DNA of 64,000 nt from Leisingera aquaemixtae (lineage in GTDB: Bacteria > Pseudomonadota > Alphaproteobacteria > Rhodobacterales > Rhodobacteraceae): positions 744,001 through 808,000 of the forward strand of contig NZ_JAHVJQ010000001.1 of NCBI RefSeq assembly GCF_019801145.1. The letters are read 5' to 3'. The notes under the pieces are model-generated. The model saw only the letters and a program-made list of their open reading frames with translations, did not search any database and had not been told where the DNA came from. The translations under genes and the position numbers were made by a program. Below are positions 1-64,000 of this stretch, one piece after another; positions within the stretch are counted from its first letter, which is position 1; each line of letters starts with the position of its first letter.

Positions 1-220
1 CAAACCGTTTTTCCGCCGCCGCAAGGTTTGCCCGTTCTCGGGTGAAAATGCGCCGAAGATCGACTACAAAGACACCCGTCTGCTGCAGCGCTACATCTCT
101 GAGCGCGGCAAGATCGTGCCTTCGCGCATCACCGCCGTTTCGGCAAAGAAGCAGCGTGAGCTGGCCCGTGCTATCAAGCGCGCCCGCTTCCTCGCCCTGC
201 TGCCCTACGCCGTGAAGTAA
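1..220 (+). CDS. rpsR: 30S ribosomal protein S18 (5' end cut off)
   Basis: Ribosomal protein S18 of the small-subunit platform, where it pairs with S6. The reading frame enters at base 2 and reads [14 protein letters not shown] at its start, the conserved S18 N-terminus, through to ...LPYAVK and a TAA stop. Only the first three or four residues are missing. It lies 12 bases upstream of rplI, with a GGAGAT Shine-Dalgarno between them, which matches the usual rpsF-rpsR-rplI operon. Confidence 0.97.
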
Positions 221-232
221 GGAGATAAGCAG

Positions 233-844
233 ATGCAAGTTATCCTTCTTGAGCGCGTTGCAAAGCTGGGCCAGATGGGCGACGTCGTTGACGTGAAGCC
301 CGGGTTCGCCCGCAACTTCCTGCTGCCGCAGGGCAAGGCGAAAACCGCCTCCGAGTCCAACATCGCCGCCTTCGAGGCCCAGAAAGCGCAGCTGGAAGCG
401 CGCAACCTGGAGACCAAGAAAGAGGCCGAGGCTCTGGCAGAGAAGCTGGACGGCCAGCAGTTCATCGTGATTCGCTCCGCATCGGACGCGGGCGCGCTGT
501 ACGGCTCGGTCACCCCGCGCGACGCCGCCGAAGCCGCAACCGAAGCAGGTTTCTCGGTCGACAAGAAACAGGTCGCCCTGATCGCACCGATCAAGGAACT
601 GGGCCTGCATTCGGTCGCCGTCAAGCTGCACCCGGAAGTGGAAGTCGAAATCAAGCTGAACGTGGCCCGCTCCGAAGAGGAAGCCGAGCTGCAGGCATCG
701 GGCAAATCGATCCAGGAGCTGGCCGCCGAAGAGGAAGCCGCTGCTGAGTTCGAAATCTCCGAGCTGTTCGACGACATCGGCTCTGCCGCGTCTGACGACG
801 ACGAAGCACCGGTTGCCGACGCCGCTGGCGAAGAAACCAACTGA
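233..844 (+). CDS. rplI: 50S ribosomal protein L9
   Basis: L9 binds domain V of 23S rRNA at the base of the L1 stalk. The 203-residue product begins [19 protein letters not shown], the N-terminal L9 domain, followed by the long connecting helix (about 41-75) and the C-terminal domain to about residue 150. The remaining ~50 residues are an acidic Glu/Asp/Ala-rich tail. The protein is therefore longer than the ~150 residues of E. coli L9, as is common in Rhodobacteraceae. The start follows GGAGATAAGCAG. It is the last gene of the ribosomal operon and ends in a strong terminator. Confidence 0.97.
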
Positions 845-870
845 TCCTGTTCGGGACAGTGAGACATGGG

Positions 871-898
871 AAAGGCCGCCCTCCGGGGCGGCCTTTTT
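871..898 (+). terminator. Rho-independent terminator after rplI
   Basis: The stem AGGCCGCC/GGCGGCCT (873-880 with 887-894) has a short loop and is followed by a T run. It closes the rpsR-rplI transcript. Confidence 0.93.
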
Positions 899-1025
899 CG
901 TTCTGCCGGGCAGCCTTTGAAAAGCTGAGGCAAATTGCGCGCAAATCCCCTGCCCCGGAATAACCATCTGTTTGCCGCATTCGGCCAGAATAATCCGGGA
1001 GTGGAGTGAAAAAGGGGGATGCGCC

Positions 1026-1217
1026 ATGCAGGACGCATTGGAGAGTGAGGAGCTGGCCCTGCGACGGCGGCTGTTGTTCCGGCTGCTGCGCGGCAGCGGG
1101 CCGGGCCGGACGGCCGCCCGCGCCGAGACCATTTCGGAGCTGGTGCCGAAGGGGCTGATTGCGCCGGGCGAAAGCCTGTTCCAGCGGCCGCAGGCGGCGG
1201 AGCAGAAGCCGGCCTGA
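1026..1217 (+). CDS. Small hypothetical protein, 63 aa
   Basis: I do not recognise this gene. An ATG start at 1026 is preceded by GGGGGA at a good distance. The 63-residue product is rich in Arg, Leu and Glu, with an amphipathic N-terminal stretch (MQDALESEELALRRRLLFRLL) and a charged, Pro/Ala-rich end. There is no signal peptide or membrane span. An upstream in-frame ATG at 972 would add 18 residues but has no ribosome binding site. The gene stands alone on the plus strand after the rplI terminator. Coding is supported by the Shine-Dalgarno sequence only, so it could be spurious. Confidence 0.4.
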   Translation: MQDALESEELALRRRLLFRLLRGSGPGRTAARAETISELVPKGLIAPGESLFQRPQAAEQKPA

Positions 1218-1657
1218 TCCAGCCCTCAGGCTGCTGCAAGGGCTGCACCGCTGCAGGCTGCAACCCGTTTATCTGAACCCGGCGGATGTCCGCGCCAGCG
1301 CCTGTTGAGTGCCTGCTGCCGGTGGTTATAGGGACCGCGAAATTTGGGAAACAGCCGCGGTCCCCTCTGCCCGACATGGTCAGCTGCCCCACAGGCGTGA
1401 GGGGCAAACTGCCCTGAGGGTTGTTCTGCCTCAATGCGCAACACCAATATGTAGTGGCCCGCCATATTTAACAAACCTCTAATCATTAAAGTTTGAACCA
1501 CCCGGCGCGCGGCCTTGGAAGGGGGCTGGAACCGGCGGAATCCCCCGCAGCGGATGGCGGTTCCCCGCCGCTTCCCGAAGCCGCGGCACGGGCGCCGTTG
1601 CAGCCCGCCGGGATGCGGCTAATCTGCCGGTTGTGAGAAACCGCTTTCGGAGGCCGC
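1218..1657. other. 440-base gap with a hairpin and an AT-rich promoter-like stretch
   Basis: No convincing gene. There is a 9-base-pair inverted repeat at 1331-1364 (GGGACCGCG ... CGCGGTCCC) with a 16-base spacer and no T run. An AT-rich segment at about 1450-1500 stands out from the GC-rich surroundings and could hold the promoter of the downstream lipoprotein gene. Confidence 0.5.
1331..1364. repeat. Inverted repeat, 9-bp arms
   Basis: GGGACCGCG at 1331-1339 pairs perfectly with CGCGGTCCC at 1356-1364 across 16 bases. No T run follows on either strand, so a regulatory or RNA structure is as likely as a terminator. Confidence 0.6.
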
Positions 1658-2143
1658 ATGACGCGCCGCACCACTCTGATCTTGTTTATTGCCGCCGCAG
1701 TGCTGTCTGCCTGCGCCAGCACCGCCTCCCCGCCCGAGGTGTCCAGAGCCGCCCCGCCGCTCTACCCCAATGAGACGCCGGAACTGCGCCAGAAGATCAA
1801 CTACTGGGCAGACCACTACGAGGTCCCGCGCAGCCTGGTGCACCGGCTGGCGGTCCGCGAGAGCACCCACAGGCCCAAGGCGGTGAACCGCCCCTACTAC
1901 GGGCTGCTGCAGATCCTTCCCGCGACAGCGCGGTCGATGGGCTTCAAAGGCGAGCCTCAGGATCTGCTGGATGCCGATACCAACCTGCAGTTTTCCGTGA
2001 AATACCTCCGCGGCGCCTGGCTTCTGGCCGATGGCAGCCAGGATATGGCCGTCAAGCATTACTCGCGCGGCTATTACTACGAGGCCAAGCGCCGCGGCAT
2101 GCTGGTGGAAACCGGCCTGCGCCCGGCGCCTTCTGACAGCTGA
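1658..2143 (+). CDS. Lytic transglycosylase-like lipoprotein (SLT domain)
   Basis: Predicted peptidoglycan-cleaving lytic transglycosylase tethered to a membrane. The 161-residue product has a lipoprotein signal with lipobox LSAC (Cys19). A short SLT/goose-lysozyme-like domain follows: the catalytic-type Glu68 in AVREST, then YYGLLQILPATARSMGF, the GLxQI motif of family 1 transglycosylases, then LLDADTNLQFSVKYL. It is shorter than Slt or MltC and lacks their accessory domains. The gene appears to be monocistronic. The family assignment is firm; the physiological role is not known. Confidence 0.85.
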   Translation: MTRRTTLILFIAAAVLSACASTASPPEVSRAAPPLYPNETPELRQKINYWADHYEVPRSLVHRLAVRESTHRPKAVNRPYYGLLQILPATARSMGFKGEPQDLLDADTNLQFSVKYLRGAWLLADGSQDMAVKHYSRGYYYEAKRRGMLVETGLRPAPSDS

Positions 2144-2158
2144 AACCTGCCCGTCAGC

Positions 2159-2240
2159 AGCGCCCCGCAGGGGCGCTGCCCGGCCCAACGGGCCGCGGCG
2201 CTGTCCGCAGGACGGCGCCAAGGGCGGGCGGGAGCACCTG
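2159..2240. repeat. Composite hairpin repeat, copy A
   Basis: Three hairpins in a row: AGCGCCCC/GGGGCGCT (2159-2177), GGCCC-AAC-GGGCC (2182-2194) and a 10-base-pair stem with one G-T pair (2197-2219). The word GGGCGGGAG follows at 2226-2234. The same words, GCCCAACGGGCC and GGGCGGGAG, occur in the same order at 41131-41220, so this looks like a dispersed intergenic repeat family. Confidence 0.6.
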
Positions 2241-2387
2241 TTTTCCCGACCCAGTCTTTCCTGCCCGTCCTTTCCTGACTGGCATCGCCTGCCTGCAAGG
2301 CCGAACGCTTCGCCCCGCAGCGAAGCGTCCTTTCCCGCAGCTTCGCCTGCCTGGGGTATCCAGTTCCAATCAACACTGGAGTCCCTT

Positions 2388-2831
2388 ATGAAAATGCCCG
2401 AATTGAAGACCGGCAGGTTTAACCCCGAAGACGGTTTTCGGATCACCGTCCAGGTACCCGAAACCCGCGCACAGAGGATCGTTGATGCGGTTTTGGCGGT
2501 CACAGCCCTGAAATACGGCGACTATGATCGCGTGACCTTTCAAGCAGCGGCGGGCAAACAGAGCTTCCGGTCGCTGGGGAGCGGGCGGAACAGGGCGACC
2601 GAGGCTGCCGTTCAGGTGCCATGCGTGGAGCTGTCATTTTTCCTGGCCCGCGATGACGCCGGGGCCGCACGGGTTCTGGAAAGCATCTACGCCGCACACC
2701 CTTACGAGGAGCCCGTGATCTATGTGGCACCCTGCATGCGGACGCTCCATATCCGGGGGCTGGATGAAGACAATCCCAACAGGTTCTGGAACAGCCCGAG
2801 CGAGGACTGGGTGCCGGAAGAACACCGTTAG
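2388..2831 (+). CDS. YqfO/NIF3-type regulatory-domain protein
   Basis: A 147-residue protein resembling the ferredoxin-like 'YqfO' insert domain of NIF3/DUF34 proteins, a fold related to PII and CutA. The diagnostic HPYEEP motif lies near residue 105, preceded by an alternating strand/helix pattern and the segment YGDYDRVTFQAAAGKQSFR in place of the usual Gly-rich loop. The NIF3 metal-binding domains are absent, so this is the stand-alone form. The start at 2388 has TGGAG six bases upstream. Its molecular role is not established; ligand or metal sensing is inferred from the fold only. Confidence 0.7.
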   Translation: MKMPELKTGRFNPEDGFRITVQVPETRAQRIVDAVLAVTALKYGDYDRVTFQAAAGKQSFRSLGSGRNRATEAAVQVPCVELSFFLARDDAGAARVLESIYAAHPYEEPVIYVAPCMRTLHIRGLDEDNPNRFWNSPSEDWVPEEHR

Positions 2832-2874
2832 ATACGGCAGAACCGGCAGACCGGTGCCCGTCCCGCGCAACGAA

Positions 2875-2899
2875 AAAGGCCGCCCAAAGGGCGGCCTTT
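2875..2899. terminator. Bidirectional terminator between the YqfO-like gene and tig
   Basis: The perfect stem AAAGGCCGCCC/GGGCGGCCTTT has a 3-base loop. On the minus strand it continues into a T run, so it chiefly terminates tig, and it may also serve the convergent plus-strand gene. Confidence 0.9.
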
Positions 2900-2924
2900 C
2901 CGTAAGTCATGGAAGGAAGAAGGA

Positions 2925-4256
2925 TCAGTCCTCTTCCAGCTCCTCAACGGCTTTCTGCAGCTCGTCCTTGGAGATCTCTTTCTCGGTGACTTTGGCCTGT
3001 TCGACGATGTGGTCGACAACCTTGTCTTCAAAGATCGGCGCGCGCAGTTGCTGCTGCATCTGGGCGTTCTGCTGGATGAACTCGAAGAACTGGCGTTCCT
3101 GGCCCGGGTACTGGCGGGCTTGCTGCATGATCGCCTGGGTCATTTCGGCGTCGGTCACTTCGACCTCGGCTTTCTGGCCCAGCTCGGCCAGCAGCAGGCC
3201 CAGGCGGACGCGGCGCTCGGCCAGCTTGGTGTGCTCTTCGGTGGCTTCGATCTCACCGTGGTCGTGGCCGTGCACTTCCGGGTTTTCCTCGTGCCACAGC
3301 TGGTGCGCGATCTGCTTGGCTTCGGCGTCGACCAGCGACGGCGGCAGGTCGAAGGAGACCAGCGTGTCCAGCTTGTCCAGCAGCGCGCGCTTCATCACCG
3401 CGCGGGCGGCACCGGCGTATTCGGCTTCCAGGCGCTCGGAGATCTGGCCCTTCAGCGCGTCCAGGTCGTCGGCGCCGAATTTCTTGGCCAGCTCGTCGTC
3501 GATCTCAGCCGCTTTCGGGGCTTTCACTTCCTTGACGGTGCAGGAGAACACGGCCTCTTTGCCGGCCAGGTGCTCTGCGCCGTATTCCTCGGGGAAGGAC
3601 ACGGTCACGTCTTTTTCTTCACCGGCCTTGGTGCCGACCAGCTGCTCTTCGAAGCCGGGGATGAAGGAGTTGGAGCCCAGCACCAGCGGGTAGTCGTCGC
3701 CTGCGCCGCCGTCGAAGGCTTCGCCGTCGATCTTGCCGACGAAGTCGATCACGACCTGGTCGCCGTCTTCGGCTGCTGCGCCCTCTTCGCGGGCTTCGAA
3801 TTCCTTGGCGGTTTCGGCCAGGTTGTTCAGCGCCTCGGTGACGGCTTCTTCTTCAGCCTTCACAACCAGCTTTTCCAGCTCGACGCCGGAGAAGTCGACT
3901 TCGGGGATTTCCGGCAGTGCCTCGTAGGACATCTCGACGTTGACGTCGTCGCCTTCTTTCCAGTCTTCGTTGGTCATCTTGACTTCGGGCTGCAGCGCCG
4001 GACGGTCGCCGCTGTCCTCGAAATGCTTGTTCATGGCGCCGTCGATGGATTCCTGCATCGCTTCGCCCATCAGGCGCTGGCCGAACTGCTTTTTCAGCAG
4101 CGCCATCGGCACCTTGCCCTTGCGGAAACCCTTCATTTCGATTTCCGGCTGGGCTTCGACCAGCTTTTCGTTGACCTTCTCGTCCAGCTCGGCGGCGGTG
4201 ACGGTGATGGCGTAGCCGCGTTTCAGACCTTCGTTCAGCGTCTCGGTGACCTGCAT
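2925..4256 (-). CDS. tig: Trigger factor, ribosome-associated chaperone and prolyl isomerase
   Basis: Trigger factor docks at the ribosome exit tunnel through L23 and shelters nascent chains. The 443-residue product has the ribosome-binding domain with the signature GFRKGKVP near residues 43-50. The FKBP-type PPIase domain follows (about 160-245, [21 protein letters not shown] ...), then the helical chaperone domain and an acidic C-terminus. I place the start at 4256 ([13 protein letters not shown]), with GGGGA five bases upstream; an ATG four codons earlier lies within that Shine-Dalgarno region. Monocistronic, ending in the terminator at 2875-2899. Confidence 0.96.
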
Positions 4257-4395
4257 CCTATTCCCCATAGAGATTCGGGGCCCCTGCGGAGGTGCCCCCA
4301 GACAATTTGCGGTCTTCTATTTCCCCCGGCGCCCCGGCGCAAGGGGCATTGCCGGATTGCCGGGCAATCCCGCGGATTTCCGGCCCCCGAAAACG

Positions 4396-4424
4396 AAAAA
4401 ACACGCCCTCGAAGGGGCGTGTTT
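4396..4424 (-). terminator. Terminator of the first porin gene
   Basis: The stem ACACGCCC/GGGCGTGT (4401-4408 with 4415-4422) is followed on the minus strand by a run of T. It lies about 30 bases beyond the porin stop. Confidence 0.92.
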
Positions 4425-4452
4425 CCGGTTCTGCGTCCGAGGGAATGACGCG

Positions 4453-5571
4453 TCAGAACTTCCAGCGGGCGCCGGCCAGGATCACATCGGCGTCCTGGTA
4501 GGTGGTGGCGCTGGTGTCGTCGTAGGAATAGTCGCGGTAGGCTAGGTAGGTCTCGACGTTCAGCGCGTCGATCTTCTGGACCGCGGCCACGCCCCAGGAT
4601 TCGGCGCTGTCGCCGTCGGTGACCATGTCGGAGCCGTCGTAGTAGTCGACCGAGAAGGAGGTCGAGCCGGCAGAGATCAGGTCCGCGGTGTAGCCCAGCT
4701 TGGCATAGGCATAGGAGCCTGCGATGTCGCGCTCGCCCGCAGCCAGGTTCAGCGACAGGCCGGTGGCCTTGTGCAGTACCGCAAAGGAGCCGGAGATGTC
4801 GCGGTAGTCTTCCTCACCGGTCTGTTCGGTCCAGGAGGCGCCGATGCCGGTGTCGATGGCGAAGCCCGCCGCGTCGTCATTGGCCCATCGCACCGCGACG
4901 TCATAGCTCTCGCGGTCGTTGGCGTCCTTCAGCACGTCGGTGCCCCAGGAGGTCGACAGGGTGAAACCCGCGAGGTCCGGCGAATCATAGCGGACGCGGC
5001 CCAGGCGGCCGCCGTCCAGATCAGTGAAGGCATCGCCGATATCCACGCTGCTGAGCGCGCCGGCGCCGGTGCGGAAGGCATAGCCGCCCGCCGAGTCGGC
5101 GACCGAGTTGGATGAGCCGAGGCCGGTGCCGGAGAAATCAGCGCCGGTGATGCCGTCGGTCGCCATCGAGCCCTGACCGGCCGAGAAGCGGCCATAGCGC
5201 GCGGTGTCGAACTGGAAGTCGACATGGCGGATGTTGGTGCGGTCCCAGCTCAGGTTGTCGCCGGTCGTCAGCTGGCTGACACCGTCAGAGCCGCGGAAGC
5301 CGAACGCGGTTTCAAAACGGAACCGCAGGGTGTTCTCGCCGTAAGCCTGCTCCAGCTCGAAGCCGACGCGCGAGTTCGACGCCTCGTTGTCGACCAGACG
5401 GTTGAAGTCCTCTTCGCCGTCGTCAAAGGACTGGTAAGCGGGGTTGAACTGGCCGTACCAGCGGAAGCTGCCGCCGGTGTCATTGGTGTAGGTGGGGCCT
5501 GCAAATGCCGGGGCCGCAAGTGCCGCTGCGAGGGAGGCTGCGCCGGCGCGGGCTGCAATCTTGGTTTTCAT
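4453..5571 (-). CDS. Outer-membrane porin (Gram-negative porin family)
   Basis: Predicted 16-stranded general porin for diffusion of small solutes across the outer membrane. The 372-residue precursor has a clear signal peptide (MKTKIAARAGAASLAAALAAPAFA). The mature chain opens with a Gly/aromatic-rich strand containing RWYGQFNPAYQSFDDG and ends in ...ILAGARWKF, the C-terminal aromatic that BamA recognises. Strands are rich in alternating hydrophobic residues and Asp/Ser/Gly turns. The start at 5571 has AGGAGA eight bases upstream; longer in-frame extensions would bury the signal peptide. It is a clear paralogue of the porin at 5922-7043, each with its own terminator. Confidence 0.92.
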   Translation of the reverse strand: MKTKIAARAGAASLAAALAAPAFAGPTYTNDTGGSFRWYGQFNPAYQSFDDGEEDFNRLVDNEASNSRVGFELEQAYGENTLRFRFETAFGFRGSDGVSQLTTGDNLSWDRTNIRHVDFQFDTARYGRFSAGQGSMATDGITGADFSGTGLGSSNSVADSAGGYAFRTGAGALSSVDIGDAFTDLDGGRLGRVRYDSPDLAGFTLSTSWGTDVLKDANDRESYDVAVRWANDDAAGFAIDTGIGASWTEQTGEEDYRDISGSFAVLHKATGLSLNLAAGERDIAGSYAYAKLGYTADLISAGSTSFSVDYYDGSDMVTDGDSAESWGVAAVQKIDALNVETYLAYRDYSYDDTSATTYQDADVILAGARWKF

Positions 5572-5861
5572 TTTCTGTCTCCTGTTCCGTCGCTTACGGC
5601 CGCTGTCCGGCACAGGCCGGCGCAGGAGCCGAGGGAGCCTCCGTGCGCGTGGCATGAAGTCCGGGTCAGATGACCGCTGCGACAATTGTGAAAATCTGCT
5701 CGTGGCAAAAAATCACCTGCACCCTAGCGCTGGCACGGACCGGGAGATGTGAAGACGATTACGTTTGCGCCCCGCCTGACGCAAAGCAGCTATGCCGCGT
5801 GCGCAACCCTGGGCCGGACTTCAGCCGGGTCCGCCGCCGCCGGAGACCAGGGCAGCCCGCA

Positions 5862-5895
5862 AACGAAAAGCGCCCCGGGTTCCCGGAGCGCTCTT
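5862..5895 (-). terminator. Terminator of the second porin gene
   Basis: The stem AGCGCCCCGGG/CCCGGAGCGCT (5869-5879 with 5882-5892) has one G-T pair and is followed on the minus strand by TTTTCG. It lies directly after the porin stop. Confidence 0.85.
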
Positions 5896-5921
5896 TGACG
5901 TTTCGAAGCTTGCTCTGCAGG

Positions 5922-7043
5922 TCAGAACCGCCAGCGCGCGCCCAGAACCCAGGTTGTCAGATCCTGATAGGTCGCAGCGGCATCCTCATATTCATACTCC
6001 TGATAGGTCAGGTAGATATCGGTATTTATGCTGTCGACCTTCTGGGCCACGCCGACGCCCCAGCCCTTGGCGCTGGAGCCGGTGACATTGAAGTCCTCGC
6101 CGTCGTAGTAATGCACCCCGAGCCCGGTCTTGCCCCAGGGCAGCCAATTGTCGGTCTCATAGCCGATCTTGGCGTAGTAATAGCTGGGATCGCTGGCCCC
6201 CGCCGCATCGTTGTCCCGGCTGCCGCCTGCAACGGTGAAGCTGATGCCGCTGTCCAGCAGCACCGAGGCAGAACCGATCACGTCGGAGCGTTCATCGCCG
6301 GCATCGTCGCGCACCTGGTAGGCCAGCGAGGCGGCGAAATTGGTGGAACCGAACTCCTGCCCGTAGCGCAAGCCAATGTCATAGTAGTCGGCGTCGTCTC
6401 CGGACGACAGGATGTTCTGGCCCCAGGCGATGCCGGCAGAGAAGCCGTTCAGATCCGGGGTGTCATAACGGATGCGGCCGCGGCGGGAGCCGTCGAGGTT
6501 ATCAAAGGCAGAGGCAACCGCAGGCCCGCTCAGCGCGCCCGCCGTGTCCCGGAACAGGAAGCCCGCGTTGGCGTCCGCGGGATAGGAATAGAGCGCCGTG
6601 CCGACATAGGAGAGGTCGGTTTCAGCGGCGCCGTCCGCCACCATGCTGCCCTGCCCGGCGGAGAACTTGCCCCAGCCTCCTTCCAGCCAGAAGTCCACGT
6701 GGCGCAGGTCGGCGCGGGTCCAGCCGCTGTAGTCCGAGCCGAACTGGTTCACTTCGGTCGAGTTCGGGAAGCCCAATCCGGTTTCGAACCGGAAGCCGAA
6801 AGTATTGGCCCCGATCGGCTGAATCAGCCGCAAGCCGACGCGGGAGCGGGACAGGTCATTGTCGAGCAGGTTGGTTTCGGTCTGTTCGCCATCGTCGACC
6901 GAGATGATGGCGGGGTTGAACTGGCCATAGATTTCAACATAGCCGCCGGAGTTGTTTTCGTATTTCAGCTCAGCCAGGGCCGGCTGTCCCAGGACGCACA
7001 AAGCGGCGCCCGCCGCGGTGGATGTTTTCAGAAGACGTTTCAC
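5922..7043 (-). CDS. Outer-membrane porin, paralogue, probable GTG start
   Basis: Second general porin of the same family, 373 residues. It has a signal peptide ending ALCVLGQPALA and a mature start with the same plan as its neighbour: a Tyr/Asn/Gly-rich first strand, YGQFNPAIISVDDGEQ, RSRVGLRL and FRFETGLGF. It ends in VLGARWRF with the terminal Phe. I choose the GTG at 7043 because AAGGGGG lies six bases upstream. The ATG at 7049 directly abuts that Shine-Dalgarno and would be poorly placed. The tandem arrangement suggests duplication followed by divergence. Confidence 0.9.
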   Translation of the reverse strand: MKRLLKTSTAAGAALCVLGQPALAELKYENNSGGYVEIYGQFNPAIISVDDGEQTETNLLDNDLSRSRVGLRLIQPIGANTFGFRFETGLGFPNSTEVNQFGSDYSGWTRADLRHVDFWLEGGWGKFSAGQGSMVADGAAETDLSYVGTALYSYPADANAGFLFRDTAGALSGPAVASAFDNLDGSRRGRIRYDTPDLNGFSAGIAWGQNILSSGDDADYYDIGLRYGQEFGSTNFAASLAYQVRDDAGDERSDVIGSASVLLDSGISFTVAGGSRDNDAAGASDPSYYYAKIGYETDNWLPWGKTGLGVHYYDGEDFNVTGSSAKGWGVGVAQKVDSINTDIYLTYQEYEYEDAAATYQDLTTWVLGARWRF

Positions 7044-7225
7044 GGCCATCCCCCTTAGTAACAATATACTGATGAACATTTGTGTCGGCCGCTGTTCGCA
7101 ATCGGCCGGGGCGAAGTATAGCACAGGCGCGGCCAAAGCGGAAAATCTATCCGGCCTCAGGGTTAAACCGGCCATCGGCTGCCGCGACCTGGAGCTGAAG
7201 CCACCTATGCAAATACGCTGGAAAA

Positions 7226-7310
7226 TGGTGCGGGTGAAGGGACTTGAACCCCCACGCCTTGCGGCGCCAGAACCTAAATCTGGTGCGTCTACCAATTCCG
7301 CCACACCCGC
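7226..7310 (-). tRNA. tRNA-Leu, anticodon TAG
   Basis: Read on the minus strand this starts GCGGGTGTGGCGGAATTGG and ends CACCCGC-A-CCA, with the acceptor stem GCGGGTG/CACCCGC. The anticodon stem CCAGA/TCTGG encloses TTTAGGT (anticodon TAG). There is a long class II variable arm and a T-loop GTTCAAGTC. The CCA end is encoded. It reads CUA/CUG-type leucine codons. Confidence 0.96.
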
Positions 7311-7531
7311 ACGGCACGAAAGGCGTGCCCCTCGTGTGACGCGCTCAATAGCAAAGCTTGGCGGGGGATGCGAGCGGAAATCGCGCCCCGCAGGCCATTG
7401 TGCAAAACGGCAACAATCCGTCCGGAATATCGCAACAATGAGCGGTTTTTCGCGCAAAAAGGCTGGGCCTGGAATCCGGTTGTGCCGTAGTTTGGCAAAA
7501 AAAGTCTGAGGCAGACAAAGCGAGCAACAAC

Positions 7532-8059
7532 ATGAAACCGTTTGGAAATGCGGCCCTGCGCGCGCAAATGGCGATGCGCGGCCAGGCACAGCCCCGGCGG
7601 CTGTTTCAAGGCAGCCAGAACATCAGCCTCTTGCGCGGCACCATCGTGCTGACCCGCGAGGGCGAGCGCGCCGCCGAGGATATCAAGGCAGGCGACAGCC
7701 TGATCACCCGCACGCAAGGCATGGCCCAGGTAGAGGCGGTGCGGACCCGCCGCGCGATGCTGCAGGCGGTGTGCTTTGCCGCCGGCTCGCTTGGCGACAC
7801 CCTCGGCGAGGGCGATCTGACCGTGCCCTGGGACCAGCGCATCCTGGTGCGCGACTGGCGCGCCAAGGCAATGTTCGGCCAGCCGCAGGCGGTGGTGCCG
7901 GCCTATGAGCTGGTGGACGGCGAATTCATCCGCGACCTGGGCCTGCAGATGATGGAGCTGACGGTGCTGGAGTTCTCCCGCCCGCATGTGATCTATGCAG
8001 GCGGTCTGGAGCTGTCTGCGGCCGCCGCGCCGCAGGAGGACCTGCGCCCGGCGGCCTGA
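7532..8059 (+). CDS. Hint-domain protein lacking the usual catalytic cysteine
   Basis: A 175-residue protein of the Hedgehog/intein (Hint_2) type common in Rhodobacterales. Recognisable segments are GTIVLTREGERAAEDIKAGD (residues 36-55) and LITRTQGMAQVEAV, followed by a run resembling VPWDQRILVRDWRAKAMFG and a late LxLxxPHVIYAGGL. In autoprocessing Hint domains a Cys starts this fold about four residues before the GT. Here that stretch reads NISLLRGT, so self-cleavage through a cysteine thioester looks impossible. It may be a degenerate or purely structural Hint. There is no signal peptide and only a weak ribosome binding site. Confidence 0.7.
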   Translation: MKPFGNAALRAQMAMRGQAQPRRLFQGSQNISLLRGTIVLTREGERAAEDIKAGDSLITRTQGMAQVEAVRTRRAMLQAVCFAAGSLGDTLGEGDLTVPWDQRILVRDWRAKAMFGQPQAVVPAYELVDGEFIRDLGLQMMELTVLEFSRPHVIYAGGLELSAAAAPQEDLRPAA

Positions 8060-8065
8060 GGCGGC

Positions 8066-9757
8066 TTACATTCCCAGCTTGCGGAACACCGCCGGGATCT
8101 GCTCCGGCAGGTCCTCGGCGATCAGGCCGGGGCCGAAGTTCAGCGCGCATTCGACGTGGATATAGGCAGCAGTTTCCGCCGCCTGCATCGGAGTAAACCC
8201 GCGCGCCATCAGCCCGGTGATGAACCCTGCCAGCACGTCGCCTGATCCGGCCGTGGCGAGCCAGGGCGCGGAGCGCTCGTAATGGGCGGAATTGACCGAG
8301 CAGCGCCCGTCCGGTGCGGCGATCACAGTGTCCGGCCCCTTGAACAGCACTACGCAGCCTGCGCGTTTGGCCGCCTCTCGGGTGGCATCCACCTTGGAAT
8401 AGGCAGGGCCGGTGGTTGCGGGAGCGTTCAGTTTCGCGGCCAAGTCCGGGAACAGCTTGGCAAATTCGCCGCCATGCGGGGTGAGCACGCAATTCTCGTG
8501 CAGAAGGTCGAACAGCGCTTCCGGCTTCAGCTCGAACCGGGTGAGCGCGTCGGCGTCCAGCACGGTGGCGCGTTTTTCCTTCAGCACCGCCATCACTACC
8601 GCCTGGGTGTCCGCGCCGCGCCCAAGGCCCGGGCCAAGGCAGACCGCGTTGAAGCGTTCATCCTCCAGCAGTTCGCTGACCCCGTGCGCCCCGTCGATCT
8701 GGCGCAGCATGATCGCGGTCAGATTGGCCGCGTTTTCGAACATCGCCGAGCGCGGCGAGCCGACGGTGACCAGACCAGCCCCGATCCGCAGGGCACCGCG
8801 GGCCGCCAGCCGCGCCGCGCCTGTTTTGCCGTGGCCACCTGAGAGGACGAGGGCGTGGCCGTGGGCGTATTTGTGGTCTTCCCGGTTTTTCGGCAGCGAC
8901 GTTGTCCGCTGGCGGTCATCAACGAGCGTAACAAAACCCTCACCGTCCTTCCCGCCTTCATCCAAACCTGGGAAATCACCATGCCAGGGCCGGATCACAT
9001 TGCCAGTTTTCACCCCGCCCAGCCCAATATCCACGGTTCGCAAGTTCCCGCAGTACGCCGGCCCTTCATCAACGAAATGCCCGATGCGAGGTCTGTGAAA
9101 GGTGACTGTAAGCCAGCTCCAATTACCGCCGTATTCCTGGCAAAGGGCGCGTCCGCTGTTCATGCAAAGGCCTGTCGGCGCATCAACCGCGACCATCCGG
9201 CCAAATGTTCTGCCTTCGGTGTACAGTTTGGTCAGCGGCTCAAGAATGTCGCTGTCCGGCGCACGCGATAACCCGGCACCAAAGATTGCGTCCACGAAAA
9301 GGCGGCCCTCCGCGTTGCCAACGGCGGTTTTGCTCCAGGGCTTCACTGCGCCTGCACCCAATCGCTCGTAATTCGCCTTCGCATCCGGCGGCAGCTTGTC
9401 CGGGTCTCCATAAAGGAACACCTCCACCTCCCAGCCGCGCTCCTTCAAGAGCCGCGCCACCACAAAGCCGTCGCCGCCGTTGTTGCCCGGCCCGCACAGG
9501 ACCACCGCCCGGCGCGGCGTTTCATCTTTCCCCAAATTCTCCGGGGGGCGTTCTTGGTTGCGCCATTGGTCCGAGCGACCAATGGACGACGAGCAGCCGG
9601 CCCCTCGCCCTTCTGCCAGTTCCGGCCACTCCTCGAAGATGGCATCGACCACCCCCTGCCCGGCCCGCTCCATCAGTTCCAGCCCGGTCACCTCGCCGGA
9701 CGTGATGGCGGCCTGTTCGATGGCCCGCATCTGGGCTGCGGTCAGCAGTTCGGTCAT
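8066..9757 (-). CDS. nnr: Bifunctional NAD(P)H-hydrate repair enzyme (epimerase and ADP-dependent dehydratase)
   Basis: Repairs damaged NAD(P)H: the N-terminal YjeF domain epimerises hydrated R/S forms, and the C-terminal domain dehydrates S-NAD(P)HX with ADP. The epimerase shows GPGNNGGDGFVVARLL (residues 89-104), VDAIFGAGL and AVDAPTGL. The dehydratase domain (from about 295) shows SGGHGKTGAARLAARGALR, LGPGLG and TAGSGDVLAGFITGLMARG. At 563 residues it is longer than E. coli Nnr (about 515). Part of the excess is an insertion at residues 51-80, encoded by a DNA palindrome, just before the GPGNNGGDG loop. The gene is on the minus strand, 170 bases upstream of the divergent glnB. Confidence 0.95.
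   Translation of the reverse strand: MTELLTAAQMRAIEQAAITSGEVTGLELMERAGQGVVDAIFEEWPELAEGRGAGCSSSIGRSDQWRNQERPPENLGKDETPRRAVVLCGPGNNGGDGFVVARLLKERGWEVEVFLYGDPDKLPPDAKANYERLGAGAVKPWSKTAVGNAEGRLFVDAIFGAGLSRAPDSDILEPLTKLYTEGRTFGRMVAVDAPTGLCMNSGRALCQEYGGNWSWLTVTFHRPRIGHFVDEGPAYCGNLRTVDIGLGGVKTGNVIRPWHGDFPGLDEGGKDGEGFVTLVDDRQRTTSLPKNREDHKYAHGHALVLSGGHGKTGAARLAARGALRIGAGLVTVGSPRSAMFENAANLTAIMLRQIDGAHGVSELLEDERFNAVCLGPGLGRGADTQAVVMAVLKEKRATVLDADALTRFELKPEALFDLLHENCVLTPHGGEFAKLFPDLAAKLNAPATTGPAYSKVDATREAAKRAGCVVLFKGPDTVIAAPDGRCSVNSAHYERSAPWLATAGSGDVLAGFITGLMARGFTPMQAAETAAYIHVECALNFGPGLIAEDLPEQIPAVFRKLGM
9518..9607. repeat. Palindromic element inserted in frame in the nnr epimerase domain
   Basis: This segment encodes residues 51-80 of Nnr, which have no counterpart in the YjeF_N domain as I know it. 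Its core is a perfect inverted repeat, CCATTGGTC-CGAGC-GACCAATGG (9563-9585). Flanking bases such as CGTCGTC and CCCCCCGGAG do not read like the neighbouring coding DNA. The frame stays open through it. It resembles the palindromic elements that insert in frame in Rickettsia genes, by analogy only. Confidence 0.6.
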
Positions 9758-9895
9758 GTTTTGCCCTTCCCCGATTCAATTCTGCGCATTTTCCAGGCGC
9801 AGTGCTTAATTTTTAGGCAGCCGCGATCAAATCCTGCCCACAATTGCCGCAGCCGCACAGCTCTGCATTGCTGCCTTCATTTAGAAGTGAAATGA

Positions 9896-10267
<372 letters not shown>

Positions 10268-10314
10268 CCGAATTCAACGAATATCCTGACATCTAAATCA
10301 GAAGGACCGAGGGA

Positions 10315-11721
10315 ATGAGCGCAGACGCAGTTCTCAAGCAACTCAAAGACGAAGACGTCGCCTATGTCGACATCCGTTTCACCGACGTGCGCGGCAAGCT
10401 GCAGCACGTGACCGTGGACGTGGACCTGGTGGACGAAGACTTCCTGGAAGAAGGCTTCATGTTCGACGGCTCCTCGATCGCCGGCTGGAAGTCGATCGAA
10501 AACTCCGACATGAAACTGATGCCGGACACCACCTCGGCCTATATCGATCCGTTCTACGCCGAGAAAACCCTCTGCATCCATTGCTCCATCGTTGAGCCCG
10601 ACACCGGCGAGAGCTACGAGCGCGACCCGCGCGGCACCGCACAGAAGGCCGAAGCCTACCTGAAATCCTCCGGCATCGGCGACGTCGCCTACATGGGCCC
10701 GGAAGCGGAATTCTTCCTGTTCGACGACGTGCGTTACTCCAACACCATCAACAAGGTGTCTTACGAAGTTGACGCAACCGACGGCTCCTGGAACACCGAC
10801 GCCGAGTTCGAAATGGGCAACATGGGCCACCGCCCGGGCCTGAAGGGCGGCTACTTCCCGGTGAACCCGACCGACGAAGCGCAGGACCTGCGTTCGGAAA
10901 TGCTGTCGACCATGAAGCGCCTGGGCATGAAGGTCGACAAGCACCACCACGAAGTGGCCTCCTGCCAGCACGAGCTGGGCCTGATCTTCGACAGCCTGAC
11001 CAAGCAGGCCGACGAGCTGCAGAAGTACAAATACGTGATCCACAACGTGGCCCACGCCTATGGCAAGTCGGCAACCTTCATGCCGAAGCCGATCTATGGC
11101 GACAACGGCTCCGGCATGCACGTCAACATGTCGATCTGGAAAGACGGCAAGCCGCTGTTTGCAGGCGACAAGTATGCTGACCTCAGCCAGGAAGCGCTGT
11201 ATTTCATCGGCGGCGTCCTGAAGCACGCCAAGACCCTGAACGCCTTCACCAACCCGGGCACCAACTCCTACAAGCGCCTGATCCCGGGCTTCGAGGCTCC
11301 GGTTCTGCGCGCCTACTCCGCCCGCAACCGCTCCGGCTGCGTGCGTATTCCGTGGACCGAAAGCCCGAAAGCCAAGCGCGTCGAGGCCCGCTTCCCCGAT
11401 CCGAGCGCAAACCCCTACCTGTGCTTTGCCGCGCTGCTGATGGCCGGCCTGGACGGCATCAAGAACAAGATCGATCCGGGCGAAGCCATGGACAAGAACC
11501 TGTACGACCTGCCGGCCGAAGAGCTGGAAGGCATCCCGACCGTCTGCGGCTCGCTGCGCGAAGCACTGGACGCGCTGGCGGCCGACCACGACTTCCTGCT
11601 GCAGGGCGACGTGTTCACCAAGGACCAGATCGACGGCTACATCGAGCTGAAGATGGAAGAGGTCCACAAGTACGAGCACACCCCGCACCCGGTGGAATTC
11701 GGCATGTACTACAGCTGCTAA
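10315..11721 (+). CDS. glnA: Glutamine synthetase type I
   Basis: Forms glutamine from glutamate, ammonia and ATP as a cytoplasmic dodecamer, the entry step of ammonium assimilation. The 468-residue chain shows FDGSSIAGW, the Glu/His metal site [20 protein letters not shown], and the adenylylation site Tyr397 in NLYDLPAEE, so the enzyme should be controlled by GlnE and indirectly by P-II. The length equals that of E. coli GlnA. It is co-transcribed with glnB and ends at a strong terminator. Confidence 0.98.
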
Positions 11722-11738
11722 GCTGATAGGCCAGACAC

Positions 11739-11769
11739 AGAAAGGGCGTCCTTCGGGGCGCCCTTTTTC
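11739..11769 (+). terminator. Terminator of glnB-glnA
   Basis: The stem AGGGCG/CGCCCT, extended by short inner pairs around CTTCGG, is followed by TTTTT. It lies 18 bases after the glnA stop. Confidence 0.92.
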
Positions 11770-11877
11770 TGTTTCAGCGTTTAGCGAGGATGGCCCTGGC
11801 CGCTGATCGCTCAGTCCGGACAGGACCGGGCGCGTCCGCGGAAGCACCGAAAATCCGCTGAGGCGCGCGGCAAGCCG

Positions 11878-12303
11878 TCAGGGCGCCTGGGTTGTGCCCT
11901 GCACCATCGCGGTATCGTAGAACTCGCGGTACTCATACATGCGGCCATCTGCCCAGCGGGTGACAAAAGCAACGGGCGTGTCGAATTCTTTCTTTGTTTC
12001 CCTGTGCTTCCAGCGGGTGCGCCCAAGGCCAACAACGGTGTCCCCTTCGGACACTGTTTCGCTGACCTCCCATTCCAGCATTTCAAAGGTGCTCAGCAGC
12101 CCGTTCAGATAGCGTTCGAAGTCCTCGTAGCACTCGCATTGGGCGGTGAACGGAACGCCATGCTGCCCGTTCGCCAAGGAGAAAAGCTTGAAATCCTCAT
12201 TCACATAATCCCGCCACATCGCCGGGTCGCTCCCCTTGCTCTCATTCCACTTGCCCCAAGCCTCATAGAGCAATTCCGCATTTGATTTGGTTTCGTCCGC
12301 CAT
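11878..12303 (-). CDS. SnoaL-like / NTF2-fold protein
   Basis: A 141-residue soluble protein with the alpha+beta-barrel pattern of the SnoaL/NTF2-like superfamily. An N-terminal helix (AELLYEAWGKWNESKG) is followed by MWRDYVNEDFKLFSL, central strands (DTVVGLGRTRWKH) and the characteristic FVTRWADGRMYEYREFYDT near the end. Such proteins are small isomerases, hydrolases or binding proteins; nothing here fixes the substrate. I place the start at 12303, with GGGGGAG six bases upstream; two earlier in-frame starts overlap that site. Convergent with glnA and divergent from the Hsp70-like gene. Confidence 0.65.
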   Translation of the reverse strand: MADETKSNAELLYEAWGKWNESKGSDPAMWRDYVNEDFKLFSLANGQHGVPFTAQCECYEDFERYLNGLLSTFEMLEWEVSETVSEGDTVVGLGRTRWKHRETKKEFDTPVAFVTRWADGRMYEYREFYDTAMVQGTTQAP

Positions 12304-12405
12304 TTCCATCTCCCCCACTCGTCACAAAACTACAGGCGGCGCCGCGAGCAGTGGCGGAGCCCCCTTGCCCTTAAGAGTATACCACATTCAGGCGAGTCCC
12401 GCATT

Positions 12406-12419
12406 TTGCGTACACGCAA
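12406..12419. promoter_or_regulatory. Candidate operator palindrome TTGCGT-AC-ACGCAA
   Basis: Perfect 6-base arms around a 2-base centre, in the 220-base divergent region between the SnoaL-like gene and the Hsp70-like gene, about 105 bases upstream of the latter. Its size and symmetry suit a dimeric repressor such as LacI or TetR type. No regulator gene lies next to it. Confidence 0.4.
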
Positions 12420-12523
12420 CCTGTTATAGCCCTTCCACCGGAAGCGGGGCGTGGATCGCCTCTTGTCTCAGGATGGCCCCTGCTGTATCCCGGCGCGCTC
12501 CCGCTGCTGACAGGAGCCTTCCC

Positions 12524-13771
12524 ATGACCGCCCCCAATACCCTTGGCATCGACTTCGGCACCTCCAACTCGGCGGCCGGGATTGCGGTCGCAGGCCGTCC
12601 CTGGCTGGTGGAGATGGAGCCGGGCGAGCAGACCCTGCCCACCGCGGTGTTCTTTGAGGAAGGCAGCCGCAACATGCGGATCGGCCACAGCGCCGCGAGG
12701 GCCCTGATCAATGGCGACGAGGGCCGGTTCATGCGGGCGCTGAAAAGCCTGCTGGGCACGCCGCTGCTGCAGGAAGAGCGGCGGCTGGGCGGAGAGCGGC
12801 TGAGCTTTGCCACCCTCATCGCGCGCTTCCTGGCAGAAATGAAGGCCCGCGCCGAGGCGGCAACGCATATGCAGTTCACCCATGCCCTGTCAGGGCGGCC
12901 GGTGCGGTTCCATTCCAAGGACGAGGACCGTAATGCCCAGGCCGAACGGGACCTGCGCGCCTGCTACCTGGAGGCGGGGTTTCAGGATGTGCTGTTCATG
13001 TATGAACCCGAGGCCGCCCTGCGCGCCGCCGCGCCGGCGCCGGGCCTGGGGCTGATTGTCGATATCGGCGGCGGTACCTCCGACTTCACCGCCTTTGAGC
13101 AGGATGCCGGCGGGGCAACCCGCATCCTGGCCTCGCACGGGGTGCGGCTGGGCGGCACCGATTTCGACCGGCAGTTGAGCATCCGCCATGTGATGCCTTT
13201 GCTGGGCCGGGGCAGCCAGATCCGCAACAGCTTTGGCGGCGGCACCCTGCCCGCGCCGAACCGGCTGTTCAACGATCTGGCGACCTGGCAGATGATCCCA
13301 TTTCTTTATGCGCCTGAAAGCCGCCGCGCGGCGCGGGACCTGGCCGCCAACGCGGTGGAGCCGGAAAAGCTGGCGCGGCTAGTGGCGGTGCTGGAGGATG
13401 AGCTGGGCCATGAGCTGGCCTTTGCCGTGGAGCACGGCAAGATCCGCGCCAACGCAAGCGATGGCGCGGCGCTGATCGACCTCAAGCTGCTGGAGCGCGG
13501 GCTGTCGGTGCCGCTGGACGCGGCAGGCATGACGCAGACGCTGGCGGAGCAGACCGCCGCCATCGGCGCCTGCGCGGCAGAGACCCTGGCGCAGGCCGGG
13601 ATTGCGGCGGGCCGGGTCGAGCGGATTGTCCTGGTCGGCGGCTCTTCGCTGCTGGCGGCGGTGCAGGCGGAAATGCGTGCGCTGTGCCCAAATGCCCGGC
13701 TGGAAACGGGAAATGCCATGACCGCGGTTGCAGACGGGCTGACGCTGGCCGCGGGCACCGCCTTTGCCTGA
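12524..13771 (+). CDS. Hsp70-family ATPase, YegD-like
   Basis: A 415-residue protein with the actin/Hsp70 ATPase fold but no substrate-binding domain. It carries phosphate-1 motif GIDFGTSNSA at the N-terminus, phosphate-2 LIVDIGGGTSDFTAFE near residue 180, and the adenosine motif IVLVGGSSLLAAV near 365. This is the layout of E. coli YegD, an uncharacterised Hsp70-like protein. I choose the ATG at 12524 with AGGAG eight bases upstream; a longer reading frame to 12287 has no motif content. An isolated gene on the plus strand. Confidence 0.85.
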   Translation: MTAPNTLGIDFGTSNSAAGIAVAGRPWLVEMEPGEQTLPTAVFFEEGSRNMRIGHSAARALINGDEGRFMRALKSLLGTPLLQEERRLGGERLSFATLIARFLAEMKARAEAATHMQFTHALSGRPVRFHSKDEDRNAQAERDLRACYLEAGFQDVLFMYEPEAALRAAAPAPGLGLIVDIGGGTSDFTAFEQDAGGATRILASHGVRLGGTDFDRQLSIRHVMPLLGRGSQIRNSFGGGTLPAPNRLFNDLATWQMIPFLYAPESRRAARDLAANAVEPEKLARLVAVLEDELGHELAFAVEHGKIRANASDGAALIDLKLLERGLSVPLDAAGMTQTLAEQTAAIGACAAETLAQAGIAAGRVERIVLVGGSSLLAAVQAEMRALCPNARLETGNAMTAVADGLTLAAGTAFA

Positions 13772-13864
13772 GGAAATGGGAACCAATGAAAGCTTTTCCC
13801 GTTAGACAAGGGGCGCAAGCACGTTAGGCTGAAAGCCACGAGTCACATTTCGAGAGTTTTCTTC

Positions 13865-14659
13865 ATGCGCCGGCTGATTGCCCCTGCCCTGATTTCCGCC
13901 CTGCTTGCCTCCCCTGCCCTTGCCGCCAATTGCGGCAACAGCTCTGCCGGGTTCGATGCCTGGAAGCAGGCATTCAGCGCCGAGGCCAAGCGCGCGGGCG
14001 TCCGCAAGGCGGGTCTGCAGGCACTGGCCAATGCGCAGTATGCCCGCCGCACCATTTCCGCCGACCGCAACCAGAAGAGCTTCAAATACTCGCTGGAGAA
14101 GTTCATGCAGATCCGCGGCTCTGCCACCATCGTGGCGCAGGGCCGCAAGCGCAAGGCGCGCAATCCGGATTTCTATGCCTCGCTGGAGCGCAAGTACGGC
14201 GTGCCCGCGGGGGTGCTGATCGCCATCCACGGGATGGAAACCGCCTTTGGCAATTACATGGGCGACAGCCAGGTGGTCTCAGCCATCGTGACGCTGACCT
14301 ATGACTGCCGCCGCTCCGATTTCTTCCGCCCGCACGCGCTGGGGGCGCTGAAACTGGTGGATCAGGGCGCCATCACTCCGGCCACGCTGGGCGCCAAGCA
14401 CGGCGAGCTGGGGCACACCCAGTTTCTGCCGGGCAACGCGCTGGCCTACGGCCAGGACTGGGACGGCAACGGCCGGGTGGATTTCTACAACATGGGGGAT
14501 GCGCTGGCTTCCACCGCCAATTACCTGCGCCAAAAGGGTTGGAAACCCGGCAAGGGCTACCAGCCGGGCGAACCCAACTACCGCGTACTGAAGGAATGGA
14601 ACGCGGCCAGCGTCTATCAGCAGTCGCTGGCCATCATGGGCCGCCAGATCGACGGCTGA
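13865..14659 (+). CDS. Lytic murein transglycosylase, MltB type
   Basis: A periplasmic transglycosylase that cleaves the MurNAc-GlcNAc bond to form 1,6-anhydro ends. The 264-residue precursor has a cleavable signal (MRRLIAPALISALLASPALA, no lipobox). The SLT_2 domain has the catalytic Glu125 in IHGMETAFGNYMG. Other family motifs are GELGHTQFLPGNALAYG, DWDGNGRVDFYN and TANYLRQKGW. It is shorter than E. coli MltB and carries no peptidoglycan-binding module. Monocistronic. Confidence 0.9.
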   Translation: MRRLIAPALISALLASPALAANCGNSSAGFDAWKQAFSAEAKRAGVRKAGLQALANAQYARRTISADRNQKSFKYSLEKFMQIRGSATIVAQGRKRKARNPDFYASLERKYGVPAGVLIAIHGMETAFGNYMGDSQVVSAIVTLTYDCRRSDFFRPHALGALKLVDQGAITPATLGAKHGELGHTQFLPGNALAYGQDWDGNGRVDFYNMGDALASTANYLRQKGWKPGKGYQPGEPNYRVLKEWNAASVYQQSLAIMGRQIDG

Positions 14660-14999
14660 ACCGGCGCCGCACCGCCCTGTTCAGAAAGTTCCGCGCCCGC
14701 CCCTGCGGCGGGCGTTTGCCCTGGCAGAACCGTGCCAAAAACAGTCGGCGCGATTCACGCGGCATTGTAGGCCTTGGGGCATCAATGTGTCCGAAGGCCG
14801 CCACAGTTGAGCCGCATTCGACCCGGGAAATTGAGACCTCAACCAGATAATTCAGTTGAATTTCATCAAGTTATCCGCCGCCACATTTCGCGGCGGGTAA
14901 TCGCGGCACTGTCTTTGCAATTGGTCCTCCCCGCCCAACTTTCAACTACTTCAAATTTTATTGTTTCTCTATCGGCACCCTGAATGGAGGATCCGGACA
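14660..14999. other. 340-base gap, AT-rich promoter-like, with a long inverted repeat
   Basis: No gene seen. Besides the weak terminator, there is an inverted repeat TTATCCGCCG ... CGGCGGGTAA at 14871-14900 (one G-T pair, 10-base loop). An AT-rich run at about 14938-14975 probably contains the promoter of the next gene. Confidence 0.45.
14694..14718 (+). terminator. Weak terminator-like hairpin after the MltB-type gene
   Basis: A CGCCCGC/GCGGGCG stem is followed by only three T. It is well placed 35 bases after the stop codon, but the T run is short. Confidence 0.5.
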
Positions 15000-15836
15000 G
15001 TGGCAGAGAATGTGCAGTATACAGGCAGACTGGGGCTGGAAAGCCGCGAGGCCGGGACCCTTTCCGCGGCGGTGAACGCGGTTGTGGACACGCTCGACGA
15101 TTTCGGCCATCCGGCAGAGAAGATCGAGGCGCGCGCGGAGAATACCGCCAGGCTGCAATGCGATCATTACCTGGTGACGGTACGCCTGCGCCGGGTGCCG
15201 CTGCGGCGGGCCAGCAAACTGCCCAGCAGCGTCATGCAGCCGGCAGCCCTGCTGGAGCTCACGCTGTCGCCTGTCTTCCCCGGCTACTGCGACCAGGAAA
15301 TCTCTGAACTGCTGCTGGCCGAAACCCTGCGGCGCCTGCTGGCTTCGCTCGAGGCAACCTCGGTCGAGTGGTTGGACTGCGGTGTCGCACTGACCTGCGA
15401 GCAGTTCCTGAGCGTCTTCGCCCCCGAGGACCGCATCGCGGAACAGCCGGCGGCTGCGGCCTCTGCCACCGTTGCCCGCCAGCTGGAGCGCACCGCAGCC
15501 CCCAAGCCGCGCGGCCGGGATTGCTTCACGCCGGTCGATCAGACCGCAATGGTGCTTGACGCCCATTGCGACCGCGCCTTTCAGGCGGCCCAGGCCCGCA
15601 AGGCCGCCGCAGCCGCAGACTCAGCTGCGGCCCGCACACGCGCCGGCAGCCAATTGATGGCCGGACCCCCGAACCGCGGCTGGGGCGGCCAGCTGCGGGC
15701 CTCGGCACTGGCCGCGTTCAGCCTGACCGGCCCGCGGCGTCTGCGGTTCATCAGCCATCTGCTGCTGCTGACGGCCCTGGTTCTGTATCTGGAGAGCGCC
15801 GGCATGGTGCAGGCCGCCCGGCCGCTGATCCCCTAG
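15000..15836 (+). CDS. Hypothetical protein with a C-terminal membrane anchor
   Basis: I do not recognise this family. I start it at the GTG at 15000, with GGAGG about nine bases upstream, giving 278 residues. The first ~150 residues look like a folded soluble domain of mixed helices and strands. An Ala-rich, proline-containing linker follows (about 155-235). A hydrophobic stretch near the end (FISHLLLLTALVLYLESAG) would insert as a single tail anchor, leaving the large domain in the cytoplasm. The stop overlaps the stop of the convergent gene by four bases. Confidence 0.65.
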   Translation: MAENVQYTGRLGLESREAGTLSAAVNAVVDTLDDFGHPAEKIEARAENTARLQCDHYLVTVRLRRVPLRRASKLPSSVMQPAALLELTLSPVFPGYCDQEISELLLAETLRRLLASLEATSVEWLDCGVALTCEQFLSVFAPEDRIAEQPAAAASATVARQLERTAAPKPRGRDCFTPVDQTAMVLDAHCDRAFQAAQARKAAAAADSAAARTRAGSQLMAGPPNRGWGGQLRASALAAFSLTGPRRLRFISHLLLLTALVLYLESAGMVQAARPLIP

Positions 15837-16621
15837 GCCGGAGTTCCGGCCGGCACCCCGGTCTGCATCCCGTCCGGGGCGCCCCATTGGCGCAGCACGT
15901 CTGCGCGCGCGACCACGCGGGTGTGGATGGCAAACACCACCGCGCGGGTTTGAGGCAGCCGCAGAATCATCTGCTTTTCGGTGCGCAGATACCCGGCGCG
16001 GCTGCCGTGCGATTTGTCCCGCGGCGCAAACTGGCTGCGCGGCTGGAACAGCGCGGGATCCTGGTACCACAGGGCATTGAACCGCCACAGCGGCCGCCCC
16101 GCCTGCACCCCGTCAAACAGCCGCTGGACGCGGGCGGCCACGTCGCTGCCGTAGCTGTCCACCGGCTGGTGGATGCCGGTCAGCGGGCGCATGAACTTCT
16201 CCGCCAGCGTCCAGCTTGCCGGAAAGCACAGAACCGCACCGGTCAGTACATGCTCTGCCGCGCCTTCCGGTTTCTGCAGCAGGCAGAAATCCTGCTGGGT
16301 GAGGCGCCCCAGGGTGCCCAGCGGATCCTGCCGGTCGACTGCAACTCTCTGCCCGTCAGCCCGCACCGCAAAGGCGCCGGCGCCGGGATCAATGCCGTTC
16401 AAAGCCACCTCCAGCAGTTCCTGCGCTGCAGCAATCGCGCCTGGGGCCAGCTGCAGGACCGCCTCCCGCCGGGCGGACAGGAGGTGCTCGCGTTCGGCCA
16501 TCTGGCCTGCAAAGGCGTCGTCCGCCGCCAGCCAGCCCTCAGCCGGAAGCGGCTGGATGCCGGGGAGCTTTACCTCCGCGAGCGGATTGTAGGGGACGGT
16601 TTTCTGCAGAATCGCGGTCAT
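15833..16621 (-). CDS. DUF3445 protein, heme-dependent oxidative N-demethylase alpha-like
   Basis: A 262-residue protein of the DUF3445 family, whose studied members are the heme-binding subunit of an oxidative N-demethylase acting on dimethylamine-type substrates. Family features visible are the N-terminal NPLAEVKLPGIQPL, WLAADDAFAGQMAERE, LTQQDFCLLQK, the block FPASWTLAEKFMRPLTGIHQPV, and FNALWYQDPALFQP. No partner redox subunits (ferredoxin reductase or beta/gamma-like) are adjacent, so the exact substrate is open. It is divergent from dddP, sharing a 149-base regulatory region. Confidence 0.72.
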   Translation of the reverse strand: MTAILQKTVPYNPLAEVKLPGIQPLPAEGWLAADDAFAGQMAEREHLLSARREAVLQLAPGAIAAAQELLEVALNGIDPGAGAFAVRADGQRVAVDRQDPLGTLGRLTQQDFCLLQKPEGAAEHVLTGAVLCFPASWTLAEKFMRPLTGIHQPVDSYGSDVAARVQRLFDGVQAGRPLWRFNALWYQDPALFQPRSQFAPRDKSHGSRAGYLRTEKQMILRLPQTRAVVFAIHTRVVARADVLRQWGAPDGMQTGVPAGTPA

Positions 16622-16680
16622 GCCCCAGCGGTAGCACGCTGCGCAGGGGAATCCAGCCGCGACGCCGCATCACGGGTCAG

Positions 16681-16704
16681 AAACGACAGCCGAATCCGTC
16701 GTTT
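16681..16704. promoter_or_regulatory. Inverted repeat in the divergent dddP / DUF3445 promoter region
   Basis: AAACGAC at 16681-16687 and GTCGTTT at 16698-16704 are perfect arms around 10 bases. They lie near the middle of the 149-base region that must hold both promoters, so this is a candidate operator for a regulator shared by both genes. Confidence 0.45.
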
Positions 16705-16770
16705 TCGGCAGCGATTCCCGGCGCCAGCAGAGCCACATTGGACAGGACTGTGCAGCAAGGACTTCCCGGC

Positions 16771-18114
16771 ATGAACGAGCATTACCGCGACATCCGCAAG
16801 ATTGACCCGACCCGCGGCGCCAGACTGGGCGACAACACCCCTAACGACAATAACCGGGTCGAGATCGGCCCGACCCAGCTGGCCTTTGCCGAATGGGCTG
16901 AGGCCGGGCTGCAACTGCCTGACCTGCAGGCGCTGCGCAGCTTCCGCTGGGAACGGCTGACACGTTTCATCAACGACCGCGGCTATGGCGGCCTCTTGGT
17001 GTTTGATCCCCTCAACATCCGCTATGCGACCGATTCCACCAACATGCAGCTATGGAACACCCACAACCCGTTCCGGGCGCTCCTGATCTGCGCCGACGGC
17101 TACATGGTGCTGTGGGATTACAAGCAGTCGCCGTTCCTCAGCGAGTTCAACCCGCTGGTGCGGGAGCAGCGCGCCGGTGCCGACCTGTTCTACTTCGACC
17201 GCGGCGACAAGATCGACGTGGCTGCCGACAAGTTTTCCAACGAGGTGCGCATCCTGCTGGAGGAGCACAGCGGCAGCAACAAGCGGCTGGCAGTGGACAA
17301 GGTGATGCTGCACGGGCTGCGCGCACTTGAGGCGCAGGGGCTGGAGATTTTCCCCGGCGAGGAGCTGACCGAGAAATGCCGCGCGGTGAAAGGCCCGGAC
17401 GAGATCCTGGCGATGCGCTGCGCCCATCACGCCTGCGAAACCGCGGTGGCGGCGATGGAGAAATACGCCCGCGAACAGGTGCCCGGCGGCAATATCTCTG
17501 AAGACGACGTCTGGGCAGTGCTGCACGCGGAGAACATCCGCCGCGGCGGTGAATGGATCGAAACCCGGCTCTTGGCCTCAGGACCGCGCACCAACCCGTG
17601 GTTCCAGGAATGCGGCCCCCGTATCATCCAGAACAACGAAATGATCAGCTTCGACACCGATCTGGTCGGCTCTTACGGGATCTGCATCGACATCTCCCGC
17701 AGCTGGTGGATTGGCGATGAAAAGCCGCGCCCCGATATGATCTATGCCATGCAGCACGGGCTGGAGCACATCCGGCACAACATGGAAATGCTGAGACCGG
17801 GCGTGAACATCCAGGAGCTGTCGCGCGGCTGCCATGTTCTGGACGACCAGTTCCAAAAGCAGAAATACGGCTGCATGATGCACGGCGTCGGCCTGTGCGA
17901 CGAGTGGCCGCTGGTTGCCTATCCGGACGCCATGGTCGAGGGCGCCTTCGACTATGAACTGGAGCCGGGCATGGTGCTCTGCGTCGAGGCGCTGGTTTCT
18001 CCGGAAGGCGGCGATTTCTCGATCAAGCTGGAGGACCAGGTGCTGATCACCGAGGACGGTTATGAGAACCTGACCAGCTATCCCTTTGACAAGGCGCTGC
18101 TGGGCGAGGCCTGA
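16771..18114 (+). CDS. dddP: DMSP lyase DddP (M24-fold)
   Basis: Cleaves the algal osmolyte dimethylsulfoniopropionate to acrylate and dimethyl sulfide. It is a metal-dependent lyase built on the M24 creatinase/aminopeptidase fold. The 447-residue length fits the family. All six metal ligands known from the Ruegeria enzyme are present at matching positions: Asp295 and Asp297 (SFDTDLVG), Asp307 (CIDIS), His371 (MHGVGLCDEWP), Glu406 (CVEALVS) and Glu421 (KLEDQVL). The N-terminal signature LGDNTPNDNNRVEIGP is also typical. Start chosen at 16771 with AAGGA upstream. No acrylate-handling genes (acuI/acuK) are adjacent, as is usual for dddP. Confidence 0.95.
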   Translation: MNEHYRDIRKIDPTRGARLGDNTPNDNNRVEIGPTQLAFAEWAEAGLQLPDLQALRSFRWERLTRFINDRGYGGLLVFDPLNIRYATDSTNMQLWNTHNPFRALLICADGYMVLWDYKQSPFLSEFNPLVREQRAGADLFYFDRGDKIDVAADKFSNEVRILLEEHSGSNKRLAVDKVMLHGLRALEAQGLEIFPGEELTEKCRAVKGPDEILAMRCAHHACETAVAAMEKYAREQVPGGNISEDDVWAVLHAENIRRGGEWIETRLLASGPRTNPWFQECGPRIIQNNEMISFDTDLVGSYGICIDISRSWWIGDEKPRPDMIYAMQHGLEHIRHNMEMLRPGVNIQELSRGCHVLDDQFQKQKYGCMMHGVGLCDEWPLVAYPDAMVEGAFDYELEPGMVLCVEALVSPEGGDFSIKLEDQVLITEDGYENLTSYPFDKALLGEA

Positions 18115-18123
18115 GCACTGCAG

Positions 18124-18150
18124 CCGGCCCCTTCCGCACGAAGGGGCCGG
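18124..18150. terminator. Strong hairpin between convergent dddP and NUDIX genes
   Basis: A perfect 11-base-pair stem CCGGCCCCTTC/GAAGGGGCCGG with a 5-base loop. It lacks a T run, so it may be a weak terminator or an mRNA 3' stabiliser. Confidence 0.6.
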
Positions 18151-18181
18151 GACGGCCTGCGGCGGCGCCGGGCGCTTCCGA

Positions 18182-18730
18182 TTAACAATGGAGCTTGAGG
18201 AACGGCGCCAGCTTGTCGCGCAGCACCAGCACGCCGGGCGAGTCGGTCACTTCCTCCAGCTGCTTCAGCGGAACCCAGGCCAGGGCGTGGGATTCATCGC
18301 TGGGGGCAATCTCCCGCGCCTCCGCCTGAAACAGGTAGCGCACGTCGTAATGCAAATGCGCGCAATCCCGGGCATTGGCCGGGATTTCGTGAATATCGAC
18401 ATCGAACACCTGCGCCGACAGCGGCCTGATCCGCTTGAGTCCGCTTTCCTCGTAAGCTTCCTTCAGCGCCGCAAACGGCACATCGGCAATGCCGTCGCAA
18501 TGGCCGCCCAGCTGGAACCAGCGATTGAGCTTCTTGTGATGGGTCAGCAGCACGCATTGCATGTCCGGTGACAGCACAAAGGCGGAGCCGGTGACATGGC
18601 CGGTTTCCGGGTTGCGGCCAAAGGCCTGCGGCTCCCCCGCGCAGAATTCCGTCAGGCGCTGCCACATGCCGCGGTCCCGCGCGGTTTGCGGGCTGTAACA
18701 TCCAATGCCTCTCAGGGCGCTGCTGCTCAT
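18182..18730 (-). CDS. NUDIX hydrolase
   Basis: A 182-residue cytoplasmic NUDIX-fold phosphohydrolase. The Nudix box reads GHCDGIADVPFAALKEAYEE followed by SGL. The K-E-A-x-E-E core that binds metal is intact, but the first conserved Glu of the box is replaced by Ala. It is preceded by SAFVLSPDMQCVLLTHHKKLNRWFQLGG, which resembles the loop of NTP or sugar-nucleotide hydrolases. The substrate cannot be told from sequence. Convergent with dddP. Confidence 0.85.
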   Translation of the reverse strand: MSSSALRGIGCYSPQTARDRGMWQRLTEFCAGEPQAFGRNPETGHVTGSAFVLSPDMQCVLLTHHKKLNRWFQLGGHCDGIADVPFAALKEAYEESGLKRIRPLSAQVFDVDIHEIPANARDCAHLHYDVRYLFQAEAREIAPSDESHALAWVPLKQLEEVTDSPGVLVLRDKLAPFLKLHC

Positions 18731-18825
18731 CTGCCTTCACCTTCCCGTTACGTTCCGGCCCGTTGCCTTGTTCAGGGCCAAATGAGCGCTCAATCTATGC
18801 GGAACACGCAACAAAGGCCACGCCC

Positions 18826-20058
18826 ATGCCCACGGAACGGATTTCCTTCACCGGCCACGCCGGAAACACCCTCGCTGCCCGCCTCGACCTGCCCGAGGGG
18901 CCGGTGCTGGCCACAGCGCTGTTTGCCCATTGCTTCACCTGCTCCAAGGACATTCCGGCAGCGCGGCGGATCGCCGGGCGGCTGGCGGCGATGGGAATAG
19001 CGGTCCTGCGGTTTGATTTCACCGGGCTAGGGCATTCCGAGGGGGAGTTCGAGAACACCACCTTCAGCTCCAACGTGGCGGACCTGATCAAGGCGGCGCA
19101 GTATCTCGCGGCGCGCAACATGGCGCCAGCACTGCTGATCGGCCATTCGCTGGGCGGTGCTGCGGTGCTGCGAGCCCGCGCGGGCATCCCGTCGGTCAAG
19201 GGGGTGGTGACGCTGGGGGCGCCGTTTGATCCGGGCCATGTCTCTCATCATTTCGATGCCGCCCTGCCGGAAATCGAGGCCAATGGCCGCGCCGAGGTGT
19301 GCCTGGGCGGCAGGCCGTTTGTGATCGGCAAGGAGTTTGTCGACGACATCCATGCCGAGGCGCTGGCGCCTGCGATTGCGGACCTGAAGGCGGCGCTGCT
19401 GGTGCTGCATGCGCCGCGCGATGAGACCGTGAGCATCGACAATGCCGCGTCGATCTTCACCGCCGCGAAACACCCCAAGAGCTTTGTCACCCTGGATGAC
19501 GCCGACCACCTGATCTCCCGCGCGGCAGACGCCGAGTACGCCGCCGAGGTCATCGCCGCCTGGGCCGGGCGCTATGTCAAAATGACCCCGCCCGCGCCGC
19601 CGCCCGGCGCGCCGGAAGGCATCCTGCGGGTGACGGAGGCGGATCCGTCGGGCTTTTTGCAGGACGTGCAGTCCGGCCCCTATCACCACGCATTTGCCGA
19701 TGAACCGCTGGCCTATGGCGGCACCAACCGCGGCATGTCTCCATACGGGTTTGTCGCCGCGGGTCTGGGCGCCTGCACCTCGATGACGCTCAGGATGTAT
19801 GCGCGCCGCAAGGGCTGGCCGCTGGAGGGGATCAGCGTCGATGTGAGCCACGACAAGGTGCATGCGCAGGACGCGCTGCCCTCGGGGCCTGCCAAGATCG
19901 ACCAGTTCACCCGGGTGGTGCGGCTCTGCGGCCCCTTGAGCGGGGAACAGCGCGCGCGGCTTCTGGAAATCGCCGACAAATGCCCGGTGCACCGGACGCT
20001 GGAAAGCGGCGCCAAGGTGGTGACCCGGCTGGAGACAACGGAGCACGCCGAGGCCTGA
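18826..20058 (+). CDS. Alpha/beta hydrolase fused to an OsmC-like domain
   Basis: A 410-residue two-domain protein. Residues 1-255 are a serine alpha/beta hydrolase with nucleophile Ser108 in IGHSLGG, probable acid Asp199 and His228 (DADHLI). Residues 265-405 are an OsmC/Ohr-like domain with the two redox cysteines, Cys317 (LGACTSM) and Cys386 (DKCPVHR), and the usual GMSPYGFVAAGLGA helix. Ohr/OsmC proteins reduce organic hydroperoxides, so the fusion may hydrolyse and reduce peroxidised esters; that role is inference. The fusion recurs in proteobacteria. Start at 18826 with AAAGG upstream. Confidence 0.9.
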   Translation: MPTERISFTGHAGNTLAARLDLPEGPVLATALFAHCFTCSKDIPAARRIAGRLAAMGIAVLRFDFTGLGHSEGEFENTTFSSNVADLIKAAQYLAARNMAPALLIGHSLGGAAVLRARAGIPSVKGVVTLGAPFDPGHVSHHFDAALPEIEANGRAEVCLGGRPFVIGKEFVDDIHAEALAPAIADLKAALLVLHAPRDETVSIDNAASIFTAAKHPKSFVTLDDADHLISRAADAEYAAEVIAAWAGRYVKMTPPAPPPGAPEGILRVTEADPSGFLQDVQSGPYHHAFADEPLAYGGTNRGMSPYGFVAAGLGACTSMTLRMYARRKGWPLEGISVDVSHDKVHAQDALPSGPAKIDQFTRVVRLCGPLSGEQRARLLEIADKCPVHRTLESGAKVVTRLETTEHAEA

Positions 20059-20128
20059 CACCCCGCTAAAACCGGCAGTGCTCCCGCGCTCGGACAGTGC
20101 AGTCGTGAGAACCCGACTGCTGCGGAAT

Positions 20129-20142
20129 TTGCGCCACATCAA
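20129..20142. promoter_or_regulatory. Candidate Crp/Fnr-family box upstream of the DUF6455 gene
   Basis: TTGCG-CCAC-ATCAA: the right half is the exact FNR half-site and the left half differs by two bases from TTGAT. It lies 69 bases upstream of the start codon, a position from which it could activate transcription under low oxygen. Found by eye, not scored with a matrix. Confidence 0.45.
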
Positions 20143-20210
20143 AGTCCCGCCACACAATCCCGATCATGCTGTGTCCACGCCCGGCCGCCGCCGGGCATGG
20201 GAGGAGAGAC

Positions 20211-20468
20211 ATGGGACTTTTCGCAAAACTCGGGCGTAGCAGCGATCTGGTGCAGGGCATGGCCAGCCGTCTGGGCATCGATTATGGCGGCATCGTCGCC
20301 GCGGACCCGCAGGCGCAGGGCCAGAAATACATGCGCGCGGTCCTGCGCTGCAGCACCTGCCGCAATCAGGACGGTTGCAGTGAATTGCAGCAAGAGGTGA
20401 CCGAGCTGGCCGAGGCGCCATCCTACTGCCGCAACGCGCAGTTGCTGGCGCATATGCGGGAGAGCTGA
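20211..20468 (+). CDS. DUF6455 family protein, cysteine-containing
   Basis: An 85-residue protein of a small Rhodobacteraceae family. A strong GAGGAGA ribosome binding site precedes the start. The first part (MGLFAKLGRSSDLVQGMASRLGI) looks helical. The second half has a Cys pattern, C-x2-C-x5-C (CSTCRNQDGC) followed by a fourth Cys in PSYCRN, which could bind a metal or iron-sulfur cluster. Ligand and function are unknown. The candidate Crp/Fnr box upstream hints at redox or oxygen control. Confidence 0.75.
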   Translation: MGLFAKLGRSSDLVQGMASRLGIDYGGIVAADPQAQGQKYMRAVLRCSTCRNQDGCSELQQEVTELAEAPSYCRNAQLLAHMRES

Positions 20469-20541
20469 CCGCCGCCTTCCCCGGTGTCTGCGTCCGCTGC
20501 AAGTCAAACCGGCTTGCGGCGCACAGGGCTTTTACGGCTGC

Positions 20542-20889
20542 TCACTCTTCCGTCTCAGCGTAACGCCCCGTGGTGGCCTCGCCGCTCTCACCGACAAACC
20601 GCAGGGCCTCGCCGTCGCTTTCCAGCGTGTAACAGGCCCACAGGTCCGAAGGCGGCCAGGCGGAGCAGTATTTGCCGTCCCGCACATCCCAGTAGCCCCA
20701 GCTGTCATGGCCCGCATTATAGAGCGTCCGGCCCGAGGCGCGGAACTCCTGCCAGGCGCCGCTGGTGTAGACCAGCCGCTTACCCTCCAAAGCCGCCCGC
20801 ACTTTTTCGCCGCTCAAGCTGCGCCATTCGCCGCCCCAAACCGGCGAAACCACACATGATAACGCAATCATCAGGGCAATCTGCCTCAT
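20542..20889 (-). CDS. Exported hypothetical protein
   Basis: I do not recognise the function. The start at 20889 gives 115 residues with a clear signal peptide (MRQIALMIALSCVVSPVWG). The mature part is small and rich in aromatics, with a tryptophan/cysteine cluster: DSWGYWDV, KYCSAWPPS, LWACYTLE. Two cysteines about 11 residues apart suggest a periplasmic disulfide. The layout (strand-rich, SLSGEKVRAALEGKRLVY ...) recurs in small Rhodobacteraceae exported proteins. Divergent from purB, with 86 bases between starts. Confidence 0.6.
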   Translation of the reverse strand: MRQIALMIALSCVVSPVWGGEWRSLSGEKVRAALEGKRLVYTSGAWQEFRASGRTLYNAGHDSWGYWDVRDGKYCSAWPPSDLWACYTLESDGEALRFVGESGEATTGRYAETEE

Positions 20890-20975
20890 CCCTGCCTCCC
20901 AGCCTTGCTGTCCTGCCTTTGCTGATCTAAGAGGCCGGGCATCTGCTGCGCAATCACATAAAGGTGCCTTCGCCC

Positions 20976-22280
<1,305 letters not shown>

Positions 22281-22302
22281 GCCGGCCTTAGTATGAAGCA
22301 AA

Positions 22303-22335
22303 CGACGCCCCGCCCTCCGGCGGGGCGTTTTCTTT
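22303..22335 (+). terminator. Terminator of purB
   Basis: The stem ACGCCCCGCC/GGCGGGGCGT (22305-22328) has a 4-base loop and is followed by TTTTCTTTT. Confidence 0.94.
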
Positions 22336-22429
22336 TCCGCCGGGCAAACGCCTTTGTGAACAAAAATACAGACCCAAGCCCTGGTTCGAAGGATAGAATA
22401 GGCCAAACATTGCATTTGGAGTTCTTGAG

Positions 22430-22963
22430 ATGCGTATTCTTGCCTTGGCCGCCGCGCTGTCCCTGCCGGTGACGGGATTTGCCGCAAGCGGCAATGACTG
22501 GAACCCGCCGAAACCCACCGAGACCACCAAGATCTGCAAGGGAAAGCGGGTTTGGGACGATGACAAGAAACGCTGCGTCCGGCCCCGGAAGTCCTCCCTG
22601 AACCAGCAGGGGCTGCTGGAGGCGGCGCGGGAGCTGGCCTATGCCGGGCGGCAGCAGGATGCGCAAGCGGTGCTGAGCGCGATTGCCGATCAGAAGGACA
22701 CCATGGTGCTGACCTACTGGGGTTTCACCCACCGCAGGCTGGGCAATCAGGAGCTGGCCCAGAGTTTTTACGATCAGGCGCTTGTGCAGGATCCGGACAA
22801 TGTCCTGGCCCGCTCCTACATGGGCCAAGCCTTTGTGGAACAGGGAAAATACGGCGCAGCCAAGGCGCAATTGAAAGAGATCAAGGCACGCGGCGGCGCT
22901 GGCAGCTGGGCCGAGGCCTCGCTGCGCAGCGCGCTGAGAACAGGCAAGACCTACGACCACTAG
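22430..22963 (+). CDS. Exported TPR protein
   Basis: A 177-residue protein with a signal peptide (MRILALAAALSLPVTGFAA). A short cysteine pair (KICKGKRVWDDDKKRCVRP) follows at about residues 36-48, and then at least two tetratricopeptide-like helical hairpins (AARELAYAGRQQDAQAVL; YWGFTHRRLGNQELAQSFYDQAL; ARSYMGQAFVEQGKYGAAK). TPRs mediate protein contacts, so a periplasmic scaffold or assembly role is likely. The partner is unknown. Confidence 0.75.
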   Translation: MRILALAAALSLPVTGFAASGNDWNPPKPTETTKICKGKRVWDDDKKRCVRPRKSSLNQQGLLEAARELAYAGRQQDAQAVLSAIADQKDTMVLTYWGFTHRRLGNQELAQSFYDQALVQDPDNVLARSYMGQAFVEQGKYGAAKAQLKEIKARGGAGSWAEASLRSALRTGKTYDH

Positions 22964-23038
22964 GCTTCAGGCTTTCTTTACGGCTTGCCGCGTAATCTGC
23001 CCCCGACGATTGAGAAGAATCTTTTCTAGGGTGCGAGA

Positions 23039-24211
23039 ATGCCTCAAGACGATATGCTGGCGCTTCCGATGGATTTGGGCGGGGGCGGAATGGGCGGAAT
23101 GGATATGGGCGATTTCGCCGCTCCGGCACCGTTGGGCGGCCTGGATGCTGGCGGCCTCGGCGGCGGAATGGGCGGCGGCGCGGCGGCAGCACCGGCCGCG
23201 GCCTCCGGCCTCAGCGGCAAGGCCAAGGCGGCCATCATCGTCCGGCTGCTGCTGAATGAAGGCGCCGAAATTCCTCTTGAAGAACTGCCGGATGACCTGC
23301 AGCTGGAACTGACCCAGCAGATGGGCCGGATGAGCATTGTCGATCGTGCCACGCTCAATGCGGTGGCGGGCGAATTCGCCGATATGCTGGACAATGTCGG
23401 CCTGCATTTCCCCAACGGCCTGGCCGGGGCGCTGAGCGCGATGGAAGGTAAGATCAGCCGCTACACCCACAACCGCCTGCGCAAGGAAGCCGGCGTGCGC
23501 CAGTTCGGCGACCCTTGGGAACGGCTGAAGCAGCTGCCGCCGGAAGACCTGGCGCAGCTGGCCGAGGCGGAAAGCACCGAGGTGGCCGCGGTGCTGCTGT
23601 CCAAGCTCGACACCGCCAAGGCTGCGCAGATGCTGATCCATCTTCCCGGCCCGGTTGCCCGCCGCATCACCTATGCCGTCAGCCAGACCGCCAATGTCAC
23701 GCCGGACACGGTCGACCGCATCGGCCTGTCGCTGGCCGCCCAGGTGGAGGCACGGCCCGATCTTGCGTTCGATCAGACCCCGGGCCAGCGGCTTGGCGGC
23801 ATCCTGACCGAAGCCGCTGCGGCCAAGCGCGACGAGGTGCTGACCGCGCTGGACGAACAGGACGAGGAATTTGCCATCAAGGTGCGCAAGGCGATCTTCA
23901 CCTATGCGCTGATCGGCGAACGGATGAAGCCGCTGGATGTGCCCAAGCTGATGAAGGTGCTGTCGCAGGCCGATCTGGTTACGGCCATGGCCTTTGCCAC
24001 CGACGAGGAGGACGTTGCAACCAGCGAATTCCTGCTCAAGAACATGTCCAGCCGGATGGCCGACAACATCCGCGACGAAGTGGCCGAGCGCGGCAAGGTC
24101 AAGCGCAGCGACGGCGAAACCGCCTTTGGCCTAGTGATTTCCGCCATGCGCGACCTGGTGGCAACCGGCGAGATCGAGCTGAAATCCGAAGAAGAGGACG
24201 AAGACAGCTGA
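23039..24211 (+). CDS. fliG: Flagellar motor switch protein FliG homologue
   Basis: FliG forms the rotor ring that couples the MS ring to the stator and switch. The 390-residue protein has an unusual Gly/Met/Ala-rich N-terminal extension (residues 10-55). The FliG N domain follows (GKAKAAIIVRLLLNEG ...), then the middle domain (ESTEVAAVLLSKLDTAKAAQML, compare the EHPQTxA motif) and the torque-generating C domain (FLLKNMSSRMADNIRDEVAE, then RSDGETAFG and VATGEIEL). No other flagellar gene lies in the window, so it is separated from the main cluster. Confidence 0.85.
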   Translation: MPQDDMLALPMDLGGGGMGGMDMGDFAAPAPLGGLDAGGLGGGMGGGAAAAPAAASGLSGKAKAAIIVRLLLNEGAEIPLEELPDDLQLELTQQMGRMSIVDRATLNAVAGEFADMLDNVGLHFPNGLAGALSAMEGKISRYTHNRLRKEAGVRQFGDPWERLKQLPPEDLAQLAEAESTEVAAVLLSKLDTAKAAQMLIHLPGPVARRITYAVSQTANVTPDTVDRIGLSLAAQVEARPDLAFDQTPGQRLGGILTEAAAAKRDEVLTALDEQDEEFAIKVRKAIFTYALIGERMKPLDVPKLMKVLSQADLVTAMAFATDEEDVATSEFLLKNMSSRMADNIRDEVAERGKVKRSDGETAFGLVISAMRDLVATGEIELKSEEEDEDS

Positions 24212-24359
24212 GCCCCGGCGCGCCCGGCTCCATCCGCCGCGCAGCATTGCGGCGGCAGACAGCTGCAGGCGCCGCCGCAGAGCTGCTTGTGCCTGCTGCC
24301 GCCGCTGCGTATGATGCAGACTTCCGGGCGCATTTCTGCGCCGCAGCTATCCAGACGCC

Positions 24360-25298
24360 ATGCCCGCAGATCCTTCCGAGCTCTCCGCCCTGAGCCATGC
24401 CAGATACTTTGGCAGCAACCTGTTTCTGCGCGGTCTGCTGCTGGCGGCCGGGCTGGTTCCCTACCGTCTGCGGGTCCCGATGATGGGCCGGCTGGTCACT
24501 GCCATGGGGCGTCTGGCGGGGTTCGACAAGCGGGTCCGCGACAACCTCAAGCTGGTCAGCCCGGAGCTGTCGGACCTGGACCCGAGCGCGCTGTACCGGG
24601 ACGTCAGCGACAATGCGGGGCGGATGATCGCGGAAATCTACGCAGGCAAGCCGTTTCATGACCGCGCCAAGGCAGCGCCGATCACCGGCCCCGGCCTGCA
24701 GGCCCTGGAGGACGCCCGCGCGGCAGGCCGCCCGGTGCTGCTGGCCACCGCGCATTTCGGCAATTACGACGCTGCCCGGGCCGCCCTGGTGGCGCGCGGA
24801 CACGAAATGGGGGCGCTTTACCGGCGCATGGCGAACCCCTATTTCAATGAGCATTATGTCGAGGCTATCAAGAAGAACGGCGAGCCGATGTTCGAACAGG
24901 GCAAGCGCGGCATGGTGGAGCTGGTCCGGCATCTGAAGAAGGGCGGCATTGCCGCCATCGTCACCGATCTGCACGCCCAGGGCGGAAAGCCGATCGACTT
25001 TTTCGGCAAGCCTGCGGTGACCTCAACCGTGCCGGCCGAACTGGCGCTGAAATTCGGCGCCGCGCTGATCCCGGTCTATGCGGTCCGCCAGGACAACGGT
25101 CTGGACTTCGAAATCATCATGAACGCAGAGATCGCGCCCTCCGATCCGCTGACGATGACCAAGGCGCTGAGCGCGGATCTGGAATCGATTGTGCGCAAGC
25201 ATGCCGGGCAGTGGTTCTGGATTCACCGCCGTTGGAAATTCCGCAAGCGCAAGTCCAAATCCGGCCAGCGGGCGAAGCAGGCCTCCGATACGGCCTGA
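24360..25298 (+). CDS. Lipid A-type acyltransferase (LpxL/HtrB family)
   Basis: A 312-residue inner-membrane acyltransferase of the lauroyl/myristoyl type, which adds secondary acyl chains to lipid A or a related lipid. The catalytic HxxxxD reads His132-Phe-Gly-Asn-Tyr-Asp137 (TAHFGNYDAA). Further family blocks are LYRRMANPYFNE, GGIAAIVTDLHAQGGKPIDFFG and WFWIHRRWKFRK near the end. An N-terminal hydrophobic helix (LFLRGLLLAAGLVPY) anchors it. The C-terminus is very basic. Which acyl chain it transfers cannot be read from the sequence. Confidence 0.9.
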   Translation: MPADPSELSALSHARYFGSNLFLRGLLLAAGLVPYRLRVPMMGRLVTAMGRLAGFDKRVRDNLKLVSPELSDLDPSALYRDVSDNAGRMIAEIYAGKPFHDRAKAAPITGPGLQALEDARAAGRPVLLATAHFGNYDAARAALVARGHEMGALYRRMANPYFNEHYVEAIKKNGEPMFEQGKRGMVELVRHLKKGGIAAIVTDLHAQGGKPIDFFGKPAVTSTVPAELALKFGAALIPVYAVRQDNGLDFEIIMNAEIAPSDPLTMTKALSADLESIVRKHAGQWFWIHRRWKFRKRKSKSGQRAKQASDTA

Positions 25299-25301
25299 CG
25301 G

Positions 25302-26003
25302 TCAGTCCACGCGCGCGGCCGCAACAATGCGGCCAAAGGGGGCAGCCTGAACCAGCACTGCCGCGGGCAGGCCGCCGGGTGCGGGAACCAACACTTCCAG
25401 CTCCTGCGTGCCGTCCCATTCGGCCGCAACTTTCCAGTCCTCGACCACATTGGCGTAGGTGAACGTCCTGCCGGCCAATTCGCCACGGGTGATGCTGACG
25501 GTGCGTTCCGGAGTAAAGCGCACCAGTTGCACCAGCAGCTTGCCTGCAGGCATCTGCCCGCGCGCCTGCAGCCGGATCTGCAGCTCTTCCCCCTGGCGGC
25601 TGACCATCAGCGCCACCGGACGCGGCTGTTTGCTGTGCTTGCCGATGGCCTCTTCCACCTGGACCGCATCGGCACCCACCACATCCTCCTGCCCCATGAT
25701 GATCATCTGCGGCGTATAGATCATCCGGCGGCCGCCCGCATGGGCATATCCCTTTTGCCGCTTGGCGTGGGCGGGCCTGGCGAATTTGTCTTTCCAGCCG
25801 ATGTAATCCCAGTAGTCCACATGCAGCGCCAGCGGCAGCACATCCGGGCGCGCGGCCAGTTCGTGCAGCAGCGCGTCGGCTGGCGGGCAGGACGAACACC
25901 CCTGCGAGGTGTAGAGCTCGACCACCACCGGCTCTGCTGCGGATTGGCCGTATACCGGCAGGGCCAGGGCCGCGACGGCCGCAATCGACGCCAGGAATCT
26001 CAT
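25302..26003 (-). CDS. DUF1223 exported thioredoxin-fold protein
   Basis: A 233-residue precursor with a signal peptide (MRFLASIAAVAALALPVYG). The mature start VVVELYTSQGCSSCPPAD has a CxxC pair (Cys36, Cys39) typical of DUF1223, followed by LALHVDYWDYIGWKDKFA and TPQMIIMGQ. The thioredoxin-like fold suggests a periplasmic redox protein, but no reaction is established for the family. It is transcribed away from acnA. Confidence 0.88.
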   Translation of the reverse strand: MRFLASIAAVAALALPVYGQSAAEPVVVELYTSQGCSSCPPADALLHELAARPDVLPLALHVDYWDYIGWKDKFARPAHAKRQKGYAHAGGRRMIYTPQMIIMGQEDVVGADAVQVEEAIGKHSKQPRPVALMVSRQGEELQIRLQARGQMPAGKLLVQLVRFTPERTVSITRGELAGRTFTYANVVEDWKVAAEWDGTQELEVLVPAPGGLPAAVLVQAAPFGRIVAAARVD

Positions 26004-26226
26004 GAATCGCCTTCTTTGTTGCTAGGCATTAGGTCTAAAGGAAGTGCCCCGGAATTGGCCAATCAATCATTTTTGAGAGCTGTTGCAGGCACTGGCTGCG
26101 AAAAAATGTGTACAATCGCATACAAAAGTGGCCCCTGCGGCGTTTGGGCTATTGAATGCTCTATCTTCCTCATGCATTTAGCAGGCAGCGAATTCCCCGG
26201 TTTCAAATTCTTGAGGGAGGCCAACC

Positions 26227-28914
<2,688 letters not shown>

Positions 28915-28936
28915 GGCCTGCCAGACCGAAGCTTTT

Positions 28937-28969
28937 GAACATGCACCCTGCGGGGTGCATGTTTTTTTG
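28937..28969 (+). terminator. Terminator of acnA
   Basis: A perfect ACATGCACCC/GGGTGCATGT stem with a 4-base loop is followed by seven T. Confidence 0.95.
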
Positions 28970-29163
28970 TGTCCTGAACTTTCCCGAAGCCGTCCGGGGC
29001 CGTCGACAGCAGTCTTGCCCAACGCCCGTATCCTGGATACAATTTAAACGCGTAATCAGCGGCGCCTTTACCGGCTGTACGGCCCAAACTGCTTGTGCAA
29101 ATGTGCTTCTCAAATACACCTTATAAACGCTGCGAAACCCATTGAAAGGCTGGACGCCCAAGC

Positions 29164-29448
29164 ATGAAAGAAGCCGTTTTTGCAGTTGTTTACCCTGACA
29201 TCGGCACTTTCGACGCGCATGTGGAAGCCGTCCTGGCGATGGTACCGGACACGCGGTCCTTTCCAGGCTGCATCGAGGCGCATGTGGGCATCAACCGGGA
29301 CCGTTTCGAAATCGCAGTCTTCCACCTTTGGGAAACGCCGGAACATCTCAACCGGTATCTGGACTGGCGCGCAGAACGCGGTGACTTGGACGCCCGCAGT
29401 GCCACAATGCGGCGGGAACAGGACTTCCGAACCTTTTCGGTGCCCTGA
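29164..29448 (+). CDS. ABM-type dimeric alpha/beta-barrel protein (first copy)
   Basis: A 94-residue protein with the ferredoxin-like dimeric barrel of the antibiotic-biosynthesis-monooxygenase (ABM) superfamily. It shows FAVVYPDIGTFDAHVEAVLAM, SFPGCIEAHVGINRDRFEIAV and WETPEHLNRYLDWRAERG. It aligns along its length with the protein at 29936-30229 (both have GC[IL]xA, then xxISVF or EIAVFHLW, then YLxWR), so the two are paralogues. Small ABM enzymes oxidise quinols or sense reactive species, but the substrate here is unknown. Confidence 0.7.
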   Translation: MKEAVFAVVYPDIGTFDAHVEAVLAMVPDTRSFPGCIEAHVGINRDRFEIAVFHLWETPEHLNRYLDWRAERGDLDARSATMRREQDFRTFSVP

Positions 29449-29522
29449 GCCGGCCGCGCCGCACAGGGCCTGTTCGCAATCACCGCATTGCAGATGCGGC
29501 GCCTCCGGGTGACACTGGCGGC

Positions 29523-29861
29523 ATGACACAGACAGACAGCATCACCGGCTACCACGCTCATATCTACTTCGACGCCGCCACCGTGGATCAGGCCCGCAGC
29601 CTGTGCCAGCAAGCGGCGCAGCGGTTCTCCGTCGAGATGGGCCGGGTCCATGAAAAGAACGTCGGGCCCCACCCCATGTGGTCCTGCCAGCTGGCGGCGA
29701 CGCCGGATCAGTTCGCGCAGCTGCTGCCGTGGCTGGCGCTGAACAGGAACGGGCTGGTTGTCTTCGCCCACCCGGAGACCGGCGACGCGCTGGCCGATCA
29801 CCGCGATCACGGGATTTGGCTGGGCACCGGGCTTGAACTGGATCTCAGCATTTTCGGCTAA
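29523..29861 (+). CDS. DOPA 4,5-dioxygenase-family protein
   Basis: A 112-residue member of the DOPA 4,5-dioxygenase family, extradiol-type ring-cleaving enzymes of a ferredoxin-like fold. Conserved histidines appear in GYHAHIYFD, VGPHPMWSCQ, VVFAHPETGD and DHRDHGIWLG. In plants and fungi the family opens L-DOPA to betalamic-acid precursors; bacterial members are mostly untested. It sits 74 bases downstream of one ABM-type gene and 74 upstream of the other, which suggests a shared aromatic or quinone-related task. Confidence 0.8.
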   Translation: MTQTDSITGYHAHIYFDAATVDQARSLCQQAAQRFSVEMGRVHEKNVGPHPMWSCQLAATPDQFAQLLPWLALNRNGLVVFAHPETGDALADHRDHGIWLGTGLELDLSIFG

Positions 29862-29935
29862 CCCGAACCGCAAATTTACCAGAAGTTTCCAAGTCGCCGG
29901 GAACATGTCAGCACTCACAAATCCCGGAGACTTCA

Positions 29936-30229
29936 ATGACCGAAGCGGTGATCATAGGATTGCACCCCCGGCCCGGAAAGTTCAGCGAGCTGACGGCGCT
30001 TGTCCAACAGATGGTGAAAGAGGTTCGCAGGCACGCTGGGTGTTTGCAGGCTGACATCCTGCTGGCCCCGGACAGAGATGAAATATCCGTATTCCAGAGA
30101 TGGCAAAACCCGGAGGCTTTCAGCGAGTATCTGATCTGGCGGTCCAAACAGGATCATCTGGACCGCGTCTATGAGTTGTCGGCGGCGGAGCCCGATCTGA
30201 GCAGCTTTACCCTGTGTGAACCGGGCTGA
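29936..30229 (+). CDS. ABM-type dimeric alpha/beta-barrel protein (second copy)
   Basis: A 97-residue paralogue of the product at 29164-29448: VIIGLHPRPGKFSELTALVQQM, HAGCLQADILLAPDRDEISVFQRW and FSEYLIWRSKQDHL, then the tail LSSFTLCEPG that matches DFRTFSVP in the first copy. Same predicted fold and the same uncertainty about substrate. It ends 14 bases short of the convergent ccmG stop. Confidence 0.7.
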   Translation: MTEAVIIGLHPRPGKFSELTALVQQMVKEVRRHAGCLQADILLAPDRDEISVFQRWQNPEAFSEYLIWRSKQDHLDRVYELSAAEPDLSSFTLCEPG

Positions 30230-30242
30230 TGCAGGGGGGTGG

Positions 30243-30782
30243 TTACTGCCCCGCTGCCTTCTCCATCGCCGGGCGCAGGGTGCTGTCGATCACCCGCTGG
30301 GTGATCGGGCCGGCAAAGCGCAGGATGATCTTGCCTTGACCGTCGACCACATAGGTTTCCGGCACGCCATAAAGGCCCCAGTCGATCGCCATGCGGCCCT
30401 TCTCGTCGCGCCCCATCGCGGTGTAAGGATCGCCCAGTTCGTTCAGGAACGACTCCGCATTGGCCAGCTGGTCCTTGTAGTTGATGCCGTAGATCGGGAT
30501 GCCTTCCTCGGACAGCGCCTCTAGGTTCGGATGCTCGACCCGGCAGGGCGCGCACCAGCTTGCCCAGTAGTTCACCAGCTTCACGTTTCCGTCGCGCAGG
30601 GTCTCGTCAGAGAACATCTCCTTGCCCGGAAACTCATCCAGCACCACCGGCGGCGCCGGCTGGCCTTCGCGGGCGGACGGCAGGCTGTTCGGGTCCTCGC
30701 GGAACATGCCCACCAGCGCCAGGCCGACAAAGCCTGCAAACACCACACCGGGCACCGCCATCAGGGGTGAAATCTTAGCCAT
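30243..30782 (-). CDS. ccmG: Thiol:disulfide interchange protein CcmG/DsbE
   Basis: A periplasmic, membrane-anchored thioredoxin that keeps the apocytochrome c haem-binding cysteines reduced (Ccm system I). The 179-residue product has an N-terminal anchor (LMAVPGVVFAGFVGLALVGM), the active site WCAPC (Cys77, Cys80) and the CcmG-specific acidic GINYKDQ and YGVPETYVV with the cis-Pro. It is the last gene of the ccm block and overlaps ccmD by eight bases. Confidence 0.95.
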   Translation of the reverse strand: MAKISPLMAVPGVVFAGFVGLALVGMFREDPNSLPSAREGQPAPPVVLDEFPGKEMFSDETLRDGNVKLVNYWASWCAPCRVEHPNLEALSEEGIPIYGINYKDQLANAESFLNELGDPYTAMGRDEKGRMAIDWGLYGVPETYVVDGQGKIILRFAGPITQRVIDSTLRPAMEKAAGQ

Positions 30783-30930
30783 TGCGCTTCATCCGGGTTT
30801 CCAGGGTTTCCATCTCCCGGCGCACCTTGCGGCCGCGCAGGATTGTCACCACCACCAGCGCCACCAGCAGCAGCAGAGAGGCGCCATAGGCCGACAGCAC
30901 CGTGTCGGCGTATTTTCCAAGATCAGGCAT
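30775..30930 (-). CDS. ccmD: Heme exporter protein CcmD
   Basis: A 51-residue single-span inner-membrane protein that helps release holo-CcmE from the CcmABC complex. The product reads MPDLGKYADTVLSAYGASLL, then a hydrophobic helix (LLLVALVVVTILRG) and a basic tail with ETR. The topology and tail are typical of CcmD. Its start overlaps the ccmC stop (TGATG) and its stop overlaps the ccmG start (ATGGCTAA), which implies translational coupling. Confidence 0.93.
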   Translation of the reverse strand: MPDLGKYADTVLSAYGASLLLLVALVVVTILRGRKVRREMETLETRMKRNG

Positions 30931-31661
30931 CACGCCTCCAGCCGTTCGCGCGCCATCAGTGCCTTGATGCGGCGGGCGCGGATTTCAGTTCCGGTGCGGT
31001 AGAACACCAACGCGATGAACAGGAGCACAAACCCTGCCATGCAGACATAAAGCGGATTGGAAAACGCATCGGCCACGTTTTCCTTCTCATCGAGCGACAG
31101 CGACGCGCCCTGGTGCAGCCCCTGGTTCCAGAAGTTCACTGCATAGCGGCTGAGCACGGCAAAAACAGAGCCCACCAGGCACAGGATCGCGGTGAGGTCC
31201 GCGGCGGTGTCTGGGTTGTCGATCGCCTCCCACAGGGCGATGTAGCCAAGGTAGAACAGGAACAGCACCAGGAAGGACGTCAGGCGCGGGTCCCAGGCCC
31301 ACCAAGTGCCCCACATCGGCTGGCCCCAGATCGCGCCGGTGATAAGTGCAATCACCGTCATGATCACGCCGACAGGCGCGGCGGCGCGGGCGGCCAGGGC
31401 ACTGACATGGTGGCGCCGGACCACCCAGACCAGCGAGGTGACCAGCATCATGAACCAGGCGTTGATCGCCATCAGCGCCGACGGCACATGCAGGAAGATG
31501 ATCTTGACGGTGGAACCCTGCCGGTAGTCGTCCGGCGTGAAGAAGAAGCCCCAGATGAGGCCCACGGAAATCAGCACCGCGGAGCTGACCCACAGGGCCG
31601 GCATCACCTTCTCGGTGGTGGCCAGAAACTTCTTCGGGTTGGCGTATTCCCAGATCGACAT
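30930..31661 (-). CDS. ccmC: Heme ABC transporter permease CcmC
   Basis: A six-span membrane protein that presents heme to CcmE. The 243-residue product contains the tryptophan-rich WWD motif of heme handlers (MWGTWWAWDPRLTSFLVLF) and flanking histidine-bearing loops (ending VVRRHHVSALAAR and SRYAVNFWNQGLHQG). It follows ccmB by 56 bases and overlaps ccmD. Confidence 0.95.
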   Translation of the reverse strand: MSIWEYANPKKFLATTEKVMPALWVSSAVLISVGLIWGFFFTPDDYRQGSTVKIIFLHVPSALMAINAWFMMLVTSLVWVVRRHHVSALAARAAAPVGVIMTVIALITGAIWGQPMWGTWWAWDPRLTSFLVLFLFYLGYIALWEAIDNPDTAADLTAILCLVGSVFAVLSRYAVNFWNQGLHQGASLSLDEKENVADAFSNPLYVCMAGFVLLFIALVFYRTGTEIRARRIKALMARERLEA

Positions 31662-31717
31662 GGTGGCTATTTAGCTCTTGTTCTCGGGTTTCTCAATTCA
31701 CAGCTCCGGCAAATGTC

Positions 31718-32374
31718 CTATCGCAAATTGACGCGCAGGACAGCAGCGCTGGCAAAGGGCAGAAGGGCGATGGAGGCGGCGGAGATCCCTGCCAGCAGCA
31801 AGAGCGGCGTCTGTACCGCCATGCCCTCGGCGCCGCGGCGGGCGACCTCCGATCCGAAGATCAGCGTCGGCACGTAAAGCGGCATCACCAGCAGCGACAT
31901 CAGCAGGCCGCCGCGTTTCAGCCCCACGGTCAGCGCGGCGCCGAAGGTGCCGATGACGGACAGCGCAGGCGTGCCCAGCAGCAGGGAGACCACCAGCCAC
32001 TGGAAGCCCAGCACCGGCAGGTTCAGCAGCACGCCCAGCACCGGTGCCGCCAGCACCAGCGGAAGGCCGGTGGTGATCCAGTGGGCCAGCGCCTTGATCG
32101 TGACGGTGCTTTCCAGCGGCAGCGGCGCAGTGGCCAGGAGGTCGAGCGAGCCGTCCTCCCAATCCAGCGCCAGCAGTCGGTCAAGCGACAGCAGGCAAGC
32201 AAGCAGCGCCCCCAGCCACAGCACGCCCGGGGCGATGCGGGCCAGCAGTTCGGACTGCGGACCGACGGAGAACGGCACCATCACGGTCACGATAAGAAAG
32301 AACGCAAGGCCGAGGCCAAAACCGCCGCCCGCGCGGAAGGCGAGCTTCAGATCCCGCAGAAGAAGCGCAATCAC
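31718..32374 (-). CDS. ccmB: Heme exporter protein CcmB
   Basis: The membrane subunit of the CcmAB ATPase that drives release of holo-CcmE. It is 218 residues with about six hydrophobic spans and family motifs near the N-terminus ([11 protein letters not shown]) and in the first third ([31 protein letters not shown]). It overlaps ccmA by four bases (ATGA). Confidence 0.94.
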
Positions 32375-32985
32375 AGGAAGCCTCCGTCAAAATCGTCAAT
32401 CTCTGGCGGCTTGGCCTTGTAGGGGCCGACATCCAGCACCTCCGCCTCCAGCCCCAGATCGATATGGGTGGCAATCAGGGCAGAACCGCCCTGCCCCAGA
32501 TGCGCCCGCACGGCATCCGCGAACATGGCGACAGAGGTGGTGTCGAGGCTGACAGTCGGCTCGTCCATGATCCAGACCGGGCGCCCCGTGACCAGCATCC
32601 GGCTGAGGCCCAGGCGGCGTTTCTGGCCCGCCGACAGCGCACCCGCCTGCCGGTCGCGCAGGGTTTGCAGATCAAAACCGTCCAGCGCCTGTTCAATGCC
32701 GTTGCGGCCAAAGACACTGGCCCAGAAGGTCAGGTTCTCCGCCACTGTCAGCGTCGGCTTCAGACCGTCGGAATGCGCGGCGTAGGCAATCTGGTCCTCA
32801 GCCCCTTCAACCCGGCCCTTCAGCGGCGGCTGCAGGCCCGCGACGGTGCGCAGCAGCGTGGTCTTGCCGATGCCGTTGGGGCCGCGCAGGATCAGCGCCT
32901 TGCCGGGCGCCAGCGCAAAGCTCAGGCCTTCCAGCACCGGTATGCCGCCGCGGGCCACGCCCAGATCCGTTACAGTCAATGTCAT
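32371..32985 (-). CDS. ccmA: Heme exporter ATP-binding protein CcmA
   Basis: The ATPase of the CcmAB complex. Walker A is [11 protein letters not shown], the signature is [13 protein letters not shown], and Walker B is [13 protein letters not shown] start it at 32985 ([10 protein letters not shown]), giving 204 residues as in other CcmA; an upstream in-frame ATG at 33018 would add eleven residues with no better ribosome site. First gene of ccmABCDG. Confidence 0.94.
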
Positions 32986-33072
32986 GAAGTTCGCTAGTCC
33001 TATTTCTCCGGGCATCAAAAGCCTGTTTTCAAATCGCCCGCTTTGCGGCAGGTCAAATGAATCTTCAGAAAA

Positions 33073-33426
33073 TCAGACAGGCAGCGCGGCCAAGGCAATC
33101 CGGCGGCCCTCGGACAAGAGCACATTGTAGGTGCGGCAGGCCGCGGGGGAGCTCATCGCCTCCACCCCCAGGCCGGCCTCCTCCAGCGCCTTGCGCAGAT
33201 CCGCCGGGATATGGGCGATCTCGCTGCCGGTGCCGATGAACAGCACGTCGACTTCCCCGGCCAGCGCCAGCAGAGGCGCGGCATTATCAAGCCCGCCCCA
33301 GGCTGCGGTTCCGGCAGCCGAGGTCAGCACCGCGCCCTGATGCACCTGCCCGCCGATACGGAAGAACCCCTCGCCATAGCCGTCCACCGGCTGCGCGTCG
33401 GAATAAGTCACTTCGTTCAGGCGCAT
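33073..33426 (-). CDS. Mth938-like domain protein
   Basis: A 117-residue protein of the Mth938/DUF498 fold, related to mitochondrial NDUFAF3, a complex I assembly factor. It shows FRIGGQVHQGAVLTSA, VDVLFIGTGSE, IPADLRKALEEAGLGVEAMSSPAACRTYNVLLSEGR. The role in bacteria is unproven. Members commonly sit beside secDF in alphaproteobacteria, and here the gene is 12 bases from the TauE-like gene. Confidence 0.85.
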   Translation of the reverse strand: MRLNEVTYSDAQPVDGYGEGFFRIGGQVHQGAVLTSAAGTAAWGGLDNAAPLLALAGEVDVLFIGTGSEIAHIPADLRKALEEAGLGVEAMSSPAACRTYNVLLSEGRRIALAALPV

Positions 33427-33438
33427 AGGAGCTTCCTT

Positions 33439-34191
33439 TCAGTCAAATACCGGGAGGCTGGATACCACGGCCAGCGCAATCACGGAATAGGAGGCAAAGC
33501 GGTAGAGCTTCTCAAGCTTGGGGTCAAACAGCGCCTTGCCGGTGAGGGTGGTGATCACATAGGGGATGCCCAGCAGGCAGGCCAGGATCACCGCCTTGAG
33601 GCTGGCCATGCCGCCAAAGATCAGATTGGCCGCGATCACCACGTCAAGCGCCGCCAGGAACACGATGGTGTTGGCCCGCACCCGTGAAACGTCGCGCACG
33701 TTGGCCAGGTAGAAAACGATGACCACCGGCCCGGTGAGGCCGGTCATGCCGCCAACGATGCCGGCCGCACCGCCGATGGCAAACCGCCCCGGCCAGCCCA
33801 GCCGCCCCTGCCAGCGCCAGCCGGAGACCACGGCCGCCAGTGTCACGCCGATCACCCCGGCGGCAACCCAGCGCAGGGTCAGCGGGTCCATCTGCGCCAT
33901 CAGCCACAGCCCGGCCGGAACCGTGACCGCGGCGGCCATGGACAAGGCTCCGACTTCTGCCCTGTCCGCCTTGCTCCAGGCCTGCGGGAACAGGGTGACG
34001 GTGGAAAACACCCCCATCAGCACCATCAGGAACACCACATCCGCGGACGGCAGGAACTGGGCGCCGACCGGAACAAAGATCATCGCGGTGCCAAAACCAG
34101 TGAAGCCGCGGACAAGGCCCGCGGCTCCAATGGTCAGGAAAAGCCAGAACAGCCCCGGCGTCTGCAGGGCTGCCTGAAACGCCTCAAGCAT
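33439..34191 (-). CDS. TauE/SafE-family membrane exporter
   Basis: A 250-residue polytopic membrane protein with two repeats of about four spans. Family signatures are GFTGFGTAMIFVP in the first repeat and GGAAGIVGGMTGLTGPVVIVFYL in the second. TauE/SafE proteins move sulfite, sulfoacetate or other organic anions. The substrate is not shown by context. The start overlaps the secF stop by eight bases (ATGCTTGA), so it is translationally coupled to secF. Confidence 0.88.
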   Translation of the reverse strand: MLEAFQAALQTPGLFWLFLTIGAAGLVRGFTGFGTAMIFVPVGAQFLPSADVVFLMVLMGVFSTVTLFPQAWSKADRAEVGALSMAAAVTVPAGLWLMAQMDPLTLRWVAAGVIGVTLAAVVSGWRWQGRLGWPGRFAIGGAAGIVGGMTGLTGPVVIVFYLANVRDVSRVRANTIVFLAALDVVIAANLIFGGMASLKAVILACLLGIPYVITTLTGKALFDPKLEKLYRFASYSVIALAVVSSLPVFD

Positions 34192-35152
34192 CGATGTTCG
34201 AGAACTGGTTGCCGGTGGTGTTAGACTGCTTCGACCAGTCGCGCTTCACCCCCAGTTTCAAGAGGATGGTGGAGGCAACGAAGACCGACGAATAGGTCCC
34301 CACCACAACGCCCCAGATCATCGCAAACACGAAGCCGCGGATCACGTCGCCGCCCAGCACATAGAGCGATATCAGCGCCAGCAGCGTGGTGACAGAGGTC
34401 ATCATGGTCCGGCTGAGGGTCTCGTTGATGGACAGGTTCAGAACCTCTGCCAGATCCTTCTGCTTGTAGCGGCGCAGGTTCTCGCGCACCCGGTCAAAAA
34501 CCACCACGGTGTCATTCAGCGAGTAGCCGACGATGGTCAGAAGGGCGGCAATGATGGCCAGGTCAAAGCGGATCTGCAGTTCCGAGAACACGCCGATGGT
34601 CAGCACCACGTCATGCACCAGCGCCGCCACCGCGCCGAGCGCGAACTGCCATTCGAAGCGCAGCCAGATGTAGACCAGCACCGCCGCGATGGCGAGCACG
34701 ACGGCAATCACCGCGGTCTGGATCAGCTCGCCCGAAACCTTGGGGCCAACGGATTCGACCGAGACGAACTTGATGCCCGGCGCCACTGCGTCCAGCGAGG
34801 CCTTCAGCGTTTCGATCATCTCGCCGGAGATCGCCTCGCCGTCGTCCTGCGCCTGGATGCGGATCATGGCGACGTGCTGGTCCTCCTCGAAGGCCGGATC
34901 GAACACCTCGGTGATCGACACATCGCCCAGCTGATGCGCCGCCAGCGCGTCGCGGTAGGCACCCACGTCCACGGACTCGGTAGCCTCGGTGCGGATGGTG
35001 GTGCCGCCGCGGAAGTCGATGCCGAAGTTCAGCCCCTGGAACAGGAAGGAGGCAAACCCCACCACCATCATCAGCGCGGAGATGCCCAGCCACAGCTTGG
35101 CGCGCTTGAAGAAGTCGAATGAGGTTTCCTGGGGAACAAGTCTCAGCCGCAT
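34184..35152 (-). CDS. secF: Protein translocase subunit SecF
   Basis: With SecD it uses the proton gradient to pull exported chains from SecYEG. A 322-residue protein with a first span (LWLGISALMMVVGFASFLFQG), the periplasmic P1-like region and five C-terminal spans. It includes GYSLNDTVVVFDRVREN, the signature that carries the conserved Asp/Arg. I start it at the ATG at 35152, one base after the secD stop, with GAGGTG upstream. Confidence 0.96.
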   Translation of the reverse strand: MRLRLVPQETSFDFFKRAKLWLGISALMMVVGFASFLFQGLNFGIDFRGGTTIRTEATESVDVGAYRDALAAHQLGDVSITEVFDPAFEEDQHVAMIRIQAQDDGEAISGEMIETLKASLDAVAPGIKFVSVESVGPKVSGELIQTAVIAVVLAIAAVLVYIWLRFEWQFALGAVAALVHDVVLTIGVFSELQIRFDLAIIAALLTIVGYSLNDTVVVFDRVRENLRRYKQKDLAEVLNLSINETLSRTMMTSVTTLLALISLYVLGGDVIRGFVFAMIWGVVVGTYSSVFVASTILLKLGVKRDWSKQSNTTGNQFSNIDA

Positions 35153-35153
35153 A

Positions 35154-36815
35154 TCACACCTCAATCGTTTTCGGACGGCGCCGTTCGAACCACATGATGA
35201 TCATCAGGCGGGTCACAAAGATCGCGGTGAATACCGAGGTCATGATGCCCAGCCCCAGGGTGATCGCAAAGCCGCGCACCGGGCCGGAGCCCATGGCGAA
35301 CAGGATCACCGCGGTGATGAAAGTGGTGATATTGGCGTCAAGGATGGCGCTCAGCGCCTTGGAGTAGCCTTCGTCGATGGCCTTGGCCGGGCCGCGGCCC
35401 GCTTTCAGCTCCTCTCGGATGCGCTCGAAGATCAGCACGTTGGCGTCCACCGCCATGCCGACCGTCAGCACGATACCGGCGATGCCCGGCAGCGTCAGGG
35501 TGCCGCCAATGAGGCTGAGCATGCCGAAGATCAGCGCGATGTTCAGGATCAGCGCCACATTGGCAAACAGCCCGAACAGGCCATAGCTGAGCCCCATGAA
35601 CGCCAGCACCGCGACAAAGGCGACGGCAGTTGCCACCTTGCCCGCGTCGATGCTGTCCTGGCCCAGTTCCGGACCGATGGTGCGCTCTTCCAGGAACTCC
35701 AGCCCCGCGGGCAGCGCGCCTGCGCGCAGCAGCACGGCAAGGTTGGTGCTTTCCTCGATGGTGAAGTTGCCGGTGATGATGCCGGAGCCGCCCGGAATGT
35801 GCGACTGGATCACCGGGGCAGAGACCACCTCGTCATCGAGCACAATCGCAAAGGGGGAGCCGATGTTCTCGGCGGTGTAGTCGCCGAACCGGCGGGCGCC
35901 GGAGGTGTTGAAGCGGAACGTCACCGCAGGCCGGCCGTTCTGGTCGAACGACGGCTGCGCATCCACCAGGTCCTCGCCGGTCACAACTGCGGCGGCTTCA
36001 ACAGTGTAATAGGTGCCCTCTTCATCCAGCGAGGGGATCACCTTGTTGCCGACACCCGGCGCCGCGTCCGCATCGCTTCCGCGGCCCACAACCGGGTTGA
36101 AGGTCAGCTGCGCAGTGGTGCCGATGATCGCTTTCAGCTCCGAGGCAGAGCCGATGCCAGGCACCTGGATCAGAATACGGTCGGCGCCCTGGCGCTGGAT
36201 GGTCGGCTCGCGGGTGCCGACCTCGTCGATGCGGCGGCGCACGATTTCGAGCGACTGGCGCACGGTGCGGTCGTCGGAGGCGAGCTTTTCCGCCTCGCTC
36301 AGCTGCACCACCAGGATGTCGCCTTCGGCGGAGACTTCAATGTCGGTTGCGCCGGCGCCGGTCAGGCTGGTCACCGGGTTGGCCAGGCCGCGCACCACTT
36401 CCAGCGCGCGGGACATGCCATCCGGTTTGGATATCTTCAAGCGAATCTGGTCCGCAGGGCCGGGCTGGCGGCGGAAAGTGCCGACAGTGGAGCGCTCGGG
36501 CCGCAGCGCATCGCGCACCTCCGGCCACAGCGCATCCATCCGCGCCTCGTAAACGTCGTCAACCTGCACCTCGGCCAAAAGATGCGCGCCGCCCCGCAGG
36601 TCGAGGCCCAGGTTCACCAGGCCCGACGGCAGGAAAGACGGCCACTGGCCTGCGGTTTCCAGCCGTTCCGGCGTTTCGCCCTTGGCGATGATATCCGCCG
36701 CCGCGTCATTGGCCTGTTCGACGCGGGTGTAAAATCCGTTTGGCAGGGCAAGCAGCAGGCCCGCCGCACAGACCAGCCAGATCAGCACCCTCTTCCAGAG
36801 ATCGATTTGCAGCAT
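35154..36815 (-). CDS. secD: Protein translocase subunit SecD
   Basis: The larger SecDF subunit, 553 residues. It has an N-terminal span, a large periplasmic head with LGLDLRGGAHLLAEV and RRRIDEVGTREPTIQRQG, and five C-terminal spans including TLPGIAGIVLTVGMAVDANV and LIFERIREEL with the conserved Asp. Co-transcribed with yajC upstream (33-base gap) and secF downstream. Confidence 0.97.
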   Translation of the reverse strand: MLQIDLWKRVLIWLVCAAGLLLALPNGFYTRVEQANDAAADIIAKGETPERLETAGQWPSFLPSGLVNLGLDLRGGAHLLAEVQVDDVYEARMDALWPEVRDALRPERSTVGTFRRQPGPADQIRLKISKPDGMSRALEVVRGLANPVTSLTGAGATDIEVSAEGDILVVQLSEAEKLASDDRTVRQSLEIVRRRIDEVGTREPTIQRQGADRILIQVPGIGSASELKAIIGTTAQLTFNPVVGRGSDADAAPGVGNKVIPSLDEEGTYYTVEAAAVVTGEDLVDAQPSFDQNGRPAVTFRFNTSGARRFGDYTAENIGSPFAIVLDDEVVSAPVIQSHIPGGSGIITGNFTIEESTNLAVLLRAGALPAGLEFLEERTIGPELGQDSIDAGKVATAVAFVAVLAFMGLSYGLFGLFANVALILNIALIFGMLSLIGGTLTLPGIAGIVLTVGMAVDANVLIFERIREELKAGRGPAKAIDEGYSKALSAILDANITTFITAVILFAMGSGPVRGFAITLGLGIMTSVFTAIFVTRLMIIMWFERRRPKTIEV

Positions 36816-36848
36816 TGCCCTGCCTTTTCAGATAGTTGCGTAGGGCGC

Positions 36849-37133
36849 TTACGCTGCCGGCTCGGTCTTGTTCAGAACCTGGGCAATGGTCGCCTTGACC
36901 ACGCGCACCTTGACGCCATCAGCGATCTCGACCTCGACCTCGCCGTCTTCTTTGACCTTGGCCACCTTGCCGATCACGCCGCCCTGGGTCACCACCTGGT
37001 CACCGCGGCGCAGGCCGTCCACCATCGCCTGATGCTGTTTCATCTTTTTCTGCTGCGGGCGGATCAGCAGGAAGTACATGATCGCGAAGATCAGGATAAG
37101 CGGGAGAAATTGGGCGACTGCGCCACCGTCCAT
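36849..37133 (-). CDS. yajC: Preprotein translocase subunit YajC
   Basis: A 94-residue single-span protein associated with SecDF. It shows the hydrophobic helix FLPLILIFAIMYFLLIRPQQKK and then the beta-rich GDQVVTQGGVIGKVAKV. The start at 37133 has AGGA seven bases upstream; a longer in-frame reading upstream has no motifs. It opens the secretion/cytochrome-maturation block. Confidence 0.96.
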   Translation of the reverse strand: MDGGAVAQFLPLILIFAIMYFLLIRPQQKKMKQHQAMVDGLRRGDQVVTQGGVIGKVAKVKEDGEVEVEIADGVKVRVVKATIAQVLNKTEPAA

Positions 37134-37445
37134 GGGATATTCCTTCTGTAAAAGCAGCGCTGGAGTTAGCGCCGGAAATTTGCAGCGGAACCTATGCGCT
37201 GGACCGGGGGTTTGCAAGGGAACGCTGCAGTCCCGGAGGGGCGGATTGCAGGCCGCGGCGGCTGGCCGTGCGGCAGGCGGCTGAAGAAAGCACAGACACG
37301 CCCTGCCGCCGTGCAGAATTTGATTGCAAAACAGCACGATTCGGCGCTTTGCTTTCCCCTGCGCAAGCCGCCAGGCGCGGGGCATTTGCCCCCTCTTTCC
37401 GGTCCGGATGGCGGCCCGGCCATTCCTGAAAGAAGGAACAGGCGC
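37134..37445. other. 312-base divergent promoter region, yajC and SET gene
   Basis: No gene seen. It must contain the promoter of the yajC-secDF-ccm block on the minus strand and that of the SET gene on the plus strand. I see no clear repeat or operator. Confidence 0.4.
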
Positions 37446-37862
37446 ATGATGATGGTGCGCTGCTATCTCGCCCCCTCGGCCATCGAAGGGCTGGGCGTTT
37501 TCTGCCATGACAACATCACCAAGGGGGATATTGTCTGGCGTCATGACAGGATGCTCGACACCACCTTTCCCGAGAGCAAGCTGGACAATGTCGAACCCCA
37601 CATGAAGGAGTTTCTGGAGCGCTACAGCTTCCCGGATCCCTGCCGCCCGGGCTACCTGATCCTGCAATGCGACGAAGGGCGTTTCCTGAACCACTCCATG
37701 TATCCGAACCTCGATTTTTCCGACGGGGTCTGGGGCCGGGCGCTGGCCAGTATTCCGGCAGGCACGGAGCTCACCTTCGACTATGCCGATTTCCTGACCG
37801 GCGAGATCCGCATGCAGCCGCCGCGGCACCAGGTGCACATGATGGCGTTGGCCGCGGAATGA
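37446..37862 (+). CDS. SET-domain protein
   Basis: A 138-residue minimal SET domain. It begins with the SET entry motif (SAIEGLGVFCHDNITKGDIVW), has the knot motif RFLNHSMYPNLDF that contacts S-adenosylmethionine, and ends with GTELTFDYADF bearing the catalytic Tyr. SET enzymes methylate lysine; bacterial ones have varied or unknown protein targets. Three ATGs in a row (37446, 37449, 37452) follow AAGGA; I take the first. Confidence 0.85.
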   Translation: MMMVRCYLAPSAIEGLGVFCHDNITKGDIVWRHDRMLDTTFPESKLDNVEPHMKEFLERYSFPDPCRPGYLILQCDEGRFLNHSMYPNLDFSDGVWGRALASIPAGTELTFDYADFLTGEIRMQPPRHQVHMMALAAE

Positions 37863-37867
37863 GAACC

Positions 37868-37898
37868 AAAGGGCCGGGTCCAGCACCCGGCCTTTTCT
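37868..37898 (+). terminator. Terminator of the SET gene
   Basis: The stem GGCCGGGT/ACCCGGCC (37872-37879 with 37885-37892) is followed by TTTTCTATT. Confidence 0.88.
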
Positions 37899-38034
37899 AT
37901 TCTGCTGCCGGCGGGCTGTGGCCGATTAACCCGCTTGCACATAGACCGCCCGCCCCCCTTCCCCTTTGTTCACCCTTGCGTCATAGGATGGGGCTACTGA
38001 TTCAAACCATCTTGCAACGCTAGGAGAAACTCTC

Positions 38035-39327
38035 ATGCATGACATCCGCGCAATCCGCGAAAATCCTGCCGCATTCGACGCCGCTGTGGCGCGGCGCGGG
38101 GATGCGGGCGTGTCATCCGAGATCCTGGCGCTGGATGAGGCGCGCCGGGCCAAGATCCTGGCCGCGGAGACCGCCCAGGCGGAGCAGAACAAGGCTTCCA
38201 AGGAAGTCGGCGCTGCCAAGGCCCGCGGCGACGAGGCCGAGTTCGAGCGCCTGCGCGCGCTGGTGGCCGAGAAGAAGGCCGAAGTGGCCGCCATGAACAC
38301 CGAGGCCAAGGAATTGGACCAGCAGCTGAATGACATGCTGGCCACCATCCCGAACCTGGCGTTCGAGGAGGTGCCGCTGGGCGAGGATGAGGACGACAAC
38401 GTCGAAATCCGCCGCTGGGGCGAGCCGAAGCCGTTCGACTTCGAGCCCAAGGAGCATTTCGAAATCGAAGGCGTGAAGCCGGGCATGGATTTCGAAGTTG
38501 CGGCCAAGCTCTCGGGCAGCCGTTTCGTGGTGCTGTCCGGCGCGGTGGCCCGCATCCACCGGGCGCTGGCGCAGTTCATGATCAACACCCATGTGGACGA
38601 GAACGGGCTGACGGAAACCTGGACCCCGGTGCTGGTGCGCGAAGAGATGATGTATGGCACCGGCCAGCTGCCCAAGTTCGGCGAGGACAGCTACAAGACC
38701 ACCAACGGCTGGTGGCTGGTGCCGACCGCCGAGGTGACGCTGACCAACATCGTCAACGGCCTGGTGGTCGAGGAAGGCTATCTGCCGCGCCGCTATGTGG
38801 CGCACACCCAGTGCTTCCGCTCCGAGGCAGGCTCGGCCGGCAAAGACACCGCCGGCATGCTGCGCCAGCACCAGTTCGAAAAGGTCGAGATGGTCTCGGT
38901 CACCCACCCGGACAACAGCCTGGAAGAGCATGAGCGCATGACCCGCTGCGCAGAGGACATTCTAGAACGCCTGGGCCTGCCCTACCGCACCATCGTGCTG
39001 TGCACCGGCGACATGGGCTTTGGCGCCCGCAAGACCCACGACATCGAGGTCTGGGTGCCGGGCCAGAACACCTACCGCGAGATCTCCTCGGTCTCGGTCT
39101 GCGGCGACTTCCAGGCCCGCCGGATGAATGCGCGCTTCAAACCCGCGGATGGCGGCAAGCCGCAGTTCGTGCACACGCTGAACGGCTCCGGCCTGGCCGT
39201 CGGCCGCTGCCTGATCGCGGTGCTGGAAAACGGCCAGCAGGCGGATGGCTCAGTCAAACTGCCGGAGGCGCTGGCGCCTTACCTGGGCGGCAAGCTGACC
39301 CTGACCGCCGAGGGCAAGCTGGTCTGA
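38035..39327 (+). CDS. serS: Seryl-tRNA synthetase
   Basis: A class II synthetase that charges tRNA-Ser. It has an N-terminal antiparallel coiled coil (residues 1-105, with long Ala/Glu/Lys helices), motif 2 [20 protein letters not shown] and motif 3 [16 protein letters not shown]. The length of 430 residues is normal. It also supplies seryl-tRNA for selenocysteine, where used. Monocistronic, with its own terminator. Confidence 0.97.
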
Positions 39328-39350
39328 GCCTGACCGCATCCCATAAATTA

Positions 39351-39382
39351 GAAACCGGCGCCAATTGCGCCGGTTTTCTTTT
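39351..39382 (+). terminator. Terminator of serS
   Basis: A perfect AAACCGGCGC/GCGCCGGTTT stem with a 5-base loop leads into TTTTCTTTT. Confidence 0.94.
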
Positions 39383-39400
39383 AACTGCAAAGGCTTGAAG

Positions 39401-39883
39401 TCACTTCTTCGACTTCTTCTTTTTCTTCTTTTCAGCGGTATTGCCTTCCAGAATGGCCTTGGCTTTGGCCTTTTCCTTCTCGATGGCCTTCTTCGCCTTG
39501 GCCTTGACCTTCTTGGCCTTTCGCTTGGCCTTGACCTTGGCTTCGGCAAACTCCTCCGCCAACTGCGCCGCCTGCCGCTTGGCCTTCTTCGCCTTGGCCT
39601 GCGCCTTGGCGGCCTTCTCTTCTGCGGCCAGCCGGGCGGCCTCTGCGGCTGCCAGCCTGGCGTTCAGTTCCTCTTCGCCCGCATCCGCTTCACCCGCATC
39701 CGCCGCCACATGGTCCTTGGCAGCTTCCATCAGCAGGTTCGCCCGGCTGGTGCCAACGCCGGGAATGCTGAGCAGCCTCTGCTCTCCGGCCCCCGCCAGC
39801 TCCTCAACCGTTTGAATACCGTTTTCCTCTAGCGTCTTTGCCAGTGCCGGCCCCACGCCGTTCAATTGTGATATGGCCGTCAT
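39401..39883 (-). CDS. Helix-hairpin-helix protein with a lysine-rich tail
   Basis: A 160-residue protein in two parts. Residues 1-55 form a double helix-hairpin-helix of the Rad51-N/polymerase-X type (LNGVGPALAKTLEENGI; LSIPGVGTSRANLL), a nonspecific DNA-binding module. Residues 66-160 are a long Ala/Lys/Glu helix that becomes almost pure Lys and Ala, ending in a run of six Lys (KKKKKKSKK), like the tails of histone H1-like and AlgP proteins. A nucleoid or DNA-compacting role is likely but inferred. Convergent with serS. Confidence 0.72.
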   Translation of the reverse strand: MTAISQLNGVGPALAKTLEENGIQTVEELAGAGEQRLLSIPGVGTSRANLLMEAAKDHVAADAGEADAGEEELNARLAAAEAARLAAEEKAAKAQAKAKKAKRQAAQLAEEFAEAKVKAKRKAKKVKAKAKKAIEKEKAKAKAILEGNTAEKKKKKKSKK

Positions 39884-39948
39884 CCAGAAAACCGCCTCCT
39901 TACTTCATTCTTTTCAATCACTTGACGCGCAAGCATTACAGGAAACCC

Positions 39949-40902
39949 TCAGGCCGGAAAGGGCACCAGGCATTTTTTGTCCTCGTCCCACAGCTTCAGC
40001 GTCAGCGCCCGGACCGCCTCGGGAAACTTAATCCGGCGCAGCCCCATTTCCGGCGGCAGGCTGTAGTGGCACTGCCGCAGCCGGTAGGATGGAATGCGCG
40101 CGTTGTAATGGTGGATGTCATGCAGGGTGATGTTCGCGACCGCCATGTCGAAGAACCAGCCGAAGTCGAGGCAGGACGACCCCTGCAGCGCCGCCACCTG
40201 CGGGTTCAGCTCCGGCCGGCGGTCCCAGTAGGTATCTTCGAAATTGTGCTGCAGGTAGACAAGAAACACCCCGATCATGCCGCCCAGGAAGGAAAACACC
40301 AGCCAGACCCAGATGCCGGTCATCCCTCCGGCCCAGTATAGCAGCCCCAGCATAACCACGATCACCAAATTATGCAGGACCACGCCGGCAGCGCCGAAGC
40401 GCACCGTGTTCTTGGGCCACCGGTAGCGGATGAAATAGGTGAAGGCCGAGCCCAGCGGCACCAGCACAAACGGGTTGCGGTAGAGCCGGTAGCCCAGCCG
40501 CTCCCAGAACCCGGCCGCTTTCCACTCCCGCACCGTCATGGTGTGGATTTCGCCGGTCTCTCGGTGCTCCAGATTGCCAATGTTGGAGTGATGCAGGTTG
40601 TGGTTCTGCTTCATCACCTCAAACGGTGCAAATGTGAAGGGCGACAGCACATGGCCGGCAATCTCGTTCTGCAGGCGGGTCTCAAACAGCGAGTGGTGGC
40701 CGGTGTCGTGCTGCAGCACGTATAGGCGCACCGCAGCGAAGGCAAAGACCACGCCGGCGGGCAGCATCACATACCAGCGGTCCGCGTGGGCGATGGCCAG
40801 ATAGAGCGACAGGAAGTAAACCGCAAATGTTCCGAAATAGCTGAGCGATGCCAGCCGGTTGTCTTTTTCGGTGAACTTGCGCGTGTGTGCCCTCAGATCC
40901 AT
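39949..40902 (-). CDS. Membrane fatty acid desaturase
   Basis: A di-iron membrane desaturase of about four spans that introduces double bonds into acyl chains or related lipids. The three histidine boxes are present: HDTGHH (65-70), HNLHH (101-105) and HDIHHYN in the last third. I start it at 40902 (MDLRAHTRKF), with GGAAG upstream, giving 317 residues; longer in-frame versions add only unstructured, motif-free sequence. The regiospecificity cannot be read from the sequence. Confidence 0.88.
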   Translation of the reverse strand: MDLRAHTRKFTEKDNRLASLSYFGTFAVYFLSLYLAIAHADRWYVMLPAGVVFAFAAVRLYVLQHDTGHHSLFETRLQNEIAGHVLSPFTFAPFEVMKQNHNLHHSNIGNLEHRETGEIHTMTVREWKAAGFWERLGYRLYRNPFVLVPLGSAFTYFIRYRWPKNTVRFGAAGVVLHNLVIVVMLGLLYWAGGMTGIWVWLVFSFLGGMIGVFLVYLQHNFEDTYWDRRPELNPQVAALQGSSCLDFGWFFDMAVANITLHDIHHYNARIPSYRLRQCHYSLPPEMGLRRIKFPEAVRALTLKLWDEDKKCLVPFPA

Positions 40903-41130
40903 GAATTCTTCCATAAATACGCGATGTGACAGGCATGCGAAGAAAGGCGCAGCCCGCCCAACATATACCTCAGATAATTCCGGCCTGGCCAAAGGCAAGG
41001 CGGCGGCGGCCAGGCGCCTCAACCCTAGGGATACCACCCTGCCACTCTTGATGGAATAGGCCCGTTGCGGACAGCACCGCGCGGCAAAAGCCCGCCGGAT
41101 TTGCGGCGGCAGGGCTGAGCGCAACAGAAA

Positions 41131-41220
41131 AGCGCCGCCCCTTGGGGCGGCGCCAAGCCCAACGGGCCAAGGTATTCTCTGAATGCCGCGTGGCCGGGCG
41201 GGAGTATCCGCCCCTGGCCG
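41131..41220. repeat. Composite hairpin repeat, copy B
   Basis: A perfect 10-base-pair hairpin GCGCCGCCCC/GGGGCGGCGC (41132-41153), then GCCC-AAC-GGGC (41157-41167), then a stem around GGGCGGGAGTATCCGCCC with outer GGCC pairs (41192-41219). It shares GCCCAACGGGCC-like and GGGCGGGAG words in the same order with copy A at 2159-2240. It abuts the der stop codon and may also act as its terminator. Confidence 0.6.
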
Positions 41221-41221
41221 G

Positions 41222-42685
41222 TCAGCTGCCGCGTTTCTTCAGGTGCTTTTCCAGCGCGCCTGCGTTCTTGGCCCGCTTGCCCTTGTAGGGGTTCTTGTCG
41301 CCTTGCCCGCGCATATAAAGGCGGATCGGGGTGCCGGGCATATCGAAATCCTCGCGCAACCCGTTGACCAGATAGCGGGTATAGCTTTCCGGCAGCTTGT
41401 CGGGGTGCGAGCACATCACCACGAATCCCGGCGGGCGGCTCTTGGCCTGGGTCATGTAGCGCAGCTTGATCCGCTTGCCCTGCGGTGCTGGCGGCGGGTG
41501 CTGTTCCAGCATGCCGACCAGCCAGCGGTTCAGCGCCGCGGTCGGCACACGCCGGTTCCAGGTGCCATAGGCCCGCATGATCGCCTCATGCAGCCGGTCC
41601 AGCCCCTTGCCGGTCTTGGCCGAAACGGTGACCAGCGGCGCGCCGCGCAGTTGCGGCAGCAGGCGGCCGAAGGCTTCCTTGAGGTCGCGCAGCTTTTCCT
41701 GCTTGTACTCCTCGGCGTCCCATTTGTTGACCGCCACCACAACCGCGCGGCCCTCGCGCTCGGCCAGGTCGGCAATCCGCAGGTCCTGCTGCTCAAACGG
41801 GATGCTGGCATCCAGCAGCACCACCACGACCTCGGCGAATTTCACTGCGCGCAGACCGTCGGAGACAGAAAGCTTCTCCAGCTTCTCCTGCACCTTGGCC
41901 TTCTTGCGCATGCCGGCGGTGTCGAACACGCGCATCGGCGTGTCTTTCCAGTTGATCTTGAGCGAGATCGCATCGCGGGTGATCCCGGCCTCAGGCCCGG
42001 TCAGCAGCCGATCCTCGCCCAGGATCTTGTTGATCAGGGTGGATTTGCCCGCGTTCGGGCGGCCCACAACGGCCACCTGCAAGGGCTTGGCATCGGTCGG
42101 GACCGGAATGATCTCTTCCTCGTCCTCGCCGATCTCTTCATAGACCTCGACATCGGTGACCGGCGCATGCTCTTCGGCCGCGGCTTCGAATTTCTCCGCC
42201 AGCGGCTGCAGGATGCCGTAGAGGTCGGGCATCCCCTCGCCGTGCTCGCCGGACAGCCGCAGCGGCTCGCCCAGGCCGAGGCCGTAGGCTTCCAGCACGC
42301 CGGCCTCGGCGGCATTGCCCTCGGCCTTGTTGGCGGCCAGGATCACATGCGCGGACTTGCGGCGAAGGATGTCGGCAAAGATCTCGTCGGTCGGGGTCAC
42401 GCCGGTTCGGGCGTCGATCATGAACAGGCAGATGTCGGCCATGTCCACCGCCCGCTCGGTCAGGCGGCGCATGCGGCCTTCCAGCGAGTTGTCGGTGGCG
42501 TCCTCCAGACCCGCGGTGTCAATCACCGTGAAGCGCAGATCGCCCAGCCGCGCCGCGCCTTCGCGCAGGTCGCGTGTCACGCCCGGCTGGTCGTCGACCA
42601 GGGCCAGCTTCTTGCCCACAAGGCGGTTGAACAGGGTGGACTTGCCCACATTGGGACGGCCCACAATGGCGAGGGTAAAGGACAT
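41222..42685 (-). CDS. der: Ribosome-associated GTPase Der (EngA)
   Basis: An essential two-GTPase-domain protein needed for 50S assembly. The first G domain has [17 protein letters not shown] near residue 8 and DTAGL; the second has [16 protein letters not shown] near residue 210, DTAGM and NKWD. A C-terminal KH-like domain follows and ends with a basic tail. The length is 487 residues. Last in a yfgM-bamB-der run, the same order as in E. coli. Confidence 0.97.
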
Positions 42686-42771
42686 CAGACCAGCTTTCTG
42701 CGATTCAGACGCGGCTCATAGCGCATCCGCGCGGCTTGTGCCACCCGGAAACACTGACAGGGCCTTTGACC

Positions 42772-44094
42772 CTAGCGGTAGGCCAGCAAATCGCCCTTGG
42801 TGGAAACCACATACAGCGTGCGCCCGGCGACGACCGGCGCCGTGGTGGCACCGCCGGGCACCTCCACCGTGCGGGCCAGGCTGCCGTCCTGCGGGTTGAA
42901 GAAACGCAACAGCCCGTCGCTGGAGGCGACAACCACCTGCCCGCCGGCCAGCACCGGGCCGTGATGGACGTGGATCTGGCCGCGCTTCCTGGGTTTGTCC
43001 TTGAGGTAGCCGGGCAGGTCCACCGCCCAGATCACCTCGCCGCTGCCGGCATCCAGGCGCAGCAGCTGGTTTAGATCGCTGACCTGGAACAGGCTGCCGC
43101 CCGCAGGCCAGGCCGTGCCCGCCGCGCCCTCGTGCGCAGTCCACAGCCGGTCGCCGGTTTCCAGGTCGATCGCCACGGTGCGGCCGGAGTTGTTGCCCGC
43201 GTAAAGGCGCCCGCCCGACACCACCGGCGCGCCGGTCACATCGCCGATCCGCGACAGGGTCCGGCCGGTGCGCTGGCCAGCAACAGAGGCGCTCCAGCGG
43301 CGCAGGCCGCCGCGGCGGAAGGTTGCAATCAGGTCGCCGGAGCCGAAGGCAAAGACCGCCAGATCGTTTGTCACCACCGGCGCAGGCGCGCCCAGGACAT
43401 TGGCCGGCGACGGCGAAGCTTCAATCTGCCAGGCAATGCGGCCGTCTTTGGCGTTTACAGCCCAGCCGGTGTCGTCGCCCGCAACCAGATAAACCAGCCC
43501 GCCGCTCACGCGCGGCTGGCCGGAGCCGGTGGCGCCCAGTTCCTGCCGCCAGATCTGGCTGCCGTCCGCTGCATTCAGCGCCGTCAGCACGCCAAAGCCG
43601 GAGGAGATATAAAGGACGCCGTCGTTATAGGCCAAACCGCCGCCGGTGGCCTGGCCCTCGTCATCGGTGGCCGGGATCAGTTCGCTTTGCCACAGGACCT
43701 GGCCCTGCGGCGAAACCGCGGAAACCCGCGCGGCACTGTCCAGCGTGTAGATGCGTCCGTCGCCGACAACCGGAGTTGCGGTGATCCGCTGGCGGCGGCT
43801 GTCGCCGGCGCCGATCGAAGCGGACCAGATGCGCTGCGGCGCGGCGGCCAGCGCCGGGTGCGCGGTGCGGCCCGCCTCGGCGCCATGGCCTTGTGCCCAG
43901 TTCGCATTGGCAACCTGCTGCGGCAGGGAAATCGGGCGGGACTGGTTCACGATCTCCACTTCGGCGTCGGGCCGGATGTCCTCGCGCTCGCCGCGCAGAA
44001 TGACCTCCGGCTCAGCGCAGGCCGCCAGCACAGCCGCGGCTGCAGTTGTGCAAAGAAGAACCCGTGCCCGGGAGAAAGTATTGTTTATTGTCAT
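42772..44094 (-). CDS. bamB: Outer membrane assembly lipoprotein BamB
   Basis: An eight-bladed PQQ-type beta-propeller lipoprotein of the BAM complex, which inserts outer-membrane barrels such as the porins in this window. I start it at 44094: MTINNTFSRARVLLCTTAA, then the lipobox LAAC with Cys26, giving 440 residues. Repeated blades carry the AxDxxTGxxxW-like pattern (ALNAADGSQIWRQEL; AIDLETGDRLWTAHE; RLDAGSGEVIWAV). It lies between yfgM and der. Confidence 0.93.
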   Translation of the reverse strand: MTINNTFSRARVLLCTTAAAAVLAACAEPEVILRGEREDIRPDAEVEIVNQSRPISLPQQVANANWAQGHGAEAGRTAHPALAAAPQRIWSASIGAGDSRRQRITATPVVGDGRIYTLDSAARVSAVSPQGQVLWQSELIPATDDEGQATGGGLAYNDGVLYISSGFGVLTALNAADGSQIWRQELGATGSGQPRVSGGLVYLVAGDDTGWAVNAKDGRIAWQIEASPSPANVLGAPAPVVTNDLAVFAFGSGDLIATFRRGGLRRWSASVAGQRTGRTLSRIGDVTGAPVVSGGRLYAGNNSGRTVAIDLETGDRLWTAHEGAAGTAWPAGGSLFQVSDLNQLLRLDAGSGEVIWAVDLPGYLKDKPRKRGQIHVHHGPVLAGGQVVVASSDGLLRFFNPQDGSLARTVEVPGGATTAPVVAGRTLYVVSTKGDLLAYR

Positions 44095-44147
44095 TGCCCT
44101 GCCCTGTCTGCCGTTATCGTTCCGCAAGTTCCCATCCGCGGAGCGCC

Positions 44148-44819
44148 TTACCCCTCAGGCGCGGCATCCCCGTCCAGGGATCCGCCGAGCGCCACAATCA
44201 CCTGAGACGCGCGGTCTTTCAAGTCTGCACTGACAGTTGCGTCCGCAACGATGTCCCGCAGACGGGCAATTGCCGCCTCGCTGTTGCCCTCTTCAACGTC
44301 CAGCAGCGCCAGTTGTTCAGATGCCAGCAGTGCCAGCGGCGCGCCGGGCTGCGCCAGCGCCTCGTACTGAAGGCGGCGGTCCGCGGCGCTGAGCGTCCCG
44401 GTCTGCAGCGCCAGCGCCTTGAAGCTGGCAATATGGCGGTAGATCAGCGGCAGCTCGCCATTGACGGTAACGGCCTCCAGCCGGGCCACAGCCTCAGCGG
44501 TCTTGCCGGCCTCGGCCAATGCGCCCGCTTCCAGCATCTTGGCAATCGCCGCGCCCCCGGCGCCTTCGGAGGACACAGCCGCCAGCGCCTCGGCCTGCTT
44601 TTCGCTGCCGTCGGTTTCCAGCGCCGCGGTGATCGCGTCGCCCAGGGCCTCGGCAGCGGCCTGCTCCTGCGCCTTGCTGTATTCGCGGAACGCTGCGCCG
44701 CCGACGATCAGCGCCACAGCCACGCCGCCGATCCAGCCATAGCGTTTCAGCATCAGGAAAAGCCGGTCGCGGCGGACCTCTTCGGTCACTTCGTCGATAA
44801 AGCTGTCGGTATCGCTCAT
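44148..44819 (-). CDS. YfgM-like periplasmic chaperone/TPR protein
   Basis: A 223-residue single-span protein. It has a cytoplasmic N-terminus (SFIDEVTEEVRRDRLF), one membrane helix (YGWIGGVAVALIVGGAAF) and a periplasmic TPR-like helical domain (LGDAITAALETDGSEKQAEALAAV ...). In E. coli YfgM associates with SecYEG and is encoded directly upstream of bamB, the same position as here. The family match is good; a role as a periplasmic chaperone partner is inferred. Confidence 0.85.
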   Translation of the reverse strand: MSDTDSFIDEVTEEVRRDRLFLMLKRYGWIGGVAVALIVGGAAFREYSKAQEQAAAEALGDAITAALETDGSEKQAEALAAVSSEGAGGAAIAKMLEAGALAEAGKTAEAVARLEAVTVNGELPLIYRHIASFKALALQTGTLSAADRRLQYEALAQPGAPLALLASEQLALLDVEEGNSEAAIARLRDIVADATVSADLKDRASQVIVALGGSLDGDAAPEG

Positions 44820-44968
44820 GAAAAGCCCCTGATATGCGCGGCGCGGGCTTCCGCCGGTGCCGGTATTGAATGCGTCGCGCCCCTCTTACCCCGGCTCAAT
44901 GGCCAAGCCAAGTGGCCCGTTTGCACCAGAAACACATGCATTCAGGGCAGAAAAGCAAGAAATGTGAA

Positions 44969-44986
44969 CTAAACCACTTAGTTTAG
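44969..44986. promoter_or_regulatory. Candidate TetR-type operator upstream of the RND pump
   Basis: CTAAAC-CACTTA-GTTTAG, perfect 6-base arms around 6 bases, set in an AT-rich stretch 122 bases upstream of the adaptor gene. TATCCT and TATATC -10-like words follow at 44995-45005, so a bound repressor would cover the promoter. This kind of AAAC/GTTT palindrome is typical for TetR repressors of efflux pumps. No tetR gene lies nearby. Confidence 0.5.
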
Positions 44987-45107
44987 AATGGACATATCCT
45001 ATATCAGGCCTATCACATACGCGCGACTCCGCTGTGAACAGGACCGGCCGGCCGACGGACAAGGGTATTGTGCACGTGGAAAAGACAGAAAACAGGAAAG
45101 GCCCGAC

Positions 45108-46223
45108 ATGCGCATTGTACCGATACTGACCGCAGTGGCGGTGACAGCCAGCCTTTATATGGTGGTTATCGAGCGCGACGATCTGATGGCCTTTGCCCGC
45201 GGCGAGGATGCGTCGGAAGCTGCCGAAGCAGGCGCCGCGCCCGCCGCTGGAGAAAAACTGGCCCAGGCTGAAGAAGCACGTGTTGGCGTGGTGGCCATTC
45301 AAAGCAAGGCGCGCACCATCGGCAACGCGGTGATCCTGCGCGGCCAGACCCAGGCCATCCGCCAGGTGGAGGTGCGGGCCGAAACCACCTCGACTGTGAT
45401 TTCCGAACCGCTGCGCAAGGGCGCCCATGTCAAGAAGGGCGACCTGCTGTGCGAACTGGATCCCGGCACCCGCAACGCTTCGCTGCTGCAGGCGCAGGCG
45501 CAGCTGAAGGAAGCCAAGATCAACCTGACCGCCGCCGCCAAACTGTCGGAAGGCGGTTATGCTTCTGAAACCCGCCTGGCGGCTGCCGAGGCTGCGGAGC
45601 GGTCCGCGCAGGCCGCAGTGGCGGCCGCGGAACGGGAAATCGGGCATCTGACCATCACCGCGCCGTTTGACGGGCTTCTGGAGAGCGACACCGCGGAACT
45701 CGGCAGCCTGCTGCAGCCCGGCAGCCTGTGCGGCACGGTGATCCAGCTCAATACCATCAAGCTGGTCGGCTATGTGCCGGAGGCCGAGGTCAACAAGGTT
45801 GCCCTGGGCGCCATTGCGCAGGCGGAACTGTCCACCGGCCAGCAGGTCCAGGGCGAGGTCACCTTCCTCAGCCGGTCTGCCGACCCCACCACCCGCACCT
45901 TCGAGGTGGAGATCACGGTGCCGAACCCGGATCTCAGCATCCGCGACGGCCAGACGGCGGACATCGCCATTTCCTCGGCCGGCGCGCTGGCGCACCGGCT
46001 GCCGCAATCGGCGCTGACCCTGAACAACGAGGGCCGGCTGGGCGTGCGCGTTGTCGGTTCCGACAGCACCGTGGTATTCTACCCCGTGCAGCTTCTGCGG
46101 GATGAGGCGGACGGCGTCTGGCTGGGCGGCCTGCCCGAAACCGCGGATGTGATCGTGGTGGGACAGGATTTCGTGACCGAAGGCGTCGCCGTGGCGGCCA
46201 CCTACCGGGAGACTGAACAGTGA
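45108..46223 (+). CDS. RND efflux periplasmic adaptor
   Basis: A membrane-fusion protein that links an inner-membrane RND pump to an outer-membrane channel. The 371-residue product has an N-terminal anchor (IVPILTAVAVTASLYMVV), a lipoyl/barrel-sandwich pair (VRAETTSTVISEPLRKGAHVKKGDLLCELD and ITAPFDGLLESDTAELGSLL), an intervening alpha hairpin, and the beta-barrel and membrane-proximal domains. Start at 45108 after AGGAAAGG. It overlaps the pump gene by four bases (GTGA). No outer-membrane channel gene follows. Confidence 0.93.
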   Translation: MRIVPILTAVAVTASLYMVVIERDDLMAFARGEDASEAAEAGAAPAAGEKLAQAEEARVGVVAIQSKARTIGNAVILRGQTQAIRQVEVRAETTSTVISEPLRKGAHVKKGDLLCELDPGTRNASLLQAQAQLKEAKINLTAAAKLSEGGYASETRLAAAEAAERSAQAAVAAAEREIGHLTITAPFDGLLESDTAELGSLLQPGSLCGTVIQLNTIKLVGYVPEAEVNKVALGAIAQAELSTGQQVQGEVTFLSRSADPTTRTFEVEITVPNPDLSIRDGQTADIAISSAGALAHRLPQSALTLNNEGRLGVRVVGSDSTVVFYPVQLLRDEADGVWLGGLPETADVIVVGQDFVTEGVAVAATYRETEQ

Positions 46224-49200
46224 TTGGCATCGTCGATTGGGCCGCCGGCCGCGCCCGGATGGTCCTCGCCTTCATCGCAATTTCGCTGCTTGTCGGCGGC
46301 TTCGCCTATTCGATGCTGCCCAAGGAGGGCGAGCCGGACATCGAGATTCCGGCCCTCTTCATCTCTGTCCCCTTCCCCGGCATCTCCGCCGAGGACGCCG
46401 AATCCCTGATGGTCAAGGTGATGGAGACCGAGCTTGCCGACCTCGACGGGCTCGACAAGATGACCTCCACTGCCGCCGAGGGCTATGCCGGGGTGGCGCT
46501 GGAGTTCGAATTCGGCTGGGACAAGACCGCCATCATGGCCGACGTGCGCGACGCCATGGACAAGGCCGAGGCCGAATTCCCGGAAGGCGCCGAGAAATAC
46601 TCGATCACCGAGATCAACTTCTCCGAATTCCCGATTGTCATCGTGAACCTGACCGGCGCCGTTCCGGAACGGACAATGGCGCGTATCGCCAAGGACTTGC
46701 AGGACGACCTTGAGGCGCTGGATGCGGTTCTGGAGGCCGGGATCGCCGGCAACCGCGACGAAATGGTCGAAGTGCTGATCGACCCCTTGAGGCTGGAAGC
46801 CTACAACGTCACCGCGCTGGAGCTGATCAATGTCGTGCAGAACAACAACCAGCTGATTGCGGCCGGTGAGGTCGAAACCAGCCAGGGCGCGTTCTCGGTC
46901 AAGATCCCCTCTTCCTTTGACGATGTGAAGGACATCTACCAGCTGCCGATCAAGACCAACGGAGACCGGGTGGTCAAACTGGGCGAGCTGGCACAGATCA
47001 ACTTCACCTTCGAGGACCGCGAGGGCACCGCCCGCTTCAACGGCGAAGACACGGTTGCCCTGCAGGTGGTGAAGCGCAAGGGCTACAACCTGATCGACAC
47101 CGTGAACCTGGTGAAAGAGACCCTGGAGGTGTCCAAGTCGAAATGGCCCGCGGAATTGCAGGCTGCGGTCGAGGTCGGCACCTCCAACGACCAGAGCCGG
47201 GTTGTCGGCTCGATGGTCAGCCAGCTGGAAGGCTCGGTGCTGACCGCCATCGCGCTGGTGATGATCGTGGTGCTGTCGGCGCTCGGCAGCCGGGCGGCGC
47301 TGCTGGTGGGTTTTGCGATCCCGACGTCGTTCCTTCTGTGTTTTGCGCTGCTGGCGCTGATGGGCATCTCGATCTCCAACATCGTGATGTTCGGCCTGAT
47401 CCTCGCCGTGGGGATGCTGGTCGATGGCGCCATCGTGGTGGTGGAATACGCCGACAAGCGGATCAAGGAAGGCACCGGCCCCATGCACGCCTATGTCGAG
47501 GCGGCGCAGCGGATGTTCTGGCCGATCGTGTCGTCGACTGCGACCACGCTCTGCGCCTTCCTGCCGATGCTGTTCTGGCCCGGCGTCCCGGGTGAATTCA
47601 TGGGCATGCTGCCCGTGACCCTGATCTTCGTGCTGTCGGCCTCGCTGGTGGTGGCGCTGATCTACCTGCCCGTCATGGGCGGCGTCACCGGCCGCATCAG
47701 CCGCACCTTCGAAGGCGCCTCGCGCGCGCTGCGGATGATTGCGCCGTGGTGGCTGCGTGCGGTGCTGGTGCCGGTCTCCATGTGGGGCATGTTCGCGGGC
47801 GCCATGCAGATGCTGAACCCCTCCTACCTGCTGGCAGAGGGCACCGCCCCGATGGCGGGCGTGCTGTTCGGCGGGCTGGTCTTCACCCTCGCCTCCTTTG
47901 CGGCCTCGATCACGCTCAGCTCGGTCAAGGCCCTGCGCGAAGAGCAGGAAGTCGCCCCCGGCTACCACCACACCCCGTTCGGCCATGTGATCAAGTTCAT
48001 CGCGGGCAACCCGGTGATGCCGGTGGTGACCATTGCCGCCGTAGGTTTCGCCATCATGACCGTCTTCTCGATGTTCAGCGAAAACAACTACGGCGTCGAA
48101 TTCTTCGTCGACTCGGAACCGGAACAGGCCACCGCCTATATCCGCGCCCGCGGCAACATTTCGCTGCAAGAAAAGGACGAGATGGTGCGCGCGGCCGAGG
48201 AGGTCATCCTGGACCACCACGCGGTGATCAACGTGTTCTCCTTTGCCGGCGACGGCGGCCTCAACACCGACAGTTCCGGCGCGCAGTTGCCGCCGGACAC
48301 TATCGGCCAGGTCCAGTTCGAAATCATCCCGTGGGAGGAGCGCCCCACCGAGAGCGAGCCGCTGAACGGCTGGTTCGGCGGGCTGCTGAGCAAATACCTC
48401 GGCTTTGAGAAGAAGGTGATCGCCGAGGAATACGACGGCAACACCGTGATTGACGAGCTGAACGCCATTCTCGGCAAGCTGCCCGGTTTCGAGGTCGAGG
48501 TCCGCGCTCTGGCGCAAGGCCCCGCCTCCGGCAAGCCGGTGCATCTGCGCCTGCGCGGCGACGGCTGGGAGGATCTGACAACCGCGACCCTGGCCGCGCG
48601 GGAGCAGTTCGAAAACACCCCCGGGCTGATCCTGATCGAGGACAGCCTGCCGCTGCCCGGTATCGACTGGCAGATCAACGTCGATGTCGAGAAGGCCGGC
48701 CGCTACGGCGCCGATGTGGCGACCGTGGGCGCAATGGTGCAGCTGGTCACCCGCGGCATCCTGCTGGACACCATGCGGGTCGACAGCTCCGACGAGGAGA
48801 TCGAGATCCGCGTCCGCCTGCCGGAACAGGACCGGGTGCTGTCGACACTCGACAACCTCAAGGTCCGCACTTCGGACGGGCTGGTGCCTCTGTCGAACTT
48901 CGTGACCCGCCAGCCGGTGCCGAAGCTCGCCCAGATCAACCGCATCGGCCAGGAACGCTTCTATGACGTCAAGGCCGACGTGGAGCCGGGTCTGAACAAG
49001 GTGCTGATCGAGGATGCGGACAGCGGGGAAATGACCCGCCTCGCCCTGCTGAAGGAAGTCCCGGAAGGCACTGAGGCGAACGGCGAAACCCTCACCGCAC
49101 CGAACGGCCGGGTGATGCAGCTGGCCGCGCTCACCGGCGCCGAGAGCTTTGACGCGGTGCTGGCTGCGCTGGACAATGGCGCCAAGATCAGCCCGGTGAA

Positions 49201-50050
49201 CCCGAACGAGCGGATTGCCGTCCTCACCGAGTGGCTGGAGAGCGACCCGCTGCCGCGCAGCATCAGCTGGGAATGGACCGGCGACCAGGAGGAGCAGGAG
49301 GAATCCGGCGCCTTCCTGTCCAAGGCCTTTGCCGGCGCGCTGGCGCTGATGTTCGTGATCCTGCTGGCCCAGTTCAACAGTTTCTACAACTCGGTACTGG
49401 TGCTGCTGGCGGTGGTGCTGTCCACCACTGGCGTGCTGATTGGCATGATGGTGATGCAGCAGCCGTTCTCGATCATCATGACCGGCACCGGCATCGTGGC
49501 GCTGGCGGGCATCGTGGTGAACAACAACATCGTGCTGATCGACACCTATCAGGAGTTCAGCCAGCAGATGCCGCGGATCGAGGCGATCATCCGCACCGCC
49601 GAGGCGCGTATCCGCCCGGTGCTGCTGACCACCATCACCACGATGGCCGGCCTCACCCCGATGATGTTCGGCGTCAGCCTGGACTTCATCAACGGCGGCT
49701 ACTCCATCGACAGCCCCACCGCGCTGTGGTGGAAACAGCTGGCAACCGCCGTGGTCTTTGGCCTGGGCATCGCCACCGTGCTGACCCTGGTGGTGACACC
49801 CTCGCTCTTGTCGATCCGGGTCTGGTTCTCCACCTACATGCGGGCCCTGGGCCGGATGCTGTCGCGGATCACCCGCGGCCGCTCCAGCCGCATCGCGCAG
49901 GATTCCAAGCTGTTCAAGAAAGCGCGGCAGCTGCCGACCACCGAAATCCAATGGGTCGAAGACGAGACGCCCGAAAGCGGCGAAACCGAAGCCGACGAGG
50001 ACGAGCCGCAACCGCCCGCCCCGCGCGGCAGGCTGCGTGCCGCAGAATAG
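46220..50050 (+). CDS. RND efflux permease, enlarged
   Basis: An inner-membrane proton-driven exporter of the AcrB superfamily; the substrate is unknown. At 1276 residues it is some 230 longer than AcrB. The extra sequence includes two hydrophobic segments in the central cytoplasmic region (about 507-575) and an enlarged second periplasmic half. In TM4 the motif is GMLVDGAIVVVEY: one Asp (about residue 402) is kept and the next is Gly. In TM10 (about 1098) the AcrB Lys position lies in an Asn run (VVNNNIVLID). So the proton relay differs from AcrB, as in some other RND subfamilies. It ends with an acidic/Pro-rich cytoplasmic tail. Confidence 0.9.
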   Translation: MIGIVDWAAGRARMVLAFIAISLLVGGFAYSMLPKEGEPDIEIPALFISVPFPGISAEDAESLMVKVMETELADLDGLDKMTSTAAEGYAGVALEFEFGWDKTAIMADVRDAMDKAEAEFPEGAEKYSITEINFSEFPIVIVNLTGAVPERTMARIAKDLQDDLEALDAVLEAGIAGNRDEMVEVLIDPLRLEAYNVTALELINVVQNNNQLIAAGEVETSQGAFSVKIPSSFDDVKDIYQLPIKTNGDRVVKLGELAQINFTFEDREGTARFNGEDTVALQVVKRKGYNLIDTVNLVKETLEVSKSKWPAELQAAVEVGTSNDQSRVVGSMVSQLEGSVLTAIALVMIVVLSALGSRAALLVGFAIPTSFLLCFALLALMGISISNIVMFGLILAVGMLVDGAIVVVEYADKRIKEGTGPMHAYVEAAQRMFWPIVSSTATTLCAFLPMLFWPGVPGEFMGMLPVTLIFVLSASLVVALIYLPVMGGVTGRISRTFEGASRALRMIAPWWLRAVLVPVSMWGMFAGAMQMLNPSYLLAEGTAPMAGVLFGGLVFTLASFAASITLSSVKALREEQEVAPGYHHTPFGHVIKFIAGNPVMPVVTIAAVGFAIMTVFSMFSENNYGVEFFVDSEPEQATAYIRARGNISLQEKDEMVRAAEEVILDHHAVINVFSFAGDGGLNTDSSGAQLPPDTIGQVQFEIIPWEERPTESEPLNGWFGGLLSKYLGFEKKVIAEEYDGNTVIDELNAILGKLPGFEVEVRALAQGPASGKPVHLRLRGDGWEDLTTATLAAREQFENTPGLILIEDSLPLPGIDWQINVDVEKAGRYGADVATVGAMVQLVTRGILLDTMRVDSSDEEIEIRVRLPEQDRVLSTLDNLKVRTSDGLVPLSNFVTRQPVPKLAQINRIGQERFYDVKADVEPGLNKVLIEDADSGEMTRLALLKEVPEGTEANGETLTAPNGRVMQLAALTGAESFDAVLAALDNGAKISPVNPNERIAVLTEWLESDPLPRSISWEWTGDQEEQEESGAFLSKAFAGALALMFVILLAQFNSFYNSVLVLLAVVLSTTGVLIGMMVMQQPFSIIMTGTGIVALAGIVVNNNIVLIDTYQEFSQQMPRIEAIIRTAEARIRPVLLTTITTMAGLTPMMFGVSLDFINGGYSIDSPTALWWKQLATAVVFGLGIATVLTLVVTPSLLSIRVWFSTYMRALGRMLSRITRGRSSRIAQDSKLFKKARQLPTTEIQWVEDETPESGETEADEDEPQPPAPRGRLRAAE

Positions 50051-50059
50051 GCCGGCCAA

Positions 50060-50092
50060 CAAAAAAGCCCCGCATTGGCGGGGCTTTTTCTT
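50060..50092. terminator. Bidirectional terminator after the RND pump
   Basis: The perfect AAAGCCCCGC/GCGGGGCTTT stem has T runs on both strands, so it serves the RND gene and the convergent exported-protein gene. Confidence 0.93.
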
Positions 50093-50126
50093 TGCGGCTG
50101 GCCGGATCACCCGGCGGCCTGCAGGA

Positions 50127-50456
50127 TCAGTCGATAAAAGAGTATTCGCCCAGCTCACACAGGTCGAGCCCGTAGTCCTCTGCTTCGGAACCGTCGGCAA
50201 AGCCGCCGCGGATGTCATAGACGCAGGTGGTTGCGCCGTCCGCAATCAGAACGCCGACCTCATATCCGGATTCCAGAACACCGCCATCCAGCAGGTTCTC
50301 TTCCCAATTCCCGGAAGAGGCAGGCGACACATTGAATTCAACCAGATTGGCGCTGCTTTCATTGACCAGCAGAAACTCGAGATCCTCTGCAAAAGCCGGT
50401 GCCTGAACAGCCAGCAATGCAACTGCAGCAGCGACGGCGGTGAAAATGGTTTTCAT
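50127..50456 (-). CDS. Small exported protein with two cysteines
   Basis: I do not recognise the family. The start at 50456, with AAGGATAAG upstream, gives 109 residues: a signal peptide (MKTIFTAVAAAVALLAVQAPAFA) and an acidic, strand-rich mature domain (FLLVNESSANLVEFNVSPASSG). Two cysteines (TTCVYDIRGGF and GLDLCELGEY) probably form a disulfide. The pattern, a surface-exposed 'VNESSxxLVEFNVSP'-type strand, resembles small periplasmic beta-sandwich proteins. Confidence 0.6.
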   Translation of the reverse strand: MKTIFTAVAAAVALLAVQAPAFAEDLEFLLVNESSANLVEFNVSPASSGNWEENLLDGGVLESGYEVGVLIADGATTCVYDIRGGFADGSEAEDYGLDLCELGEYSFID

Positions 50457-51021
50457 AAACTTATCCTTATGTGCGGGCCAGCCGGCGCCAATGCCGCTAC
50501 GCCCCTGAGCGGGCGTACTACAAGTATCGCGCTCTGCCTTGCAATGGGAATGCAATCGGCGTTTTCCCCTGCTGCCCATCCGCACGCAGCAATCCTGCGC
50601 CTTTCTTGCCGGAAGTTCTGGTTCGGATACCAACCGGCCGGCCGGACGCAGCCCCGCTACACCAAAGCAGGCAGCGGTTTTTGCGCGGTTTAATCCATCG
50701 CATTTTAGGTTTACCGCCCTCGGCACCCCCATCCCGACCCGCACGCAACTTCAGCGCATTACCCATTGTTTTTATTTCTCTTTTCAATCCATCACTCGAA
50801 TTTTGAAACATCAAATACTGGCAGGATTCACTCATCTTTTCCCCCAAATGCGGCAAAGGCCCTGAGAAACTGACGCATCCGGCGCGGCCCGGTTTTTGCC
50901 CCCTCCGGACGCGGCCTGCCCAAGCCCGGCAACGTTCACAGAATGTTATTCCTTGCATGCAAAGGGGAGATGATAGCGGAAAACATCCCGCTATACGTGT
51001 TCTCTGGTTGGGAAAAATATC
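50457..51021. other. 565-base gap before the chemoreceptor gene
   Basis: No convincing gene. Open frames here lack ribosome sites and motifs. The AT-rich part (about 50760-50820 and 50940-51021) probably holds the chemoreceptor promoter. A 10-base palindrome TTGCATGCAA lies at 50953-50962. Confidence 0.45.
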
Positions 51022-53193
51022 ATGTCACTAAGATCGCAAATCCTCACTCTGATCGCGATCCCCTTCGTAGCCCTGTCGGGCATTGGCGGTCTCAAGGCCC
51101 TGGATGACTGGGACCGGTATAAAGATGCAAAGATAACGCAGGCGGAAACCGCGGCCTCCGTTGCCTTGACCAAGGTGGTCCACCACTTGCAGGTCGAACG
51201 CGGACTGTCCGCCGTGTTCCTGTCTTCCGGCGGCGCTTCCGGCGCGGCAGAACTCGACGGTGAAAGGGCAAAGGTCGACGCGGCCATCGCTGAGGTGCCC
51301 CCTGCCGCGGCAGGCGCCCTGGCACATCTGGATCAGCTGGCTGCCACGCGCGGCCTGGTCAGCGGTCTGGAGATAAAGCCCGGCCAGATGGGTGCGCGGT
51401 ATTCAGGCGCGATCGCCAGTATCCTGGAGGACGTCAGCACCCGGCTCCTGCATCAGAAGAACGCCGAACTTGCCCAGCTCAGTTCAGGCCTCGTAAGCCT
51501 CGCCTACGCCAAGGAAGCCGCGGGCCAGCAGCGCGCCGCGGGCGCCACGGGATTTGGCCAAGGCAGCTTCAGCCAGAACATCTTTGGCTGGTTTGCCCGC
51601 ACCGGCGCCATCGAAGATCAGCTGCTGGACATTGCCGGTCTTTCTTTCACACAGATGCAGCCTGGACTGGACCTGCGCAAGGGGCTGACCCCCACAGGGC
51701 TGCCCGCCATCCGCAAGCAGGTTCTGGAAACCCGCCCCGGCGATCCCGCGCCGGAATACCAGGCCGCGGACTGGTTCGGCCGGGCAACCCAGTGGGTCAG
51801 TTCGCTGCGGGATGCGGAAATCACCGTGACGGACGCGATGACCGGCCTGGCCACCCATGAGCAGGCCCAGGCACAGCAGGCGCTGATCATCACTCTGTCA
51901 GCAGTTGTCCTGTCTCTCGCCGTCAGCGCCGCCATCGGGCTGCGCCTGATCACCGCCTTCACCCGCCAGTTCGGCGCCCTGCAGGCTGATCTGGAAAAAC
52001 TGGCCCGCAAGGAATTCAGCTTCAAACCGGCAAATCTCGACTCCAAGGCGGAGATCGGACATCTCAGCCGGGCGATGGAACAGACCCGCGCAGCGCTGGA
52101 AGAGGCCGAGGAGAAGCTGGCTGCGATTGAAGCGAACCGGATTGCTGACCGCGGTGCCGTGGTGGGCAAGCTGGACGCGCAGCTGGCCCGGCTGTCGCAG
52201 CGCGATCTGGACTGCACCATCGAAGAGGCCTTCCCCGAGGAATACGAGGAGCTGCGCCAAAGCTTCAATGCAACCGTCCAGACGCTGAAAGACACCATCG
52301 AGCAGGTGATCTCAGCCGCCGGCAGCATCCACAACGGTGCGACCGAGATCAGCCAGGCCTCTGACGATCTGTCAAACCGCACCGAAAGCCAGGCCGCCAC
52401 GCTGGAAGAAACCGCCGCCGCGCTGGAACAGCTGACGGCCTCGGTGCGGTCCGCTGCCGAAGGCGCGCATAACGTTGAGCAAACTATGGAGGAAGCCCGC
52501 CAGGAAGCCGAAACCAGCGGCGAAGTGGTGCGCAAGGCGGTGGCAGCCATGAACGGGATCGAACAGTCGTCCAACAAGATTTCGCAGATCATCGGCGTGA
52601 TCGACGACATCGCCTTCCAGACCAACCTGCTGGCGCTGAATGCCGGGGTGGAGGCCGCCCGCGCCGGCGAGGCCGGCAAGGGCTTTGCCGTGGTCGCCAG
52701 CGAAGTGCGCGCCCTGGCGCAGCGTTCCGCCGATGCCGCGACCGAGATCAAGGCGCTGATCGGCGACAGCTCCAAGCAGGTGAGCCAGGGCGTCGACCTG
52801 GTTGGCGAAACCGGCGAGGCGCTGGCGAGCATCGTCGGCCGCGTCAATCACATCTCCAAACTGGTGTCCGACATCGCCAGCGGCGCGGCAGAGCAATCCA
52901 CCGGCCTGAGCGAGATCAACACCGGGGTCACGCAGCTGGATCAGGTCACGCAGCAGAACGCCGCCATGGTGGAACAGGCGACCGCCGCCGGGCATATGCT
53001 GCATTCCGACGCCGGCAAGCTGGCGGAGCTGATGGGAGAATTCAAAATCTCCGGCAGCCAGGCCTCCGCGCCCCGGCCGCCCCGCGCCGTGCAGCCTCCG
53101 GTGCCCAGTGCGCATGGACCGGGCATCGAGCCTGCAATCGCCGTGCCGCTGGCCGCCAAGGCCGCCAACGGCGGCGCCTGGCAGGATTTCTGA
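51022..53193 (+). CDS. Methyl-accepting chemotaxis protein with NIT-type sensor
   Basis: A 723-residue transmembrane chemoreceptor. TM1 spans about 9-25 and TM2 about 286-306. Between them the periplasmic part contains [20 protein letters not shown], which matches the NIT (nitrate/nitrite-sensing) domain. HAMP-type linkers follow (about 307-435). The signalling coiled coil runs from about 440 to 690, with its tip in [19 protein letters not shown]. It should relay to CheA/CheW. Nitrate or nitrite as ligand is a family inference. There is no C-terminal CheR-binding pentapeptide. Confidence 0.9.
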
Positions 53194-53216
53194 ACCCTGC
53201 CCCGGATCAATGAACC

Positions 53217-53247
53217 AAAGGCCGGCCCGCTGTGGCCGGCCTTTTCT
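53217..53247 (+). terminator. Terminator of the chemoreceptor gene
   Basis: The stem AGGCCGGCC/GGCCGGCCT (53219-53227 with 53234-53242) is followed by TTTTCTGTT on the plus strand. Confidence 0.88.
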
Positions 53248-53257
53248 GTTGGGCTGA

Positions 53258-55087
53258 TCAGGCTGCGTCCTGATCAGCCTGTTGGCGCTGCCACAGCCGG
53301 GCATAACGGCCGTCCTTGGCCAGCAGCTCCTCATGGGTGCCGGTCTCGGCAATCTCGCCCTGTTCCAGCACCACGACCCGGTCAGCCTCGGCAATGGTGG
53401 ACAGACGGTGGGCGATGGTGATCACCGTACGCCCCTGGCCGGCCCGCGCCAGTGCCTCCTTGATTTCCTGTTCGGTGTCGGTGTCCAGCGCCGAGGTCGC
53501 CTCGTCCAGCAAGAGCACCGGCGGGTTCTTCAACAGCGTCCGGGCAATCCCCACCCGCTGCTTCTCGCCCCCCGACAGTTTCAGCCCGCGCTCACCCACC
53601 TGGGTGTCATAGCCTTCGGGCAGCGCCATGATGAAATCATGGATCTGGGCATCGCGGGCCGCCTGCTCCACCTCTTCCTGCGTGGCCCCGTCGCGGCCAT
53701 AGGCGATGTTGTAGCGGATGGTGTCGTTGAACAGCACGGTGTCCTGCGGCACCACGCCGATGGCGTGATGCAGGCTTTGCTGGGTTACGCCGCGCACGTC
53801 CTGGCCGTCGATCTTCAGCGCCCCGCCGGTGACGTCGTAGAACCGGAACAAGAGCCGCCCGATGGTCGATTTTCCTGACCCGGTGGAGCCGACGATGGCC
53901 ACGGTCTGGCCCGGCTCCGCCTCCAACGAGATGCCCTTCAGGATCTCACGCCCCGCATCGTATGAGAACCGCACATTCTCCAGCGTGATGCGGCCGCCAT
54001 TGACTTGCAGCTTGCCAGCGCCTGGCCTGTCGCTCACATCGGCTGGCTGTTCCAGCAGGTCGAACATCTCTCCCATGTCCACCAGGCTCTGGCGGATCTC
54101 CCGGTAGACGGTGCCCAGGAAGTTCAAGGGCACGGTGATCTGGATCATGTAGGCATTGACCATGACAAAGTCGCCGACGGTCAGATTGCCCTGCTCCACC
54201 CCGATGGCGGCCATCACCATCACCCCGACCAGACCCGCGGTGATGATCACGCTCTGGCCGAAATTCAGCGCCGCCAGCGAATAGGCGGTCTTGAGCGCCG
54301 CCTGCGCATAGCCCCGCATGGCGCCGTCATAGCGTTCCGCCTCGCGCTCCTCGGCAACGAAATACTTGACGGTTTCGAAGTTCAGCAGGCTGTCGATGGC
54401 CTTCTGGTTGGCATCGGTGTCCTGCTTGTTCATCTCCCGGCGCAGCTTCACCCGCCATTCGGTGACCGCAAAGGTGAACCAGACGTAAAGCCCGATGGTG
54501 ACCGCCACGACAACCAGGTACCAGGCGTCGAACAGCACCGTCAGGATCACCGCAACCAGCGTCAGCTCCAGGATCAGCGGCCCGATCGAGAACAGCATGA
54601 AGCGCAGCAGGAATTCGACCCCCTTCACCCCGCGCTCGATGATCCGGCTGAGACCGCCTGTCTTGCGGGTGATGTGATAGCGCATCGACAGGCGGTGGAT
54701 ATGGGTGAAGGTCTCCAGCGCCAGCCGCCGCAGCGCCCGCTGCCCGACGGGGGCAAAGATCGCATCACGCAGTTGCTGGAACCCGGTGGTGAGGATCCGC
54801 GCCATGCCGTAGGCCACCGTCAGCCCCACAGCGCCAAGCGCCAGCGGCGGCACGCCCTCGCCCGCCAGGCTGTCGACCGCGCCCTTGTACAGCATCGGCG
54901 TATAGACCGCGATCAGCTTGGCCAGCACCAGCACCGCCAATGCCAGCACCACCCGGACTTTCACCCCGCGGTTTCCCTCGGGCCACAGATACGGGCCAAC
55001 CTTGCGCAGCGTGCGCAGGCCGGAGCGGCGTTCGTCCTGGGCGATGTCTGCTTGCGGCGGCGCGGCGGCCTGGTCTGTCTGGGTCAT
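53258..55087 (-). CDS. ABC transporter of the Atm1/HMT1 type
   Basis: A homodimeric exporter with fused membrane and ATPase domains (609 residues). The membrane part (about 45-330) carries the Atm1-family helix motif HITRKTGGLSRIIERGVKG. The ATPase (about 360-600) has Walker A GSTGSGKSTIG, signature LSGGEKQRVGIAR and Walker B VLLLDEATSALD. Mitochondrial Atm1 and bacterial homologues export glutathione-related or metal-conjugated compounds, so detoxification or iron-sulfur related export is likely. Confidence 0.92.
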   Translation of the reverse strand: MTQTDQAAAPPQADIAQDERRSGLRTLRKVGPYLWPEGNRGVKVRVVLALAVLVLAKLIAVYTPMLYKGAVDSLAGEGVPPLALGAVGLTVAYGMARILTTGFQQLRDAIFAPVGQRALRRLALETFTHIHRLSMRYHITRKTGGLSRIIERGVKGVEFLLRFMLFSIGPLILELTLVAVILTVLFDAWYLVVVAVTIGLYVWFTFAVTEWRVKLRREMNKQDTDANQKAIDSLLNFETVKYFVAEEREAERYDGAMRGYAQAALKTAYSLAALNFGQSVIITAGLVGVMVMAAIGVEQGNLTVGDFVMVNAYMIQITVPLNFLGTVYREIRQSLVDMGEMFDLLEQPADVSDRPGAGKLQVNGGRITLENVRFSYDAGREILKGISLEAEPGQTVAIVGSTGSGKSTIGRLLFRFYDVTGGALKIDGQDVRGVTQQSLHHAIGVVPQDTVLFNDTIRYNIAYGRDGATQEEVEQAARDAQIHDFIMALPEGYDTQVGERGLKLSGGEKQRVGIARTLLKNPPVLLLDEATSALDTDTEQEIKEALARAGQGRTVITIAHRLSTIAEADRVVVLEQGEIAETGTHEELLAKDGRYARLWQRQQADQDAA

Positions 55088-55148
55088 GGCGGTTCCTGGC
55101 TAGACACCTCCAGATATTCACCTGTTCACGGTTTTGCGAGGGGTGCAC

Positions 55149-55178
55149 AGAAAAAACGCGCCGCAAGGGCGCGTTTTC
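55149..55178 (-). terminator. Terminator of the LysM gene
   Basis: The stem AAAACGCGCC/GGCGCGTTTT (55153-55162 with 55168-55177) leads into TTTTTT on the minus strand, directly after the LysM gene stop. Confidence 0.93.
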
Positions 55179-55183
55179 CATGG

Positions 55184-56794
55184 TCATTCGGGAATGGTGA
55201 AGACCTGCCCCGGATAGATCAGGTCCGGGTTGCGGATTGCGCCCCTGTTGGCTTCGAACACCCGCACATACAGGAACCCGCTGCCGTATTTGTCCTGCGA
55301 AATTGCCCAGAGCGTATCGCCCTTCTGCACGGTCACCGCCCGCACCAGCGGCACCGGCTGATCCGGGTCCGCATCGCGCTCCGGCTTGGGCAGCAGCTCC
55401 GGCGCTTCGCGCTTGAACGGGGTTTCCAGGCGGCTCACCACCCTGCCGGAGGCCGGTTCGATCTCATCCAGCCGCAGGGTGTAGACACCCGGCGCCACGT
55501 CCGCCAGCCGCCCGGTCCAGCGGCCGTCCTGGGCGGCGTCCAGTTCGGCCACCGGCCGGTTGTCGACATAGATCCGCACCCGCGATTGCGGGCGCGCCCG
55601 GCCTGACAGGTCCACCCCGCCGGAGCCATTGTAGCTGATGGAATCCAGTGCCACCTCTTCGCTCAGCTCCGGGTCGGAAGGCACAGCAGGCTGCACCACC
55701 TCGATCCCGTCCTGATCGGCCCGGAGCACCGCAACGGACTGGCCTTGCGGCTGCGGCGCGGCAGGCTCCGCGGCAGGCGCCGGGTCTTCAGCCGCAGGCT
55801 CAGCTGCCGCGGTTATTTCCTCAACCTGCGTTCCTTGAACGGCATCTGCTGCCTGCGCTGCCCCGCTGGCAGCATCCGGCTCGGGCGCAGAGGCATCCGC
55901 TTGTGTCTGAGCGGCCTCCTGCGCCTCGCCGGCCGGAAGTGCAGCAACCTGGTCCTCTGCCCCCTCTGCAATTTCTTCAGCCTTCTGCGCCGGCGCGGCG
56001 GCGACCGGGCTGACCGGCGCCAGGATGAAGGACGCGCCGGATGCGCTCTGTTCACCGTCATGCTCTGCCAGCAATGACACCACCCGGGCATCCGCACTGG
56101 GCGCAATGGACGTCAGCGAAACGAATTCACCCCCGGCAGGCACCTCCAGCTGCTCCAGCACTTCGCCGTCCAGCAGCACAGTGATCTGCACGCCCTCTTG
56201 CGCCCGGCCGGCAATCACCGCGGCGCCATCGCTGTCCACACGGACCAGATCCAACTCCGGCGCCTGCAGAACAAAAATATCCTGTTTCGGCGCTTCGGTT
56301 TCCGGTTCCGGCTGCGGCTCCGCCGCCGCATCCGCAGGCGCTTCCAGGGCCGCCAGCTCAGTGCCTTCCCCTGCTTCCTGATCTACTTCGACGGCACTGC
56401 CGGAGGCCGTGTCATCAGCGGTTACTTCTGTTATATTTTCAGCAGTTACAGCCTGACTTTGATCTTCAGCCGCGGCTTCCCCACCGGCAGTTGTTTCCGG
56501 AGCCTCAACGTCCTCCTGCTGACCGGCGTCCGCCGTTTCAGCCTGTTCACTTCCGGCGTCCCGCGCTGCGCGGTTTTGCAGCGGCTGGCCGGACTCCCCG
56601 CCTTCTCCGGAAAACGCGCTGTTGCTGTTTGCCGCCTGCCCTGCCGTCTCTTCGCTCACCACCACGCCTTCGGGCGCGACCGTGCCAAACACCCCGAGCT
56701 GGTACAGCACCACGCCGCCCACGACCACGGCCACGCCGGCAATACCGCCAAGTGTGAGGGCCCCAAGACCCCCGCTTCCAGATGCTTCCGCCAT
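55184..56794 (-). CDS. Membrane-anchored LysM protein with a long acidic linker
   Basis: A 536-residue protein: one N-terminal membrane helix (LGALTLGGIAGVAVVVGGVVLYQLG), a long Ala/Glu/Pro-rich disordered periplasmic region, two or more beta-rich repeats of similar build (VRVDSDGAAVIAGRAQEGVQI ... and ISYNGSGGVDLSGRARPQSRV ...), and a C-terminal LysM domain (VQKGDTLWAISQDKYGSG ... YPGQVFTIPE) that binds peptidoglycan. The start at 56794 has AAGGGA upstream. The architecture suggests a span from inner membrane to cell wall; the function is unknown. Confidence 0.82.
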   Translation of the reverse strand: MAEASGSGGLGALTLGGIAGVAVVVGGVVLYQLGVFGTVAPEGVVVSEETAGQAANSNSAFSGEGGESGQPLQNRAARDAGSEQAETADAGQQEDVEAPETTAGGEAAAEDQSQAVTAENITEVTADDTASGSAVEVDQEAGEGTELAALEAPADAAAEPQPEPETEAPKQDIFVLQAPELDLVRVDSDGAAVIAGRAQEGVQITVLLDGEVLEQLEVPAGGEFVSLTSIAPSADARVVSLLAEHDGEQSASGASFILAPVSPVAAAPAQKAEEIAEGAEDQVAALPAGEAQEAAQTQADASAPEPDAASGAAQAADAVQGTQVEEITAAAEPAAEDPAPAAEPAAPQPQGQSVAVLRADQDGIEVVQPAVPSDPELSEEVALDSISYNGSGGVDLSGRARPQSRVRIYVDNRPVAELDAAQDGRWTGRLADVAPGVYTLRLDEIEPASGRVVSRLETPFKREAPELLPKPERDADPDQPVPLVRAVTVQKGDTLWAISQDKYGSGFLYVRVFEANRGAIRNPDLIYPGQVFTIPE

Positions 56795-56918
56795 TTCATT
56801 CCCTTCGGCATTTGCGGAATGTGACCTTCCGCTTAGTTGAGGGAATCTAACAACCCCGCTATCACGGGTCAAAACACCAATTGGTTTTCACCTTGATATT
56901 CCACGGAAAGGCTGGCCG

Positions 56919-57470
56919 ATGAGCATCAAATCCGTCTGTGTCTACTGCGGATCCCGCGCCGGGGTGCTGCCCGCCTATGCCGAGGCGGCGCGCGCCTTCG
57001 GCACCGCGCTGGCGGAAAACGGGATGCGGCTGGTTTACGGCGCCGGCGATGTCGGGCTGATGGGCGAAGTTGCCCGCGCCGCGCAAAAGGCTGGCGGCGA
57101 AACCTTCGGGGTGATCCCCAGCCACCTGGAGCGGCGCGAGGTGGGGAAATCCGACCTCACCACCTATGTGGTTACGGAAACCATGCACGAACGCAAGAAG
57201 GTGATGCTGTGGAACGCCGATGCAGTGGTTGTGCTGCCCGGCGGCGCCGGATCGCTGGATGAGCTGTTCGAGGCGCTGACCTGGCGCCAGCTGGGGCTGC
57301 ACTCCAATCCGATTGTGATCCTCAACACCGAAGGCTACTGGGACAAGCTGCGTGACCTGCTGGACCAAGTGGTGAGCCAGGGCTTCGCCAGTCAGGAAAC
57401 CCCGGATTACCTGATCTGGGCCGACACGCCTGTGGCCGCCATCGCCGCCCTGCGCGATGCCCGTTCCTGA
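56919..57470 (+). CDS. LOG-family protein (TIGR00730)
   Basis: A 183-residue Rossmann-like protein of the LOG/lysine-decarboxylase-like family. Characterised LOGs are cytokinin riboside 5'-monophosphate phosphoribohydrolases, and the bacterial ones often act as nucleotide phosphoribohydrolases. It shows SVCVYCGSRAG at the N-terminus, the catalytic MHERKKVML and the diagnostic PGGAGSLDELFE (usual form PGGxGTxxE, so Ser replaces Thr). The last 64 bases overlap the convergent rarD-like gene. Confidence 0.9.
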   Translation: MSIKSVCVYCGSRAGVLPAYAEAARAFGTALAENGMRLVYGAGDVGLMGEVARAAQKAGGETFGVIPSHLERREVGKSDLTTYVVTETMHERKKVMLWNADAVVVLPGGAGSLDELFEALTWRQLGLHSNPIVILNTEGYWDKLRDLLDQVVSQGFASQETPDYLIWADTPVAAIAALRDARS

Positions 57471-58318
57471 CGCAGCGCCGAGAAGGAAAACACCGCAACC
57501 GCGCTCCAGATCAGCGCAAAGGCGGTGCCGTGCCAGGGGGTGAATGGCTCGGCAAAGACCAGCACCGCCACCAGGAACTGCAGCGTCGGGTTCAGGTATT
57601 GCAGCACGCCCACGGTGCCCAGCCGCACCCTGCGGGCGGCGTAGGCGAACAGGATCAGCGGCAGGCCGGTCAGGATGCCGGAAAACATCAGCATCAGCGC
57701 ATCGCCAACGCCGCCCAGGAAACCGGCGCCGCCGGTCATCCAGATGATCGTCAGCGCAACCGGCAACAGCAGCGCAACCTCGGCCGTGACGGAAACCACC
57801 GGCCCCAGCGGCAATTGTTTCTTAACAACACCGTAAAGCGCGAAGCTGAAGCTCAGCGCCAGCGGAATCCAGGGCGCGGCCCCCAGCCCGAACGACAGCA
57901 CCGCCACGGCAAGGCCCGCCAGGCATACCGCCACGCCCTGCGCCGCTGCCAGCCGCTCGCCAAATGCGAGCCGTCCCAGCAGCACGCTCAGCAGCGGAAA
58001 GACGTAATAGCCAAGGCTTGCCTCAGTCGCGTAGCCCAGTTGAACAGCCGAAATGAAGATGAACCAGTTGAGCGAAATCATCGCCGAGGCAAACGCCAGC
58101 AAGAGCGCGCTGCGGCGGGTGGAAAGCGCCGCCCCCAGCTCGGCGATGCGGCCCTGGCACAACAGCACGATGGCAAAAAACACAAATGACCACAGCGCCC
58201 GGTGCGACAGAACCTGCTCCGGCGGAACATGCGACAGCGCCTTGTAATATATGCCGGAAAGCCCCCAAACGGTGCAGGAGGCACAAAGTGCCAGAACGCC
58301 TTTTTGTGCCTCGCCCAT
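57407..58318 (-). CDS. rarD: RarD-type EamA permease
   Basis: A 303-residue ten-span transporter of the drug/metabolite superfamily, RarD type. It shows GVLALCASCTVWGLSGIYYK at the start, SHRALWSFVFFAIVL, and the second EamA repeat ending NPTLQFLVAVLVFAEPFTPWHGTAFALIWSAVAVFS. The substrate is unknown. It is convergent with, and overlaps, the LOG gene by 64 bases; both frames look real. Confidence 0.9.
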   Translation of the reverse strand: MGEAQKGVLALCASCTVWGLSGIYYKALSHVPPEQVLSHRALWSFVFFAIVLLCQGRIAELGAALSTRRSALLLAFASAMISLNWFIFISAVQLGYATEASLGYYVFPLLSVLLGRLAFGERLAAAQGVAVCLAGLAVAVLSFGLGAAPWIPLALSFSFALYGVVKKQLPLGPVVSVTAEVALLLPVALTIIWMTGGAGFLGGVGDALMLMFSGILTGLPLILFAYAARRVRLGTVGVLQYLNPTLQFLVAVLVFAEPFTPWHGTAFALIWSAVAVFSFSALRQERASRRAAMAATGVSAQIR

Positions 58319-58379
58319 AACATGCTCCTGCCCGGCTTTCGTTTCACAGACACCGGGCAGAAGCGCAGGTCAACCCTGG

Positions 58380-58835
58380 TCAGCCGTGACGCAGCGCGTC
58401 TTTGACCAATTCTTCGATCCTGGTGATTTCGTGACCGGTCAGGTTCTTGCTGATCTCCGCGACCACGAGGTCGGAGACTTCCTTGCGGAGGGTCTTGCGC
58501 AGTTCCCCCAGGACCTCCGGCGCGGCGACCAGAACCAGTTTCTCGAATTCACCGCGGTGGGCCATCTCATACAGTTTGTCCGACAGGTCCTTGGCAAACC
58601 GCTCCTTGGCCAATTGGTGCCAGTCGGTGTCGTCGACAGCGGACCGGTGGACGCTCGGGCCGTCGTTGAACCGCCCTGGCCGGTTGGCGGACTGCTCCCG
58701 GTCCGGCGGGTTGTCCTGCTCATCCTTGCGGCGCACCTGCAGATACGGATCGTCCCCGTCGACGGTGTTCTCCAGAAACAGCGCCTTTTCGCTGTCAGCC
58801 ACCAGGACATAGGTGCCGTGGGAAAGCCGGGTCAT
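58380..58835 (-). CDS. Host attachment family protein
   Basis: A 151-residue protein of the 'host attachment' family first noted in Rhizobiaceae, where function remains poorly defined. It begins THGTYVLVADSEKALFLEN-like (HGTYVLVADSEKALFLEN), has a central charged region with PDREQSANRPGRFNDGPS, and a C-terminal helical block (LYEMAHRGEFEKLVLVAAPEVLGELRK). Start at 58835 with GGAGG upstream. Its ATG overlaps the upstream gene's stop (TGATG), so the two are coupled. Confidence 0.82.
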   Translation of the reverse strand: MTRLSHGTYVLVADSEKALFLENTVDGDDPYLQVRRKDEQDNPPDREQSANRPGRFNDGPSVHRSAVDDTDWHQLAKERFAKDLSDKLYEMAHRGEFEKLVLVAAPEVLGELRKTLRKEVSDLVVAEISKNLTGHEITRIEELVKDALRHG

Positions 58836-59035
58836 CACTTCACCTCCTGCTCATTGGATTTTCGAACCCGGGTGGCACCTGCCGGGCGTTCCTTGGCGCG
58901 CTTTTCCTCATCCTCGCTGCCAATCTCCCGCGCCAGCCTGCCGCCAGTGCGCCCGCCGTGTGCGGCACTGCCCTCCTCGCCCAGAATGTCCTTGGTTTCG
59001 CGGTGTCCGTCCTTGGACCTCTTGCGTTCAGCCAT
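58835..59035 (-). CDS. Small charged protein, partner of the host attachment gene
   Basis: A 66-residue, very polar product (MAERKRSKDGHRETKDILGE ... RVRKSNEQEVK) with 40% or so charged residues and no hydrophobic core, so probably disordered. A strong AAGGAGGACCACC ribosome site precedes the start. The stop overlaps the host attachment start by one base. Resembles short conserved companions found with this family; function unknown. Confidence 0.6.
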   Translation of the reverse strand: MAERKRSKDGHRETKDILGEEGSAAHGGRTGGRLAREIGSEDEEKRAKERPAGATRVRKSNEQEVK

Positions 59036-59121
59036 GGTGGTCCTCCTTTCGTACACAGAACCAACGCCAGAATCCCGCCCGGCGTTCCGTGCGAAACGCG
59101 GCAGAACAGCATTCGTGCCGC

Positions 59122-59158
59122 ACGAAAAAGCCCGCCGGAAAACTCCGGCGGGCCCGTG
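59122..59158 (-). terminator. Terminator of sodB
   Basis: The stem GCCCGCCGGA/TCCGGCGGGC (59130-59139 with 59144-59153) is followed on the minus strand by TTTTTC. Confidence 0.93.
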
Positions 59159-59181
59159 CAAGCCAATATGCGGCTCTCGCC

Positions 59182-59781
59182 TTACATGCGCGAAGCGACG
59201 TTTTCCCAGTTCACCAGGTTGTCGAGGAAGTTCGACAGGTAGGCCGGACGCTTGTTGCGGAAGTCGATGTAGTAGGAGTGCTCCCATACGTCGCAGCCCA
59301 GCAGTGCGGTCTGGCCGAAGCACAGCGGGTTCACGCCGTTCTCGGTCTTGGTGACTTTCAGGCCGCCGTCGGTGTCCTTGACCAGCCAGGCCCAGCCGGA
59401 GCCGAACTGGCCGGCGCCCGCGGCAGAGAACTCTTCCTTGAACTTTTCGACGGAACCGAAGCTGTCCACCAGCGCCTTTTCCAGCTCGCCCGGCATCTTG
59501 CTTTCGCCCGGCCCCATCATTTCCCAGAACTGGTTGTGGTTCCACAGCTGGGAGATGTTGTTGAAGATGCCGTTCTGGGCCACTGCGCTCGCGTCGTAGG
59601 TGCCCTTGATGATCTCTTCCAGCGACTTGCCGTCCCACTCGGTGCCGGCGATCAGCTTGTTGCCGTTGTCGACATAAGCCTTGTGGTGCAGGTCGTGGTG
59701 GTATTCCAGGGTTTCAGCCGACATGCCTTTGCCGGCCAGCGCGTCATGTGCATAAGGAAGATCGGGAAGTTCAAAAGCCAT
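59182..59781 (-). CDS. sodB: Superoxide dismutase, Fe type
   Basis: Converts superoxide to peroxide and oxygen in the cytoplasm. The 199-residue enzyme has the metal ligands His28, His82, Asp164 and His168 (YHHDLHH; WNHNQFW; DVWEHSYY). A Gln sits at position 78, just before WNH, the position that marks iron-type enzymes, where Mn-type have Gly. Start at 59781 (MAFELPDLPYAHD). Monocistronic with its own terminator. Confidence 0.95.
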   Translation of the reverse strand: MAFELPDLPYAHDALAGKGMSAETLEYHHDLHHKAYVDNGNKLIAGTEWDGKSLEEIIKGTYDASAVAQNGIFNNISQLWNHNQFWEMMGPGESKMPGELEKALVDSFGSVEKFKEEFSAAGAGQFGSGWAWLVKDTDGGLKVTKTENGVNPLCFGQTALLGCDVWEHSYYIDFRNKRPAYLSNFLDNLVNWENVASRM

Positions 59782-59979
59782 CTGGGCCCCCTGTGAAATA
59801 AGTTTGCGTTCCTGCGCAGATACATGCGGTGTGCGCGCTATCAGGTCAAGAGGCCACCGCCGCATTTCCGCGCAAGGTATGTGTGTAGAAAACCAGGCAG
59901 CCGCCGATAAGTTCCTAGTCAGGCCGCACGGGTCTGTGCACCATCAGGGCCAGGCCTGCTCTCGCCCTGTTCATAACGT

Positions 59980-60414
59980 TTAGTCAGGCTCCTTTCGGCA
60001 TTTCAATAAGCCGCCCATACGGCCGTTTCGGATACCTGAAATATTGGCCTTGATCCGACCCGAAAGGTCAGCTTCTGTAAAATCAATCCGGTAGGTCGCC
60101 TGGTATTTCACGCCGCTTTGTGCCGGCAAGGTCATGTCCCAGCTGAAGCGCTCCTTACCATTCTTCAGCGCCTTGTAGCTGGTAACAACTGCCTCTCTTT
60201 CCACATGCCAGATAAAAGGGTCCAGTACTTCGACCGTCTTACCATCATCGAGAAACGTCAGAAGCGTTTCCTCCGGAACCCAGCCACCTTGCCCATACGT
60301 TCTAATATCGCACAAATACTTCTGAACGGGCTGCGCAGCAAAGGCGGCAGTAGGCAAAGAAAGGATAGCGGCACCGCAAAATGCCAGTGCTGCCGACCGT
60401 CGATTTATGTTCAT
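59980..60414 (-). CDS. Exported hypothetical protein, two-cysteine family, copy 1
   Basis: A 144-residue precursor with a signal peptide (MNINRRSAALAFCGAAILSLPTAAFA). Mature part: Cys near the start (YLCDIRTYGQGGWVPEETLLTF), a strand-rich body (VLDPFIWHVEREAVVTSYK; FSWDMTL) and a Cys near the end (LLKCRKE). The same layout occurs in the protein at 60617-61075, so the two are divergent paralogues. No known domain; a periplasmic disulfide-linked beta fold is likely. Confidence 0.62.
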   Translation of the reverse strand: MNINRRSAALAFCGAAILSLPTAAFAAQPVQKYLCDIRTYGQGGWVPEETLLTFLDDGKTVEVLDPFIWHVEREAVVTSYKALKNGKERFSWDMTLPAQSGVKYQATYRIDFTEADLSGRIKANISGIRNGRMGGLLKCRKEPD

Positions 60415-60616
60415 TGTTCCAAACTCTGTTAAGTAGTTTCTTGCCGCTCTAACTTGAACCCGCCAGCGACTTCAATTTCTGCGAGAGAAAAAAATTCAAC
60501 CTCACGGATAAGCAATCATGTGCAACCACATCGAAGGAGAGACTAACGATTAGAACTTGGACACAGGAACCCAAACGGCGGTGATACCGAGACATTTCTG
60601 GCAAACGGTTAGTCTG

Positions 60617-61075
60617 TCACCATTCAGCTGGCTGCGGCAGATCTCCCTCGTTCTGCGCCAGCAGCGACAGGCTGTTCTCCGTTTCGCAAAACCCCCTGCC
60701 GCGCGGCAGTTTTGCATTGCCGCCTTTCTTGGCCGCCTGCAGGCTCATCTTCTGGTTCGCCGTGTTCAGCACCGCGCGGAAACGCGGGCGTGCAATTCCC
60801 GGTTCGGAATAAACGGCCAGGCCCGTCAGTGCCCAGCTCAGCGCGTAAGAGGTCTTGCTGTGCTGCACCACCTTGGCCGGCACCGCCACGCCAAACGTCA
60901 GGTCGGTGACCTGCGCGGTGCGGAAGTTATCAGTGAAATGCAGGGTGATCCGGCTGGGAATCCAGGCCGAGCCGGAAATCGGTTTCAAGCTGCAGTGAAA
61001 GGTGGTCCCGGCCAGGGCCGCGGCCCCGGCGACCATAAAAACAAAAGCCAAGGCTCCGCATTTCGGCAAACTCAT
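60617..61075 (-). CDS. Exported hypothetical protein, two-cysteine family, copy 2
   Basis: A 152-residue precursor with a signal peptide (MSLPKCGALAFVFMVAGAAALA). Mature part: FHCSLKPISGSAWIPSRITLHFTDN, then VTDLTFGVAVPAKVVQHSKTSYALSWALT and a late Cys in GFCETE. It matches copy 1 in the order Cys, G-x-W-[IV]-P, aromatic F-x-D, then V-x-D and S-W-x-x-T and a C-terminal Cys. Divergent paralogues with unknown function. Confidence 0.62.
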   Translation of the reverse strand: MSLPKCGALAFVFMVAGAAALAGTTFHCSLKPISGSAWIPSRITLHFTDNFRTAQVTDLTFGVAVPAKVVQHSKTSYALSWALTGLAVYSEPGIARPRFRAVLNTANQKMSLQAAKKGGNAKLPRGRGFCETENSLSLLAQNEGDLPQPAEW

Positions 61076-61180
61076 CAGCCGCTCCCTGAAACAACTTCAC
61101 AACACTACCTCCCCCACAGGAAACAGCCTTAATTCAACCACTTGCACTTAATGCAAAAGGTGAAACCAGGAACGGGGCCT

Positions 61181-61216
61181 AAAAAAACAGGTGCCCCGGA
61201 GGGTCTCCAGGGCACC
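61181..61216 (-). terminator. Terminator of the sox genes
   Basis: The stem GGTGCCC/GGGCACC (61190-61196 with 61210-61216) has inner pairs GGAG/CTCC and leads into seven T on the minus strand. It lies after soxG. Confidence 0.92.
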
Positions 61217-61262
61217 GTAAATGACGCGTAAAGGCGTCACAAGCAGAAAGCGAGCAAAAATT

Positions 61263-61829
61263 TTAGTAAACACCCACTTTACTTTGAGGATGCCCTGCTG
61301 CGCTTAGCAATTTGAACACATACTCGCCGACGGAGCGGAAGCAGACGATGCAGAAGCTGCCGTCGTCGTTCAACCAGAAGGCGCCGGCCACCTGCGCCAG
61401 CCGCGAGCGGCGGAACTGGCCCGGCTTGAAGGCCGCGGCATCGAAGTCCACCGGGCTCACCTTGCCCAGCACCTCGCGCGCACCCTCGCCCGACAGGCGG
61501 AAGAAGGCACGGGCGTCGGAGACGTTCACTGCCAGCGCGTGCTCGCCCTTCAGCGCCTCAGACACTTCTGCGGTCTTGGCAACTGCGTCCTCATAGGGAA
61601 CCAGCAGCAGCAGTTCGTCCGGGGACATCCAGGCCGCGGCGCCGTTTTCGGCAACCGAGATGGAGCCCTGTGCCGGAACCTCGGCGCCGGTGGCGGCTTT
61701 GACAGCCGCCTTCAGCGCTTTGGACCCCAGATCGCCGCGCAGGGTGATCATGCCCTGCAGACCGGCATCCTCGACGGTGGCCAGACCCGAGAATCGGGCG
61801 CCGTTCAGTACGGAAACAGCCTTAGACAT
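61263..61829 (-). CDS. soxG: Sarcosine oxidase gamma subunit
   Basis: The small subunit of heterotetrameric (TSOX-type) sarcosine oxidase. It is 188 residues with the GcvT-related SoxG fold: WMSPDELLLLVP, VNVSDARAFFRLSGEGAREVLGKVSPVDF and SFCIVCFRSVGEYVFKLL. The start at 61829 overlaps the soxA stop by eight bases (ATGTCTAA). The usual order soxBDAG fits, with soxB and soxD expected outside the window. Confidence 0.94.
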   Translation of the reverse strand: MSKAVSVLNGARFSGLATVEDAGLQGMITLRGDLGSKALKAAVKAATGAEVPAQGSISVAENGAAAWMSPDELLLLVPYEDAVAKTAEVSEALKGEHALAVNVSDARAFFRLSGEGAREVLGKVSPVDFDAAAFKPGQFRRSRLAQVAGAFWLNDDGSFCIVCFRSVGEYVFKLLSAAGHPQSKVGVY

Positions 61830-64000
61830 TCTGCTTCTCTCCATCCTTATCGTAGAAGACCGGGTCAACGATCTTGGCTTTGTAGGTCTTGCCGTCAGTG
61901 CCCGGGAACTCGATCACTTCGCCCATCCGCTTGGGGCCGTGCTTGACCAGGCCCATGGCGATGCCGCGGCCCAGGGTTGCGGAGTGGTAGGTCGAGGTCA
62001 CCCGGCCGATCATGTTGCGCTGGCCGTTGGCGTTGACGCCTTCACCCACCGCATAGGCGCCGTCGGGCAGCACCGAACCGTCGACCGTTTCCAGGCCAAC
62101 CAGCTGCCAGCGGTCCGGATCGACCATGTGCGAACGCTGCTGCGCGCGCTTGCCCAGATAGTCTTCCTTCTTCTTGGACAGTGCCCAGTGCAGCCCCAGA
62201 TCCTGCGGGATCACGGTGCCGTCGGTCTCGTCGCCGATCATGATGAAGCCCTTCTCGGCCCGCAGGATGTGCAGGGTCTCGGTGCCGTAAGGCATGACGC
62301 CGAATTCCTTGCCTGCGTCCATCAGGGCATCCCAGAACGCCTGGCCTTCGGAGGCCGCAACCGCGATCTCGTAGGACAGTTCGCCCGAGAAGGAGATCCG
62401 GTAAGCCCGGGCGTCAAACCCGCCGATCTTGCCGTCACGCCATTCCATGAACGGCAGCGCCTCTTTCGAGACATCCATGCCGCCGCCAGCGGCCGCGTTC
62501 AGCTTTTCCAGCACCTTGCGGGCGTTGGGGCCGACAACGGCGATCTGGGCATACTGCTCAGTCACGTTGGCGACGTAGACCTTCATGTCCCACCATTCGG
62601 TCTGCAGCCACTCTTCCATCCAGCCGTGGATGCGCTCGGCACCGCCGGTGGTGGTATGGCACAGGAAGGTGTCCTCGTCGATGCGGGCAACCACGCCGTC
62701 GTCCATCAGGAAGCCGTTCTCGGTGCACATCAAGCCGTAGCGGCATTTGCCCGGCTTCAGCGTGGACATCATGTTGGTGTACAGCATGTCCAGGAATTTG
62801 CCGGCGTCGGGACCTTTGACGATCAGCTTGCCCAGCGTCGAGGCGTCCAGCAGGCCGAGGTTCTCGCGGGTGTTCTTCACTTCGCGGTTCACCGCGGCAT
62901 GACGGTCCTCGCCCGGTTTGTTGATGGAAAACGGACGGCGCCACTGGCCAACCGGTTCCCAATCCGCGCCGTTCTTGTCGAACCAGTCGTAGATCGGTGT
63001 CTTGCGCACCGGCTGGAAGATCTCGGCCCGTGCCTCGCCAGCGATCGCGCCCAGCGAGATCGGATGGTACGGCGGACGGAAGGTGGTGGTGCCCACCTGC
63101 GGGATTTCGGAGTTCAGGCTGTCGGCCAGAATGGCCAGGCCGTTGATGTTCGAGAGTTTGCCCTGGTCGGTGGCCATGCCCAGCGTGGTGTAACGCTTGG
63201 TGTGCTCGACGCTTTCGTAGCCTTCGCGCGCAGCCAGCTGCACGTCCGACACTTTCACGTCGTTCTGGTAGTCCAGCCAGGACTTCATGCGCAGCTTGAT
63301 GTCCGCCTTGGCAGGCATCAGCCACACTGCTTCCATCTGCGCTTCCGCCTCGGACTCGCCTTTGGCAGCCGCAACGGATTTCGCCGGGAAGCCGGCCGCT
63401 TCGGCTGCTTTTGCACCAGCCGCGGCTGCGTCTTCCAGCAGCGCACCCAGGCCGAACTCGCCGTTTGCGGCACCTGCCGGAACCACAAAGCCGTTGCCGT
63501 CGTGGCCCAGCGGCGGACGGGAGGCATCGGGGCGGAAATTGGCGTTCACCTCGTCCCAGATCAGCTTGCCGCCGCAGTGGGACCACAGGTGGACCACCGG
63601 CGACCAGCCGCCGGACATGGCAACCGCGTCAGCCTGCACGGTCTCGCGGGCACCGCCTTCGCCGTTCTGGGCGCAGATGGCGACCTCGGTCACACATTTG
63701 CCGTCCTTCACCTTGGCGATGGCGCGGCCCAGTTCGACCCGGATGCCCTTTTCGCGGACCGCTTCCATCAGCGCGCCGCCGCCGGTTTCGCGGGTGTCGA
63801 CCACGCGGACCACTTCGACGCCTGCGTCATGCAGCACCAGCGCGGTGCGGTAGGCATCGTCGTTGTTGGTGGCAACCACGACCTTCTGGCCCGGGTTGAT
63901 GCCCCAGTTCACCACATAGTCGCGCATCGAGGCCGCCAGCATCACGCCGGGAACATCGTTGCCTGCAAAGGACAGCGGACGCTCGATCGCACCGGTTGCG
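61822..64000 (-). CDS. soxA: Sarcosine oxidase alpha subunit (5' end outside window)
   Basis: The large subunit, which oxidises sarcosine to glycine and passes the one-carbon unit to tetrahydrofolate. The visible part (about 725 residues) starts within ATGAIERPLSFAGNDVPGVM, the dinucleotide-binding region, and continues through a redox domain to a C-terminal GcvT-like aminomethyltransferase domain (ENGFLMDDGVVARID, FHTTTGG-type sequence CHTTTGGAERIHGWMEEW). Roughly 275 N-terminal residues are missing. It overlaps soxG by eight bases. Confidence 0.96.
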   Translation of the reverse strand, partial: ATGAIERPLSFAGNDVPGVMLAASMRDYVVNWGINPGQKVVVATNNDDAYRTALVLHDAGVEVVRVVDTRETGGGALMEAVREKGIRVELGRAIAKVKDGKCVTEVAICAQNGEGGARETVQADAVAMSGGWSPVVHLWSHCGGKLIWDEVNANFRPDASRPPLGHDGNGFVVPAGAANGEFGLGALLEDAAAAGAKAAEAAGFPAKSVAAAKGESEAEAQMEAVWLMPAKADIKLRMKSWLDYQNDVKVSDVQLAAREGYESVEHTKRYTTLGMATDQGKLSNINGLAILADSLNSEIPQVGTTTFRPPYHPISLGAIAGEARAEIFQPVRKTPIYDWFDKNGADWEPVGQWRRPFSINKPGEDRHAAVNREVKNTRENLGLLDASTLGKLIVKGPDAGKFLDMLYTNMMSTLKPGKCRYGLMCTENGFLMDDGVVARIDEDTFLCHTTTGGAERIHGWMEEWLQTEWWDMKVYVANVTEQYAQIAVVGPNARKVLEKLNAAAGGGMDVSKEALPFMEWRDGKIGGFDARAYRISFSGELSYEIAVAASEGQAFWDALMDAGKEFGVMPYGTETLHILRAEKGFIMIGDETDGTVIPQDLGLHWALSKKKEDYLGKRAQQRSHMVDPDRWQLVGLETVDGSVLPDGAYAVGEGVNANGQRNMIGRVTSTYHSATLGRGIAMGLVKHGPKRMGEVIEFPGTDGKTYKAKIVDPVFYDKDGEKQNV

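Follow-up and report, generated by a model that had tools for sequence, protein, structure and literature searches.

The window is a stretch of 64,000 nucleotides from Leisingera aquaemixtae. It carries on its minus strand nnr, in which Pfam places YjeF_N at residues 27-224 and Carb_kinase at residues 303-541 of the product. The ORFs beside it, at 9929-11721, resemble what we take to be a P-II protein and a glutamine synthetase. A segment situated after the first helices of Nnr and before the GPGNNGGDG loop is made of two dispersed repeats, one nested in the other, since in nnr a hairpin element parts the two halves of an older, terminator-like module. The features are as follows.

8066..9757, minus strand: nnr, the host gene, bifunctional NAD(P)H-hydrate epimerase/dehydratase, 563 aa (ORF and Pfam)
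9519..9546, plus strand: left half of the older terminator-like module (GTTTCATCTTTCCCCAAATTCTCCGGGG; matches in the own genome and in the nnr of relatives)
9547..9591, plus strand: hairpin element, 45 nt here (covariance model, 57.7 bits, E 1.8e-10; outer-stem covariation)
9563..9585, no strand assigned: perfect 9-bp inverted repeat with a 5-nt spacer, formed where the fixed loop pairs with the right arm of the hairpin element (from the sequence)
about 9596..9609, plus strand: right half of the inverted repeat of the older module (GCCGGCCCCTCGCC), joined to the left half at locus L003 of the own genome and in the nnr of relatives

Read from the minus strand, the left module half is translated in frame as approximately residues 71-80 of Nnr, and the hairpin element codes for approximately residues 56-71. 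As a separate observation, nnr is a mosaic gene within the genus: its N-terminus and dehydratase domain are highly similar, versus a strongly variable middle comprising the late YjeF_N and the linker (approximately residues 130-290, window 8888-9370).

Structure of the hairpin element

The original prediction described the segment as built on a perfect 9-base inverted repeat. That repeat is present at 9563-9585 (CCATTGGTC-CGAGC-GACCAATGG), yet it accounts for only 23 of the approximately 90 bases, much of the rest being the second, unrelated repeat module. The core pattern CATTGGTC-N5-GACCAATG matched once in the window, with no mismatches (chance expectation 0.25 with a tolerance of 3 mismatches).

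Copies of the hairpin element are 41-45 nt long, and those in other genomes share its layout, in which a fixed loop, GCGCCATTGGTCCGAG, is flanked by two arms that vary together. Covariation was evaluated on a hand-trimmed alignment of 32 copies (A1), the structure having been drawn from the same copies. In the outer stem, 9 of the 14 pairs were changed on both sides. Such cells numbered 40, whereas shuffling gave 9.2 on average and in none of 500 rounds reached that count, and the covariation score was 0.317, compared with 0.140 or less for all slid versions. The inner 9-bp palindrome, in contrast, was changed on both sides in only 1 of 7 pairs among the 32 copies, no more than in shuffles. 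The perfect palindrome of the window is thus the fixed loop together with the right arm rather than a conserved structure, and the palindrome proposed earlier as the key structure gives way to the 14-pair outer stem. As RNA, the window segment showed no unusual folding (z -1.29), and a search of Rfam returned one match at chance level (E 4.5). Stop-free readings over the six frames amounted to 89% for 233 distinct 44-nt slices of copies, versus 65.5% for shuffled ones, the copies not being independent of one another.

States of the nnr loop among relatives

When positions 9515-9610 were compared by BLAST with the own genome, 46 matches were obtained (E<=10), 35 of which cover only the left part of the module (TTTCATCTTTCCCCAAATTCTCCGGGG); at L003 this left part continues into GAGGGGCCGGCCCCTC. 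With a crude ORF caller, 28 of the 29 loci L002-L030 were placed between genes (19 in the same direction, 7 convergent and 2 divergent), the sole exception being L028, which matches the right half only. At locus L002, between convergent genes, the hairpin element occurs a second time with a strong score, again enclosed by a module.

Nnr was found in 37 of the 41 genomes searched, and in 19 of 20 same-genus relatives. The loop of 14 of these 19 genes contains the module in frame and without the hairpin element, giving a peptide like RGAGPSRSPEYLGKDE; the module is absent from the loop in the other five (G013, G007, G014, G006 and G008). The hairpin element was detected in none of the 19, so that the window copy is the only one among the 20 same-genus nnr. 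Compared with the module-only state, nnr of the window has a net gain of 39 nt and stays in frame; aligned most simply, it has 44 nt where the module-only genes have 5 (GCGCT).

In other genera, the short nnr loops (19 loci read at the DNA level) encode 6-8 aa and have no module. Among 31 long loops read at the DNA level, which are part of a long-loop set (one listing alone covers 42 genomes; L420 and L461 were left unparsed), the module was found in one phase in 19, in a second phase in 6 and in no recognisable form in 6, and the hairpin element was seen in none save that of the window. A quick tree of the dehydratase part, poorly resolved (6 of 59 branches well supported), implied at least five changes between the two module phases, and its well-supported branches force at least two for the rarer phase. 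Given the two phases and these changes, the module entered nnr, or shifted its frame there, more than once. In one of the genes, L442 (G387), three tandem hairpins of the GGGGGG-CAGCCCCCC type stand in frame ahead of the module.

Of the 7647 proteins matched by Nnr residues 1-130, the best 120 were read, and 19 of them, including this protein (18 of the 119 others), were judged by eye to carry palindrome-like peptides in the loop (11 under a stricter regular expression). Within these best 120, peptides like SSIGRSDQWRNQERP occurred in P0001-P0011, P0028, P0040 and P0049, SPLSLGPMAQQRRPP in P0062, P0088 and P0089, and PSDQWRDNSDPP in P0033 and P0045. The peptides are read in different frames, which makes it likely that insertion took place more than once or that a change of frame was compensated. 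The earlier statement that the segment has no counterpart in YjeF_N proteins therefore holds against the 19 short-loop genes of other genera, but not against near relatives, 14 of 19 of which have the module, nor against the palindrome-like peptides of these 19 proteins. Neither of the two outcomes set beforehand as contrary to a mobile element was encountered: the segment does not belong to the conserved portion of YjeF_N, and its sequence does occur elsewhere.

In an AlphaFold2 model built with 55 Nnr homologues (mean pLDDT 82.8), residues 51-78, corresponding to the insert, scored below 50 and were flanked by a helix (residues 25-43) and a strand (residues 83-88). The insert is thus predicted to be a disordered, floppy loop added to Nnr.

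Distribution and insertion sites of the element

A covariance model (R1), whose E-values are rough, was built from A1 and used to search sets of genomes at different thresholds. In the genus, R1 matched 19 of 21 genomes (E<=0.1). The own genome contained three places (57.7, 47.9 and 29.0 bits), i.e. two strong copies and one weak copy, from which the element seems hardly active here. In the family, matches were found in 79 of 149 genomes at E<=0.01 and in 64 at E<=1e-4. In a class-wide sample of 240 genomes (E<=1e-4), only the own genome was matched and none of the 239 others; the unmatched genomes include at least two of the family, G246 and G091, the latter weakly matched in the family search. 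Copy numbers are lower bounds, given that at most 150 candidates per genome were scored in the genus R1 search, 43 in that of the family, 26 in that of the class and 6 in an earlier genome search. An exact pattern was present in at least 120 stretches of named genomes. Titles of the 80 stretches listed were recognisable as Rhodobacterales in 76 cases, the other four being a Sphingomonadales MAG, an Acetobacteraceae MAG, Enemella evansiae and a Thiohalocapsa MAG.

The genomic context was characterized, with crude ORF callers, in 60 copies hand-picked from the best matches of nine family genomes: 42 were intergenic, 6 lay over an ORF end and 12 were within an ORF. Eight of these 12 were inspected, of which four had a Pfam domain, always downstream of the element, and four had no Pfam match; no clear insert in a cellular protein other than Nnr was seen among the eight. 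A G-run adjoins the element in 35 of the 60 copies. The joint motif of G-run plus pyrimidines, a crude test of module context, was present in 13 of 60 copies compared with 3 of 1087 random points, and failed in the other 47. By eye, copies in G054, G046 and G184 are mostly placed between the halves of a like module, and those in G101, G135, G152 and G173 within a different repeat. Of the 80 listed loci, 50 had the copy between ORFs, 15 within an ORF and 15 at an ORF edge; the module was recognised by the motif test in 16 loci and not in the other 64.

The element also occurs in transposase genes without the module. Four copies are in frame in transposases identified by Pfam (L166, L318, L333 and L343), the domain match spanning the insert in the last three, and at L304 the reading frame is lost, by eye, past the insert. 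When filled and empty IS copies were compared, the element replaced approximately 4-5 nt of target with no clear target duplication, and the nnr site is similar. The suggestion that loops would be added to several proteins thus applies to Nnr and to transposases, with no other clear cellular case among the in-ORF copies inspected. The presence of the same sequence between genes was confirmed at L002 and in many relatives, and the idea of a mobile palindrome tolerated in a coding gene gains support from the dispersed copies and from the in-frame gain relative to relatives.

These data bear on the possibility that the composite is a functional RNA (a terminator, or a processing or stability site) kept for the nnr transcript, the hairpin being a variable stem and not a separate mobile element. 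Such a role would fit the position of intergenic module copies near gene ends, the covarying outer stem and the many element copies inside a like module. It is nevertheless unlikely, as the element is found without the module in transposase genes and, by eye, within another repeat, the module is missing from nnr in 5 of 19 same-genus genomes and from the 19 short-loop genes elsewhere, and the folding of the window segment is unexceptional.

Hairpin inserts in transposase genes are not restricted to this family. An IS3-type element of the genus (L158, L159, L154, L161, L165 and L198-L202), with an annotated relative in Cereibacter sphaeroides KD131 (L174), has transposase genes interrupted by 1-11 hairpin inserts, which are 37-57 nt long and of three or more kinds. 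Individual copies had 7 inserts (G019), 7 (G010a), 5 (G013), 3 (G007), 3 (G006), 1 (G011) and 11 (G002a, with a 240-nt deletion), and the copies in G005, G016 and G014 had none, but were deleted or truncated. The length was not a multiple of 3 for 4 of 7 inserts in G019 and 9 of 11 in G002a. Among three copies of G010 (L154, L155 and L157), deletions end at hairpin inserts, as if inserts had recombined, and in G007 two identical copies at different sites (L198 and L216) share 15 nt of left flank past the terminal repeat.

It could be argued from this IS that short hairpin inserts of several families, including the present one, are mobile elements skipped during gene expression (by bypass or removal) and therefore tolerated even out of frame. 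Besides the many frame-breaking inserts, this would agree with the low dN/dS of orfB among six insert-bearing copies (0.043 for G007a-G011 to 0.313 for G013-G010a; 67 synonymous versus 20 nonsynonymous changes for G019a-G013), the coding part of which had no further indels, and with the four IS copies of G019 that are 100% identical (rounded), three of which were read and stand at unrelated sites, no insert-free relative above 67% identity being present among the matches listed. If true, the IS of the genus would stay functional despite several frame-breaking transposase inserts, and nnr would offer this system a site at which in-frame landing is tolerated. However, shared inserts are nearly identical in diverged flanks, as would result from homing or gene conversion among IS copies: at sites 1305, 1358, 1460 and 1498 they differ by 0-1 nt and the flanks by 7-18%, and with all shared sites pooled, differences were counted at 65 of 1038 insert positions versus 203 of 2016 flank positions. 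Moreover, some sites hold different insert variants, dN/dS was near 1 between two copies of one genome (G010a-G010c), and another insert-bearing group (L105/L107/L113/L122/L373) showed no codon bias, the alignments of other IS pairs being too broken by inserts to say much else. No frame-breaking copy was seen in the cellular genes inspected, and the nnr copy, being in frame, needs no skipping. We regard skipping as quite improbable; homing or gene conversion into otherwise functional IS lineages explains most of the insert pattern.

Proposed history and relation to known repeats

The best-known cases of palindromic repeats within bacterial proteins come from Rickettsia. What is proposed for nnr is a layered process in a mostly free-living family, in which an intergenic module came to sit in an enzyme loop, in two frames, and then served as the landing place for a second repeat. 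The segment probably represents a nested pair of dispersed repeats translated within Nnr, an older module having been followed by insertion of the hairpin element into it in this lineage. As a first step, the terminator-like hairpin module would have entered the nnr loop in frame; later, the element of 41-45 nt would have landed in it, replacing approximately 5 nt for the net gain of 39 nt. The single insertion originally envisaged is thus modified, the element having landed in a repeat already sitting in nnr. Landing inside a like module would have occurred between genes in other genera as well.

Mobility of the element is inferred from its dispersal and from the empty sites. An activity acting in trans may copy the element and insert it whole, with a preference for particular targets, namely the G-run of the module and some positions in transposase genes, and with the replacement of 4-5 nt but no clear target duplication. 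Persistence in nnr could be explained because the loop is predicted to be disordered and tolerant and because the element seldom brings a stop codon in any frame, so that a benefit to the host would not be required. Y1 transposases were the only class searched for as mobiliser, and none was found to fit: PF01797 was present in 7 of 79 element-positive genomes versus 8 of 70 others (15 of 149 in total), and the own genome had none. Many close species offer filled and empty sites, so that one can measure how often such insertions occur, where they are directed and what they cost the protein. The identity of the mobiliser is likewise a testable question, and the insert-riddled IS offers a second, stranger lead.

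By taxon and size, the nearest relatives of the element are the CGTC-tagged REPs of alphaproteobacteria, small palindromes described as mostly intergenic near 3' ends, with some in genes, for which no dedicated transposase is known either (PMC3733652). That the element is simply an ordinary member of this group is nonetheless highly improbable. Taxon, size and the occurrence of REPs within genes fit (PMC3733652), and the window copy, taken alone, has a 9-bp stem and a 5-nt loop adjoining CGTC. The CGTC REPs described by Di Nocera et al. (2013), however, have an unpaired CGTC tag, a stem of 8-9 bp and a loop of 4-5 nt (PMC3733652), whereas across copies of the element the end resembling CGTC takes part in the outer stem (pairs 4-44, 5-43, 6-41 and 7-40), the covarying stem has 14 pairs with a long loop, and the 9-bp stem does not covary; the features tested thus fail. 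The words Rhodobacter, Ruegeria, Paracoccus and Roseobacter do not appear in the main text of that paper (PMC3733652).

Other systems share single features with the element. GTAG REPs and REPINs, which like it are palindromes scattered over the genome, are presumed to be mobilised in trans by a RAYT (Y1) transposase (PMC3733652); the element, in contrast, showed no association with Y1 transposases. MITEs are short, non-autonomous, dispersed inverted repeats, some of them fused in frame to genes (PMC10969869), but here approximately 4-5 nt are replaced in place of a target duplication, and the loci read contained no parent IS with matching ends, Y1 being the only transposase class searched. The inserts subject to translational bypass in T4 gene 60 and Magnusiomyces mitochondria are short and frame-breaking (PMC5009743), as are those of the IS transposases described above, but the nnr copy is in frame and skipping is putative here.

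A literature search, the coverage of which omits most subscription journals, returned no paper on the element. The closest in logic are the Rickettsia palindromic elements (RPEs), short palindromic repeats placed in frame within protein-coding genes, to which they add a peptide (PMC10969869). As in that case, nnr remains open across the insert. RPEs are, however, approximately 150 bp long and occur in many unrelated genes (PMC10969869), whereas the element measures 41-45 nt and is mostly intergenic, with nnr the only cellular gene, alongside transposase genes, in which it was recognized when 8 of the 12 in-ORF copies were inspected.
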